A DNA stretch of 38,255 nt from a virus. Made by a program: the position numbers and the translations under genes. This document shows, piece after piece, positions 1 through 38,255 of the stretch. Below the pieces are notes generated by a model that worked only from the letters and a program-made list of their open reading frames with translations, was not told the DNA's origin and did no database searches. Every line of letters begins with the position of its first letter. Within the stretch, counting starts at the first letter, position 1. The DNA lies in the IMG/VR virus record IMGVR_UViG_3300017781_000042, positions 1 to 38,255 of that record; one strand, written 5' to 3'.

Positions 1-68
1 CGAACTTGGACGTTTTTATGTTCGCCCCTTACTTCGCAGTCATATTCAAATTCTTTTGTTAAACTCAT
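1..68 (-). CDS. Partial conserved phage protein, N-terminus only
   Basis: The ATG is the complement of 66-68 and the frame stays open to the window edge, giving 22 residues beginning MSLTKEFEYDCEVRGEHKNV. An AGGAGACT ribosome binding site (complement of about 72-79) lies just upstream; the same leader, AGGAGACTAAA, precedes the ATG of the gene at 9505-10140. It is the next gene of the minus-strand virion operon after the tail-fibre gene. The beginning resembles short proteins found beside tail-fibre genes in marine phages. No function can be assigned from this fragment. Confidence 0.6.
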   Translation of the reverse strand, partial: MSLTKEFEYDCEVRGEHKNVQV

Positions 69-132
69 TTTAGTCTCCTATGTTATCGTGGCGGGATTGC
101 CACCTGTCCGACCCGACTTCCAGACGGGTTAA

Positions 133-1305
133 TTACTCTACCCAGTATGTAACTGACCCAATTAAAAAATCACTACTAGCATTTGCATTTGATAGCGCGC
201 CCGCCCCTCCATCGTCAAACGCATAAAACTGTATTTGTGTGCTACCTCCTGCGGTGTATGCAGTTATCGCACCTGCCGCAGTAACAGGCGTACTAAAATA
301 TGTTACCGCACCGCCTCTATGTGCAAGCTCGACGGTAGTCGCATCTGGTGTTGTAAAAGGTAGCCCATCTACAAAAACCTGATTACCTGCGCTAGTGCCG
401 CTGAACTGTAACCAAAACCAAGCAGTCACCATATTGCCTATTTTAGTATACTTACCAAATTGATAAGAGTTTGTGTACGAAACGCTTGTCCAACCTTGAG
501 CTATAGTAGGTGTCCAAGTGCCTTCTTCATAGTCGTCTAATACAGACGATGATGCATTGCCGCCAGCAGATGCACTAAAATCAATCCCATTACCATTTAC
601 CAGTGCTTTTAAATTACCGTCATGCGTAAACTGCCAGTTTGATACGGGTGCGCTAGTGCCAACGGCAGTATTGGTTCTGATATTAATATTACCATCTGTT
701 GAAGATGTCATTAGAAAGTCTATTGCCGCAGTGCTATTATTTGCAACATTGCCAGATGCGTCATTTGTAGAAACTATACCCCCATACCTATTTGTTGCCG
801 CATTAGAAAACAAAAGAGCAGGAAAGTCATCTGCGGCTGTAGATTGCAAAGCAAGGTGTGCATCCCAACCACCTGCACGAGTAACGCTTGGTGTTATTGT
901 TACACCTGCGTCTGTTACTGTTGTTGTGCCAACTCCCACTTTGTTTTCAGAGGCATCAACAAACAGCGTATTGGTATCAACAGTCAAATCATTGGTTATC
1001 GTTGCACTAAAAGCAGATAAAGACTGTGCCGCAGGGTGACTTGCAGAAAGCTGTATCGGTCCACGATTTACAACATAGATATTGTTTGTGCCTGTTACAG
1101 GTGCGGCTGTGAAGGTAAGTGTAGTTCCGTCTACAGAATATGCTGTTGTCGGCTCTTGCCGTATGTTTTCTACAAATACATCAACAGTATTTGTCGTTGC
1201 GGCTTCGGACAAAGTAAATGCCGTAGCAGAACCGTTACCACTAAAAGTATCTTTCGATACCGATGTGGTAAAGTTTCCGTCAGCGTTTTGTCCTATATAT
1301 GCCAT
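133..1305 (-). CDS. Tail-fibre-like protein with YEEG-WTPT C-terminal domain
   Basis: This 390-aa protein is rich in Thr, Ser, Gly and Ala, typical of elongated virion appendages. Residues 1-85 resemble the N-terminal beta-rich attachment domain of marine phage fibres (FSGNGSATAFTLSEAA, then NIYVVNRGPIQLSASHPA). The middle has fibre-type repeats (VDASENKVGVGT). The C-terminal domain starts with DDYEEGTWTPT at residues 257-267, a motif common at fibre tips and in chaperone-like fibre ends. The gene to its right encodes a protein with a matching C-terminal domain, so the two probably act together in host attachment. Tail-fibre assignment is good; receptor and exact position in the tail are unknown. 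Confidence 0.75.
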   Translation of the reverse strand: MAYIGQNADGNFTTSVSKDTFSGNGSATAFTLSEAATTNTVDVFVENIRQEPTTAYSVDGTTLTFTAAPVTGTNNIYVVNRGPIQLSASHPAAQSLSAFSATITNDLTVDTNTLFVDASENKVGVGTTTVTDAGVTITPSVTRAGGWDAHLALQSTAADDFPALLFSNAATNRYGGIVSTNDASGNVANNSTAAIDFLMTSSTDGNINIRTNTAVGTSAPVSNWQFTHDGNLKALVNGNGIDFSASAGGNASSSVLDDYEEGTWTPTIAQGWTSVSYTNSYQFGKYTKIGNMVTAWFWLQFSGTSAGNQVFVDGLPFTTPDATTVELAHRGGAVTYFSTPVTAAGAITAYTAGGSTQIQFYAFDDGGAGALSNANASSDFLIGSVTYWVE

Positions 1306-1319
1306 TAATTGTTTTCCTG

Positions 1320-2342
1320 TTAAGCCGTTATATATGTAATTCCAAAAATTATAGCTTTAGTGCTATATTCAGAATAAAGCCTTGCACTTCCACCACTTCC
1401 ACTCCTTATTTCCATGTTGGTTGAGTTTGGAGCAATAATTACATGGTCACCAGTAAATCCAGTATTGTAACTTATAACACCTGCTTGCCAGCCGTTTGAT
1501 ACATTGTGACTAGTAAATGGCAGTGTTATTTTTACTGGACTTGTATCACTATCTGTAGCAAAATATAGATAAGCCTGTGCTGTGACTTTTCTTCCTATTT
1601 TAATGTAAGAAGCATGATAAGTTGCGGCTAAAGCAGTAGCAGTACCAGTAAGAGTTGGTGTCCAACTTCCCTCCTCATAATCATCCAAAGCATTCGCTGA
1701 AGCAGTGTCGCCGTTGAAGGTTAAGCCGCCGCCAGCAAGAATACGCATACGCTCAGTTATGGCATTTCCAGAACCTGATGCACTTGTATAAAAACGCAAT
1801 TCTCCTTCATCACCTCCAGAGTACATTCTAACACTTGCACCAATTGAACCATTATTAGCAAAAATAAGCTGACACGAATCATTATTTGAGGCACGTTTGC
1901 CTTCTAAACGTAAAGCGGCGGAATCACCTGTTTTATCATTATGAATATGAAGCTGAGTATTACCGCTTACAGAATCATTAAAAATTTCTAACAGACTACT
2001 TGGAGAATTCGTACCTATGCCGACATTCCCCGCATTGTCGATGCGCATACGCTCCGCATTGTTTGTACCAAAATAAGTGGCGACGTTTTCATAATTCCAA
2101 ATAAAACCACCTTGATTAGTGTCTTTGCCAATTTCAAATCCATCACCTGTGCCTGTACCCGCAGTATCGTCAGTGAATTTTGCCGCAACAGTGCCGCTAG
2201 AACTATGAAGATGAAGCACCTCTGAGACAGTGGCCGTGCCAATGCCAACCCGATTATTAGTGGTGTCAATAGTCAGTGTATTACTATCTAAATTAAAACC
2301 AGTTGCATCTATAGCATCTGATGTAATTTTGCTAATCGCCAT
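1320..2342 (-). CDS. Tail-fibre-like protein, second paralogous C-terminal domain
   Basis: This is a 340-aa protein. Residues 20-40 and 100-115 carry the fibre repeat form NRVGIGT / NAGNVGIGTNSP, and the segment ERMRID / ERMRIL occurs twice (about 97-102 and 197-202), showing an internal repeat. DDYEEGSWTPT at residues 220-230 matches the 390-aa neighbour almost exactly and opens a C-terminal domain of about 110 residues. It lies 14 bases upstream of that neighbour in the same operon and touches the preceding 109-aa gene. A host-recognition fibre or tip protein is likely. Confidence 0.72.
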   Translation of the reverse strand: MAISKITSDAIDATGFNLDSNTLTIDTTNNRVGIGTATVSEVLHLHSSSGTVAAKFTDDTAGTGTGDGFEIGKDTNQGGFIWNYENVATYFGTNNAERMRIDNAGNVGIGTNSPSSLLEIFNDSVSGNTQLHIHNDKTGDSAALRLEGKRASNNDSCQLIFANNGSIGASVRMYSGGDEGELRFYTSASGSGNAITERMRILAGGGLTFNGDTASANALDDYEEGSWTPTLTGTATALAATYHASYIKIGRKVTAQAYLYFATDSDTSPVKITLPFTSHNVSNGWQAGVISYNTGFTGDHVIIAPNSTNMEIRSGSGGSARLYSEYSTKAIIFGITYITA

Positions 2343-2671
2343 TAGGTAATCTCCAATATAGACAACGCAACATCACCAGAAGATGCTGTGTTTGTTGTTA
2401 CCTTCAATACGTCTGATGCTTCCATGACAACCTTTTGATCGCCGCCTACGACAACCAAGGCACTGCCCACCGGGACAGGAGCTGCTTTGACTAGATATAT
2501 ATTATCGCCATCACTGTTCTCTAACTGCACGTCAACAGTGATCTGTGATGCCACAATGTTTGCGATAGATAGTCCGATGATAGTTGTCGCTGTAGATGAC
2601 GGGCAGGTATATATAGTGGCAGCACCTGTTCCTACAGCAGTATCTGTTTTGATTTTAAAGGTGTTTGCCAT
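2342..2671 (-). CDS. Small beta-rich virion protein (109 aa)
   Basis: MANTFKIKTDTAVGT begins a 109-aa protein rich in Val, Thr and Ala with alternating hydrophobic strands and no cysteine-rich or catalytic motif. I recognise the type as a short protein that commonly sits among tail-fibre genes in marine phages. It overlaps the following fibre gene by one base. It is probably a small tail or fibre accessory component; the molecular role is unknown. Confidence 0.6.
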   Translation of the reverse strand: MANTFKIKTDTAVGTGAATIYTCPSSTATTIIGLSIANIVASQITVDVQLENSDGDNIYLVKAAPVPVGSALVVVGGDQKVVMEASDVLKVTTNTASSGDVALSILEIT

Positions 2672-2678
2672 GTTCTTG

Positions 2679-3173
2679 TCATCCCAAAGCTATAGCAAGC
2701 GCAACTGCTGTCCCTGCCTCGTCTACACTGAGTGTTGTTCTAGCCGCTGACGCATCTGCGTCGTCTATCAAAGACCTACCATAAGCAGATAAGTCTGTCA
2801 CATCTGCGACTGAAGCACCGTTAAAAAATGGCAGTTTGTTTGCCGCACTGGTCTGATCAGAATCTAACACCATCACTTTTTGTGCTGGCATCGTGCAGAA
2901 CAATGTCTTTGTTCCAGCCGACCAGTTTACGGCAGAGTCACTGTTGCTGGATTGTAAAATGGATGTCCGAGCAAGAGTTGTGCCGGAAGAAGTATATGTA
3001 CCAACACCAACCTCAAAATTACCCGCACCGTCCGTGCAAGCATAATATGTTGTGTTACCATTACCGATAGAGCCGAATGTCTCAAAACCAGTTACCGCAC
3101 CAGCAAGAGTGTATGTTCCCGTGCCTGTGGTTGTGCTGGTTTCTTTGACTCTATCAGCAATAATCAGAGCCAT
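2679..3173 (-). CDS. Conserved tail-associated virion protein (164 aa)
   Basis: The core of this 164-aa protein (FETFGSIGNGNTTYYAC followed by FEVGVGTY and LARTSILQSSN) is a distinctive block found in many phage tail-fibre-region proteins. The C-terminus, with LPFFNGASVADVTDLSAYG and then DDADASAARTTL, resembles the collagen-like or fibre-shaft linker of tail proteins. It touches the stop of the upstream 142-aa gene, so the genes are translationally linked. Structural role is likely; precise location is unknown. Confidence 0.65.
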   Translation of the reverse strand: MALIIADRVKETSTTTGTGTYTLAGAVTGFETFGSIGNGNTTYYACTDGAGNFEVGVGTYTSSGTTLARTSILQSSNSDSAVNWSAGTKTLFCTMPAQKVMVLDSDQTSAANKLPFFNGASVADVTDLSAYGRSLIDDADASAARTTLSVDEAGTAVALAIALG

Positions 3174-3601
3174 TACTTCAACTCAATACTGAGATTAGTG
3201 GCGTTGATTCTAAAGATGTCACCGCTTGCGATTTGTCTGCTTGAGTCTAACGCACCAATAAAAAGGATATTCCCGCTGGACGAAGCATCCGCTAAGAACA
3301 CATGCGTTATAGTTTGTGTTGTGCCACCCGAAGCAGGAAACTCCACATTGTTTGTGTTATTAACTGTTTGTGCGTCAGCAGACGTAGACGCTATTGTCCA
3401 GTTCGCTGCTGTAACTTGTTGCCTAGCATAGTTCGTGAAACTTGCTTCTGTTACACTGCCTCCCTCTGCATCAGAAACAGCAGTAGCAAGCCCGACATAT
3501 ATACTGTCGCCCGGTGTAGCAAAACTTACCGCATTATTTTTAAAAAGAAAACTAAGAAGCTTCCCTTCAAGATAGGTAGTAGCCGCATTTGTAGTTGCCA
3601 T
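3173..3601 (-). CDS. Phage tail-fibre/baseplate-type protein (142 aa)
   Basis: The order of features matches a widespread phage tail protein family: an N-terminal helix TYLEGKLLSFLFKNN, then DSIYVGLATAVSDAEGGSVTE, NYARQQV, a threonine-rich segment, then GNILFIGALDSSRQIASGD. Family members are about 130-150 aa, so this one is full length. It sits between the neck adaptor and the fibre genes, in line with a role at the tail tip. The role is inferred from family and position. Confidence 0.65.
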   Translation of the reverse strand: MATTNAATTYLEGKLLSFLFKNNAVSFATPGDSIYVGLATAVSDAEGGSVTEASFTNYARQQVTAANWTIASTSADAQTVNNTNNVEFPASGGTTQTITHVFLADASSSGNILFIGALDSSRQIASGDIFRINATNLSIELK

Positions 3602-3603
3602 AT

Positions 3604-4251
3604 CTATGTTCTCCTAGTATCTGGTAGACCACGACGATAGGCATCTGTGTTTTCTCTTGCCTCACCAAGGTCTTTGAGCCTACTTAACTGCTCTGTAAAA
3701 CGAGTATTGTACAGTTGTAACATATCCGCCTCACCTTTCATATAGTTATAAGCTTCGTAAACTGCTCCGTACAATAATGCATATGGGGCATTTGTACTAA
3801 GCCAAGTCGTACCACTATCCGCACCAGCAGTGAGACTAGCGGGTTGATAGTAATAATGAAGCTCCACATTGTAGCTAGAGTCTGGAGTTGGAGCCACAAT
3901 AAAGTTATCTGTATCGAATCGAGCGTAGTATTTAGGGAGCCCTGTTGTAGTCGATGCAGGAGTATATGTTTGCAAGTAGTTTACGTCTTTCTGCAAAAGG
4001 AACTTCTCTGATCCTGACGTAGTAATTCTTAAAGAAAAAGACGCTAAATAGTCCGTAGGGACGGACAAATATTGATCGTTGTTTGTTAGACTACTAGTAA
4101 CATTTTTCCTAAAGTCTTCTAAATCAACAGCCCGAAATATTTTGTCTTCCGTGGCTTTAATAAAGTTGTCTATATTACTTACAAACGACGTTTCTGTGTT
4201 TTCTGTATAGTCTTGTATAGCTGTTTTCAGCGTGGCTAATGTAAAACTCAT
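3604..4251 (-). CDS. Head-tail adaptor / neck protein, SU10-adaptor type
   Basis: MSFTLATLKTAIQDYTENTE opens a 215-aa mainly helical protein with the signature of the phage adaptor family: an N-terminal helical hairpin (FVSNIDNFIKATEDKIFRAV), then FRKNV, YLSVPTDYLASFSL, a beta segment with LPKYYARFDTDNFIVAPTP, and VELHYYYQPASL. These proteins form the ring that joins portal to tail. The start overlaps the preceding gene by four bases. A second connector-like protein lies at 5153-5821, so the pair may build two stacked neck rings. Confidence 0.7.
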   Translation of the reverse strand: MSFTLATLKTAIQDYTENTETSFVSNIDNFIKATEDKIFRAVDLEDFRKNVTSSLTNNDQYLSVPTDYLASFSLRITTSGSEKFLLQKDVNYLQTYTPASTTTGLPKYYARFDTDNFIVAPTPDSSYNVELHYYYQPASLTAGADSGTTWLSTNAPYALLYGAVYEAYNYMKGEADMLQLYNTRFTEQLSRLKDLGEARENTDAYRRGLPDTRRT

Positions 4252-5153
4252 GTGTTTATTTGACCTCCCATACCGGAGTGGTTGGTGCAGTAGTAATACA
4301 ATGTAGGCGCACCTGTCGCCACTACTATTTGTGTATACGCACCTGACGATCCTGGTGTGCCGTTAGTTGTTACACCTGTTGTGTACTCTGATCCGCCACC
4401 ATGCGTTCCGTTTGCTGTTGTCGAAAACCGCAGCGGATGACTTGAGTTACTCGAATCAGACTGATCAAACCTATACGTTTCCCCTTCTGTCAGAGATAGT
4501 GTCGGAGTTTCAGAACCGCCGATAAAGTATTTATTGCCGCTATATGTGGACTGCACAGCAACAGTGTAGGTTGTGTAGGACGAAGTTACGATAGACGCAC
4601 TCGCCGTCTGTATAAAGCTAGACACAATACTCGCTGTGTTTGGTCCAGAAGTTTTGGCTTCAGCAGACGCAATCTTACCGCCGCCTTTAACAGACCCCAC
4701 AGTTGCTGTCTCGGAAGAGCCTCTTTGACTTATGTCGAATGTATACGAGTCTGTATCAACAACAGTTATAGAAAAAGAATCTGTGTTTTCTATAGCAATA
4801 TCTGTGAAGTTATCAAAAGACTCAACAGTCCTAAACTGAACCAAATCACCTGTTGTTCTACCGTGACCCGGTTCTCTTACAGAGATAACGGATGAACCGC
4901 TGGAGCCTGATGTAAATGGGTTTAACGGTAAAATAACCCTAACCGCAGGTTCTGTTCTATCTGGTCTAGGATCACGTATGTTTTGAGGATCAAAAACATT
5001 TCTAGGAGGCGTTAATTGAGGATGTTTTTCTTCAAACTCATCAGGTCCAACTAATAAACCGTTCCATTCTTTTTTCATGTCAGCTAAACGATAGCGAAAA
5101 CCTGACCGATCAGAAATGCCAAACGCTTTTGATCCCGATGCGTAACGTCCCAT
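4248..5153 (-). CDS. Virion protein with C-terminal cupredoxin-like domain
   Basis: This is a 301-aa protein. Residues 1-70 are polar and charged (MGRYASGSKAFGISDRSGFR), residues 75-165 look like a beta-rich virion domain, and residues 185-301 resemble a plastocyanin-type fold. The last domain has His239 in SSHPLRF, then Cys289, His292 and Met295 in YYYCTNHSGMGG. That is the order and approximate spacing of type-1 copper ligands (His, then about 50 residues later Cys-x2-His, followed by Met). The gene lies between two neck/adaptor genes and touches both, so it is likely a virion or neck protein. Copper binding is inference: the ligands may be vestigial and the fold simply structural. Confidence 0.65.
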   Translation of the reverse strand: MGRYASGSKAFGISDRSGFRYRLADMKKEWNGLLVGPDEFEEKHPQLTPPRNVFDPQNIRDPRPDRTEPAVRVILPLNPFTSGSSGSSVISVREPGHGRTTGDLVQFRTVESFDNFTDIAIENTDSFSITVVDTDSYTFDISQRGSSETATVGSVKGGGKIASAEAKTSGPNTASIVSSFIQTASASIVTSSYTTYTVAVQSTYSGNKYFIGGSETPTLSLTEGETYRFDQSDSSNSSHPLRFSTTANGTHGGGSEYTTGVTTNGTPGSSGAYTQIVVATGAPTLYYYCTNHSGMGGQINT

Positions 5154-5821
5154 TATCTAACCCTCAAATACCGCATACTTGGAGTTAGTTTTAATGGAAC
5201 ACGATCTTCATCCTCATCAGCAGCTCGTTGGAACTCTTCCTCGTAAATATTCTTCAACAACTGAACTCTATCTGGAGCTCGTTTTACAGAAAGATAATAA
5301 GCTAACCCAGAAGCCATACACGGCAAAAATCTAAAAGGTGCATCAACATCGTTTACAAGCGAGTCCGCATCTTCTATGCGTTGCACATAGTAATAGTGTA
5401 GAACATCTGTGCTATTCTCTGGCGTGGGCCAAAGATTTATTTCTGGTGTAACTTGCCTGTTAAAATAAAAACTAGAAGGACGACCTGTTGTAGCTTTGTT
5501 CGGTTGATTCTGATATTCCCCTCGACTTATCCGTTGAACCTCAAGATCAACGCCGTCGCGCCTGACGACAACCTCTAAAAGATCAGCAATTGTACTAGAC
5601 AAGCTATACGTTGCAGTTCCAGATGTAAGAGCTTGTGTGCCTAGTTTGACTGTCCAAAGATTGACCCCCCTGTTCGCCCATTCAGCAAACATAAGGTTAA
5701 GGGATCGACGAGCAGTCTCCGCCTCGTACCCTGTACGAATCTCTATTCCACAACGCTCATATGCCTCTTCGATGACATCAGAAACATCGAGAGTAAAATC
5801 TCTAGAACCTGAAGTAGCCAT
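5153..5821 (-). CDS. Head-tail connector / tail accessory protein
   Basis: This 222-aa protein begins with a long helical segment (VSDVIEEAYERCGIEIRTGYEAETARRSLNL, then FAEWANRGVNLW) characteristic of gp4-like or adaptor-type connectors. It continues with a beta segment containing RPSSFYFNRQ and INLWPTPENS, and VLHYYYVQRIEDA. The C-terminal half is again helical (LASGLAYYLSVKRAP region). Its partner at 3604-4251 shares the same plan with the YYYQPASL segment. It probably binds the portal ring. Which ring it forms cannot be told from sequence. Confidence 0.68.
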   Translation of the reverse strand: MATSGSRDFTLDVSDVIEEAYERCGIEIRTGYEAETARRSLNLMFAEWANRGVNLWTVKLGTQALTSGTATYSLSSTIADLLEVVVRRDGVDLEVQRISRGEYQNQPNKATTGRPSSFYFNRQVTPEINLWPTPENSTDVLHYYYVQRIEDADSLVNDVDAPFRFLPCMASGLAYYLSVKRAPDRVQLLKNIYEEEFQRAADEDEDRVPLKLTPSMRYLRVR

Positions 5822-6001
5822 CTACTTTTTCTTTTTAGCCATGCCGCCGCCGCGCATACGCATAGGCTTTTTAGCCATACCGCCATGACCCATCTTTTTA
5901 GCCATGCCACCGCCGCGCATACGAATAGGTTTTTTAGAGGCCATTCCTCCGCCCATCATTTTCTTGGGCTTCTTGCCTCTCATTCCTTTGTTACCTGGCA
6001 T
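5822..6001 (-). CDS. Short basic Met/Gly/Lys repeat protein (59 aa)
   Basis: The ATG at 5999-6001 is preferred over the one 12 bases upstream because a GGAGAG ribosome binding site lies just before it. The protein is almost entirely Lys, Arg, Gly and Met, with the repeat KKPxRMRGGGMAKK occurring twice at an offset of 21 codons. The DNA also repeats: the segments starting at 5832 and 5895 match for about 43 bases. A strongly basic, disordered protein encoded in the virion operon could bind DNA inside the head, but this is inference. It overlaps the upstream gene by 22 bases. Confidence 0.5.
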   Translation of the reverse strand: MPGNKGMRGKKPKKMMGGGMASKKPIRMRGGGMAKKMGHGGMAKKPMRMRGGGMAKKKK

Positions 6002-6453
6002 TTTTCTCTCCATCTTCGTCGGGTTAAAACTAAACGCTCCAGATCATCCGTGCCATAATTGGCATAATAATTTAGACGCTCCAAAAACTTGGACGCTTCG
6101 TCAAGATGCGACAGTCTTTGTATCAAAATCATATCATAAGTATCTTGAAAAGAAAGCAACCAAATGTCTTTTTCTTTTAATGCTAGATAAGCGTTTAATC
6201 CCATACAACAACCTTCTAACTCTTCGTATGTTAACTGCTGTATCTGAGAACAGATCACCACTTGATAGTCATCTGTAAACGCTTCTATTTGTTCCGCCAC
6301 ATCTTCCCAAAGATTAGCGACTTCAACAATTTTAACCTTGTCCTCAATCCATGCTTTCAAGGCATACGGGCAAGCAGGAATGTTCGCTGTTTCAGGGGAG
6401 GGCTGAGATACTTTGTCTCGTATCCATGTGTCTAAAAACTTTTGGACACTCAT
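5980..6453 (-). CDS. Conserved hypothetical protein (157 aa)
   Basis: MSVQKFLDTWIRDKV starts a 157-aa mixed alpha/beta protein. ACPYALKAWIEDKVKIVE and CCMGLNAYLALKEKDIWLL are the most distinctive blocks, followed by a helical, charged C-terminus (RLSHLDEASKFLERLNYYAN). It has five cysteines but no clear metal motif. The start overlaps the previous basic gene (TGA/ATG). It lies among small virion-operon genes; I do not recognise a function. Confidence 0.6.
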   Translation of the reverse strand: MSVQKFLDTWIRDKVSQPSPETANIPACPYALKAWIEDKVKIVEVANLWEDVAEQIEAFTDDYQVVICSQIQQLTYEELEGCCMGLNAYLALKEKDIWLLSFQDTYDMILIQRLSHLDEASKFLERLNYYANYGTDDLERLVLTRRRWREKCQVTKE

Positions 6454-6734
6454 TTTTTCTTTCGTCTTTTGACCGCTTTTACTCTTCTTGGTTTTCCTGC
6501 GGGTTGTCCAATACGTTTTTTTTGCGAAACCCTAGATTTCTTTTCAGAGGCTGATAGTTCAGAGGCTGTTTTAGGAGTTTTACTGGATACCCTCTTCTTG
6601 GGACGGCAATATGGAGTACCCCGTTTTTCACCTTTCTTACGCCCACATGGTTTCCCCGTCGAGACATCGACCCATTCCTCTTTAAACCAGCGTTTTAGGT
6701 TTGATCCTGCTTTTGTTTTACGGACACGGGGCAT
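6450..6734 (-). CDS. Small basic two-cysteine protein (94 aa)
   Basis: MPRVRKTKAGSNLKRWFKEE begins a 94-aa highly basic protein. The core WVDVSTGKPCGRKKGEKRGT then PYC has Cys30 and Cys43, a layout known from small basic proteins of cyanophages and some giant viruses (DUF5872-like). The C-terminal half is a Lys/Arg/Ser tail (VKAVKRRKKK). The ATG overlaps the upstream stop as ATGA. It is the last of four adjacent small basic genes, each with two cysteines. Packaged-DNA binding or a virion role is plausible but not shown. Confidence 0.62.
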   Translation of the reverse strand: MPRVRKTKAGSNLKRWFKEEWVDVSTGKPCGRKKGEKRGTPYCRPKKRVSSKTPKTASELSASEKKSRVSQKKRIGQPAGKPRRVKAVKRRKKK

Positions 6735-6973
6735 CAGAATATCTTAGTGGTTCTATACTTAAAAGTTTGTCCATCTCTAAATCGGGGCTCTCCTCGCACC
6801 ATTCCTCCACTTGCTTTTCTAACAGGTTTCTTCTTGCTCTTATTTCCCCAATTTTTTGCTCCGACTTTTCGACATGAAGCAATTGCTCCTGATGCATACG
6901 CTGAAGGGAACACTCTGTATCTCGCTTTGACCTTATGATAGCAAGCATCTTTCTTGGATTTAGTTTTAGACAT
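6734..6973 (-). CDS. Small basic two-cysteine protein (79 aa)
   Basis: The core CYHKVKARYRVFPSAYASGA then SCRKVGAKNWGNKSK is a very recognisable block of small phage and algal-virus proteins. Cys11 and Cys34 are the only cysteines. The ATG is the complement of 6971-6973, chosen because a GAGGAG ribosome binding site sits nine bases before it; a longer reading in another frame is not supported. It follows the 53-aa gene after one base. The function is unknown in any member I know of. Confidence 0.65.
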   Translation of the reverse strand: MSKTKSKKDACYHKVKARYRVFPSAYASGAIASCRKVGAKNWGNKSKKKPVRKASGGMVRGEPRFRDGQTFKYRTTKIF

Positions 6974-6974
6974 A

Positions 6975-7136
6975 TCATTTTCTCCTCATTTTTTTCTTTT
7001 TCGAAGCGCAGTGCGCTTTCTCAGAAAAACCTTTTGGACGTTTACAATTAATAGCATGTTTGCGTTTTTTGCTCCACTTCCTTTTTTGAGGTGGTTTGGA
7101 GACTTGTTTAGACATTTGAGAACGTGACATAGCCAT
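6975..7136 (-). CDS. Very short basic two-cysteine protein (53 aa)
   Basis: This 53-aa frame begins MAMSRSQMSKQVSKPPQKRK and ends in KKKKMRRK. The block NCKRPKGFSEKAHCASKKKK (Cys31, Cys43) is well conserved among phages. An AGGA ribosome binding site lies eight bases before the ATG at 7134-7136. Its stop is one base from the next ATG, which supports an operon of small basic genes. It is easily missed because of its length. Confidence 0.62.
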   Translation of the reverse strand: MAMSRSQMSKQVSKPPQKRKWSKKRKHAINCKRPKGFSEKAHCASKKKKMRRK

Positions 7137-7149
7137 TCGTCTGTCCTAT

Positions 7150-7335
7150 CTAAGAAGCGAAGAAGCCTCCTAGACTAGCAGCTAGTATTAAACCTGCTAA
7201 TCCCCACAGCTTCATATCAAGACCTTTTAAAACTTTGTCTTGGTTTTCTAAACGCTCATCAATTGATTTGTACCGCAACGCACATTCAGCTTCATGCTTT
7301 TCAAGCCTAGCAAGGAGTTCATCTGTTTTAGCCAT
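7150..7335 (-). CDS. Small coiled-coil plus membrane-anchor protein, XhlA/holin-like
   Basis: This 61-aa protein starts at the ATG overlapping the upstream stop (ATGA at 7335), with GGAAG eight bases before. Residues 1-40 form an amphipathic helix (LLARLEKHEAECALRYKSID). The C-terminal 18 residues (LWGLAGLILAASLGGFFAS) are one membrane segment. The plan matches haemolysin XhlA-type and small holin accessory proteins, so a lysis role is possible. An ATG 12 bases upstream has no good ribosome site. Function is inferred from architecture only. Confidence 0.6.
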   Translation of the reverse strand: MAKTDELLARLEKHEAECALRYKSIDERLENQDKVLKGLDMKLWGLAGLILAASLGGFFAS

Positions 7336-7619
7336 CAGCACTTCCATCTTTTTCTAGCTTGGCGCAATCTGCTATTTGGGTTTTTTGCGGCCTTCGGGAA
7401 CTTTTTCATTTGACCCGCAGAACGAGCGCAAAACGACTTGCGCCTTTTCGCCGCCGCGCTACCCTTTTTAACCTTACCAGTAACCGCAGTCTTTAGTTTA
7501 CTGCCGGGGTTGGCACGACGATAAGCAGCTACGCCCTTCTTCGTCATCCCCGCCCCACTTTTGGTGGGACGGAAATTACGTTTGTTGCGTTTCGGCATTT
7601 TTTTTGCCGTTCGAGCCAT
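7335..7619 (-). CDS. Basic protein, DUF6321-like (94 aa)
   Basis: MTKKGVAAYRRANPGSKLKT, VTGKVKKGSAAAKRRKSFCA and RSAGQMKKFPKAAKNPNSRL form the full signature of the DUF6321-type family, present in cyanophages and some large eukaryotic viruses. Cys64 and the terminal Cys94 frame the conserved end. Net charge is strongly positive. It precedes the XhlA-like gene by a one-base overlap. A nucleic-acid-binding virion role is plausible because of the charge, but the family has no known function to my knowledge. Confidence 0.68.
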   Translation of the reverse strand: MARTAKKMPKRNKRNFRPTKSGAGMTKKGVAAYRRANPGSKLKTAVTGKVKKGSAAAKRRKSFCARSAGQMKKFPKAAKNPNSRLRQARKRWKC

Positions 7620-7627
7620 CTTAGCCT

Positions 7628-7909
7628 CTAGTTGTAAAAGACAGTAATAGAGGTGATGTCATCGATAGTGGCAATATGCACGTCATCTGTAACCAAGACT
7701 CCCTCATCAGGAAAGCTGATGATGTCAACCTCGCTTGCCAATAGATCACAATGCAAAACCACTGTTCCAGAAGCGGAGCCATCTGTGATTTTTAATTCTG
7801 GCGTACCAGAACCACCAGTTGTAACTAAAACTTGACGAACACGAGCTCGACCTATTGAAGCATCACCTGTAGCAGTAAGCCTTTTGGTCTTAATGTCTGA
7901 ACCAGCCAT
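7628..7909 (-). CDS. Small virion-operon protein (93 aa), beta-rich
   Basis: MAGSDIKTKRLTATGDASIG starts a 93-aa beta-rich protein with alternating Val/Thr strands (VRQVLVTTGGSGTPELKITD). No catalytic motif is seen. Its length and composition resemble small head- or tail-associated proteins that follow capsid genes in marine phages. It lies 13 bases downstream of the 182-aa gene and 8 bases before the basic gene cluster. Role unknown. Confidence 0.6.
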   Translation of the reverse strand: MAGSDIKTKRLTATGDASIGRARVRQVLVTTGGSGTPELKITDGSASGTVVLHCDLLASEVDIISFPDEGVLVTDDVHIATIDDITSITVFYN

Positions 7910-7922
7910 GACTGCCCCCTAT

Positions 7923-8471
7923 TTATGCAACCTGTACATACTCAACAATGAAAGTAAACGAACCTGCGGTAGTAGCATCAACAGTATTGGTAATGTTGCA
8001 AAAAATCGTTCTTTCGGCAGAGGTATATTGAACAGAAGCAGGTGCTGTCGTAGCACTTTGTGTCTGAGCAACAAGCGTTGTAGTAGTTACATTACCAACC
8101 ACTACAGTTGTACCACCATCGAGAATTTCATCAGTAACTGCTGCAACAATTTGTGCACCCGAACTAGAAGTACCAACTTCATAACCAATGTCACCTGTAC
8201 CAATCACTGGTGCGGTAACACAGAAAATCTTAATGTCGGTAATAATAGTGTTGGCAGGTTGTGTGAATTGACCAATAGCTGGGCTGTCACCAGCAGTGGT
8301 GTTTACAGTAACACCTGTAGCAAACCCAACGTGCTTTACAAATTTACTAGTGACAATACCAGTGGAAGCAATGTCCACTACATCTGTCTCTGTACCAGTA
8401 GTTGAGTTTTTAGATATAACTTTAAACCCGTTTTCAGAACGGACGGGACCGCTAAAAGTTGTGTTAGCCAT
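7923..8471 (-). CDS. Virion structural protein (182 aa), possibly head decoration
   Basis: MANTTFSGPVRSENGFKVIS is a typical start for marine phage structural proteins. The remainder is rich in Thr, Val, Ala and Gly with beta-strand patterning and ends FTFIVEYVQVA. It is the first gene after the major capsid terminator and has its own promoter (8528-8556), a 5' hairpin (8497-8515) and an AGGAG ribosome site. Separate control suggests the protein is needed in a different amount from the capsid gene. Decoration, fibre or tail-tube roles are all possible. Confidence 0.62.
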   Translation of the reverse strand: MANTTFSGPVRSENGFKVISKNSTTGTETDVVDIASTGIVTSKFVKHVGFATGVTVNTTAGDSPAIGQFTQPANTIITDIKIFCVTAPVIGTGDIGYEVGTSSSGAQIVAAVTDEILDGGTTVVVGNVTTTTLVAQTQSATTAPASVQYTSAERTIFCNITNTVDATTAGSFTFIVEYVQVA

Positions 8472-8496
8472 GTGTGTCTCCTGTCGTGGCTATTGT

Positions 8497-8515
8497 CAGT
8501 CGCCCTATGCGACTG
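8497..8515 (-). promoter_or_regulatory. 5'-leader hairpin before the 182-aa virion gene
   Basis: CAGTCGC (8497-8503) and GCGACTG (8509-8515) are perfect 7-bp arms around a 5-base loop. It lies in the predicted leader of the 182-aa gene, about 25 bases before the ATG, with no T-run after it. It is probably an RNA stability or processing element rather than a terminator. Confidence 0.45.
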
Positions 8516-8527
8516 TCAGGAATCTTT

Positions 8528-8556
8528 ACTATACGCATAAAAAAAGGGGCGGTCAA
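8528..8556 (-). promoter_or_regulatory. Sigma70-type promoter overlapping the capsid terminator
   Basis: On the minus strand TTGACC (complement of 8551-8556) and TATAGT (complement of 8528-8533) are separated by exactly 17 bases; each matches the consensus at five of six positions. The -35 hexamer includes part of the terminator loop. It would start transcription near 8521 and drive the 182-aa gene and everything to its left. Confidence 0.55.
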
Positions 8557-8568
8557 TGCCGCCCCTTT
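8539..8568 (-). terminator. Rho-independent terminator after the major capsid gene
   Basis: On the minus strand the 7-bp all-GC stem GGGGCGG / CCGCCCC (arms at 8559-8565 and 8546-8552) with a 6-base loop is followed by seven T residues. It begins 14 bases after the capsid stop codon. The strength and placement fit the end of a high-level capsid transcript. Confidence 0.85.
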
Positions 8569-8581
8569 CAATGTATTGTAA

Positions 8582-9493
8582 TTACGCTCCGGGCGAACCG
8601 AATACGCAACGTGGATCGCTAAAGCCAAAGCTATAACGCTCACGGGCTTTGTAACGCATGTTACCTGTATCATAATCAGGCTCCATTTGCGTTGTCAAAG
8701 CGGCTCTCTCAAAGTTTTTAAACCCATTCGGAGAGTCAGTTTTGATGAAGAATGCATCTGTGTCAGTTAGATAATCGTTAACGGTATATCCTTCTGGCAA
8801 CATACCCATGTTGCGGATAGCGTTTGTATCATTATCTGCTGTACCAACACGAAGATTCGTAGCCATCAGACGCTCGGCAACAAATTGTAGCTGACGCGGA
8901 ATGATCAACTTAGTACCACGAAGGGCAATGATCAGACCACGCTCATCAACAAAACCTGCAATGCTAATCAGAGCATCTTCAAGAGATGTCTCGTTAAGAT
9001 CAGCAGCAACAGTAGGTTCGTTGTTGAATGTGCCACCATTTGTAAGCGGGTGACTTGCGTCGCAAAGAGCAACTCCATCCCCACCAGCAGTCGCGCCAGC
9101 GGTGAAAGCGTTGTTCAGTACAGCCGCAGCCTTAACCTGCTTTGTGTGAGCCATTGCACGAGCCAACGCACGAGTGTAACGAGAAGAGAGACGATCATAA
9201 AGATTGTCCTCTACAGCTTCTTCCGTAATGGAGAAACCAAGAGCTACAGTTTCGTGTGTGTAACGGCTTGTGTATGCCTCTTGAGCGTCATCATAAGAAA
9301 TAGATGACCCTTCAGTTTTCGTAGGAGCCGCACCAAAACCAGAAAGCATTACCTCTTCTTCAAAAGCACGATCAGATGCCTCTGTGTCAAAGATTTCTGC
9401 ATGTTGGTTTTCGTATCGGTTATACTCCAGTCCAAAAAGAGCGTTGAGACCTGGCTCAAGCTCTTTTGCGAGTTGTGCGCGGGAAATAGCCAT
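8582..9493 (-). CDS. Major capsid protein, HK97-fold type
   Basis: This 303-aa protein begins MAISRAQLAKELEPGLNALF and has the E-loop-type region (SGFGAAPTKTEGSSISYDDA), the ALGFSITEEAVEDNLYD segment, the central ALCDASHPLTNGG loop and the P-domain segment LRGTKLIIPRQLQFVAERLM. It ends with KARERYSFGFSDPRCVFG. These are hallmarks of the capsid family common in marine phages and Mu-like heads. It lies after the scaffold, decoration and portal genes and before a strong terminator. The size fits an HK97-fold capsid without an encoded protease domain. Capsid identity is well supported by context and sequence. Confidence 0.85.
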   Translation of the reverse strand: MAISRAQLAKELEPGLNALFGLEYNRYENQHAEIFDTEASDRAFEEEVMLSGFGAAPTKTEGSSISYDDAQEAYTSRYTHETVALGFSITEEAVEDNLYDRLSSRYTRALARAMAHTKQVKAAAVLNNAFTAGATAGGDGVALCDASHPLTNGGTFNNEPTVAADLNETSLEDALISIAGFVDERGLIIALRGTKLIIPRQLQFVAERLMATNLRVGTADNDTNAIRNMGMLPEGYTVNDYLTDTDAFFIKTDSPNGFKNFERAALTTQMEPDYDTGNMRYKARERYSFGFSDPRCVFGSPGA

Positions 9494-9504
9494 AACCTAA
9501 ACTC

Positions 9505-10140
9505 CTATACGCCTGTCGTTGAAACAGTGCCACCTGCAATCGCACCGTTAGGTGAGTTGAAGTGGTTGTTCAAACGAACGATTACACCAATGCCAGAGGC
9601 CGCAAAGTCTGCGTTCTCGACATCATCGACAATTCCCATAATCCGAAGATTAAGATTCGCTGTTACTGCGATTGTGCTCACAGCTAACGCCGCAGAGGAC
9701 ATACCAGTAGTTGTGCTACCGGATGTACCTGATGAGAAGTTAGCATTAGCGAATACCGCCGCACGAGCAGTTGCTTCATTTGTAAGCGAAGCATCTGCAG
9801 CAATTACGAACTGCTGCATGGGATCATCATAAACAAAGGCTTTGACAGGAAAGTTGCTGTCCGCACCCGACCCAGGGTAAGTGTTTGAGAATATAACTTC
9901 ACCAGTAGTTGAGCTCACATACTCACAACCATAAAACACACCAACCAAGCCTACAGTTCCACCAGCAGCCGCGCCAACAATGTCGATAACACCTGCTGCA
10001 AGCGGAATAACTGGAGAACCTTGGAAAATTGCGTTTGAGTTGTCTGAGGCTATGCGATACTCAGTTGTACCAGTGCTGTTTACGCCCGAACCCACTTTAC
10101 CGATGGGTCGTAAGCCAAATGCACCATTTGAGTTTGCCAT
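9505..10140 (-). CDS. Capsid-associated decoration-like protein (211 aa)
   Basis: MANSNGAFGLRPIGKVGSGV starts a 211-aa Gly/Ala/Thr-rich protein. GLVGVFYGCEYVSSTTGEVI and FVYDDPMQQFVIAADA are distinctive. It sits directly upstream of the major capsid gene, the usual place for a decoration or stabilising protein, and its AGGAGACTAAA leader matches that of the partial gene at 1-68. Structural role is well supported; whether it is a decoration protein is inference. Confidence 0.68.
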   Translation of the reverse strand: MANSNGAFGLRPIGKVGSGVNSTGTTEYRIASDNSNAIFQGSPVIPLAAGVIDIVGAAAGGTVGLVGVFYGCEYVSSTTGEVIFSNTYPGSGADSNFPVKAFVYDDPMQQFVIAADASLTNEATARAAVFANANFSSGTSGSTTTGMSSAALAVSTIAVTANLNLRIMGIVDDVENADFAASGIGVIVRLNNHFNSPNGAIAGGTVSTTGV

Positions 10141-10168
10141 TTTAGTCTCCTAAACAAACAATTAAGTT

Positions 10169-10633
10169 CTAATCAGAAGCATCTTTGCGGTTGCCTCCGA
10201 AAGTTACACGGCTTTGCCTATCGCTCTGGATAGGCATCGAGGGATGTTGCTCCCTCATGAGGTTTTCATCAACGGCTTTCATCTGGTTGCGGGTCTGATC
10301 CCGGAAATAAGCAGTTCTTTCAGATACCGTTTCCTCTGGAATACGACAGAGCATAAGCCCACCGTTCCCAATAACGCCTTGGTATCTTCCCTCTTCAATA
10401 GTTGGAGCTTCGAAGTCTGGATGCTCGTCTGCTCTCACAGGCTCCCATCCTTCTCGGAGCTTGGCATGGACATTTGTCTTATCGTCCTCGCCTCTAATTC
10501 CAACTCGAACCCACCTGTGGATGTATCCTTTCGGTGGTTCGGGGGCCTCCAGCATACTAGGAGGTTTCCAAGGTGTTCGTCGCGCAGTTTTTGTACGAGT
10601 TTGCGATTCTCGGGGTATGCGTTTCTCTGTCAT
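10169..10633 (-). CDS. Conserved phage protein between scaffold and capsid genes
   Basis: The ATG at 10631-10633 (with AGGA about ten bases before it) gives 154 aa starting MTEKRIPRESQTRTKTARRT. The block RWVRVGIRGEDDKTNVHAKL then REGWEPVRADEHPDF, followed by LMLCRIPEETVSERTAYFRD, is a recognisable conserved phage family, usually beside scaffold or capsid genes. A longer reading to 10723 would overlap the scaffold gene and has no ribosome site. Function is unknown; a head assembly accessory role is a reasonable guess. Confidence 0.68.
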   Translation of the reverse strand: MTEKRIPRESQTRTKTARRTPWKPPSMLEAPEPPKGYIHRWVRVGIRGEDDKTNVHAKLREGWEPVRADEHPDFEAPTIEEGRYQGVIGNGGLMLCRIPEETVSERTAYFRDQTRNQMKAVDENLMREQHPSMPIQSDRQSRVTFGGNRKDASD

Positions 10634-10634
10634 C

Positions 10635-11585
10635 TTATGTATCCTTCTGTAGTTTTGCAACTTCTTTTGCATAGACATCGTAAGGAACATTAAGTTTTCT
10701 TGCGATTGCCTTTTGAGAGTCACTCAAAGTAATTACTTTTTTACCGCCCTTAGTGGTTGTTCGAGACGCTGAATTTGATGCTCCAGCAACTCTTTGTTGT
10801 GGTTTCTTTTTCGATTGAAACTTGCTAGGAAAATCGTTCTTAATACGTGAGTCCAATTCTGTATAATAATCATCAGATGTCGGGTCATAACCCTCCTCCT
10901 CAACCAGTTGTCTGTGAATACCAAACGCCGCATAAGTCATGGATTGATCCTCACCAAACCATGAGTTTTTTTCTGCCCATGCCTGTGCTCTCGGATCAGG
11001 TTCTACAGCCGCTTGTTGTACAGGTGCTTGTGCTTGTGCCTGTGGAACTTCTGTTTGCTGGGGGGCCTCACGTTGAACTTCAAGTTTTCTCTTCGCTTCT
11101 TCGTATTTAGCTTGATCCAAAGCTAGGCGACTAATATTTTGCTGGGCATTAAACAATGCTTCTGCGTCACCTTCTTCATGCGCTTTCTGATAAGCTATCT
11201 TAGCTGTCTCAAGCTCTGAAGCTACCCTGTTACCAAACTGATCAACAACAGCAGTCGAATTACTTTCCTGTTGTTGCTGTAATTGACTTACTTGATTTTT
11301 TAAAGCTTCAGCATATTCCAACGCCGCCTGTTCGCGTCTTTCCGCTTCGCGTCTTCTATACGTCAGCTTTTCAATACGTTTTTGCACACCTGCGGTGTAT
11401 TCAGTAAGCTCTTCTTCGTTTTCGGAAACATCTTGTTCATCTGTTTCTTCAACTGTTTCTGTTTGAACAGGCTCTTGGTTTTTTGTCTCCGGCTCAACGG
11501 CTTCGGAGGTTTGTTCGTCAAGTTCAACCTCAAATTCCTCGTTCTCTATCTCAACTGGATCATTTGGTTCTGGCAATTCTGACAT
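10635..11585 (-). CDS. Scaffold-like head assembly protein
   Basis: This 316-aa protein has an extremely acidic first 65 residues (MSELPEPNDPVEIENEEFEV...), then a long coiled coil at about 70-185 (RIEKLTYRRREAERREQAAL), a Gln/Pro/Ala linker (QAQAQAPVQQA), and a short basic C-terminus (KGGKKVITLSDSQKAIARKL). The acidic-coil-linker-basic plan is typical of phage scaffolds that template capsid assembly and leave the head. It is two genes before the capsid. No sequence family is certain; the call rests on architecture and position. Confidence 0.72.
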   Translation of the reverse strand: MSELPEPNDPVEIENEEFEVELDEQTSEAVEPETKNQEPVQTETVEETDEQDVSENEEELTEYTAGVQKRIEKLTYRRREAERREQAALEYAEALKNQVSQLQQQQESNSTAVVDQFGNRVASELETAKIAYQKAHEEGDAEALFNAQQNISRLALDQAKYEEAKRKLEVQREAPQQTEVPQAQAQAPVQQAAVEPDPRAQAWAEKNSWFGEDQSMTYAAFGIHRQLVEEEGYDPTSDDYYTELDSRIKNDFPSKFQSKKKPQQRVAGASNSASRTTTKGGKKVITLSDSQKAIARKLNVPYDVYAKEVAKLQKDT

Positions 11586-11594
11586 CTTTTTCTC

Positions 11595-12017
11595 CTAAAG
11601 CTTTATGTCTTCTGGATCGACGATAGTTGCAATTACCTCGTCGTCGTTAATAATTCTGACCTCACCGTCCTCGAGTTTAAACCGAGAACCAGAGTATCTT
11701 CCTATACAGACCCAGTCACCTTCTTTACACCAAGGCTCCATGTCTGTTCCAAATTTATCAGGATCTTTGTAAGCCAACGGCCCCACCTTCACCACAAAAG
11801 CCACAACAGTTGCCAATGCCTCACGATCCGCAACAGCGTCCGGGATATAAACACCTCCGTCTGTTTTCACACGTCCGCGATACGGCATAACAAGAATCCG
11901 CCAACCTGTTGGTTGCGGAACACGATCTAATGCTTTTTGAGATTCTGCCTGTTTCTTTGATTTTTCTTGTGCTGCTATATAGTCAGGTACTAATAGAGTC
12001 TTCGTCATCGGTGTCAT
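11595..12017 (-). CDS. GroES-like phage co-chaperonin
   Basis: This is a 140-aa protein. After about 33 residues of leader, the GroES fold is visible: RVPQPTGWRILVMPYRGRVK, then the mobile-loop-like GGVYIPDAVADREALATVVA, VVKVGPLAYKDPDKFG, WCKEGDWVCIGRYSGSRFKL, and NDDEVIATIVDPEDI. GroES is about 97 aa; the extra leader and the insertion before WCKEGD are common in phage forms. It probably works with host GroEL to fold capsid proteins, as T4 gp31 does. The start overlaps the preceding gene by 35 bases. Confidence 0.82.
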   Translation of the reverse strand: MTPMTKTLLVPDYIAAQEKSKKQAESQKALDRVPQPTGWRILVMPYRGRVKTDGGVYIPDAVADREALATVVAFVVKVGPLAYKDPDKFGTDMEPWCKEGDWVCIGRYSGSRFKLEDGEVRIINDDEVIATIVDPEDIKL

Positions 12018-12195
12018 AACCTTTCAGCAGGGCACTAAGTTCATCCATCGCAAACGAGAGGCCCTGTATCTCGCCTACTAAACTGCGATACTGTTCCATG
12101 TCTTTTATAGACCCGCTGGCAACAGTTGTCGTTAAGTCCTCAATTCGAATATTGAGATTTTTGCGGTATTTGCTAATAAAGTCAACTACATTCAA
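11983..12195 (-). CDS. Small helical phage protein (70 aa)
   Basis: MNVVDFISKYRKNLNIRIED begins a 70-aa helical, acidic-tailed protein; IQGLSFAMDELSALLKGYD forms a second helix. Small proteins of this shape are common in the head operon of marine phages. It sits between the HiPIP-like gene (four-base overlap) and the co-chaperonin gene. No function can be assigned. Confidence 0.58.
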   Translation of the reverse strand: MNVVDFISKYRKNLNIRIEDLTTTVASGSIKDMEQYRSLVGEIQGLSFAMDELSALLKGYDTDDEDSIST

Positions 12196-12674
12196 AGTAA
12201 GTCACCTTGAGTTGACATATCGCTGTCGGTTATGGGACCGCCAGAAACCCATGCTGTGCACACACGTTGTGAAGCACACTTAAATTTTAAGAACTGACAA
12301 TAACCTAAATCACCAGCTTGGATAGAATCATAAGGGTCATCCGCGCCCTCCGAGCCAATACCTTTAGCAATGCAATCCAACATTTGAGACGTTTGATTAA
12401 AAGCCGCACAATTAGCACATCGAGATTCCAAAGCAGCATCAATATCTGTTTTGAATGTATTTGCTATATTTGTCCAAAACTTATCGTTTTGACCTGTGTG
12501 GTCAACTCCAGGATCTAATGGACCGTAGTCATATTCGTCTATAGCTTTTTGACGGTTCTCTAGATTGACATCAATGTCTTGTGTCGCAACAGGACACCCG
12601 TCTCCTGCGTCTTTATCGACAGGAGTTCCTACGCTTGGTAGGTCGGCTGTATCTATTTCAATGCGTATTTTCAT
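12192..12674 (-). CDS. Cysteine-rich HiPIP-like virion-operon protein (160 aa)
   Basis: The ATG at 12672-12674 is chosen over a TTG 39 bases upstream that would overlap the preceding gene. Cysteines are at 27, 86, 89, 101, 126, 133 and 139. The sequence around them, RCANCAAF, MLDC, GDLGYC, FKC and RVCTAWVSGGPIT, resembles high-potential iron-sulfur proteins (CxxC, C, then GWC/GYC). A 4Fe-4S cluster held by Cys86, 89, 101 and 126 is a reasonable model. The proteins occur in head operons of marine phages, but their role is not established. The cysteines could instead bind zinc or form disulfides. Confidence 0.62.
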   Translation of the reverse strand: MKIRIEIDTADLPSVGTPVDKDAGDGCPVATQDIDVNLENRQKAIDEYDYGPLDPGVDHTGQNDKFWTNIANTFKTDIDAALESRCANCAAFNQTSQMLDCIAKGIGSEGADDPYDSIQAGDLGYCQFLKFKCASQRVCTAWVSGGPITDSDMSTQGDLL

Positions 12675-12699
12675 ATTACTCACAAAAACTATTGAGATA

Positions 12700-13311
12700 T
12701 TAATTAAATTCAAATGTTGTGCTTGTTACATTCGCACCATTAGTACCAAAAGGACTTTGATTTACTGTGGTAGTCCAAGCCCAAGAAGTTGTTCCATTCT
12801 GGGACTGATAAGTTGCGTCTGTTCTATTAAAAGTATTTGAGCCAGCATTAGTTGTAAGTTTTAAAGTTGAAAAACCTGAGTTAGAAAAACTTCCTGAAAC
12901 TTCAAAGTTTAATGTACCTACAGCCGCACCAGCTGAACCTTCAACTGCCTCTGCAAGAACTATTAAACTAGCACCGCTTAAAAAATCCACAGTGCCATCA
13001 CTAACACTACCAAAATTTACATTATTAATTAATGTATATAAGCCTTGTTGAGAAACACCATTTTTAAAACCTCTAAAATAATAATGCCCTGCGAAACCAA
13101 AATCAATATTTGTGTATCCATTGGTAACTGTTCCGTCATATAAGTTACTAGAAGCACCATACCATTCATTGAATGACATTTGTGCGCCAGAACCTTTGCT
13201 AATCAGTCCTCGAATATCGCTGTCGTTTATTGAAGCCGAAGTTCCAGAAGAACCACCCGCCTCAACATGCATAGCGTTCAAAGAAAGCGCACCTGATGAA
13301 GGAAGAGCCAT
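12700..13311 (-). CDS. Fibre-like virion protein (203 aa)
   Basis: MALPSSGALSLNAMHVEAGG then SINDSDIRGLISK is a characteristic N-terminus of phage virion fibres, and the remaining sequence is Gly/Ser/Thr/Asn-rich beta (FRGFKNGVSQQGLYTLINNV). It is far from the tail-fibre genes at the left edge and lies between portal and scaffold genes, so it may be a head fibre or decoration. Structural role likely; location unknown. Confidence 0.62.
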   Translation of the reverse strand: MALPSSGALSLNAMHVEAGGSSGTSASINDSDIRGLISKGSGAQMSFNEWYGASSNLYDGTVTNGYTNIDFGFAGHYYFRGFKNGVSQQGLYTLINNVNFGSVSDGTVDFLSGASLIVLAEAVEGSAGAAVGTLNFEVSGSFSNSGFSTLKLTTNAGSNTFNRTDATYQSQNGTTSWAWTTTVNQSPFGTNGANVTSTTFEFN

Positions 13312-13523
13312 TATTTAAGTCCTGTAAATTTGCCGCCTTGAACAGCTTGACCAGTGCCTCTTACTACACCGCCGTCACGGAACGGACACTTTGTGCCTTT
13401 AACAATGCCGCCCTTTTCAAAACCCATTTCTGCAACGGCTTCTTTGCCTTTTTCGCCAGAACGATAAAGAGCTTGTAATCCTGGGTTTGGTAGTTTTTCT
13501 ACTGGTGTCTTCGGTGTCTTCAT
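13311..13523 (-). CDS. Short Gly/Lys-rich conserved protein (70 aa)
   Basis: MKTPKTPVEKLPNPGLQALY begins a 70-aa protein. The C-terminal half, KGGIVKGTKCPFRDGGVVRG then TGQAVQGGKFTGLK, is a conserved short block in marine phages. Related KKGG-type ends appear on larger virion proteins, including the 1151-aa protein here (KKGGLVELRKG). The function is unknown; a small virion component or cleaved tail is possible. Confidence 0.6.
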   Translation of the reverse strand: MKTPKTPVEKLPNPGLQALYRSGEKGKEAVAEMGFEKGGIVKGTKCPFRDGGVVRGTGQAVQGGKFTGLK

Positions 13524-13527
13524 TGTC

Positions 13528-14133
13528 TTATCCTTGTGGCATAAGCTCTCCTAAAAACGGAACGGTTGGCCCGCCTGATGGAGTTCTTGCACCTTGCATA
13601 AACTGTGACGGATTAGGAGGCTGTGTAGTTTGGAATTGTTGCATCCGTTGTCTAAACAAATCAGCGAGTCCGCCCATGCCACCAAACGGCGTATTCATTA
13701 TTGGTTGGCGAGGTGCTAAACTTGCAATACCACCCATACCCGCTTCCATTCTTGCTTGATTAAACCTGTTACCCATCATGGGGTTTATAGCGTCTGGACC
13801 AGAAGAAAAAGGATTAGCTGTTGTAAGAAGCATACGTCGTTCATCTTCAGTCATAGGAGCAGGTTGTGGCGCGAACGTTGGAGTCATGGGGAAAAACGGT
13901 TGTGGTTGTGCGTTAAATGTTGGGGTTGCAGGTTGTTGTGAAACCTGTGGTGGTCGTGGTTGTCCGCCCATACCGAAGCCCATGCCTTGAAACGGATTGT
14001 TCATCATCATCCCGCCAAAACGTTCTCTGCTACCGAAACTTGTGGGTCCTCGTGACGGCTGGAAGGGTCTAACGCCACCTTGAGGTAGACCGCCCATAAT
14101 ACCCATCATCTGATTAGGTTGAAATGGAATCAT
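13528..14133 (-). CDS. Proline/glycine/methionine-rich disordered protein (201 aa)
   Basis: The sequence is low complexity (MIPFQPNQMMGIMGGLPQGG, later GGQPRPPQVSQQPATPTFNA), with no long helices, so it is probably disordered. The coding frame is supported by tight packing (5 bases from each neighbour). Position between the holin-like gene and small virion genes suggests a virion or assembly role. No family is recognised. Confidence 0.5.
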   Translation of the reverse strand: MIPFQPNQMMGIMGGLPQGGVRPFQPSRGPTSFGSRERFGGMMMNNPFQGMGFGMGGQPRPPQVSQQPATPTFNAQPQPFFPMTPTFAPQPAPMTEDERRMLLTTANPFSSGPDAINPMMGNRFNQARMEAGMGGIASLAPRQPIMNTPFGGMGGLADLFRQRMQQFQTTQPPNPSQFMQGARTPSGGPTVPFLGELMPQG

Positions 14134-14137
14134 GCTT

Positions 14138-14506
14138 TCATCCTTTTATCCGTCCGATAGACTTTAGACCAAAACTTGCGGCGATACTAGCCATAATTGA
14201 CCAGCTTAACCACTCGGGCAAATCCTCGCGCAAAAACCTAAACCCATCTTCGATATATGGCTGTGCAGGAGGATAGAAACACGCTGATAGCAATAAGACA
14301 AAGAAAACGGTCCATAATTCGTCTTTCCACGAGTCCTGACTTGCCCGTGCCTGTTCTAACTCCCACGCACCATCTTGCTCGACCTTCTTTGTTTGCGCCT
14401 CGATCTTTGCAACTTTAAGCTTCTGCTTCGCCATCGCTTGTTCAGCCCTGTTTTTCAAGAAAGTGGAGCCAAGATTTGCTATCGGTCCAATAAGTGCTTG
14501 TAACAT
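14138..14506 (-). CDS. Holin-like protein, GTA holin 3TM type
   Basis: The 122-aa plan fits phage holins of the gene-transfer-agent type: an amphipathic start (MLQALIGPIANLGSTFLKN), a charged helix with QAMAKQKLKVAKIEAQTK and WELEQARASQDSWKDELWTV, then a membrane segment (VFFVLLLSACFYP), a short loop (QPYIEDGFRFLREDLPEW), and a second membrane segment (LSWSIMASIAASFGLKSIG). The SWKDE-W motif before the first membrane segment is characteristic. Such proteins form holes in the inner membrane for lysis. No endolysin is visible in the window. Confidence 0.68.
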   Translation of the reverse strand: MLQALIGPIANLGSTFLKNRAEQAMAKQKLKVAKIEAQTKKVEQDGAWELEQARASQDSWKDELWTVFFVLLLSACFYPPAQPYIEDGFRFLREDLPEWLSWSIMASIAASFGLKSIGRIKG

Positions 14507-17013
14507 TAGTTAGTCCTCTTATTGAGCTCTTTCATAACCGCAATATCTTCTTGCGTTTCAATTCGCTCTCTATTGATATCGTTGCGCTCTCCCGCTATCT
14601 CAAGTTGTGTACTCAACCTGTCCTGCGCTTGTTGCGCTGACTGTGCAATCCTAGCCTGTTCAAGCTGTGCATCCACCGCATCTTTCTGCGCTTTACGTTG
14701 ATTATCCTGCGCCTGTAGTTGGACTTCAGCCTGTCTGATACCGACCAACGGATCAGGTTGTGGCTGTGGTGAGACTTGCTGTAGATATTGTTGCACAAGT
14801 TGTGCATTAATCTGCGGAGCCAGTTGCATCATTTGTTGTTGCATTTGTTGTTGCATTTGCATTTGAAGTTGCTGTGCCATCATCGGATCCATTTGTTGCA
14901 TTTGCATCGGATCAATACCTTGCTGTTGCATCGCCATTTGAACCTGTTGTTGAGCTTGTTGTTGCGCCTGTTGTTGTGACAAGAACCCTATGCGCTGGAA
15001 CATTTTTGACATCAACAATGTTTTTACAGCAGGGTTTTCCATTACAGATGGACTTACTAGTGCTGCCACATAAGCAGACAAATGTGCCTCTTGGCTTTGG
15101 TCTGGAAAAACTTCGAACGGTCTACCAGAAAAAGCGGTAGAGATTTCTGTCGCCGGATCCATCGGTTGTGGCGGTTCTTCAGGCTTGAGTATCGCGTCAA
15201 TGTTCTTAACCTCAAGGGCCTGATACATACGACGATATGCTTCCCTGATATTATGTATCTCAGGGTTTTGTGCCGCCATCTGTAGCTGTGTCTGCGCCAA
15301 AGCATGACGTTGCGCCATAGAGAAAATGTTCGGATCAGAAACAGGTAAAATATCAACACGACCATCAAAGTCTTGTTTAAATGTTTCTGGTGGTACAGAC
15401 AAAGCATACGGATATGCTTCCATAGTCTCAGAAATAATCTTTGTAAGAAGTCTGAACTCTTGACGTTGTGCATAGTGCAGACGTTTGTGTATCGCACTCA
15501 TTACCCGTGAGCCACGCTCTAGTAAAGCAACTGTCGTGCCTACCGGAGCGTTACTGTTCATGTCGCCTGTGGCATTGTCAGCAATAGTAGCATAACGACG
15601 ACCACTATCAACCAGAACACCCAAAAGTTGAGACAACGTTGCGCTAGGTTCCTTGTACGGCAAAGTCTGAATCGCATTACGAATGTCTCCGTTAGGTGCG
15701 TCTATGTCCCTAAACTCGCCCGGCTGTAGTGGCTCATCATCATTACGAATACGAACACCGCGCATTTTGAAACCAGCAGGTAGATTCGATAGTGTACCCG
15801 CATCAATCAACTGACGCAGAATAGATGTCGCCGCATAGGACAAACCACCAATCATATGGATCAAACCAAAGCCGTAGAAACCCAGACCCGGTAAGAACTT
15901 GTAATGCACAAAATGTTGTAGCGCACGTTTCTCGGTGTCTTCTTCTTCATAGTTACGATAGATAGACAGAACCTTGCCAGAGTCACGCTCAATAGTAACA
16001 GTGTATGGAATTTTTATACCTGTTGGTTCGCCCTCTTCATCCGTGTCCTCAAAACCTTCGAGATCAAGATGTGTGTGCATTTCTAGAATTGTGTAAACAT
16101 CATCCGAATAAGATGGGCGCATACCGTCCAACTCATCGCGCTTCTCTTGTAAGCCGTCGTCATTTTTGTAAGAGCTGCCGGGTCCTGGGAGTTCTACATC
16201 ACGGTAAATACGAGAAACCTGCAAACGACGAATGTCGTTCTCTGTCATCTTTGTTACATGCGTAATGCGTTCTGCGGTTCTCAGGTCTGTCGCAGAATAC
16301 GGAACAACAACATCTTCAGCAGGAACAAACTTAGAAACAGCCCGCCCCTTGATGTGGTCGAAATAAATCTTTTTGAATGTCGAACCAGACAACGGAAGGT
16401 AGAATAACATCTGATCCATGTCAGGGTCATACTCTTCCATGACCTCCATGACATAGTAGTTCATGAAGTTCTCTACACGACTCGCTTGGTCTGTTGTCTC
16501 TGGTGTCTCAAGTCCAACAATACTTGTGCGAACAGGACCGCTTGCAGGTAAAAGCTCTTTGTAAGCCTGTGCCTGAAACTGTGTCACCGATTCAGAAATC
16601 AACGGGTGCGTTACACCACTCGCACCAGAAAACGGTGCGTCGCGTTCTTCGTATCTAATACCTAGTAGGTCAAGTCCTTTAGACAACGCTGACTGCCACT
16701 CTTCTCGTGAGTCTTGATCGTCCTCGAACATCTGCAAACAATTAGATGAAAGCTCGTCTAGAACAGAATCTGGTAAGTCTTCCGCTAAGTTACTATCATG
16801 GAGGAGTTCTAAGTTTGTGTCCTCCTCGCCGGGCATAATAAACTGTGCCTGACCATCTTCACCAAAGACAACACCGAGCATTTCCTCTAAGTCTTGTTCA
16901 AGTTCAACAGGAGTTCCTTCAGATTCAATCTCTAAAGACTGACCTTCCGGTCCTCCCGGTCCCATAGAATCCGCTACAAGCGCACCTAATTTTTCAATAT
17001 CTGTTTCTGACAT
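14506..17013 (-). CDS. Portal protein
   Basis: This is an 835-aa protein. Residues 120-155 (YEERDAPFSGASGVTHPLIS then FQAQAYKELLPASGP) and the later block FKKIYFDHIKGRAVSKFVPA, DVVVPYSATDL, LGFYGFGLIHMIGGLS, and SVPPETF/RVDILPVSDPNIFS are typical of large portal proteins of marine and P22/N4-like phages. It forms the 12-fold ring through which DNA enters and leaves the head. The last 170 residues are Gln/Met-rich and coiled (QQQAQQQAQQQVQMAMQQQG), probably the barrel or tunnel end. It lies three genes downstream of the large terminase, as expected. Confidence 0.85.
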   Translation of the reverse strand: MSETDIEKLGALVADSMGPGGPEGQSLEIESEGTPVELEQDLEEMLGVVFGEDGQAQFIMPGEEDTNLELLHDSNLAEDLPDSVLDELSSNCLQMFEDDQDSREEWQSALSKGLDLLGIRYEERDAPFSGASGVTHPLISESVTQFQAQAYKELLPASGPVRTSIVGLETPETTDQASRVENFMNYYVMEVMEEYDPDMDQMLFYLPLSGSTFKKIYFDHIKGRAVSKFVPAEDVVVPYSATDLRTAERITHVTKMTENDIRRLQVSRIYRDVELPGPGSSYKNDDGLQEKRDELDGMRPSYSDDVYTILEMHTHLDLEGFEDTDEEGEPTGIKIPYTVTIERDSGKVLSIYRNYEEEDTEKRALQHFVHYKFLPGLGFYGFGLIHMIGGLSYAATSILRQLIDAGTLSNLPAGFKMRGVRIRNDDEPLQPGEFRDIDAPNGDIRNAIQTLPYKEPSATLSQLLGVLVDSGRRYATIADNATGDMNSNAPVGTTVALLERGSRVMSAIHKRLHYAQRQEFRLLTKIISETMEAYPYALSVPPETFKQDFDGRVDILPVSDPNIFSMAQRHALAQTQLQMAAQNPEIHNIREAYRRMYQALEVKNIDAILKPEEPPQPMDPATEISTAFSGRPFEVFPDQSQEAHLSAYVAALVSPSVMENPAVKTLLMSKMFQRIGFLSQQQAQQQAQQQVQMAMQQQGIDPMQMQQMDPMMAQQLQMQMQQQMQQQMMQLAPQINAQLVQQYLQQVSPQPQPDPLVGIRQAEVQLQAQDNQRKAQKDAVDAQLEQARIAQSAQQAQDRLSTQLEIAGERNDINRERIETQEDIAVMKELNKRTN

Positions 17014-17019
17014 AATTTT

Positions 17020-20000
17020 TTATAACACCTTTCGAGCCATCGCGCCAATGCCTTTACGAAGTTCAACTAAACCACCTTTTTTAAACGGAGCACGGAAGCT
17101 ACTTTTAATTTGTTGTGTATCATCAAGCAAAACAAGAGTGGGAACAGGTAGCCCGCGTTGTGCTAGACCGTCATGTTTTACTTCTTGTTTTGGAGTTTTT
17201 TCCATCTTAGCGGGACGTTCAACAGGCGTAGTGTCTGCTGACACTATTCTCAACTCGTCTTTAACTAAGAGATCTGGGTTTTCTGCGACAAGCTCGTCGA
17301 AGACCTCATCAACAGCCTTTGTGTATGTTCTCTCGTAGTTCTCGACATAGACTCCAGGTCTGCCAGAATTACCAGCAATGTCTTCAGCTTTAGGAACAGA
17401 AACAAAAGTTTCGCCACGAGAAAAAGCATCTCTTACTTGTTGGTGAATAACGAACTTAAAATAATCTTTTTCGTCATCAAAAACAGGCGGCATTAGTTTC
17501 TTTTTGTTTTGAACATCTCTGAACAGTTGGTAGTTTTGAGGGTCCGATTTTTCAAATTTATTAAGAGCGTTGTTTAGTTCTTCTGTTTTTCTTTGTTGAT
17601 AGTTATTGATTTTCCCAAATTTTTCAAAAACATTTCCTTCACTAGAATCTGTTACAAGTAACAACTCTTTGAGTTCTGGGTCGGTCACACTTTCCGCAAT
17701 TTGTTTACGAACATCACTACCTTGATCAGCTTTTTGAAACTCGTCTATTATACGGCGTGTGTTAGCTTGTTTGATATACTCGTCCGCAAAAGGTTTTCCA
17801 GTGTTAAGGTAATTAGTTTTTTCAACAGGAGACAAAACTGTTTTTTTATTAGCAACATTAAAGTTTCCAAGAGCACTAAAAGCATTATTAACCTCGATTG
17901 ATTGTTCCGATGCTTGAAGAGTTAAATTGGTTACGTCGTTCACCACGTTGTTAATAGTTTTTACTGTGGCATCAAACTCAGGAGTTAAATCGTCCACCCC
18001 GCTTGCAAAAGTAAGTTTCCCTTGTTGTCGTTGTTTTGACGCAAGTACAGTTCTTGCTAGATCTTCAACTAACTCAGACTTTCCTTCAGGTGACAAGTCC
18101 TTAAAAGCAGAAAAAACACCTTCTTGATAGGTGGGCTCGTCTCTCAACTCCTCGATTGCTTTTTTTGAATTGAAAATATAACCTGCGCCATCATCAAGGG
18201 GATTAACGGCATTTCCATCTAGAAACTTATCATTTAAAACTGTCTCGAGAAAATCCCCTTCTGCGTCGTAGGTGTTTGTAAGCAAACCTCTGTCTTTCAT
18301 GTATTCTGTAAGTTCGTCAAGCTCCAAGTCAAACGAAGTACCATTAAGATCAGCACGGATACCCGCAACGTTTTCCATAAACTCAAGCGTGTTTTCAAAA
18401 ACAGACGCATCGGAACCATACGCCTTACGATACTCCACAATCTCATCCATGCTGAGATCTAACTTATCTAAAAAATCAAAATCCTCGTAATTATCCGCAA
18501 ATTCTGACATACGATTAGGGTTTTCCCTAACCGCCTTTGAAAGAGTGGCTGCCATAATATCATTTAAAGTGAGCCCGCCTAGATCCGTATTGTTGTTGAT
18601 TTCGGAAGCCATCTCGTCATACTTTGTTCTTAAATTTGAAAAAGTCTCATAAGCGACGTTTTGTTTGTTTGATAGTTTCTTCTCTAAGTCAGCGATGTTT
18701 TGGTTTTTCTTAAAGTAAGATGTTTCATCATTAATTTGATCTCGATAATCAAATTGTATCTCGTTAATGACGCGACCTGTTTTTCCTGTAATCGCCTCAA
18801 CAACAGCAGGGTTATCAGAAACAGGGACTGTCATTCCTTGTATTACTCTGTTTGTGTCCATATCCTGATCAAGAACCGGAACTAAGTCATCTATGGTAGC
18901 AAAACGAACATGCCCTAGTTGGTCATAAGTATTTCCGCCCTCTGGTAAACCCGAATAGTGATATGCATCTCTATCATCTACCTTCAGCCCCCCGCGATTA
19001 ATACCAACTAAGCCTTCCTCAATATCTACAACACGGTAATTAATCGGCTGTACGCCATTAGCAAGACGGCTGGTATTGAGAACAGCAACGTCATCTTCTG
19101 GGCGTGGTGTAAAATGTTGCCCATAGCGACCAAGATTACTCCTGTTTCTGTTACGCATCGTCTCCGCTTCATAGGGCCTATAACTAATCTCTAGTTTGTT
19201 TTGCTCGTAAACGTTTCTTAGATCAGCAATTGTTACAGGCTCGTTGCCTTTTTTCTCTAAGAAAGGAAGCAAACCGTGGAGATTCGCGTCATTCTTAGTT
19301 ATGGGCGCATATTTTTTTAACATTTTTGTTTGACCGTTTCCAACGAGTCTTGTAGCTACCTCAGACGCTGGTAACGATGACTCCACAACACCATCCGTTG
19401 TAAACACATCGTTCATTAAACCGTCGTTATAAAGGGCTTTGCCACTATTTGTATAATACAAGACAGGCTCTGCCCTAGATGGACCCGCAATATCTGTCAC
19501 CTTATTAACAGGGTCAACCAACGGACGACCTCTAAGACCCTCTGCTTTGCCTACATTAATATTCGGTATTTGTTCTCGATTAATAAGAGAGCTAGGGAGT
19601 ATATCGTCTGTATTTAAAACACCACCAAAAAGATCGTTAAACTCGGGCAATTCGTCAACACGAACAAACGCCCCTTCTTGATTTGATAGTTTCCCAGCGA
19701 GACTACCACTTCTTATCATGAGAGTCTTATCACTTGCCTTCTGTAACGCCTCGACAGGAATTTCATCAAGAGAAGCCTCTAACTTTAATTGTTCTTGTTT
19801 TTTTAAATCATTTTCTGCAGCTTTAATTTCGTTATCTGTTTCTCTCGCAAATACATAGCTTTCCTCACCTGCATCTGCTCGTTCCTTAAAATCGTTTAGA
19901 AACCCCTTTGCTTCCAATTGTTCGGGTGTTGGATCTCTTCCCTTGAAACCAATCATCTTTTCTTGCGCTGCTTTGTACTCATTGTACAGAGGATCTATCT

Positions 20001-20475
20001 CACGAGCCGATTTATACAGCCCAGCAATATCGTCAAGCTTGCTTGGTGCTTTTAAAATACCACCGATAAGCATACCCGCTACATTAACAGCAGGTATACC
20101 AGCAGTAACTCCTTGCACCGCATCACCCACAAGACCAAGACCCAAGAGCCCCGCATCAAGTAAATTTTGTTCTTCGCCAGGCAAAGCTAGTGCCGCTAAA
20201 CTTGGTAGCTTAATTTCTGGATTCATGGGATCTGGATATAAACCAGCAGATTCAACAGTCGCGGCTCCCGGAGCAAACATTCCGGCTAGTAACGCTCCTG
20301 ATTTTGGATTTTCTTTTAAGAAAGAAGCAAAGTTACCGACACCCTGATAAACATCACTCGCCGTCTGCTTTGCATCCGTGCCTAAGTTTTCCATAGCCTC
20401 TTGACGTAACCGAGCTAACTCTTCCTCAGTTAGATTCCTATCGCGTAACGCTCTTCTTCGATTTACAGAATCCAT
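17020..20475 (-). CDS. Large (1151 aa) virion protein with polyvalent-protein-like motifs
   Basis: This protein is mostly polar and helical. Residues 1-60 are a charged leader and 100-145 a Gly/Ala/Leu-rich stretch that might touch membrane. Two blocks resemble large polyvalent protein-associated domains: GHVRFA (521-526) with NEIQFDYRDQ (571-580), and a helix-turn segment around 1005-1035 (YFKFVIHQQVRDAFSRGETF then SVPKAEDIAG). The C-terminus (APFKKGGLVELRKGIGAMAR) is a short basic tail seen on marine phage virion proteins. It is encoded between terminase and portal. An ejected internal virion protein is the best guess; it could also be a minor head protein. The motif match is by eye and needs a profile search. 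Confidence 0.55.
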   Translation of the reverse strand: MDSVNRRRALRDRNLTEEELARLRQEAMENLGTDAKQTASDVYQGVGNFASFLKENPKSGALLAGMFAPGAATVESAGLYPDPMNPEIKLPSLAALALPGEEQNLLDAGLLGLGLVGDAVQGVTAGIPAVNVAGMLIGGILKAPSKLDDIAGLYKSAREIDPLYNEYKAAQEKMIGFKGRDPTPEQLEAKGFLNDFKERADAGEESYVFARETDNEIKAAENDLKKQEQLKLEASLDEIPVEALQKASDKTLMIRSGSLAGKLSNQEGAFVRVDELPEFNDLFGGVLNTDDILPSSLINREQIPNINVGKAEGLRGRPLVDPVNKVTDIAGPSRAEPVLYYTNSGKALYNDGLMNDVFTTDGVVESSLPASEVATRLVGNGQTKMLKKYAPITKNDANLHGLLPFLEKKGNEPVTIADLRNVYEQNKLEISYRPYEAETMRNRNRSNLGRYGQHFTPRPEDDVAVLNTSRLANGVQPINYRVVDIEEGLVGINRGGLKVDDRDAYHYSGLPEGGNTYDQLGHVRFATIDDLVPVLDQDMDTNRVIQGMTVPVSDNPAVVEAITGKTGRVINEIQFDYRDQINDETSYFKKNQNIADLEKKLSNKQNVAYETFSNLRTKYDEMASEINNNTDLGGLTLNDIMAATLSKAVRENPNRMSEFADNYEDFDFLDKLDLSMDEIVEYRKAYGSDASVFENTLEFMENVAGIRADLNGTSFDLELDELTEYMKDRGLLTNTYDAEGDFLETVLNDKFLDGNAVNPLDDGAGYIFNSKKAIEELRDEPTYQEGVFSAFKDLSPEGKSELVEDLARTVLASKQRQQGKLTFASGVDDLTPEFDATVKTINNVVNDVTNLTLQASEQSIEVNNAFSALGNFNVANKKTVLSPVEKTNYLNTGKPFADEYIKQANTRRIIDEFQKADQGSDVRKQIAESVTDPELKELLLVTDSSEGNVFEKFGKINNYQQRKTEELNNALNKFEKSDPQNYQLFRDVQNKKKLMPPVFDDEKDYFKFVIHQQVRDAFSRGETFVSVPKAEDIAGNSGRPGVYVENYERTYTKAVDEVFDELVAENPDLLVKDELRIVSADTTPVERPAKMEKTPKQEVKHDGLAQRGLPVPTLVLLDDTQQIKSSFRAPFKKGGLVELRKGIGAMARKVL

Positions 20476-20478
20476 AGA

Positions 20479-20955
20479 TCAACCCGTAAAAAATATTTTT
20501 GTTAAAATAACTAAACCAAAGCATACAACAAAAAGAATCCCCGCTACAATGCCGCCAAGCTTTAGGTCTTCTAGTCTAGCCTCTTTTTCCTTTTGTACAC
20601 GAATTTTTTCTTGCTTAATCGCTTCCTTCTCTTCAGCGATCCGCTTGTTACGCTCCGCAATGATAGCTCGCCACGTTCCGTAACCGAAACGATTATCTAT
20701 CATTATCGAAATTTCTTCGAGTTGCTCTTGAGCTAATTTGGCATCTATAACCGAGTGAGCCGCATCCTTGGACTGCCCAATTAAAGACTTGTCACCAAAT
20801 CGTTTTTTTTGAACCTGTTTCTCACCTTCAAACAATCCATCTAACGCACCCGCAATATCACGAATATCATTAACCGTGTTTATGTTGCTCTTAATAAACT
20901 CAACCGACTTCTGTACAAGAGCAATGCCAGCTAAACCTGTGCTTATCGGATCCAT
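20479..20955 (-). CDS. Membrane-anchored coiled-coil protein (158 aa)
   Basis: Residues 1-45 are helical and hydrophobic at the start (MDPISTGLAGIALVQKSVEF), then a charged block leads to a long coiled coil at 95-130 (RNKRIAEEKEAIKQEKIRVQ). One membrane segment is at the C-terminus (GGIVAGILFVVCFGLVILTK). The ATG overlaps the terminase stop by one base. Proteins of this shape occur directly after terminase in marine phages. A spanin-, holin- or virion-ejection-related role is possible; I do not recognise the family. Confidence 0.6.
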   Translation of the reverse strand: MDPISTGLAGIALVQKSVEFIKSNINTVNDIRDIAGALDGLFEGEKQVQKKRFGDKSLIGQSKDAAHSVIDAKLAQEQLEEISIMIDNRFGYGTWRAIIAERNKRIAEEKEAIKQEKIRVQKEKEARLEDLKLGGIVAGILFVVCFGLVILTKIFFTG

Positions 20956-22430
20956 TAATAATACTCACGTTTCCTCGAAGGACGGTACTCCTCGTCCTCA
21001 TCCTCTTCTAACGTAACTAATCCGCCTTGTCTAAATCTAATCAAAGCCATAGTCATGCTATCACAGTAATCATCGTAGTCCCCGTTAGGAAAAGATGCAA
21101 CTTCTTCAATAACTTCATCCGAAAAAGGTTTGTCAGGAACCCAAACACGGCCAGCCTCGAACAACGGCGCAACCATATGCATACGAGTAGTCTTGTCTAT
21201 ACCACCGCGACCCTTGGCTCTACCGGGCGAATAAGTCAAAACAGGAATGTTGATACGCAAAAGTTCGTCCGCCAAAGGTTGACCCGATGCCTTCGCCTCA
21301 ATCAACACCATGTCCGGCTCCCAATACTCATACTGCTCCGCCGCGAGCTCCTTCAACTCTGGAAAATTGTACCGACCCTTCTGAGCATCAAGTAACACGA
21401 TGTGTTCTGTGTTGTCCTCCTCTGGATCAAACACGCCCCACGTTGTTATAGCCGTGTAGTCAGCCGTCTCTTTTTTCGAAAACGCAGTGTCATAGGATTG
21501 TAAAATATACTTTAAACGTGGAATCTTCTCCTTTGTCCACCTCTGCCACCACTCGCGCTTCACCATTGCCGTCTCTTCAGACGTTGGATTCTGCTGCCAC
21601 TGTGCGTTCCACTTAGTAGGCGAAAGTGACGCTTTCACCCCCAAAAGCTCTTCTTTTTTCCAAAACTCAGGCCAAACAGGGTTCCCCGACGGTAATATTG
21701 CAGGAAATTCTATCAAATCCCACTGATCAGCCATCGTGTCTTTCATCTGTTCGTTCAGTAACCGACCCGTCAAATCCTTCTTTGACCACCGTGTTTGAAC
21801 AATAATTATCGATCCACCAGGCTGTAAACGCTGTCTCGGTCCAGATGTGTACCACTCATACGTGTGATCATACGCAGTCGAAGATAAAGCATCTTGTTCC
21901 GAGTGCGGATCGTCAATAATCAATAAATCAGCACCACGTCCCGTCATCGCCGCACCAACACCCGCCGCAAAATACTCGCCCTTCTTACTCGTCTCCCAAC
22001 GACCAGCCGCCTGACTGTCCGCTTTCAAATCTGTATGCGGAAAAATTTCCCTGTATAAAGGATCAGCAATCAAATCACGAACCTTACGTCCGAACCGTGT
22101 GGCAAGCTCCGTGTTCATCGTTGCCTGAATAATTTTCAGTTTAGGGTTCCTTCCCAAAAACCATGCGGGCATCAAATATGATGCTAATTCAGATTTGGAA
22201 TGTCGGGGCGGCATGTTGATTATCAGACGTTTTAACTCCCCCCGTGCAACCGCTTCAAGCTTTTCGGATATAATTCGGTGATGGTTACCCTCGATAAAAT
22301 CATCGTAAACATGATGAGCAAAAGACATGAAACGATCTTTCGCCGCCTCGCGTCTCACGATACTTGCTTCTGCTTCCTTTAACAAAAGGATTTCTTTGAG
22401 GGCTTCCTCGGGAACGATGTCTAAGTTCAT
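20955..22430 (-). CDS. terL: Terminase large subunit (ATPase and nuclease)
   Basis: This is a 491-aa protein. The ATPase domain has a Walker-A-type loop PPRHSKSE (74-81) and Walker B LLIIDDPHSEQD (from 169). The RNase H-like nuclease domain has Asp314 (QSYDTAFSKKETADYTAIT), Glu378 (MVLIEAKASGQ) and Asp457 (YDDYCDSMTMALIRF) as the likely metal-binding acids. Length and motif order match Terminase_6-type proteins that package DNA into the prohead. It is the first gene of the minus-strand late operon. Its small subunit partner is not adjacent but lies about 3.5 kb away on the same strand (25912-26481), with plus-strand genes between. Confidence 0.93.
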   Translation of the reverse strand: MNLDIVPEEALKEILLLKEAEASIVRREAAKDRFMSFAHHVYDDFIEGNHHRIISEKLEAVARGELKRLIINMPPRHSKSELASYLMPAWFLGRNPKLKIIQATMNTELATRFGRKVRDLIADPLYREIFPHTDLKADSQAAGRWETSKKGEYFAAGVGAAMTGRGADLLIIDDPHSEQDALSSTAYDHTYEWYTSGPRQRLQPGGSIIIVQTRWSKKDLTGRLLNEQMKDTMADQWDLIEFPAILPSGNPVWPEFWKKEELLGVKASLSPTKWNAQWQQNPTSEETAMVKREWWQRWTKEKIPRLKYILQSYDTAFSKKETADYTAITTWGVFDPEEDNTEHIVLLDAQKGRYNFPELKELAAEQYEYWEPDMVLIEAKASGQPLADELLRINIPVLTYSPGRAKGRGGIDKTTRMHMVAPLFEAGRVWVPDKPFSDEVIEEVASFPNGDYDDYCDSMTMALIRFRQGGLVTLEEDEDEEYRPSRKREYY

Positions 22431-22726
22431 GTCCGAACGATATTATATTTGAATGAATTTATCAATCTAACATATGTAGCCCCAGCGCACGACGGCACGG
22501 GCACAATATAGGGGGGCGGGGGGTAACTAGAACAAAAGACGAACAGCCAATCGCCCCCAGTTACCCTGAATTTACTGTTAAAAATTAATAGTTTTTCTTG
22601 GGGAAAATATACCTAGCACAAAAGCTAGTAAAAAAGTTTAACTACTTTTCTTTTGGGTATTGCATTTTACGGGATAATCACTTACAACTGTAGTTGTTAA
22701 CTTAACCACCAACAAAGGGAATTATT
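22431..22726. other. Divergent control region between late and early arms
   Basis: No gene is seen in these 296 bases. They contain a G-tract (six G, C, six G at 22511-22523), an inverted repeat GGGTAACT (22521-22528) / AGTTACCC (22559-22566), a small hairpin CTAGC / GCTAG (22613-22628), a GATAAT -10-like box (22673-22678) with only a poor -35, and CAACT-GT-AGTTG (about 22685-22696). The right half is AT-rich. The region should hold promoters for both arms and could contain a replication or packaging signal. Confidence 0.5.
22442..22470 (-). promoter_or_regulatory. Possible late promoter before terL
   Basis: The minus strand has a perfect TATAAT (complement of 22442-22447) 12 bases upstream of the terL ATG, with a weak -35 (TTAGAT, complement of 22465-22470) at 17 bases. 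The mRNA would have a very short leader and the ribosome site is poor (CGGA). The -35 match is only half, so confidence is low; an activator may be needed. Confidence 0.35.
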
Positions 22727-22945
22727 ATGTTCAAACAATTTAAACCAACACCGAAATTTTGGTCTGTTAATTTTTACCTAGCATCTGGTCTGTCTATGTC
22801 TTGGTTTGCGTTTTTATGCGCTACTCAAATTTATAGCTTTGATGCTTGGTTGGGTGCATTGCTTTGCATCCTGTCAATTCAAACCTCTTGCGCTTTCTTT
22901 GTTCTTGCATTGATTGCCGCCGCTACCGAGCAGAAAGTTTATTAA
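22727..22945 (+). CDS. Small early membrane protein (72 aa)
   Basis: The 72 residues contain two membrane segments (FYLASGLSMSWFAFLCATQI and AWLGALLCILSIQTSCAFFV then LALIAAA). An AAGGGA ribosome site lies before the ATG. It is the first plus-strand gene after the divergent region, so it is probably expressed early. A role at the host membrane, such as superinfection exclusion, is possible, but no family is recognised. Confidence 0.6.
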   Translation: MFKQFKPTPKFWSVNFYLASGLSMSWFAFLCATQIYSFDAWLGALLCILSIQTSCAFFVLALIAAATEQKVY

Positions 22946-22946
22946 A

Positions 22947-23285
22947 ATGACTGATATTGAAAACGATATGATTGTACTCATGGCGGCAGATGCCGTTGCA
23001 CTTGCTACCGCAAAACGTAAAGAGGCTGAAGCTGCAGAGCGTGAAGCCAAGGCTTGGATGACGGAGGTTTTTAAAACAACCAACACATCATCTGCTACAG
23101 CATCCGACGGAACAACTATCACACTTAAAGAGGTTGCGTCACGCACATTGCGGACTGTTAATGGTGGCCGCCCTAGCGATGACAATCCTTACGTCATTGA
23201 TGTAGAATTGACTAGAGAACAACAGGAAGCTTTCTATAGCTTCAAACCTGTTGTTCGTATGTACGTCAAAGCTTCAAAGAAATAA
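22947..23285 (+). CDS. Small early protein (112 aa), function unknown
   Basis: The ATG at 22947 (one base after the membrane-protein stop) gives MTDIENDMIVLMAADAVALA and an Ala/Glu/Lys-rich helix (AEAAEREAKAWMTEVFKTTN), followed by a beta-type region (GTTITLKEVASRTLRTVNGG) ending VVRMYVKASKK. There is no convincing ribosome site, so translation may be coupled to the upstream gene. No family is recognised. Confidence 0.55.
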   Translation: MTDIENDMIVLMAADAVALATAKRKEAEAAEREAKAWMTEVFKTTNTSSATASDGTTITLKEVASRTLRTVNGGRPSDDNPYVIDVELTREQQEAFYSFKPVVRMYVKASKK

Positions 23286-23294
23286 GCTCGGCTA

Positions 23295-23666
23295 ATGCTG
23301 AAAGCACCACAATATAGACGGCGGCGGCATAGCCGCCGTCGCTTGTTTCTTGCAGACCAGATTGCCATTACATATCTGAAACCAGACGCAAGCGAGAAGG
23401 TCAAACTACCACACAATCGCAAGCACCTATCGTGGGAACACTTCGCCCGGATGATAGCACAAGGGCAAGCCCCGGCGTGTGGATGTTGTGGTGAAGACGC
23501 AAGCACTGTCTTTGAAGCAATCGCCATGATCCACACAAGCGGAGAACGCCCGCTATGTGATACCTGCTGGAAGACGCAAGGTAGTGAAAGCGCAAGAGGC
23601 TCAATGGGATGGATGCACAACCGCTATTATCAGAAAAATTTACTAGAAGAAGAAGAAACTATTTGA
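23295..23666 (+). CDS. Zinc-ribbon-like small protein, start uncertain
   Basis: Cys62-x2-Cys65 (ACGCCGED) and Cys89-x2-Cys92 (PLCDTCW) form a four-cysteine zinc-ribbon pattern 23 residues apart. The block GSMGWMHNRYYQKNL at the C-terminus is well formed. The first 16 residues of the listed frame (RRRRHSRRR) are encoded by a GC-rich hairpin that looks like a terminator, so the true start is probably later, at TTG 23343 or ATG 23451. The second half is the safer part. No function is recognised. Confidence 0.5.
   Translation: MLKAPQYRRRRHSRRRLFLADQIAITYLKPDASEKVKLPHNRKHLSWEHFARMIAQGQAPACGCCGEDASTVFEAIAMIHTSGERPLCDTCWKTQGSESARGSMGWMHNRYYQKNLLEEEETI
23317..23345 (+). terminator. GC-rich hairpin, probable terminator of the first early genes
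   Basis: GACGGCGGC (23317-23325) and GCCGCCGTC (23332-23340) form a 9-bp perfect stem with a 6-base loop, followed by GCTTGTTTCTT. The T-run is imperfect. It lies 32 bases after the 112-aa gene stop. Confidence 0.55.
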
Positions 23667-23692
23667 CTTTCCCCCACGAATAGTGGACTATT
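23663..23692 (+). promoter_or_regulatory. Promoter with operator-like palindrome
   Basis: TTGACT at 23663-23668 is followed by TTCCCCCACGAATAGT, nearly identical to the promoter at 25134 (TTGACTTTCCCCCAAGGATAGT). The -10 is weak (ACTATT at 23687-23692, 18-base spacing). AATAGT-GG-ACTATT (23679-23692) is a perfect palindrome lying on the -10, a likely repressor site. It drives the 123-aa gene at 23735. Confidence 0.55.
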
Positions 23693-23734
23693 GTTTTGGG
23701 TAATGTTGCCCCGCTACCAACAGAGGAGAACACA

Positions 23735-24106
23735 ATGTTGGCATTTTTAATTAACCCGAATACTGAGACAGTCGAAGTTGTCGAATACGATGGAGACTAT
23801 AAGAACATTCAAAAGCTAATTGGTGCTAGTTTGTTCACAACAGTCTGCATTAACTACGACGAAGAGAAAGGCGTATCTACTGACATTTATGTAGATGATG
23901 AAGGCATGTTGTCGCTTTCTGCCGATAGTAAATTCATTAAGTTTGATAACTACCCATACCCACTAGCAGGGAATGGTCTGGTTCTTGGGTGCGATGTCGA
24001 GGGTGAAAGCGTTTCACCAATGATTAGCAAACAAGAGCTAGAGGAAAGTATCTCATTCATGGATTTCTTCGAGGTTCGTGACTATGCAATGAAGGAGGGC
24101 ATATAA
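23735..24106 (+). CDS. DUF3846-like early protein (123 aa)
   Basis: A GAGGAG ribosome site fixes the start at MLAFLINPNTETVEVVEYDG. The pattern fits DUF3846: a first beta segment plus a short helix (YKNIQKLIGASLF), then YDEEKGVSTDIYVDDEGML, then PYPLAGNGLVLGCDVEGE where the family has a small hydrophobic -G.-.V-G segment. DUF3846 proteins occur in phages and plasmids without known function. The stop overlaps the next ATG (TAATG). Confidence 0.6.
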   Translation: MLAFLINPNTETVEVVEYDGDYKNIQKLIGASLFTTVCINYDEEKGVSTDIYVDDEGMLSLSADSKFIKFDNYPYPLAGNGLVLGCDVEGESVSPMISKQELEESISFMDFFEVRDYAMKEGI

Positions 24107-24660
24107 TGGGAATGGACGTTTACGGATTAAATCCTGTTCTGAAAGGAGCTAAACCAGAAATTGATTGGTCTAGCAACCCGTCACAAGAAGAAACAGACGC
24201 ATATTTTGCGGCAAGCGATGCGTGGCATTCTGAAAATCAAGGCGCATATTTTCGTAATAACGTCTGGTATTGGCATCCATTATGGCAATTCGTTTGCGAT
24301 GCCTGTGATGATTTTCTTTCTGAAGAAGAGCAATCAAGAGGCTCTGTCAATGATGGCTATGAATATGACGCTGAGACTGCGCTACAGATAGCTGACCGAT
24401 TGAAAGAAGCATTGGAAGTCGGGTTCGTTCAAAAGTTCGCTGAAGAACGTCAAGCCCGTCTTGATAGCTTGCCTCTTGAAACCTGTACCCTGTGCGATGG
24501 CACTGGTGTTCGTGATGACGAATATGTGCAGGGCAAGTGCAATGGATGTGATGGCACTGGCAAAGTCAAGAACTGGAACACGCACTACCCCTTTGATGTT
24601 GACAACGTCAAAGAGTTCGAACAATTCTGCCGCCTGTCTGGTGGTTTCGAAATTCGCTAA
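24106..24660 (+). CDS. Conserved phage protein with DnaJ-type zinc finger
   Basis: This is a 184-aa protein. Residues 1-65 (MGMDVYGLNPVLKG, YFRNNVWYWHPLWQFVC) match a common phage family. At 127-152 two CxxCxGxG motifs (TCTLCDGTGVRD and KCNGCDGTGKVK) form half of the DnaJ central zinc domain, as in DnaJ cysteine-rich domains. DnaJ has four such motifs, so this is a single zinc unit. It has no J domain, so it is not a full DnaJ. It may bind protein or nucleic acid. The ATG overlaps the upstream stop. Confidence 0.72.
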   Translation: MGMDVYGLNPVLKGAKPEIDWSSNPSQEETDAYFAASDAWHSENQGAYFRNNVWYWHPLWQFVCDACDDFLSEEEQSRGSVNDGYEYDAETALQIADRLKEALEVGFVQKFAEERQARLDSLPLETCTLCDGTGVRDDEYVQGKCNGCDGTGKVKNWNTHYPFDVDNVKEFEQFCRLSGGFEIR

Positions 24661-24679
24661 TCCTGTTGGTAGCAGGTTG

Positions 24680-24711
24680 GAGGGCGGTGCTTCGGCACTG
24701 CCCTCTTTTTT
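24680..24711 (+). terminator. Strong rho-independent terminator
   Basis: An 11-bp stem (GAGGGCGGTGC 24680-24690 and GCACTGCCCTC 24695-24705, one G-T pair) with a TTCG loop is followed by six T residues. It ends the unit of the DUF3846-like and DnaJ-zinc genes. Confidence 0.9.
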
Positions 24712-24726
24712 AGAAAGAGGATAGAC

Positions 24727-25038
24727 ATGACACCTGAAGAAATTAAAACTTTAAGACACAGCATGGTTAACACCAAATACAACAAAGCACCAAGCCAGAG
24801 AACATTTAGCGTATTTTTAGGTTTTGGAACGGCAACGATAGCTCGTTACGAGTTAGGTTATAAACCTCAAAAATCGCATGAGATTATTCTTAAAAAGCTT
24901 TCTATTGATCCAAAGTTTATCCACGATATTTCAGAGTGGAATAAAGAAAGCTCCAACCACAAAAACGATTTTGATATTGTTCCTAATTGGGAACGCCTTG
25001 CAGAACTAAAACTACAGAAAATTTTATTCCCTTCGTAA
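24727..25038 (+). CDS. Small HTH DNA-binding regulator
   Basis: This 103-aa protein starts MTPEEIKTLRHSMV, after a GAGG-type ribosome site. Residues 23-52 fit an XRE-like helix-turn-helix (SQRTFSVFLGFGTATIARYE), the usual order being helix, turn with GFGT, recognition helix ATIARYELG. The tail is charged (NWERLAELKLQKILFPS). It may control the repeated promoters at 23663 and 25134, one of which has a palindrome over the -10. It could be a phage repressor or a antitoxin-type regulator; partner toxin not seen. Confidence 0.65.
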   Translation: MTPEEIKTLRHSMVNTKYNKAPSQRTFSVFLGFGTATIARYELGYKPQKSHEIILKKLSIDPKFIHDISEWNKESSNHKNDFDIVPNWERLAELKLQKILFPS

Positions 25039-25059
25039 ACCCCAGGATCAAGCTGCAGA

Positions 25060-25133
25060 AATTGTTTCCGGGGCGGCGGCCCCGGGCGGCCCGGATCCCG
25101 GAGACGCAAGAGGCGCAAGGCGCAAGGCGCAAG
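25060..25133 (+). repeat. GC-rich plus GCGCAAG repeat, copy A
   Basis: A GC-rich stretch (GGGGCGGCGGCCCCGGGCGG and following CCCGG) is followed by GACGCAAG (25103) and three overlapping GGCGCAAG units (25112, 25119, 25126) on the same strand. It sits between the regulator and the next promoter. Its base composition is far above that of the neighbouring genes. The same two-part form occurs at 25465 and 25570. Confidence 0.7.
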
Positions 25134-25161
25134 TTGACTTTCCCCCAAGGATAGTTATAAT
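25134..25161 (+). promoter_or_regulatory. Sigma70-type promoter
   Basis: TTGACT (25134-25139) and TATAAT (25156-25161) are 16 bases apart. The element shares the TTGACTTTCCCCCA-G-ATAGT sequence with the promoter at 23663. It drives the 73-aa gene at 25187. Confidence 0.8.
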
Positions 25162-25186
25162 GAAGTATCAACAGAAAGGTATACAC

Positions 25187-25408
25187 ATGACAACATATAA
25201 CGGACACCGATCCTGGAACGCTTGGAACGTAAGCTTATGGATTAATAACGATGAAGGTCTTTACTTTCGAGCACGAGACCTAGTCAAAGAACACGGCATA
25301 ACAAAAGCCGTCCGTCTTCTCCTAGAAGAACTGCCCACCACCACACCTGACGGCGGACGCTACAATAAGACTTGCGTCCGCGAAGCAATCAGAGATATAC
25401 TAACATAA
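25187..25408 (+). CDS. DUF7249-like protein (73 aa)
   Basis: The ATG at 25187 has AAAGG upstream. MTTYNGHRSWNAWNVSLWIN and EGLYFRARDLVKE match the YNG-(Y/W)-WN-LW-NNEGLY block of a small phage and plasmid family (DUF7249-like). The C-terminal half is helical (REAIRDILT). Function is unknown. It is a single-gene unit with its own promoter and terminator. Confidence 0.65.
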   Translation: MTTYNGHRSWNAWNVSLWINNDEGLYFRARDLVKEHGITKAVRLLLEELPTTTPDGGRYNKTCVREAIRDILT

Positions 25409-25423
25409 TCAATCCCTCTACTC

Positions 25424-25461
25424 GCCCGTGGCAACCTCCCTTTATTGCCACGGGCTTTTTT
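25424..25461 (+). terminator. Strong rho-independent terminator
   Basis: A perfect 11-bp stem (GCCCGTGGCAA 25424-25434 and TTGCCACGGGC 25445-25455) with a 10-base loop is followed by six T residues, 16 bases after the 73-aa gene. Confidence 0.92.
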
Positions 25462-25464
25462 ATG

Positions 25465-25537
25465 CTGCCAGCACCCGCGGTACCCGGCACCCGGTGACAC
25501 CCGGAGGCGCAAGGCGCAAGAAGCCACAAGACGCAAG
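25465..25537 (+). repeat. GC-rich plus GCGCAAG repeat, copy B
   Basis: CCCGCGGTACCCGGCACCCG and ACACCCGG (about 25473-25504) are followed by GGCGCAAG at 25506 and 25513 and GACGCAAG at 25530. It follows the terminator of the 73-aa gene and lies in the gap after the nuclease stop. The orientation is the same as copies A and C. No gene is seen in the copy itself. Confidence 0.68.
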
Positions 25538-25569
25538 GTAATCAAGGGATTGCAAAAGAAGGATAACGC

Positions 25570-25627
25570 TGCCCCCGGCACCCGGTACCTGGCCCGGACT
25601 ATTCAGACGCAAGGCGCAAGGCGCAAG
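25570..25627 (+). repeat. GC-rich plus GCGCAAG repeat, copy C, entering a gene end
   Basis: CCCCCGGCACCCGGTACC and GGCCCGG are followed by GACGCAAG (25606), then GGCGCAAG at 25613 and 25620. Bases 25599-25627 are also the last codons of the nuclease gene on the minus strand, giving a CALRLASE tail. So this repeat probably became part of the coding end. Confidence 0.68.
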
Positions 25628-25985
25628 AAACACAGTCCGCAAGACTCGAATCGTGGTACAAGGGACTCGTTTTCAAGCCTTTTTCGTGCAATTCAAGGCT
25701 TTGACCGCCACCAAATAAAAATACATCGCCCTTCGAGGGGCGTGAAACTAAGAAAAAATTCTTACCGCCAGCTAGAGAATACTCATAATTCCATGCAATT
25801 TGAGCAGGACGAAGGTCAATTCGATTAGCTTTTGCTATCTTTAGTTCTAACCAGAAGGCTGACCCGTTATATGCAATGTGACTATCTGGAATACCTACGC
25901 CGACAGTGTTCTCAATCCTTGTCGTGTGTGATTTGGACGGGAGTTCTTTCTTCACTTGCTTCCACAATCTCTGTTCCGGTGACAT
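25599..25985 (-). CDS. VRR-NUC-type nuclease (128 aa)
   Basis: The PD-(D/E)xK fold is visible: a helical start (MSPEQRLWKQVKKEL), Gly/Pro-rich GVGIPDSHIAYNG with Asp34, then FWLELKIAKA with Glu47 and Lys49, then RPAQIAWNYEYS (Gln62). This is the VRR-NUC order, used in structure-specific or Holliday-junction nucleases. Start ATG 25985 has AAGG before it; an earlier TTG is less likely. The gene overlaps terS by 74 bases. Its last nine residues (SCALRLASE) are repeat-derived, so the fold probably ends before them. Role in packaging or recombination is inferred. Confidence 0.75.
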   Translation of the reverse strand: MSPEQRLWKQVKKELPSKSHTTRIENTVGVGIPDSHIAYNGSAFWLELKIAKANRIDLRPAQIAWNYEYSLAGGKNFFLVSRPSKGDVFLFGGGQSLELHEKGLKTSPLYHDSSLADCVSCALRLASE

Positions 25986-26481
25986 CCCTAACCTTCCCTT
26001 CAATAAATGCAGACGGATATTCGTTGCGTAGTTTTGAAAGGCGTTCAGCTATTTCCTCTCGTGACATATTATCAATAGAGTGTATGTGCTGATTCTCTCT
26101 TCGGTCTACAGTAAGACCACCAAGTGATGACCTAATCTTTTCGGCATTGATGGCGGCAGAAAACTGACCTTCTTCTTCTGCTGATCTCGACAGTTCTGAA
26201 AATCTTTTCAACTGACCGATTAGGGTGACACCAAATTTTTTCTCTCGTTCTTCTCGTAACTCGGTGATGTGTTGTGTGACCAAAGGATAATCTTTGCCGT
26301 TTAACAAACGAGAAGCATGGACATTCGCACTTTCTTTTGCGTATCCAGCCCGTCTTGCACATTCTGCGTTGGAATAAATACCTTCAATATAGAGTTTAGC
26401 AAACTCTCGTTGCCTATTTGTAAGGTAACGACCTTCGTTTTCTATATCTTCTTTAGATTTAGTTTCTTTTACTTCTGACAT
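25912..26481 (-). CDS. terS: Terminase small subunit
   Basis: This is a 189-aa protein. LTNRQREFAKLYIEGIYSNA followed by ARRAGYAKESANVHASRLLN gives the HTH signature of Terminase_2-type small subunits (about residues 20-62). A coil segment (GQLKRFSELSRSAEEEGQFS) probably mediates ring assembly, and the C-terminal part is acidic and flexible. AAAGGATAG precedes the ATG. It would bind the pac or cos site and hand DNA to terL, which is 3.5 kb away on the same strand. A periodic repeat lies just upstream of its start. Confidence 0.85.
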   Translation of the reverse strand: MSEVKETKSKEDIENEGRYLTNRQREFAKLYIEGIYSNAECARRAGYAKESANVHASRLLNGKDYPLVTQHITELREEREKKFGVTLIGQLKRFSELSRSAEEEGQFSAAINAEKIRSSLGGLTVDRRENQHIHSIDNMSREEIAERLSKLRNEYPSAFIEGKVRDVTGTEIVEASEERTPVQITHDKD

Positions 26482-26504
26482 TTCTATCCTTTTGACCCAT
26501 TAGA

Positions 26505-26592
26505 AGTGTATAAGTGTATATGAAGTGTATAAAAAAAACCTAAGTAAAACAGTCTTGTATTATACTTTTATACATTTATACATTTATACACT
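26505..26592. repeat. 8-bp-periodic TTATAC array with DnaA-box-like sites
   Basis: GTGTATA occurs at 26506, 26514 and 26525; four TTATAC copies start at 26560, 26568, 26576 and 26584, exactly 8 bases apart. TTATACACT occurs at 26584-26592 (plus), 26524-26532 and 26505-26513 (both minus), each matching the DnaA box (TTATNCACA) at eight of nine positions. The 26482-26757 gap holds no gene. Either a replication origin or a terminase-binding (pac) site is plausible. Confidence 0.6.
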
Positions 26593-26677
26593 CTAGATGA
26601 AAAAAATTTACTAAACATTTTTAAATCTACAGAGAGTATATAACGTATGTTTTTCCAGCACTTTTCCAAATGCTTTG

Positions 26678-26706
26678 TTGACTTTTCCCAAACAAAAATA
26701 GATAAT
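26678..26706 (+). promoter_or_regulatory. Sigma70-type promoter for the accessory gene block
   Basis: TTGACT (26678-26683) and GATAAT (26701-26706) are 17 bases apart, with TTGACTTTTCCC resembling the other two phage promoters. It would drive the block of short genes from 26758. Confidence 0.7.
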
Positions 26707-26757
26707 AAACATGCCTGATTATACGGGCGTTTTTATTAATTTTCAACGAGGTATAAC

Positions 26758-26976
26758 ATGACTGTAAGTAGCAACGAGGTTCACGAGCCGAGTGACGCTG
26801 ACATTGACGACATGAGAATACACATGACGTTACATGATTTGCGTGGTTTGGCTGAGATGAATTTATCCATACAAGATGTGAACGTGATTATATCGGCACT
26901 TGAGCCGATACACATGGCTTTGACCAGCAAGATTACTGTGTCTGGTGATGTTGAGGAGGAGTCACAAAATGATTAA
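26758..26976 (+). CDS. Small accessory protein (72 aa)
   Basis: MTVSSNEVHEPSDADIDDMR begins a 72-aa, acidic, mostly helical protein. ACGAGG lies eight bases before the ATG. It is the first gene after the 26678 promoter. The end overlaps the next gene by 8 bases. No family is recognised. Confidence 0.58.
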   Translation: MTVSSNEVHEPSDADIDDMRIHMTLHDLRGLAEMNLSIQDVNVIISALEPIHMALTSKITVSGDVEEESQND

Positions 26977-27253
26977 AGGCGTATTCAAAGTAAAGGAATT
27001 AATTGAGAAGCTAGAGCAGTTTCAATCTGATGAGAGCGTTGCGCTGTATTTGGTTGACGAGGCTGATGTCCACAAGTGGAACACAGAGGCGAGTGACATC
27101 ATGTCGATGGACTTGGGTTCGTTTGCCGATGCCCTTGATGAAGGCGTTGTCAAATGGATAGACGAGGACGAGGAGTTTTGCTTAACCCCTACTTGCGTTA
27201 ACAGGATATTGGATTGGTATCCACCGAGTTGGTCTGGAGGAAAATATGACTAG
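26969..27253 (+). CDS. Small accessory protein (94 aa)
   Basis: The start at 26969 (MIKGVFKVKELIEKLEQFQS) has a GAGGAGG site before it. The acidic protein has helix, beta and short Trp-rich end (WYPPSWSGGKYD), and the pattern ESVALYLVDEADVHKW. It resembles no family I can name. Overlap with the following gene is 8 bases. Confidence 0.58.
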   Translation: MIKGVFKVKELIEKLEQFQSDESVALYLVDEADVHKWNTEASDIMSMDLGSFADALDEGVVKWIDEDEEFCLTPTCVNRILDWYPPSWSGGKYD

Positions 27254-27422
27254 GCAAGAAATTATATCGGATGTGTTGTGTGACTTGTACGACATTCAAA
27301 AAGTCGTGAGTCATCGGTGTGGAAACATGCCTAAAGACAATGAAGGAACTGAAACAACTATTAACGATTGCATTGAAAACTGCATCGAACAATTAGAAGG
27401 AATACAAAATGACAGAAGCTAA
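27246..27422 (+). CDS. Very short helical protein (58 aa)
   Basis: The 58 residues begin MTRQEIISDVLCDLYDIQKV and end EGIQNDRS. Helical with four cysteines (C12, C25, C42, C46) but no standard metal pattern. It fits the overlap style of the block (8 bases before, 14 bases after), which supports that it is real although under 60 codons. Confidence 0.5.
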   Translation: MTRQEIISDVLCDLYDIQKVVSHRCGNMPKDNEGTETTINDCIENCIEQLEGIQNDRS

Positions 27423-27660
27423 AAATACTAAATACGTTGAAGAACATTTATGGGCGCATGATTTATATGGTCAACTGATTGGCTTTGAGATTGTGGATTT
27501 TTACATGGAAGAAACAGATGATAACTTCGATGCGTGGCCTACTTTTGTTATCGAGAATAAAGAGAACAAGGAACGTGTAAAGCTAGTCTTGTCTCGTGAC
27601 CCAGAAGGTAACGGGGCGGGCTTTGCTTTCGTGGAAGGAGTGAAAGATGACAGAACCTAA
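27409..27660 (+). CDS. Small accessory protein (83 aa)
   Basis: MTEAKNTKYVEEHLWAHDLY starts an 83-aa acidic protein with a beta-rich centre (FEIVDFYMEETDDNFDAWPT). A GAAGGAA site precedes the ATG. It overlaps both neighbours by 14 bases. It may be a small phage-encoded protein inhibitor, but that is speculation and no family is recognised. Confidence 0.58.
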   Translation: MTEAKNTKYVEEHLWAHDLYGQLIGFEIVDFYMEETDDNFDAWPTFVIENKENKERVKLVLSRDPEGNGAGFAFVEGVKDDRT

Positions 27661-27820
27661 TTGTCCAAATTGCAATGAAGACACGCTTGAGTGGTCAGGC
27701 AGTGATGGTGTTGAGTGGGAGACTTATGACTGCACAAATTGTGGAACGAGTTATGAAGTGCCGATTGAGATTGAACGCTATTGGGATGACATGAAACGTA
27801 CAGGAGTAGTGGATGACTGA
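27647..27820 (+). CDS. Zinc-ribbon small protein (57 aa)
   Basis: CPNC (Cys6, Cys9) and CTNC (Cys29, Cys32) make a compact four-cysteine zinc ribbon; the C-terminus is short and acidic (VDD). GGAAGGAG precedes the ATG. At 57 aa it is easily missed. It probably binds DNA, RNA or a protein partner, as other phage zinc ribbons do. Confidence 0.6.
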   Translation: MTEPNCPNCNEDTLEWSGSDGVEWETYDCTNCGTSYEVPIEIERYWDDMKRTGVVDD

Positions 27821-28001
27821 AGACGTAGAAAAGACATTGGTCTATATCCGTGAAAGTGGATTAGGCGAAGCAGAAATGTGTGTGAAGACGGACGGCAGTT
27901 TTATTGCCGTCCCGATTACACAGAACCAACTGATCAATATCATCACAGGCGCAAGCGAAATTCTTGCTCGTGACATACAAAGACGCAAGGAGGTGCATTA
28001 A
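27813..28001 (+). CDS. Small accessory protein (62 aa)
   Basis: MTEDVEKTLVYIRESGLGEA begins a 62-aa protein with KTDGSFIAVPITQNQLINII then TGASEILARD. A CAGGAG site is present. No family is recognised. Its start overlaps the zinc-ribbon gene by 8 bases. Confidence 0.55.
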   Translation: MTEDVEKTLVYIRESGLGEAEMCVKTDGSFIAVPITQNQLINIITGASEILARDIQRRKEVH

Positions 28002-28002
28002 C

Positions 28003-28179
28003 ATGCCTAAATATAACGTAGGACGTATTCAACATTTTAAGGAATACATAATAGTCGAGGCTTCTTCAGAGGAGGAAGCTTTCGACAAGCTTAGAGACGA
28101 GATAGATAGTGGTGAGCGATTGAACCATGTTTATTTCGAGGGCGATGGTGAGTTGGTTTGTGTGGAGGAGACAGATTGA
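28003..28179 (+). CDS. Small accessory protein (58 aa)
   Basis: A very strong AAGGAGGTG ribosome site supports the ATG at 28003. The 58-aa protein (MPKYNVGRIQHFKEYIIVEA) has helix and beta segments and an acidic tail (GDGELVCVEETD). Its stop overlaps the methyltransferase ATG by one base. Function is unknown. Confidence 0.6.
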   Translation: MPKYNVGRIQHFKEYIIVEASSEEEAFDKLRDEIDSGERLNHVYFEGDGELVCVEETD

Positions 28180-29150
28180 TGAGGCACGTTGATTTATGTT
28201 CGGGCATTGGAGGTTTCGCACTTGGTTTCGAGTGGGCGGAATTATCCAAGCCTGTTTTGTTCTGCGACATAGAACCTTGGAGTCGCAAGATTATTAATAA
28301 ACATTGGCCTGATGTGCCGATAGCAGAAGATGTAAAGGAATTAGCAAATGACCCAGAAAGAACTGTTCCCGACTGTGACATCCTCACAGCCGGATATCCG
28401 TGCCAACCTTTTTCGCAAGCCGGAAGACGCAAGGGCGAAGAAGACCCTCGCCACATCTTCCCGTACATTATGCAAATTGTTGCATCCAAAAGACCCTCTT
28501 GGTGCGTTTTCGAAAACGTTTATGGTCACGTCAGCATGGGATTGGACACTGCGCTCACTGCAATGGAAGCAGAAGGTTACGCCACGAGGCCGTTTATTAT
28601 TCCAGCTATATCCGTCGGCGCACCTCACCGAAGAGACAGAATCTTCATCGTCGGACGACTTGCGGACGACACTGGAAGAGCAGGTTTGTCCAGAAGCGAA
28701 CAAGCTGTGGGCGACTCCGGCGGCGGCGGACGCGGTGGGTTCAACGGGGGGAGGACAGGGCAAGAGTCTACGGACGGATGTTCGGATGTGGCCTACCCCA
28801 ACGACGAGGGATTACAAGGGAGCGTCAGGCAAGGGCAGACAGGAACGCAAGGGCAATCCGGCGGACACGTTACCCAACGCAGTAGCGATGTGGCCTACGC
28901 CGACAGCGAACGAGGATGCGGCGGGGACACCCAACGGCAAGATGCAGAAGATGCTGGGCAACCACCCAGAGATTCGTGGAACGTCACCGGAGGAGTGGAA
29001 ACGTGGGGCGTTGAACCCGACGTGGGTAGAGTGGCTAATGGGATACCCAAAAGGGTGGACAGAATTAGAGGACTAGGCAACGCGATTGTCCCCCAGATAG
29101 CAAAACAAATTGGATTAGCAATAAAGGAGACAGAGAATGTTAGATATTAA
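28179..29150 (+). CDS. Phage DNA cytosine-5 methyltransferase
   Basis: This is a 323-aa protein from the ATG at 28179. Motif I (DLCSGIGGFALG, 5-16), motif IV (GYPCQPFS with catalytic Cys75), motif VI (ENV, 112-114), motif VIII (RRDRIFIVG, from 151) and motif X (GLGNAIVPQIA, from 298) are all present and in order, so it should be active. Residues 161-297 are Gly/Gln/Ser/Asp-rich, with a repeated VAY-D or VANGI pattern, and would hold the short target-recognition domain. A second gene is encoded in the same bases (28348-29076). Methylation probably protects phage DNA from host restriction; the recognition site is not known. Confidence 0.9.
   Translation: MRHVDLCSGIGGFALGFEWAELSKPVLFCDIEPWSRKIINKHWPDVPIAEDVKELANDPERTVPDCDILTAGYPCQPFSQAGRRKGEEDPRHIFPYIMQIVASKRPSWCVFENVYGHVSMGLDTALTAMEAEGYATRPFIIPAISVGAPHRRDRIFIVGRLADDTGRAGLSRSEQAVGDSGGGGRGGFNGGRTGQESTDGCSDVAYPNDEGLQGSVRQGQTGTQGQSGGHVTQRSSDVAYADSERGCGGDTQRQDAEDAGQPPRDSWNVTGGVETWGVEPDVGRVANGIPKRVDRIRGLGNAIVPQIAKQIGLAIKETENVRY
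28348..29076 (+). CDS. Nested out-of-frame conserved protein inside the methyltransferase gene
   Basis: A 242-aa frame lies one base out of phase wholly inside the methyltransferase gene. It has its own AAGGA ribosome site (28335-28339) eight bases before the ATG. Motifs match a phage family I recognise: LWATPAAADA (120-129), MWPTPTTRDYKG (147-158), MWPTPTANEDAAG (181-193), LNPTWVEWLMGYPKGW then TELED at the end (222-242). The WPTPT motifs use the same bases as VAYPND / VAYADS in the methyltransferase, and the GYPKGWTELED end shares bases with GIPKRVDRIRGLGN, part of motif X. Function is unknown; a partner or specificity role for the methyltransferase is a guess. Confidence 0.75.
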   Translation: MTQKELFPTVTSSQPDIRANLFRKPEDARAKKTLATSSRTLCKLLHPKDPLGAFSKTFMVTSAWDWTLRSLQWKQKVTPRGRLLFQLYPSAHLTEETESSSSDDLRTTLEEQVCPEANKLWATPAAADAVGSTGGGQGKSLRTDVRMWPTPTTRDYKGASGKGRQERKGNPADTLPNAVAMWPTPTANEDAAGTPNGKMQKMLGNHPEIRGTSPEEWKRGALNPTWVEWLMGYPKGWTELED

Positions 29151-29478
29151 ATACGATTACAAAGGGTATGTGTACATACCCGAAGAAGACAAAGACGAGG
29201 ACAACGTAAAAACTCAGCATGTTATCTGGTTTGGTAACAGAATCAAGTTTCACGATACGAGTCACTCGCCCTATTCAGTCATGTCACGGGGTGACTTTGA
29301 GGAGTTCATTGACTCAAACATCGAGAGGCGCATGAAGCGGTTGATGGAAGTAAAGTCACTGTTACTTGAACAGTCGGTTGAGTTGTCTATGACGGGCGGC
29401 TCTGATGAAATGGCAGAGAAAGTTGAGAAGTGCACACAAATACTAGATGAATTATACGAAGAAGAGAGGAGTAGATAA
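29137..29478 (+). CDS. Small accessory protein (113 aa)
   Basis: MLDIKYDYKGYVYIPEEDKD begins a 113-aa protein with a beta start, SRGDFEEFIDSNIERRMKRL and a coiled C-terminus (KVEKCTQILDELYEEERS). AAAGGAG precedes the ATG and the gene overlaps the methyltransferase by 14 bases. No family is recognised. Confidence 0.6.
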   Translation: MLDIKYDYKGYVYIPEEDKDEDNVKTQHVIWFGNRIKFHDTSHSPYSVMSRGDFEEFIDSNIERRMKRLMEVKSLLLEQSVELSMTGGSDEMAEKVEKCTQILDELYEEERSR

Positions 29479-29819
29479 TGGGCGAAGTAATAGATTTCGT
29501 AACACAAAAACCCGCCGCCACATATACGGCGGATCAGATTCGAATTGTCCCGCTTTGTGGAAACATGAAGCCGACCAAAGACCCAGACGACACAGTCTGG
29601 TGGGGCATAACGTTGTTCACGGAGTTTGACCACGGACGAAAGAAGTCGAATAATTTAGCATTGTATCAGGCGAGGCTAGTTGCGGCGTATGAGATGATGT
29701 CATACGCGGTTCGAGGTGCGTTAATAATGGCGCACGACTTGGACGTACAAATCGACTCTGACCAAGATTTTCTTATTGAGGCAGAGATTTTAGACAAAAT
29801 GATAAAGGAGACAGAATAA
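29478..29819 (+). CDS. Small accessory protein (113 aa)
   Basis: MGEVIDFVTQKPAATYTADQ starts a 113-aa protein with a hydrophobic centre (ARLVAAYEMMSYAVRGALIM) and acidic end. It overlaps both neighbours by one base, fitting the coupled block. It is not known to me. Confidence 0.58.
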   Translation: MGEVIDFVTQKPAATYTADQIRIVPLCGNMKPTKDPDDTVWWGITLFTEFDHGRKKSNNLALYQARLVAAYEMMSYAVRGALIMAHDLDVQIDSDQDFLIEAEILDKMIKETE

Positions 29820-30046
29820 TGCCAGTAATGGGTAGACCAAGAAAATTTGGCAAATCGACTACTTTTGGGTTTGACCTAGATGTGTCTATGAAAAAGGACA
29901 TCGAGGCAGTCACAAAGAAACTTAACAAGGAGGAGGAGCGCAAGTACAGCAAAGGAGACTGCATCCGACTAGCCTTGCAATACTGGAAGGATAGCGGTTA
30001 TCCTACAGACTGGAGTAAAGAAAAGAGGAGTGCGAAAGATGTCTGA
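29819..30046 (+). CDS. Possible small DNA-binding protein (75 aa)
   Basis: MPVMGRPRKFGKSTTFGFDL has a GRPRKFG start reminiscent of AT-hook or RHH-type DNA-binding proteins, then FDLDVSMKKDIEAVTKKLNK and KGDCIRLALQYWKDSGY, matching the beta-helix-helix shape of ribbon-helix-helix regulators. A DNA-binding role is a reasonable inference; target unknown. AAAGGAGA precedes the ATG. Confidence 0.55.
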   Translation: MPVMGRPRKFGKSTTFGFDLDVSMKKDIEAVTKKLNKEEERKYSKGDCIRLALQYWKDSGYPTDWSKEKRSAKDV

Positions 30047-30224
30047 GGTAAAGCAGAGAGACAAGGTTGCTTATACAACCACCTATACAAAGTTCAAAAA
30101 AGACTTTGATGACCTATGTGTCAAGCATGGTCTTTGGCAAGTTGATTTGAGTGGAGAACTGGACGACAATGACGAAACCGTATTACACATTAAAATCTAT
30201 GGCGTAGAAGACGATGTCGGTTAA
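30039..30224 (+). CDS. Small accessory protein (61 aa)
   Basis: The ATG at 30039 is preferred to an upstream GTG because of GAGGAG ten bases before. MSEVKQRDKVAYTTTYTKFK and DLSGELDDNDETVLHIKIYG give a charged, partly beta protein. No family is recognised. Its end overlaps the next start by 11 bases. Confidence 0.55.
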   Translation: MSEVKQRDKVAYTTTYTKFKKDFDDLCVKHGLWQVDLSGELDDNDETVLHIKIYGVEDDVG

Positions 30225-30459
30225 AGAAAAGGCAAAGAGGTTTTCACCTTGGTCAGCAGTCAAAGAACGATTCTGGCCCCAACACACAAAAACAGAAAAC
30301 GCGCCGCAGCCGTGCGACCCAGTGACTTGCTCGGAGTGCCCCGGTGGTCCCATGTGTTGTACCTACACGCAAGAAGACGCAAGGTCTACTGACTACGATT
30401 ACTCGCACAATCAGATGTATCGGGCTCGGGGACACCAACGCCGATACTTCCTTCCGTAG
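30214..30459 (+). CDS. Small cysteine-containing protein (81 aa)
   Basis: MSVKEKAKRFSPWSAVKERF begins an 81-aa protein with CDPVTCSECPGGPMCCTYTQ, a compact Cys-rich segment with five cysteines, followed by a Tyr/Arg-rich end. Two GCGCAAG-type units (30366 and 30376) fall in it. Its end overlaps the minus-strand RHH gene by 74 bases. It may be a small metal-binding protein; function unknown. Confidence 0.5.
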   Translation: MSVKEKAKRFSPWSAVKERFWPQHTKTENAPQPCDPVTCSECPGGPMCCTYTQEDARSTDYDYSHNQMYRARGHQRRYFLP

Positions 30460-30586
30460 TTTCTTGTTTCACGAGCCATGTTAATTGTCTCGCAACACTG
30501 CGTTCATTCTTCTCAGCCATGTCTTTTAGAACATGATATGTGCTGAGAGGGATGGAAACAGTAATAAAGTTTTTATTTTTCGCCAT
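30386..30586 (-). CDS. Ribbon-helix-helix-like regulator (66 aa)
   Basis: From the ATG at 30586 (with AAAGGAAAG before it) the start MAKNKNFITVSIPLSTYHVL then KDMAEKNERSVARQLTWLVK fits the beta-helix-helix of Arc/CopG proteins: FITVSIPLSTY is the beta strand and the helices follow. The last 20 residues are Gly/Pro-rich and flexible. It lies downstream of the SNF2 helicase gene on the same strand and overlaps the end of a plus-strand gene. It is probably a small transcription regulator. Confidence 0.62.
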   Translation of the reverse strand: MAKNKNFITVSIPLSTYHVLKDMAEKNERSVARQLTWLVKQETTEGSIGVGVPEPDTSDCASNRSQ

Positions 30587-30758
30587 AATCTTTCCTTTCA
30601 AAGTGAGTTACAAAAATTTACTATCCATTAAAATTAAGCCAACAATAGCTTGATCTACTTTTGTGGCCTGTAAAATATAAACGGGGAAGCCGCGCAGTAG
30701 ACATTTTTGCATTGTCTTCGGTGGACTCTTCACCACCGCCAAGGTAATTATCAGCCCC

Positions 30759-32198
30759 CTATACCCTCAACCATTCCCGCATTTGTTCGCCTAGCGAACG
30801 ACCCGCAAGATTAATTTTATTTCGTAATGCTTTGACGATGTGCTCGTCAACGCTATCTGGAACCACCAAATCAATATATGTGACAGGATTTTTCTGCCCG
30901 ATCCGGTGGCATCTGTCCTCTGATTGGACACGATGTTCAAGATTAAAGTTATTCGAATAGTAGATGACGTTACTAGCTTCGGTAAGTGTAAGGCCGAACC
31001 CAGCGGTCTGTGCATTGCCTACAAAGAAACGTAGTTCAGATTCTGGGTTTTGAAAGTCTTCGACGATACGTTCACGTTCTTCGTCGGATGTGCCGCCATA
31101 GTATGAACCCGTGCTACTGTTGCCGTATTCTTTTTTCAATGTAGCTTCGATGCGCCTGATGTCCTCAACAAAACGTGCCCAGATGATTACCTTGCCGTCG
31201 ATCTCCTCGATAGCTTCCATCATTGCATCAATACGATTATTTGCGATGTCGGTCAGAACATCATTGACAGGAAGATAGCCGCATAGAACTTGTTGTAGTC
31301 GCAGAAGTTGTGACATAGCTTCGGTTGCGGATACAACCTCATCGTCAACAATCGTCATGGCAATCTCTTTGAATGACGTGTAGTGCTTTCGCTGTTCGTC
31401 TGTCATGGACACATAGCGCACAGTGTATGTTTTTTCTGGCAAGTCCAGACAGTCTTTCTTGAGCACTCGTGTAGAAAATTCTTTGAGTTTCTGCGCCAGT
31501 TCTTCGATATGCCTGTATCCTACAATCATATCAAACGAATGATTACCCATCTTCTGCCGCCGAGTTATGGCGTACCGAGCTTGGAAACTCCAGTAGTTAT
31601 CGTGACCCAAGAGCCCAGGATCGAGGAACGCACATTGTGAATACAGATCCATAGGTGATTGCGTCACCGGGGAGCCTGTCAAGATTCGACGATAAGAGAA
31701 GTCTTGACCAAGTGATATGATTGATTTGGTGCGTTTAGCTTTGTGGTTCTTGATGGCTGTAGATTCGTCTACGGCAATCATGTTTACTTCAGGATAGTTA
31801 CGAAACTTTTTGTAATAATCGTTGAATTTCTTTGTGATGACAGCTTCGGTGTTTACAATCAGTATCCGCAGTCCATCCTCATACTCACATGCTTCTTTGA
31901 GTTCTTCGACTTCGTGCTTGCGAGGTGAAGACCGCCAAGTAAATACTTTGTGAGGTATTCTGTCGGGCATGTGTATGGGTATTTCTTTGAGCACCCAATT
32001 ACGATATACACCTTTGGGTGCAATGACGACAAGAGTCTTGAGGTTGTGGTTCTCGTAAAGCCATGCGGCATTGTCGATAAGAACCTTCGACTTACCGCAC
32101 CCCATCTCCATAAAATACGCCCACTCGCTAACGTTGCGAGAGTCCTCGAACGCTTGGCGTTGATGTTCGTATGGTTCTGTCTTGTAAATATATGTCAT
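30759..32198 (-). CDS. SNF2-type helicase / translocase
   Basis: This 479-aa protein has SF2 motifs in order: MGCGKSKVL (I, 32-40), DEST (II, 144-147), LTGSPV (III, 173-178), a conserved KVIIWARFVEDIRRIE segment, GNAQTAGFGLTLTEASNVIY (V), and QSEDRCHRIGQ (VI, from residue 425). The HRIGQ variant is typical of SNF2/HARP-like proteins in phages. It probably unwinds or remodels branched DNA during replication or recombination. It stands alone on the minus strand in the early region, opposite the replication genes, and shares overlapping promoters with them (32217-32255). Confidence 0.88.
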   Translation of the reverse strand: MTYIYKTEPYEHQRQAFEDSRNVSEWAYFMEMGCGKSKVLIDNAAWLYENHNLKTLVVIAPKGVYRNWVLKEIPIHMPDRIPHKVFTWRSSPRKHEVEELKEACEYEDGLRILIVNTEAVITKKFNDYYKKFRNYPEVNMIAVDESTAIKNHKAKRTKSIISLGQDFSYRRILTGSPVTQSPMDLYSQCAFLDPGLLGHDNYWSFQARYAITRRQKMGNHSFDMIVGYRHIEELAQKLKEFSTRVLKKDCLDLPEKTYTVRYVSMTDEQRKHYTSFKEIAMTIVDDEVVSATEAMSQLLRLQQVLCGYLPVNDVLTDIANNRIDAMMEAIEEIDGKVIIWARFVEDIRRIEATLKKEYGNSSTGSYYGGTSDEERERIVEDFQNPESELRFFVGNAQTAGFGLTLTEASNVIYYSNNFNLEHRVQSEDRCHRIGQKNPVTYIDLVVPDSVDEHIVKALRNKINLAGRSLGEQMREWLRV

Positions 32199-32216
32199 AG
32201 TACCGTAAAATAATGC

Positions 32217-32244
32217 TTGTAACGCTAATATAGATATGTATTAT
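32217..32244 (+). promoter_or_regulatory. Plus-strand promoter for the replication genes
   Basis: TTGTAA (32217-32222) and TATTAT (32239-32244) are 16 bases apart, each four or five of six to consensus. It would drive the replication block from 32296. It overlaps the opposite promoter at 32227. Confidence 0.6.
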
Positions 32245-32255
32245 GTGAATTGCAA
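32227..32255 (-). promoter_or_regulatory. Minus-strand promoter for the SNF2 helicase
   Basis: On the minus strand TTGCAA (complement of 32250-32255) and TATATT (complement of 32227-32232) are 17 bases apart. The transcript would enter the helicase ATG at 32198. The two opposed promoters overlap by 18 bases, so RNA polymerase can probably use only one at a time. Confidence 0.6.
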
Positions 32256-32295
32256 GTGGGCACACTATAAATGCGTAACAGAGAAAGGTGACACA

Positions 32296-32859
32296 ATGTC
32301 CGATTTATTTGAAAAGATGGAAGCAGATGCAAAAGCTTTTTCCGAAGTGTCAGAAGACCAAGGGAGTGCTTTAGCTAACCTAGTTAAAGCAGCACAAGAT
32401 GCGGATGCGAATATCAAATACTACAAAGAGCAACAAAACATTGCTCAAAAAGATTATGACCAGATCATAAGAGAACTTATCCCGGCAGCTATGGATTCAA
32501 TGGGATTGGAGAGTGTTAGTGTTGAAGGCAACTCTATAACTCTGCAACCCTTTGTCTATGCTCGTATCACAGAAGATAATAAAGACGCATGTTTCGCGTA
32601 TCTTCGTGGACGGGGTTTGGACGACATTATCAAGAACGAAGTCAAAGTCACATTCGGTAAGGGTGAAGACAACGAGGCTGGTGCGTTTCTTGATGATGCA
32701 GTCAACAAAGGTCTTTCAGTTGACAACAAGAAGACCATTCACCCCAGTACATTGAAGGCGGTGGTAAAAGATGAAATGTCTCAAGGTAGAATGTCTGAAA
32801 AAGACCTTGAGGCTTTCAGTGTGTTTAGTGGAATAGAAGCAAAGATTAGGAGAAAGTAA
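32296..32859 (+). CDS. Conserved phage protein beside the putative ssDNA-binding gene (187 aa)
   Basis: The start at 32296 (AAAGGTG before the ATG) gives MSDLFEKMEADAKAFSEVSE, a coil (KYYKEQQNIAQKDYDQIIRE), then LIPAAMDSMGLESVSVEGNS, KDACFAYLRGRGLDDIIKNE, KVTFGKGEDNEA and a charged C-terminal helix. It is a family recognisable in podophage replication regions, upstream of ssDNA-binding-type genes. Its role is not established; an accessory DNA-binding function is likely. Confidence 0.62.
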   Translation: MSDLFEKMEADAKAFSEVSEDQGSALANLVKAAQDADANIKYYKEQQNIAQKDYDQIIRELIPAAMDSMGLESVSVEGNSITLQPFVYARITEDNKDACFAYLRGRGLDDIIKNEVKVTFGKGEDNEAGAFLDDAVNKGLSVDNKKTIHPSTLKAVVKDEMSQGRMSEKDLEAFSVFSGIEAKIRRK

Positions 32860-33713
32860 TGTCGAAAGCTACAGAAACTACAGAACAGAAACCAACGAAA
32901 GTTGTAAAGAAAGAAACGAGTCAGTTGATTGTACCGGAAAGTTTAGCAAACAGATTTGCTGAAGACGCTGGTGCAGGACAGGCGGGTGTAAGCATGGAGC
33001 ATCTTGCTTTACCTTTTATCCGCATGATTCAAAACGGCTCACCTGAACGCAAGAAAACAAACGCAAAGTTTATCGAGGGTTCAGAAGAAGGTGACATCTT
33101 TAATACAGTCACACGCGAACTCTTTAAGCAGGACAAAGGTATCTTTGTAGTGCCTTGTGCGTTTGAGTTTGCACATCTCGAGTTTGTCCCTATGGACGAA
33201 GGCGGCGGCTTTGTTGGTAAGTTAGAGCCAAATGATCCCGCAATTCGCAGTGCTAATCGTGATGAAAATAACAAGGACATTTTGCCAAGTGGCAATGAAC
33301 TTGTTAAAGTTGCACAGCATTACGTCTATGTAGTTGATCAAGACACAGGGGCATATCAGCAAGCTATTCTTGGTATGCAGTCAACAAGTTTGAAGGTGTC
33401 TCGTGGCTGGAATACGCAGATTAAAATGCAAACAGCGATGGTTGACGACAGAAGAATAAAGCTTCCGTCTTTTGGTACGATATGGCATCTTACTACTGTT
33501 GAAAAAACAAGAGACAACTATACTTGGTATGAGTGGTCTGTTCTTGGGAGGACAAGTTATGTTCAAGACGAAGACTTGTATGAGGAAGCAAAATCCTTCA
33601 GTGACCTTATTGAATCGGGAGAGGTTGAAACTGCGGCTGACACAGAACTTCAGAGCGCAGGAAATTCACGAAGTAATACACAGAGTGATGAAGAGCTTTT
33701 CTCAATGGAATAA
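32859..33713 (+). CDS. Possible ssDNA-binding / recombination-associated protein (284 aa)
   Basis: The N-terminus is charged (MSKATETTEQKPTKVVKKET). Then LALPFIRMIQNGSPERKKTN and EGSEEGDIFNTVTRELFKQD resemble a family found beside phage replication genes; QHYVYVVDQDTGAYQQAILG and LKVSRGWNTQIKMQTAMVDD then FGTIWHLTTVEKTRDNYTWY give an OB-like beta-rich region. The C-terminus is acidic (SDEELFSME), as in SSB and T7 gp2.5. The ssDNA-binding assignment is inference from shape and context. Confidence 0.55.
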   Translation: MSKATETTEQKPTKVVKKETSQLIVPESLANRFAEDAGAGQAGVSMEHLALPFIRMIQNGSPERKKTNAKFIEGSEEGDIFNTVTRELFKQDKGIFVVPCAFEFAHLEFVPMDEGGGFVGKLEPNDPAIRSANRDENNKDILPSGNELVKVAQHYVYVVDQDTGAYQQAILGMQSTSLKVSRGWNTQIKMQTAMVDDRRIKLPSFGTIWHLTTVEKTRDNYTWYEWSVLGRTSYVQDEDLYEEAKSFSDLIESGEVETAADTELQSAGNSRSNTQSDEELFSME

Positions 33714-33720
33714 GAATCAA

Positions 33721-33739
33721 GGGGGGCTTCGGGCCCCCC
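33721..33739 (+). promoter_or_regulatory. GC-rich hairpin between ssDNA-binding and primase genes
   Basis: GGGGGGC (33721-33727) and GCCCCCC (33733-33739) pair around TTCGG; no T-run follows, so it is not a clear terminator. It may stabilise or separate the two transcripts, or reduce read-through. Confidence 0.45.
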
Positions 33740-33755
33740 ACAATAAGGTATTGCT

Positions 33756-35285
33756 ATGGACAATGTTCAAAAGTTCATGGCGGCATTTCGTGGATTTGAT
33801 GGCGCACATGGACAGACAATTATTACAGGAGGGCGTGTAAATGGTAAATCAGAAGCCAAAACGCGAATCATCCGAGAGCCGATCACGGCAGAAAAAATCC
33901 AAGAACACTTCGATGGTGGAAAAGGTATTGGTAGTATTCCTATCAATGCTAACAATCAGTGCTCTTTCGGTTGTATTGATATTGACACCTATCCTTTGGA
34001 TCATGCTGATCTTGTTGGCAAGTGTAGGCAACTGGATATTCCAGGTATTGTCTGTAGATCCAAAAGTGGTGGGGCGCACATTTACTTCTTTATCGATGGT
34101 GAAATTTCTGCGGCAGATATGCGGGACAAGCTATCAGAAATTGCGGCAGTTCTGGGGCAAGGTAACTCAGAAATATTTCCCAAGCAGGAAAAACTCCTTG
34201 TCGAAAGAGGCGATGTCGGAAACGCTATCAACCTTCCCTATCATGATGTCGAACGCACTCTCCGTCCCGCGTTCACAAACAAGGGAAAGGAGGCGACTTT
34301 ACAGCAGTTTCTGGCAATGGTGGAGAAGTCGCGTAAAACACCTAGCGAATTTATGTCTATCCAAGTTTCAGGCGGCAGTGAAATACTTGTCGAAGCTCCG
34401 CCGTGCTTAGAGTGTCATGTCCGCAATGGAGTTGGGCAGGGTGGTAGAAACTGTGTGGCGTTTAATCTTGCCACATATTTTAAGAAGCAGAACCCGAAGC
34501 AGTGGAAGCAGGACGTTGAAGCCGCCAACCATTCGTATTTTCAACCACCACTTCCTGCATCTGAGCTTGTCACCATCCAGGATCAGATAGAAAAGAAAGA
34601 TTATTTCTATCAGTGTAATGAGCCACAACTTGCCATGCACTGCAATAAAAGCCTGTGTCGTCAACGCAAATACGGCATCGGCAACAGTGCTCGAAATGTT
34701 GAGATTACCGGACTAACAGTTGTAAAGTCGGAGCCTCGTATATGGTTTGTCGATGTGGCGGGCGCACGTCTTGAACTCACAACAGAGCAACTACAGATGC
34801 CCACGCAGTTTCAACGTGCTTGCATGGAGCAGCTGAACTTTATGCCTCCTAAACTTAAAGAAGACACATGGCAAACAGTTGTGAACGTAGCACTTACTGA
34901 AGTCGTCGAGATTGAAGTTCCGGTTGAACTGACAAACAAAGGGCAGTTTATGGAGTTACTCGAGAACTTCTGTGCAGGACGGGTACAAGCGCAGTCATGG
35001 GAGGAGTTAGACCTTAATAAGCCATACACAGAGGAAGGACACACTTATTTTAAAATGGCGGCACTGATGAATTTTCTCAAAGCACAGAACTTCCTTACCT
35101 ACACCAAGGGGCAAGTGCAGGAACGTATCAAAGAATTGAACGATGGTGAGACATCACATCAACTCAAACAGTACAAAAACTCTAAAGCAGAATGGAAATC
35201 TGTCCGAGTTTGGTCTGTTCCCGAGTTCAAAGAACCCATTGATATTCCTGGCATCAATGTCGGTGGAGAGGAGATTCCGTTTTGA
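33756..35285 (+). CDS. TOTE-type archaeo-eukaryotic primase (509 aa)
   Basis: The AEP catalytic motifs are visible: CIDIDTYP with Asp75 and Asp77, SKSGGAH (102-108), and EIFPKQ with NAINLPYH (139-163), the arrangement of TOTE-conflict and phage primases. Downstream lies a cysteine array, Cys217-x2-Cys220, Cys233, Cys287, Cys296 and Cys301 (CLEC, NCVAF, YQCNEP, HCNKSLC), which could hold zinc or an Fe-S cluster. The C-terminal 200 residues are less clear. It should make primers for the adjacent DNA polymerase. An AAGG site precedes the ATG. The stop overlaps the helicase TTG start. Confidence 0.8.
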   Translation: MDNVQKFMAAFRGFDGAHGQTIITGGRVNGKSEAKTRIIREPITAEKIQEHFDGGKGIGSIPINANNQCSFGCIDIDTYPLDHADLVGKCRQLDIPGIVCRSKSGGAHIYFFIDGEISAADMRDKLSEIAAVLGQGNSEIFPKQEKLLVERGDVGNAINLPYHDVERTLRPAFTNKGKEATLQQFLAMVEKSRKTPSEFMSIQVSGGSEILVEAPPCLECHVRNGVGQGGRNCVAFNLATYFKKQNPKQWKQDVEAANHSYFQPPLPASELVTIQDQIEKKDYFYQCNEPQLAMHCNKSLCRQRKYGIGNSARNVEITGLTVVKSEPRIWFVDVAGARLELTTEQLQMPTQFQRACMEQLNFMPPKLKEDTWQTVVNVALTEVVEIEVPVELTNKGQFMELLENFCAGRVQAQSWEELDLNKPYTEEGHTYFKMAALMNFLKAQNFLTYTKGQVQERIKELNDGETSHQLKQYKNSKAEWKSVRVWSVPEFKEPIDIPGINVGGEEIPF

Positions 35286-36802
35286 CAAGCAATCGTGCAC
35301 CAACCGCCATAGTCGGACCGCCGGGAACAGGCAAAACACATACCTTAATCGAGATTGTACGTCAACATTTGCGTAATGGCGCACCACCGGAATCAGTGGG
35401 TTTCTTTTCGTTTAGCCGTAAGGCGGCAGAAGAAGCAAGGGACAGGGCTATCTCTGAATTAAGTCTCGACCCGAAGCGTCTGCTACATTTCAGAACACTA
35501 CATTCTCTAGCGTTTCGCCAACTCGGATTGAAGCGAAGTGATGTTATTGGATCGGCGGATTACACACAACTTGAGAAGTTGTTGGGCATTGAGTTCCAAA
35601 GTTCACGGAGCATGAGTGTAAGTGACGGCGAGTTCTTCCGCTTGGGTCGTGATGGTGATATGTACCTTTCTGTTATCAGCATGTCTCGTACAAGAGGCAT
35701 TGGCTTGCGACAACAGTTTGATGAGTTTAACAATCCCTATCTCGATTTCCGCCAGCTTCAGATAGTCAATCAAGTTTACGATGACTATAAAAAAGAGACA
35801 AAAAAAATTGACTTTGTTGACATGATTGAAAGTTTTATTGACTTGCCTGATTGTCCGAAACTTGACTTGCTTATTGTTGACGAAGCGCAAGACCTTGTTC
35901 CGTTGCAGTGGGACATGGTGGACAAGCTTATTAAAAACGCAAAGCAGACTTACTACGCAGGGGATGACGACCAAGCTATCTACGAGTGGATGGGCGTTGA
36001 TCCAGAAAACTTTATTGCCCGGTGTGATAATAAACGAGTATTGGATCAGAGTTTCCGTGTCCCCCAAGCAGTACACAACTTGTCTCTGGACTTAATTAAA
36101 GGCGTGAGCAGACGTGTCGATAAGAACTGGAAACCAATTAGTCATGAGGGCTCCGTATCATTTCACTATGCACTTGATGAGATAGACTTACGAGAAGGCG
36201 AGTGGTTAATACTTTGCCGTACCAACCATATTCTTAATAAAGTGGCGAAGGATATGAAGGAGTGGGGGTTGCTGTATTGGCGCGAGGGTGCGGGGTATAG
36301 TGCTTCGACCAGAGTGCTTACCGCAGCTCAAACATGGACACGACTATCTCGTGGTGACTCTGTGTCTAAAGAAGAGGCAAAAGGTTTTATGTCTTTTATT
36401 CGTGTAGATAAACCAATTCGCAAGGCTGTAGATCATTGGTTCAAGTATGAGCCGACTGAAACGTTCACTATGGACAACTTCCTCGAACTAACTAGTTTAG
36501 ACTATGGTGGTAAGAAGTGGTTTGAGATTCTTGATATTCCTGACGCAGAGCGAGTGTACATACAGTCTGTGCTACGGGCAGGGGAGAAGTTTGGAAAAGA
36601 GCCAAGGATTAGGCTGTCTACGATACACAAGGCAAAGGGCGGTGAGGCGGACAATGTTGTTTTGTTTTTAGATTCAAGTAAAGCGTGTCAAACACTGGCT
36701 AACGAAGACTGTGAGAAACGTGTTTTTTATGTCGGCATGACAAGAGCCAAACAAAACCTTCATTTAATTGAGGGTTCAAGCAGATGGAGTTTCAGAATAT
36801 GA
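35282..36802 (+). CDS. UvrD/PcrA-like superfamily 1 helicase, TTG start
   Basis: The start codon is TTG, overlapping the primase TGA, with a GAGGAG site eight bases before; no ATG is available there. Motifs follow in order: GPPGTGKT (12-19), GFFSFSRKAAEEARDRA, DEAQD (200-204), GDDDQAIYEW (227-236), FRVPQAVHNLSLDLI, LSTIHKAKGGEADNVVLF, and YVGMTRAKQNLHLI (from 484). The 506-aa length is shorter than UvrD but typical of phage SF1 helicases. It probably unwinds DNA ahead of the polymerase. The stop overlaps the polymerase ATG by four bases. Confidence 0.88.
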   Translation: MTSNRAPTAIVGPPGTGKTHTLIEIVRQHLRNGAPPESVGFFSFSRKAAEEARDRAISELSLDPKRLLHFRTLHSLAFRQLGLKRSDVIGSADYTQLEKLLGIEFQSSRSMSVSDGEFFRLGRDGDMYLSVISMSRTRGIGLRQQFDEFNNPYLDFRQLQIVNQVYDDYKKETKKIDFVDMIESFIDLPDCPKLDLLIVDEAQDLVPLQWDMVDKLIKNAKQTYYAGDDDQAIYEWMGVDPENFIARCDNKRVLDQSFRVPQAVHNLSLDLIKGVSRRVDKNWKPISHEGSVSFHYALDEIDLREGEWLILCRTNHILNKVAKDMKEWGLLYWREGAGYSASTRVLTAAQTWTRLSRGDSVSKEEAKGFMSFIRVDKPIRKAVDHWFKYEPTETFTMDNFLELTSLDYGGKKWFEILDIPDAERVYIQSVLRAGEKFGKEPRIRLSTIHKAKGGEADNVVLFLDSSKACQTLANEDCEKRVFYVGMTRAKQNLHLIEGSSRWSFRI

Positions 36803-38255
36803 CCCAAATAAGTTTTATAAACAGAATGGACGGTACAAAAGAAGAGCTCGAAGCGGACATAAAAGAAGTAGCAACAGGCGCATTGGACTCTGATTGGTCA
36901 CCTCCTGCTTCGTTCCCAGACCACTATAAAGAAGCCAAAGTAATATCGATTGACCTAGAAACTCGTGATCCAAATTTAATGACGTTAGGACCGGGCTGGG
37001 CGAGAGATGATGGTTATGTTATTGGGTACGCTGTTGCTTTCAATAACTTCTGCGGGTACTACCCTATCCGACACGAAGGCGGAGGCAATCTACCAGAGAA
37101 AGCAGTGATAAGTTACATCAAAGAAATGATGGCGACTAACATACCCAAAGTCATGCACAACGCTCAGTATGATGTCGGCTGGATGCGTTGGGCGGGCATT
37201 GAGGTCAACGGTGTTATAAACGATACAATGACTGCTGCGGCTATGCTTAACGAGAACAGGCGGTGGTACAATCTAAACTCTCTTGCCATTGATTACCTCA
37301 ACGAAAGCAAGAACGAGAAAGCCATGAAACGTGCGGCGGCAGACTATGGTGTTGATCCGAAGGCTGATATGTGGCGATTGCCTAGTCGTTTTGTGGGCGC
37401 ATATGCAGAACAAGATGCAAGTGTCACGCTTCGACTGTGGGAGTTATTAAATCGTGAGATGGACAGAGAAGAAGTGCGTAGCATCTTTGATCTTGAGACA
37501 GAACTCACACGTCTTCTTATTGATATGCGGTGGCGTGGTGTGCGTGTTGACCTTGAGGCCACTGAGAAGACTCGTACAGAGTTAGAGAAGCGGGAGAAGA
37601 AACTACTAAAAGAGATAAAAACAGAAACAAACATAGACATTGAACCTTGGAATCCAACGTCTATTAGTAAGTTGTTTGACTGGCATGAGTTGGTGTACCC
37701 GAAAACAGAGAAGAGCCATGCACCAAGTTTCACGAAACAATTTCTGGCGGCACACCCTCACCCGGTAGCGCAACAAATACTAAAGCTTCGAGAATTTAAC
37801 AAGGCGAACACGACGTTCATCGAGAACATACTGAAGTTTGAACACAAGGGGCGGATACATGCTGAGTTTCACCCATTGCGTAGCGATGATGGCGGCACAG
37901 TGACAGGACGGTTCTCTTCGTCTAACCCAAACCTACAGCAGATTCCGGCTCGTGATCCAGAGATTAAGTCTCTTATCCGTGGTTTATTTGTCCCAGAGGA
38001 GGGCGAGAAGTGGGCGAGTTTTGACTACGCATCACAGGAGCCTCGGTGGTTGGCACATTATTGTGCTTCCTTAAAAGGTGCAAACAGGCACGAACAGATA
38101 GGTAGTGTGATTAATGCATACCATGAGGGCGACGCGGACTTTCACCAAATGGTTGCGGATATGGCTGGTATTACTCGTAAGAACGCAAAGACAGTTAATC
38201 TAGGCATCATGTATGGTATGGGCGTAAACAAACTAGCGGGTGTTTTAGATATTGA
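36799..38255 (+). CDS. polA: Family A DNA polymerase, 3'-truncated by the window
   Basis: The ATG overlaps the helicase stop (ATGA). The frame stays open to the edge (485 residues). The 3'-5' exonuclease domain has SIDLETRDP (Asp52, Glu54), HNAQYDVGWM (Asn121, Asp125) and YAEQDASVT (Tyr202, Asp206). In the polymerase domain, TVTGRFSSSNPNLQQIP (from 367), motif A FDYASQEPRW (Asp409) and motif B RKNAKTVNLGIMYG (Arg460, Lys464, Tyr472) are present; motif C lies beyond the edge. T7-like replication is expected. The motif A form DYASQEPR differs from the common DYSQIELR. Confidence 0.93.
   Translation, partial: MTQISFINRMDGTKEELEADIKEVATGALDSDWSPPASFPDHYKEAKVISIDLETRDPNLMTLGPGWARDDGYVIGYAVAFNNFCGYYPIRHEGGGNLPEKAVISYIKEMMATNIPKVMHNAQYDVGWMRWAGIEVNGVINDTMTAAAMLNENRRWYNLNSLAIDYLNESKNEKAMKRAAADYGVDPKADMWRLPSRFVGAYAEQDASVTLRLWELLNREMDREEVRSIFDLETELTRLLIDMRWRGVRVDLEATEKTRTELEKREKKLLKEIKTETNIDIEPWNPTSISKLFDWHELVYPKTEKSHAPSFTKQFLAAHPHPVAQQILKLREFNKANTTFIENILKFEHKGRIHAEFHPLRSDDGGTVTGRFSSSNPNLQQIPARDPEIKSLIRGLFVPEEGEKWASFDYASQEPRWLAHYCASLKGANRHEQIGSVINAYHEGDADFHQMVADMAGITRKNAKTVNLGIMYGMGVNKLAGVLDI

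Follow-up and report, generated by a model that had tools for sequence, protein, structure and literature searches.

A repeat array near the small terminase gene of related phages as a probable iteron-type replication origin, with the phage primase-polymerase as candidate initiator

An array of short repeats in a virus contig of 38,255 bases (the window, by which the full stretch is meant throughout) is probably an iteron-type replication origin, with the primase-polymerase (prim-pol) of the phage as its initiator. By computation, the array was followed through relatives that have its architecture in common, its units were found to change in concert, the C-terminal domain of the prim-pol was modelled as a winged helix, the wing of this domain was compared statistically with the unit, and cultured phages with a related prim-pol were found to carry arrays upstream of the prim-pol gene. 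From these comparisons the array and its reader, which together would act as a kind of password, seem to change jointly between closely related viruses.

The array in the window and in uncultured relatives

Three direct units, AGTGTATA(A/T), were read on the plus strand at 26505, 26513 and 26524 and recovered by a unit search, and TTATAC recurs at 26560, 26568, 26576 and 26584 in steps of exactly 8 bp, three of these occurrences being good units on the minus strand. The array (26505-26592) comprises three direct and three to four inverted units, given here with the adjoining features.

26505..26513, plus strand, iteron unit AGTGTATAA, exact match
26513..26521, plus strand, iteron unit AGTGTATAT, 1 mismatch
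26524..26532, plus strand, iteron unit AGTGTATAA, exact match, after an 11 bp step that is common among relatives
26560..26568, minus strand, additional degenerate unit, AAAGTATAA on that strand, read from the sequence
26568..26576, minus strand, iteron unit AATGTATAA, from the unit search
26576..26584, minus strand, iteron unit AATGTATAA, from the unit search
26584..26592, minus strand, iteron unit AGTGTATAA, exact match
26600..26625, no strand, A/T tract adjoining the direct triple, candidate unwinding element, from the sequence and the same place in relatives
25912..26481, minus strand, terS, small terminase, the neighbour of the array (Pfam Terminase_2, E 3.8e-9)

An earlier note on this DNA had described a repeat array near terS, directly upstream of its start. 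Both points are confirmed: the units lie at the same positions, a template of three direct and three inverted units recurs in relatives and in no shuffled sequence, and the array comes to within 24 bp of terS on its upstream side, whose ATG is at 26481 on the minus strand and whose identity is given by Pfam Terminase_2. Tandem repeat scores (TRF) for the array are 55 and 34. Single 9-mers counted across the whole window gave 9 matches against 9.9 expected, which is ordinary; the unusual feature of the array is its clustering and symmetry rather than the number of 9-mers.

The array sits between divergent gene blocks. To one side are terL (20955-22430), terS and, after terS, a nuclease-like gene, and the rightward early and replication genes encode an SNF2-like helicase, gp33-like and gp34-like proteins, the prim-pol and a UvrD-like helicase. 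Such a position would suit an operator array at which a phage transcription regulator, perhaps the prim-pol regulating itself, acts between the early genes and the terS side, and a concerted change of operator and reader, which is typical of immunity systems, would fit as well. This explanation is nevertheless unlikely, as no family-wide regulator gene is present among the core clusters inspected, promoter-like sites in the window are not in excess, and the A/T tract and the link to the initiator indicate an origin. The promoter that the earlier note had placed near the array is a weak remark: two promoter-like sites are present but shuffles expect 2.4. The leader of the early genes that run rightward contains, at 26711-26730, a terminator-like stem with a T tail, which by eye is kept in the close relatives L002-L010. 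Between terL and terS there are also GC-rich 7-bp repeats (AGGCGCA/CGCAAGG) at three places (25101-25133, 25505-25520 and 25608-25627), and comparable CAAGC-rich repeats are found ahead of a nuclease-like region in phage HTVC027P (L082:7200-7260).

Relatives were sought in IMG/VR, where 203 rows of loci, many of them overlapping, came from scanning with three TerS queries (best 80 per scan); the loci as a whole were those most similar to one of three TerS or five prim-pol sequences used as queries, best 80 per scan, and are a non-random sample. When near-identical regions were counted once, 127 unique terS-upstream regions of at least 330 bp were obtained. A score of at least 72 under a strict template, which asks for three direct 8-mers and for three more in inverted orientation, was counted as an array; 103 of the 127 and none of 381 dinucleotide shuffles reached it. 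Removal of the cultured outgroups HTVC027P and HTVC023P, both of which are without a strict array, leaves 125 regions from uncultured relatives, 103 with three direct and three inverted units of 8-9 bp. Among the 22 that fall short of the strict template, 13 have at least five copies of a 6-mer (shuffles 0/220), four have four copies (shuffles 7/220) and five have fewer; one of these last five, G007, carries a perfect array (score 96) elsewhere in its own genome. In the usual geometry the steps are of 8-9 bp and a gap of some 40-50 bp precedes the first inverted unit, which is followed after 9-12 or 20-21 bp by two more. The comparison of spacing with related phages that the earlier note had proposed shows that the array is a family trait in which this geometry is kept, and the loss of the repeat in close relatives, which it had named as evidence against its reading, did not occur.

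Two marks of iteron origins are seen in the array, namely multiple short repeats at regular spacing and an A/T-rich region alongside. At the place of the A/T tract the A+T content is 0.89-0.93 in 120 unique arrays, and a run of at least six A or T lies within 70 bp in 114 of these 120, against 20 of 120 farther out. The units themselves differ between relatives (examples are GTGTAACA, GTGTAACG, GTGTGACA, GTGTTACA, GTGGGACA, GTGTACTC, GTGTTCTC and GTGTCCTAA), with at least 18 distinct core units among the 54 unique records that hold both array and prim-pol, and in most loci the six copies carry the change in common, which makes the variation concerted. Arrays that mix two types of unit were seen in L022, L033, L036, L125, L131 and L147, often with copies 1-3 and 6 set against copies 4-5. 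L125 follows this pattern (GTGTGACA in copies 1-3 and 6, GTGTGCCA in copies 4-5) and L022 is divided into GTGTTACA in copies 1-3 and GTGGGACA in copies 4-6; such arrays may be intermediates or may reflect two binding modes. When 16 uncultured genomes were scanned with their own unit, additional copies mostly adjoined the main array, and additional loose clusters of units were observed in G002 and G019. HTVC023P has CTAGGAAAA at steps of about 10 bp upstream of terS, in direct orientation only (L083:7780-7870), possibly a related origin in a different phage with a prim-pol.

DnaA, the small terminase and packaging

The earlier note had taken the array for an origin, or for the packaging start site of the small terminase, bound cooperatively by one protein. 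An origin is the reading that fits best; DnaA and the small terminase, its two candidates for that protein, fared less well. The DnaA box has the consensus TTATNCACA, and the three similar sites that the note had pointed out are present as TTATACACT at 26584 (plus strand), 26505 and 26524 (both minus strand), each agreeing at eight of nine positions. Across the family this likeness is lost. A box with at most one mismatch occurs in 11 of 103 unique arrays and in 14 of 103 shuffled ones, which leaves 92 of the 103 arrays without one, and the DnaA box was rejected on the ground that, family-wide, the arrays fit the consensus no better than shuffled letters. The unit is not a DnaA box because it varies between relatives, mostly in all copies together. 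A DnaA-dependent origin is refuted for the family and its probability is put close to nil.

Several observations speak for a pac or cos packaging site read by the small terminase. In the window the array is 24 bp upstream of terS, and most relatives also have it near this gene. TerS belongs to a family with a DNA-binding fold, a second array is found upstream of terS in the cultured phage SH-Ab 15497, and in two pairs of relatives with different units 9 of 65 residues in the TerS HTH region are changed. Contig ends are also commoner than average up to 300 bp from the terS start: of 150 loci counted, 27 have an end between -100 and 300 bp of terS, a stretch of four 100-bp bins that are fuller than the others. 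When the ends near terS were compared, however, they were scattered and no common sequence or cut was found among them, and the excess is put down to breaks in assembly where A/T runs and variable repeats occur. More directly, L015 and L016 have identical TerS (188/188 aa) but different units (GTGTACTC and GTGTTCTC), as do L292 and L280 (166/166 aa), and the units of L300/L284 and L511/L284 differ while the TerS HTH is unchanged. In G007 the array is intact at 21.0-21.1 kb beside a nuclease gene, about 9.6 kb from the prim-pol, although terS has moved 24 kb off, to 45.1-45.7 kb among tail genes. TerS is probably not the reader, since units differ despite identical TerS and the G007 array has no terS nearby. 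Together with the presence of an array at the prim-pol gene of cultured phages, these findings make a packaging site improbable.

Two other candidate readers were set aside. The TerS-adjacent nuclease is identical in L015 and L016 (139/139 aa) despite their different units, and a cytosine methyltransferase is found, in a first comparison, in 13 of 24 other genomes and is absent from the G021 contig, G021 having its unit in common with G022, which does encode the enzyme. Between the window (28158-29150) and G022, which are close relatives, the target-recognition part of this methyltransferase is wholly swapped (22/22 aa window).

GC skew, a further check named in the earlier note, was computed. 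In several long contigs the minimum does lie in the terL-array region, but it follows gene direction, which switches there too, so that the skew is uninformative for the origin.

The prim-pol winged helix and its wing

The preferred reading, that of an origin with the prim-pol as initiator, turns on the following features.

33756..35285, plus strand, primase-polymerase with AEP-TOTE, PriCT-like and winged-helix parts, proposed initiator (Pfam and fold match)
34935..35222, plus strand, C-terminal winged helix, aa 394-489 (AlphaFold2 domain model, pLDDT 91.3, pTM 0.82, and also in the full-length model)
35139..35207, plus strand, wing, aa 462-484, proposed specificity reader (covariation with the unit, mixed tests)

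The prim-pol has an AEP catalytic domain and, in the predicted models, a C-terminal winged helix. Pfam gave AEP-TOTE (E 9.5e-18) and a PriCT_1 match of 20.6 bits, below the cut-off of 21.1, and no fused helicase domain; its fold matches the CAPP Prim-Pol 7p9j (E 1.4e-10). In the AlphaFold2 model of the winged helix the third helix spans 451-461 and the wing strands 468-474 and 480-489. Structural matches to this domain reach a Z of 6.7 at best, all below 8 as is usual for winged helices, and include TcpK (6.4), the C-terminal domain of SCCmec Cch (5dgk, 6.2) and SaPIbov1 Rep (8tch, 5.1); since Z is below 8, kinship to Cch and SaPI Rep is not shown. The origin-binding domain of phage P4 alpha (structure 1KA8) is absent among the structural matches listed, an absence that says little.

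The wing was compared with the unit in the 54 unique records, five of 59 that are without a strict array being left out of the wing tests (L271 and L499 are examples of loci without one). By eye, the wing follows the unit across the 54. The prim-pol of the window is 96% identical to those of G021 and G022, which have another unit, and 6 of the 16 window-specific changes fall at aa 466-482. In a set of four prim-pols that share at least 91% identity with their neighbours, the wings KIN, TRT, MKQ and MKK go with GTGTCCTAA, GTGTGAGAA, GTGTTATAA and GTGTAACAA, respectively. In eight independent pairs with different units the wing, which makes up 22 of 497 columns, holds 38 of 189 changes, compared with 15 of 188 in 13 pairs with the same unit (Fisher p 5e-4), and it is the top prim-pol window in this comparison; at the level of pairs and with the discovery pair removed, p is 0.025. 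The eight unit-different pairs have one N difference in the third helix and 52 in the wing. A partial rank correlation with unit distance, in which prim-pol distance was kept fixed, was calculated on 49 of the 54 records over 2567 windows of seven core proteins and placed the wing first (r 0.468); a UvrD window came next (0.393), with another prim-pol window at 0.386 and TerS at 0.321.

Other tests run against this. Permutation of labels at pair level over all prim-pol windows did not single out the wing (p 0.41), Fisher scans gave small p values for windows of gp33, UvrD and PolA as well, and in a within-clade permutation scan N-terminal alignment edges outranked the wing (family-wise p 0.021), with residue 482 as the top single column. 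The wing can also change while the unit does not (5/11 in L297/L295 and 3/11 in L524/L270), and local divergence is not peculiar to the prim-pol, stronger windows being present in tail, methyltransferase and helicase proteins. On the sequences compared, the link between wing and unit is well supported but not proven, the latter because the permutation, Fisher and within-clade scans and these two pairs run against it. The same tests bear on whether an origin of this kind is read by a different replication protein of the phage, for which the gp33-like protein and the UvrD-like helicase are examples. In the permutation scan at pair level one window of gp33 does pass (p 0.0066), and the small Fisher values for UvrD and PolA point the same way, yet gp33 has no window among the first 12 of the partial-correlation scan, has no recognised DNA-reading domain (Pfam DUF7307 only) and does not adjoin the array in either phage type examined, and an origin read by a protein of this sort is considered very unlikely. 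The gp33-like protein is encoded at 32236-32859 of the window, and the passing of its window may be due to chance, to hitch-hiking or to a role as partner in an origin complex.

Synonymous sites in the wing are changed as well. In unit-different pairs pS is 0.52 in the wing and 0.29 elsewhere, and pN is 0.121 and 0.023, pN/pS remaining below 1; in L297/L295, 9 of 13 synonymous sites in the wing are changed compared with 19 of 294 in the rest. This raised synonymous change points to short recombination of the wing segment, in preference to simple selection on codons, as the apparent source of wing change.

Further evidence for the prim-pol as reader comes from cultured phages. Twenty-five phage records match the prim-pol at less than 60% identity, and of the 17 whose prim-pol regions were examined 15 carry repeat units at a distance of 140-265 bp ahead of the prim-pol start, in a comparable direct and inverted layout, with six copies in 13 phages, four in JeffCo and three in Barton; no clear array was found in the other two regions examined, those of DSL-LC04 and MW202510. 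The array-bearing distant phages infect Acinetobacter, Klebsiella, Salmonella, Pseudomonas and Providencia. After the wing, an array beside the prim-pol in phages as distant as these is, in our view, the strongest argument for the proposed initiator. Eight Acinetobacter phages with prim-pols 95-100% identical to that of SH-Ab 15497 show three wing types matched with three unit types: GHGALK..SSVKVWY with GAGCAACC (four phages), GHGAIK..SAVKVWY with GAGAAACC/GAGTAACC (two phages) and GHGSIK..SAVKVWH with GAGGAACC/GAGTAACC (two phages). SH-Ab 15497 (L557:20959-21067 and 43040-43140) and Kokobel2 (L558:14181-14298 and 39185-39267) have two arrays each, the second of SH-Ab 15497 lying directly before terS of the circular record. 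Phage P4 likewise has two iteron regions.

Mechanism, comparable systems and origin specificity

How the array would be physically bound and melted, its function as an origin and the order of these events are inferred, as follows. The C-terminal winged helix of the prim-pol would bind each unit of 8-9 bp, whose variable bases would be read by the wing. With three molecules bound to the direct set and another three to the inverted set, the adjoining A/T tract would melt, and the prim-pol would also prime and recruit PolA and the phage helicases encoded nearby. Joint change of wing and units would give rise to different origin specificities among related phages.

The nearest known systems are P4 alpha, pRN1, the winged-helix domains of PrimPol-PV1, SaPI Rep, Cch2 and PLE RepA. 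P4 alpha combines a primase and a C-terminal winged-helix origin-binding domain in one protein and binds origin repeats (PMC4234260); it has a Toprim primase and a helicase domain, whereas the protein described here is an AEP prim-pol without a fused helicase. PrimPol-PV1 primases (PrimQH, PolpTN2-like) have the order AEP, PriCT, winged helix, and their winged helix has been suggested to recognise origins (PMC5862659). The prim-pol has this same order, a likeness of domain order rather than an assignment to the family. The part of that paper considered here names no origin repeats or specificity residues, whereas a candidate origin and wing residues are proposed in the present work. In the SaPI Rep and SCCmec Cch/Cch2 helicases a C-terminal domain binds short iterons (PMC7581432), and the winged helices of SaPI Rep and Cch are among the matches to the prim-pol model (8tch and 5dgk, above). 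These are helicase initiators with an origin downstream of their own gene, unlike the arrangement here. TcpK, which acts at oriT of pCW3, is a winged helix that reads nine-nucleotide tandem repeats mainly through its wing (PMC6137059) and thus offers a precedent, high among the structural matches, for the reading of short repeats by a wing; it is an accessory protein of conjugation, not a replication initiator, and the likeness is one of fold, without a shown relation in sequence. In PLE RepA the DNA-binding domain and the iterons co-vary between relatives and work as a swappable module, in a setting that includes the ICP1 nuclease Odn (PMC8263062). By analogy, reader and repeats seem to co-vary here and module exchange may be comparable, but PLE iterons are semi-palindromic and some 30 bp long, RepA_N, unlike the reader proposed here, is no prim-pol, and PLE is a satellite rather than a phage.

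Iteron origins and initiator winged helices are already known as kinds. What appears to be new is a co-varying wing/iteron code, together with the speed at which array and reader change in concert throughout a large group of phages; within the portions of the open-licence PMC literature covered, no description of the array or of such a code for these phages was found. Change in this code is perhaps driven by short exchanges of the wing. More tentatively, and with rather less than even confidence, it is suggested that origin specificity is an exchangeable password, in which some 22 wing codons and a 90-bp array 7-11 kb away switch jointly, partly through short gene conversions in the wing, thereby creating replication-incompatibility groups among phages that co-infect or against parasites that would steal or cut origins. 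PLE and Odn provide a precedent for diversification of origins against parasites (PMC8263062). If the suggestion is true, natural alleles spell out a readable code from wing residue to base.

Hundreds of related phages with an apparently single origin design present many variants of the unit and, because one design carries many core units, reader residues and the bases they read can be compared across natural variants. This opens to test how origin specificity evolves and whether its diversification serves to avoid cross-replication or parasites. A candidate origin is also provided for marine phages that have no representative in culture and for phages in culture, among them SH-Ab 15497, the genome of which uses 2-aminoadenine (PMC8342488).

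Follow-up and report, generated by a model that had tools for sequence, protein, structure and literature searches.

A phage cytosine methyltransferase gene with a nested second gene that probably encodes its DNA-recognition subunit

The region between motifs VIII and X of a C5-cytosine DNA methyltransferase comprises the target-recognition domain (TRD) and motif IX. A few of these enzymes are naturally split, among them M.EcoHK31I and M.EaeI, which is of the same kind. Lee, Kam and Shaw are reported to have described (1995, Nucleic Acids Res 23:103) that the smaller polypeptide of M.EcoHK31I is translated in a different frame of the gene for the larger one, and that methylation in vitro requires the two together. 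In a published account, the larger of the two M.EcoHK31I polypeptides holds motifs I-VIII and X and the smaller holds motif IX; the same account likewise supports the location of the TRD and motif IX between VIII and X in C5 enzymes, and notes that several monomeric C5 enzymes can be divided between VIII and the TRD into fragments that come back together in the cell (PMC3404938).

We examined a virus record of 38,255 bases (the window, meaning the whole stretch of DNA analysed) in which two genes, here called alpha and beta, share one stretch of DNA in two frames. The kind of system is already known, namely a naturally split, frame-overlapping C5 methyltransferase, and the internal gene is annotated in some GenBank records. 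What is new here is the breadth of the family, the substitution evidence, the placement of the recognition domain in beta, and the fused and un-nested variants. The features are as follows.

28179..29150, + strand: alpha, a C5-cytosine DNA methyltransferase of 323 aa with motifs I-VIII and X (PF00145, phrog_363).
28335..28339, + strand: Shine-Dalgarno sequence of beta, AAGGA, which lies within codons of alpha and ends 8 nt ahead of the beta ATG.
28342..28344, + strand: TAG stop in frame with beta, one codon before its start.
28348..29076, + strand: beta, the nested protein, in frame +1 of alpha, starting at ATG, 242 aa (phrog_1008).
28398..28409, + strand: catalytic motif IV of alpha (PCQP); it falls within the overlap and is invariant in the alpha alignment.
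28665..29003, + strand: alpha inter-motif segment, residues 163-275, nearly unconstrained and predicted to be disordered; the beta reading of the same bases gives the WPTPT repeats.
29011..29061, + strand: beta equivalent of motif IX, LNPTWVEWLMGYPKGWT, with invariant residues; its counterpart in canonical enzymes is LTPRECWRLQGFPDW, an alignment that is weak when taken by itself.
29076..29096, + strand: alpha motif X (GNAIVPQ), starting where beta stops, with invariant G300, N301 and P305.

For alpha, the ATG at 28179, which lies behind a GGAGG, is a better choice of start than the TTG at 28158 given in the open reading frame listing. Alpha matched PF00145 over residues 1-164 (E 9e-39) and phrog_363 (E 7e-69). 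PADLOC returned no more than generic methyltransferase matches for alpha and none for beta. Beta matched phrog_1008, which carries the label 'DNA methyltransferase' (E 8e-32), and no Pfam or NCBIfam family. The first-pass annotation had described a frame of 242 codons with its own AAGGA inside the methyltransferase, overlapping the catalytic region, and this was confirmed at 28348-29076, with motif IV within the overlap. The sequence blocks it had listed are likewise all present: LWATPAAAD, MWPTPTTRD and MWPTPTANED, with the end GYPKGWTELED, in beta, and VAYPND and VAYADS in alpha. The last two are encoded by the same bases as MWPTPT in the beta frame, and these alpha 'repeats' are an out-of-frame echo of the beta repeats.

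Set beside M.EcoHK31I (YGGCCR) by its published description, alpha and beta show the same division of motifs, I-VIII and X in the larger chain and IX in the smaller, although motif IX of beta by itself gives just a weak profile match to the canonical motif. The smaller subunit lies in another frame of the larger gene here as well, and every locus of the family that was examined has this overlap in +1. There are also differences. The TRD of M.EcoHK31I is predicted to lie in its larger subunit (PMC3404938), whereas here we place it in the nested subunit because of the substitution pattern and the in-frame relatives discussed below. M.EcoHK31I is part of a restriction-modification system, whereas none of the genes searched around the phage methyltransferase was recognised as a restriction enzyme. 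M.AquI (CYCGRG) is also one C5 methyltransferase made of a catalytic and a recognition polypeptide (PMC3404938), but it carries motif X in the smaller subunit, while here motif X is in alpha.

A tblastn search with beta returned 61 phage records, mostly from Paenibacillus larvae phages, and 2 plasmids. Whichever gene was the query, the arrangement was the same: in the roughly 250 related loci, which come from bacterial genomes as well as from phages and plasmids, beta lies over alpha in frame +1. The +1 alpha overlap was found in 80 of 80 viral contigs and 80 of 80 bacterial-genome loci in the sets collected with beta, and the +1 beta frame in 80/80 viral loci collected with alpha, where beta was disregarded in the search (some contigs recur between the beta-found and alpha-found sets); annotated phage and plasmid loci had the overlap in 10/10. 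The earlier proposal that beta belongs to a recurring phage protein family is thus borne out, with homologues in phages, plasmids and bacterial genomes, and co-location in the same relative frames holds from both directions. Relatives of beta are 30-68% identical across phyla; no beta was found apart from alpha in any locus examined, and the canonical single-chain methyltransferases used as controls (IPP48, Drs3, VAC13 and E. coli Dcm) had no match to beta. As judged by this conservation, the comparison shows beta to be a real gene of a real family. The annotation of these loci is uneven: in phage Rani the beta homologue, gp51, is annotated 'g50 Internal gene', in phage Bloom both genes are annotated (the beta homologue being gp57), and many records give one gene of the pair and omit the other. 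On enterobacterial plasmids, namely LR134256.1 (H124/H143) and the Citrobacter amalonaticus plasmids NZ_CP083652.1 and NZ_AP024586.1, the alpha and beta copies look broken, being in several pieces or retaining the first half only, and no gene is listed at the Citrobacter amalonaticus matches. A search of the literature available to the analysis found no paper describing this nested family, and the nesting is not discussed in the passages found in a paper on 48 P. larvae phages.

Substitutions were compared in 22 independent sequence pairs of 79-96% identity. Before the overlap, the per-site substitution rates for the three positions of alpha codons (1/2/3) were 0.083/0.038/0.261, and past the end of beta they were 0.038/0.030/0.218; in these alpha-only regions changes favour alpha position 3 (upstream in 22 pairs against 0, downstream in 19 against 1). 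Over the catalytic motifs the rates fall to 0.055/0.024/0.098. Between motifs VIII and X they are 0.192/0.083/0.066, and changes there favour alpha position 1, which is beta position 3, in 21 pairs against 0; over IX/X the rates are 0.100/0.037/0.032 and the preference is 14:0. The window's own pair shows the same flip between VIII and X (17 vs 6). In that segment, changes that are silent in beta and alter alpha occur at 3.11 times the average (95% CI 2.60-3.68), near the 3.73-fold value for synonymous changes in the alpha-only regions, while changes silent in alpha that alter beta occur at 0.64 times the average. These patterns show that both frames are constrained, with the dominant frame switching along the gene. 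The possibility that only the methyltransferase frame is constrained fails between VIII and X, where it is beta that is the protein and alpha a tolerated echo that drifts almost freely.

The two products are complementary when viewed as domains. In alpha, the residues P74-Q76, E112-V114, R152 and R154 (PCQ, ENV, RxR) are invariant, as befits motifs I-VIII, and GNAxVPQ of motif X is invariant or near-invariant and belongs to a C-terminal helix, 292-322. The predicted structure is ordered over 1-161 and 292-322 and disordered over 166-287 (pLDDT < 50), and it matches M.HhaI, the best match, and M.HaeIII with Z of about 20 over about 200 aligned residues whose ends are motif I and motif X, the alignment extending to M.HhaI residue 326. 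The match at both ends and the disordered middle indicate that alpha is the large domain of the enzyme without the small one; as a single chain, with the TRD and motif IX in the same polypeptide, alpha does not qualify, since residues 166-287 are disordered and barely constrained.

Beta consists of an N-terminal domain, residues 1-96, and a C-terminal part, about 97-242, that is homologous to the TRD and motif IX of single-chain methyltransferases. In several mycobacteriophage enzymes, the beta profile from about position 97 to 246 finds an in-frame match, with E values as low as 4e-12, that falls exactly between VIII and X, and beta LNPTWVEWLMGYPKGW sits between VIII and X in single-chain relatives. 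Enzymes of the Estave1 gp75 type resemble beta in their LLPTP repeats and in having FPEWMMGWPAGW between VIII and X, but differ in that the recognition region is in frame with the catalytic domain. Near the C-terminus of beta, L222, P224, W226-E228, M231, G232 and T238 are invariant, and the pattern LNPxWVEWLMGYPxGW resembles the canonical RxLTPRECxRLQGFPDxF in position and pattern, an alignment that is weak alone: when beta was compared by hhalign with 84 canonical methyltransferases, motif IX alone aligned, with a probability under 1%. A PDB profile search with beta gave no match. AlphaFold applied to beta alone (56 sequences, from the window and IMG/VR loci) gave a low-confidence model with a mean pLDDT of 56, for which no solved fold was found with a Z of 5 or more; this is no sign of a new fold.

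Natural variants, found in two MAG loci and in the mycobacteriophages whose recognition domain is fused to alpha, also speak for one enzyme. In a Bacillota MAG (L110, 2268-3568), alpha ends after VIII and the beta frame continues through motif X, so that the motifs are divided as in M.AquI. A Flavobacteriales MAG (L165, 1500-3157) has an additional copy of beta that is located almost entirely past the end of alpha, while its nested copy has two in-frame TGA stops in the C-terminus, possibly a case of un-nesting in progress; sequence errors are possible in both MAG sequences. Among related actinobacteriophages (L341-L372, L255, L259), some have the recognition region in frame, some have it in +1, and in others it is divided between ORFs that are shifted in frame. 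The first-pass annotation had raised the possibility that the two genes are always nested as one dual-coding module. The common +1 overlap across loci agrees with this, but 'always' is too strong, given the fused and partly un-nested relatives.

We consider it very probable that alpha is the catalytic domain (I-VIII and X) and beta the DNA-recognition domain, and that the two work as a heterodimer like M.EcoHK31I; translation of beta, the heterodimer itself, methylation and its target are what we infer from the comparisons above. Both proteins would be made from one message, beta by internal initiation at its own ribosome site. Alpha would bind SAM and flip and methylate the cytosine, its motifs I-VIII being joined to the motif X helix by a long unstructured linker that is simply the beta codons spelled in the other frame. 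Beta would read the sequence through its target-recognition domain (the WPTPT repeats) and motif IX, its N-terminal domain of about 95 residues would probably serve in docking or assembly, and the two chains would assemble into an active, sequence-specific methyltransferase. The arrangement probably goes back to a single-chain gene in which two compensating indels flanked the recognition segment, after which the beta N-terminus would have been overprinted on the catalytic motifs. The functional complex suggested by the first-pass annotation is supported by domain logic, the in-frame fusions and the M.EcoHK31I precedent, which together make it the likely interpretation.

Against this scheme stand the low-confidence model of beta, its lack of a PDB match and the weak motif IX alignment given above, together with features of the beta N-terminal domain. 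Single-chain enzymes lack anything corresponding to this domain, and no relative of it was found in Pfam, among canonical methyltransferases or elsewhere outside the alpha/beta family. Residues 1-96 (28348-28635), read over the alpha catalytic motifs, are conserved and are predicted to form two helices and a hairpin, with pLDDT up to 86. In Estave1 and Neville the N-terminal frame is still open and recognisable in +1 despite the fusion of the recognition domain to alpha, which suggests a role beyond docking. A second function, for example holding alpha inactive until assembly, regulation, or countering host defence, is a tentative idea that we hold to be rather unlikely. The same two observations, a domain without known fold or relative and its persistence in +1 in phages where alpha already includes the recognition domain, also speak for the reading that beta is a separate protein, a regulator or an anti-restriction or anti-defence factor, that overlaps the methyltransferase but is no subunit of it. 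Against this reading, alpha lacks a recognition domain and motif IX, the C-terminus of beta is the recognition region in single-chain relatives, and beta is never away from alpha in the loci examined. We judge a separate protein to be improbable.

The start signals of beta bear on how the second frame is entered. Among the 70 relatives whose 5' end could be compared, 58 begin beta with ATG and 12 with GTG; AAGGA stands ahead of the start codon in 67, and the upstream stop lies 1 codon before it in 60 and 4 codons before it in 9. With the stop one codon before the start, entry to beta from upstream in that frame is impossible. The alpha Lys codon that carries the Shine-Dalgarno sequence is AAG in 66/66 (upstream background 101 AAG:47 AAA; nominal Fisher P 4e-9), and the alpha third base that supplies the U of the beta start codon is T in 66/66 (background 197 T:135 C; nominal Fisher P 8e-14), P values that overstate independence because the sequences are related. 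The Shine-Dalgarno sequence and start codon of beta are conserved beyond the needs of alpha itself. A programmed ribosomal frameshift that carried translation over from alpha to beta could also produce a full-length single-chain enzyme; in-frame single-chain versions exist, and a shift between VIII and the repeats would yield one. Yet the conserved start signals, the stop one codon upstream and the conserved beta N-terminus over the catalytic motifs would be pointless if a shift were the only way into beta, and the shifted protein would be without motif X, as that motif remains with alpha. We find frameshifting very hard to credit.

A homing endonuclease inserted out of frame in a phage methylase, of the ShiLan type, has in its favour that the host gene is of the same type and the ORF is also out of frame (PMC11855218), but beta overlies the invariant alpha motifs IV-VIII and hence is no insertion. 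Compared with ShiLan-type HNH elements, beta had no match to HNH or any other nuclease family, and we give this origin practically no credence. A spurious long frame arising from base composition can be dismissed as well: when synonymous codons of alpha are shuffled, long open stretches in +1 do turn up now and then (243 codons or more in 3/20,000, with a median of 94 and a 99% value of 180 codons), but the 30-68% identity across phyla and the position-3 periodicity in the beta frame already refute it, homology and substitution pattern together making a chance origin untenable.

The role that we infer for the alpha-beta methyltransferase is modification of phage DNA that evades host restriction. 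Since no restriction enzyme was recognised among the phage genes searched, an orphan, protective methyltransferase would be the simplest role. The phage also encodes an SNF2-type helicase, a TOTE-type primase, a UvrD-like helicase, a terminase and a portal protein; at 30759-36802 of the window, the SNF2-type helicase (- strand) lies beside Pam3 gp33/gp34-like genes, and the TOTE-type primase and UvrD-like helicase are on the + strand.

Alpha and beta would thus provide a natural case of one enzyme in two frames, in which constraint swaps frame as the domain logic predicts. The low-complexity 'VADTxSxG' stretches in this phage methyltransferase family would be the shadow of a second subunit that is often unannotated. 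Where beta homologues inside a methyltransferase gene are listed, as for phrog_1008, Rani gp51 and Bloom gp57, the labels 'DNA methyltransferase' or 'hypothetical protein' omit the recognition role. Anyone who predicts methylation specificity, or clones the enzyme, on the strength of just the annotated gene would be left without the half that recognises DNA.
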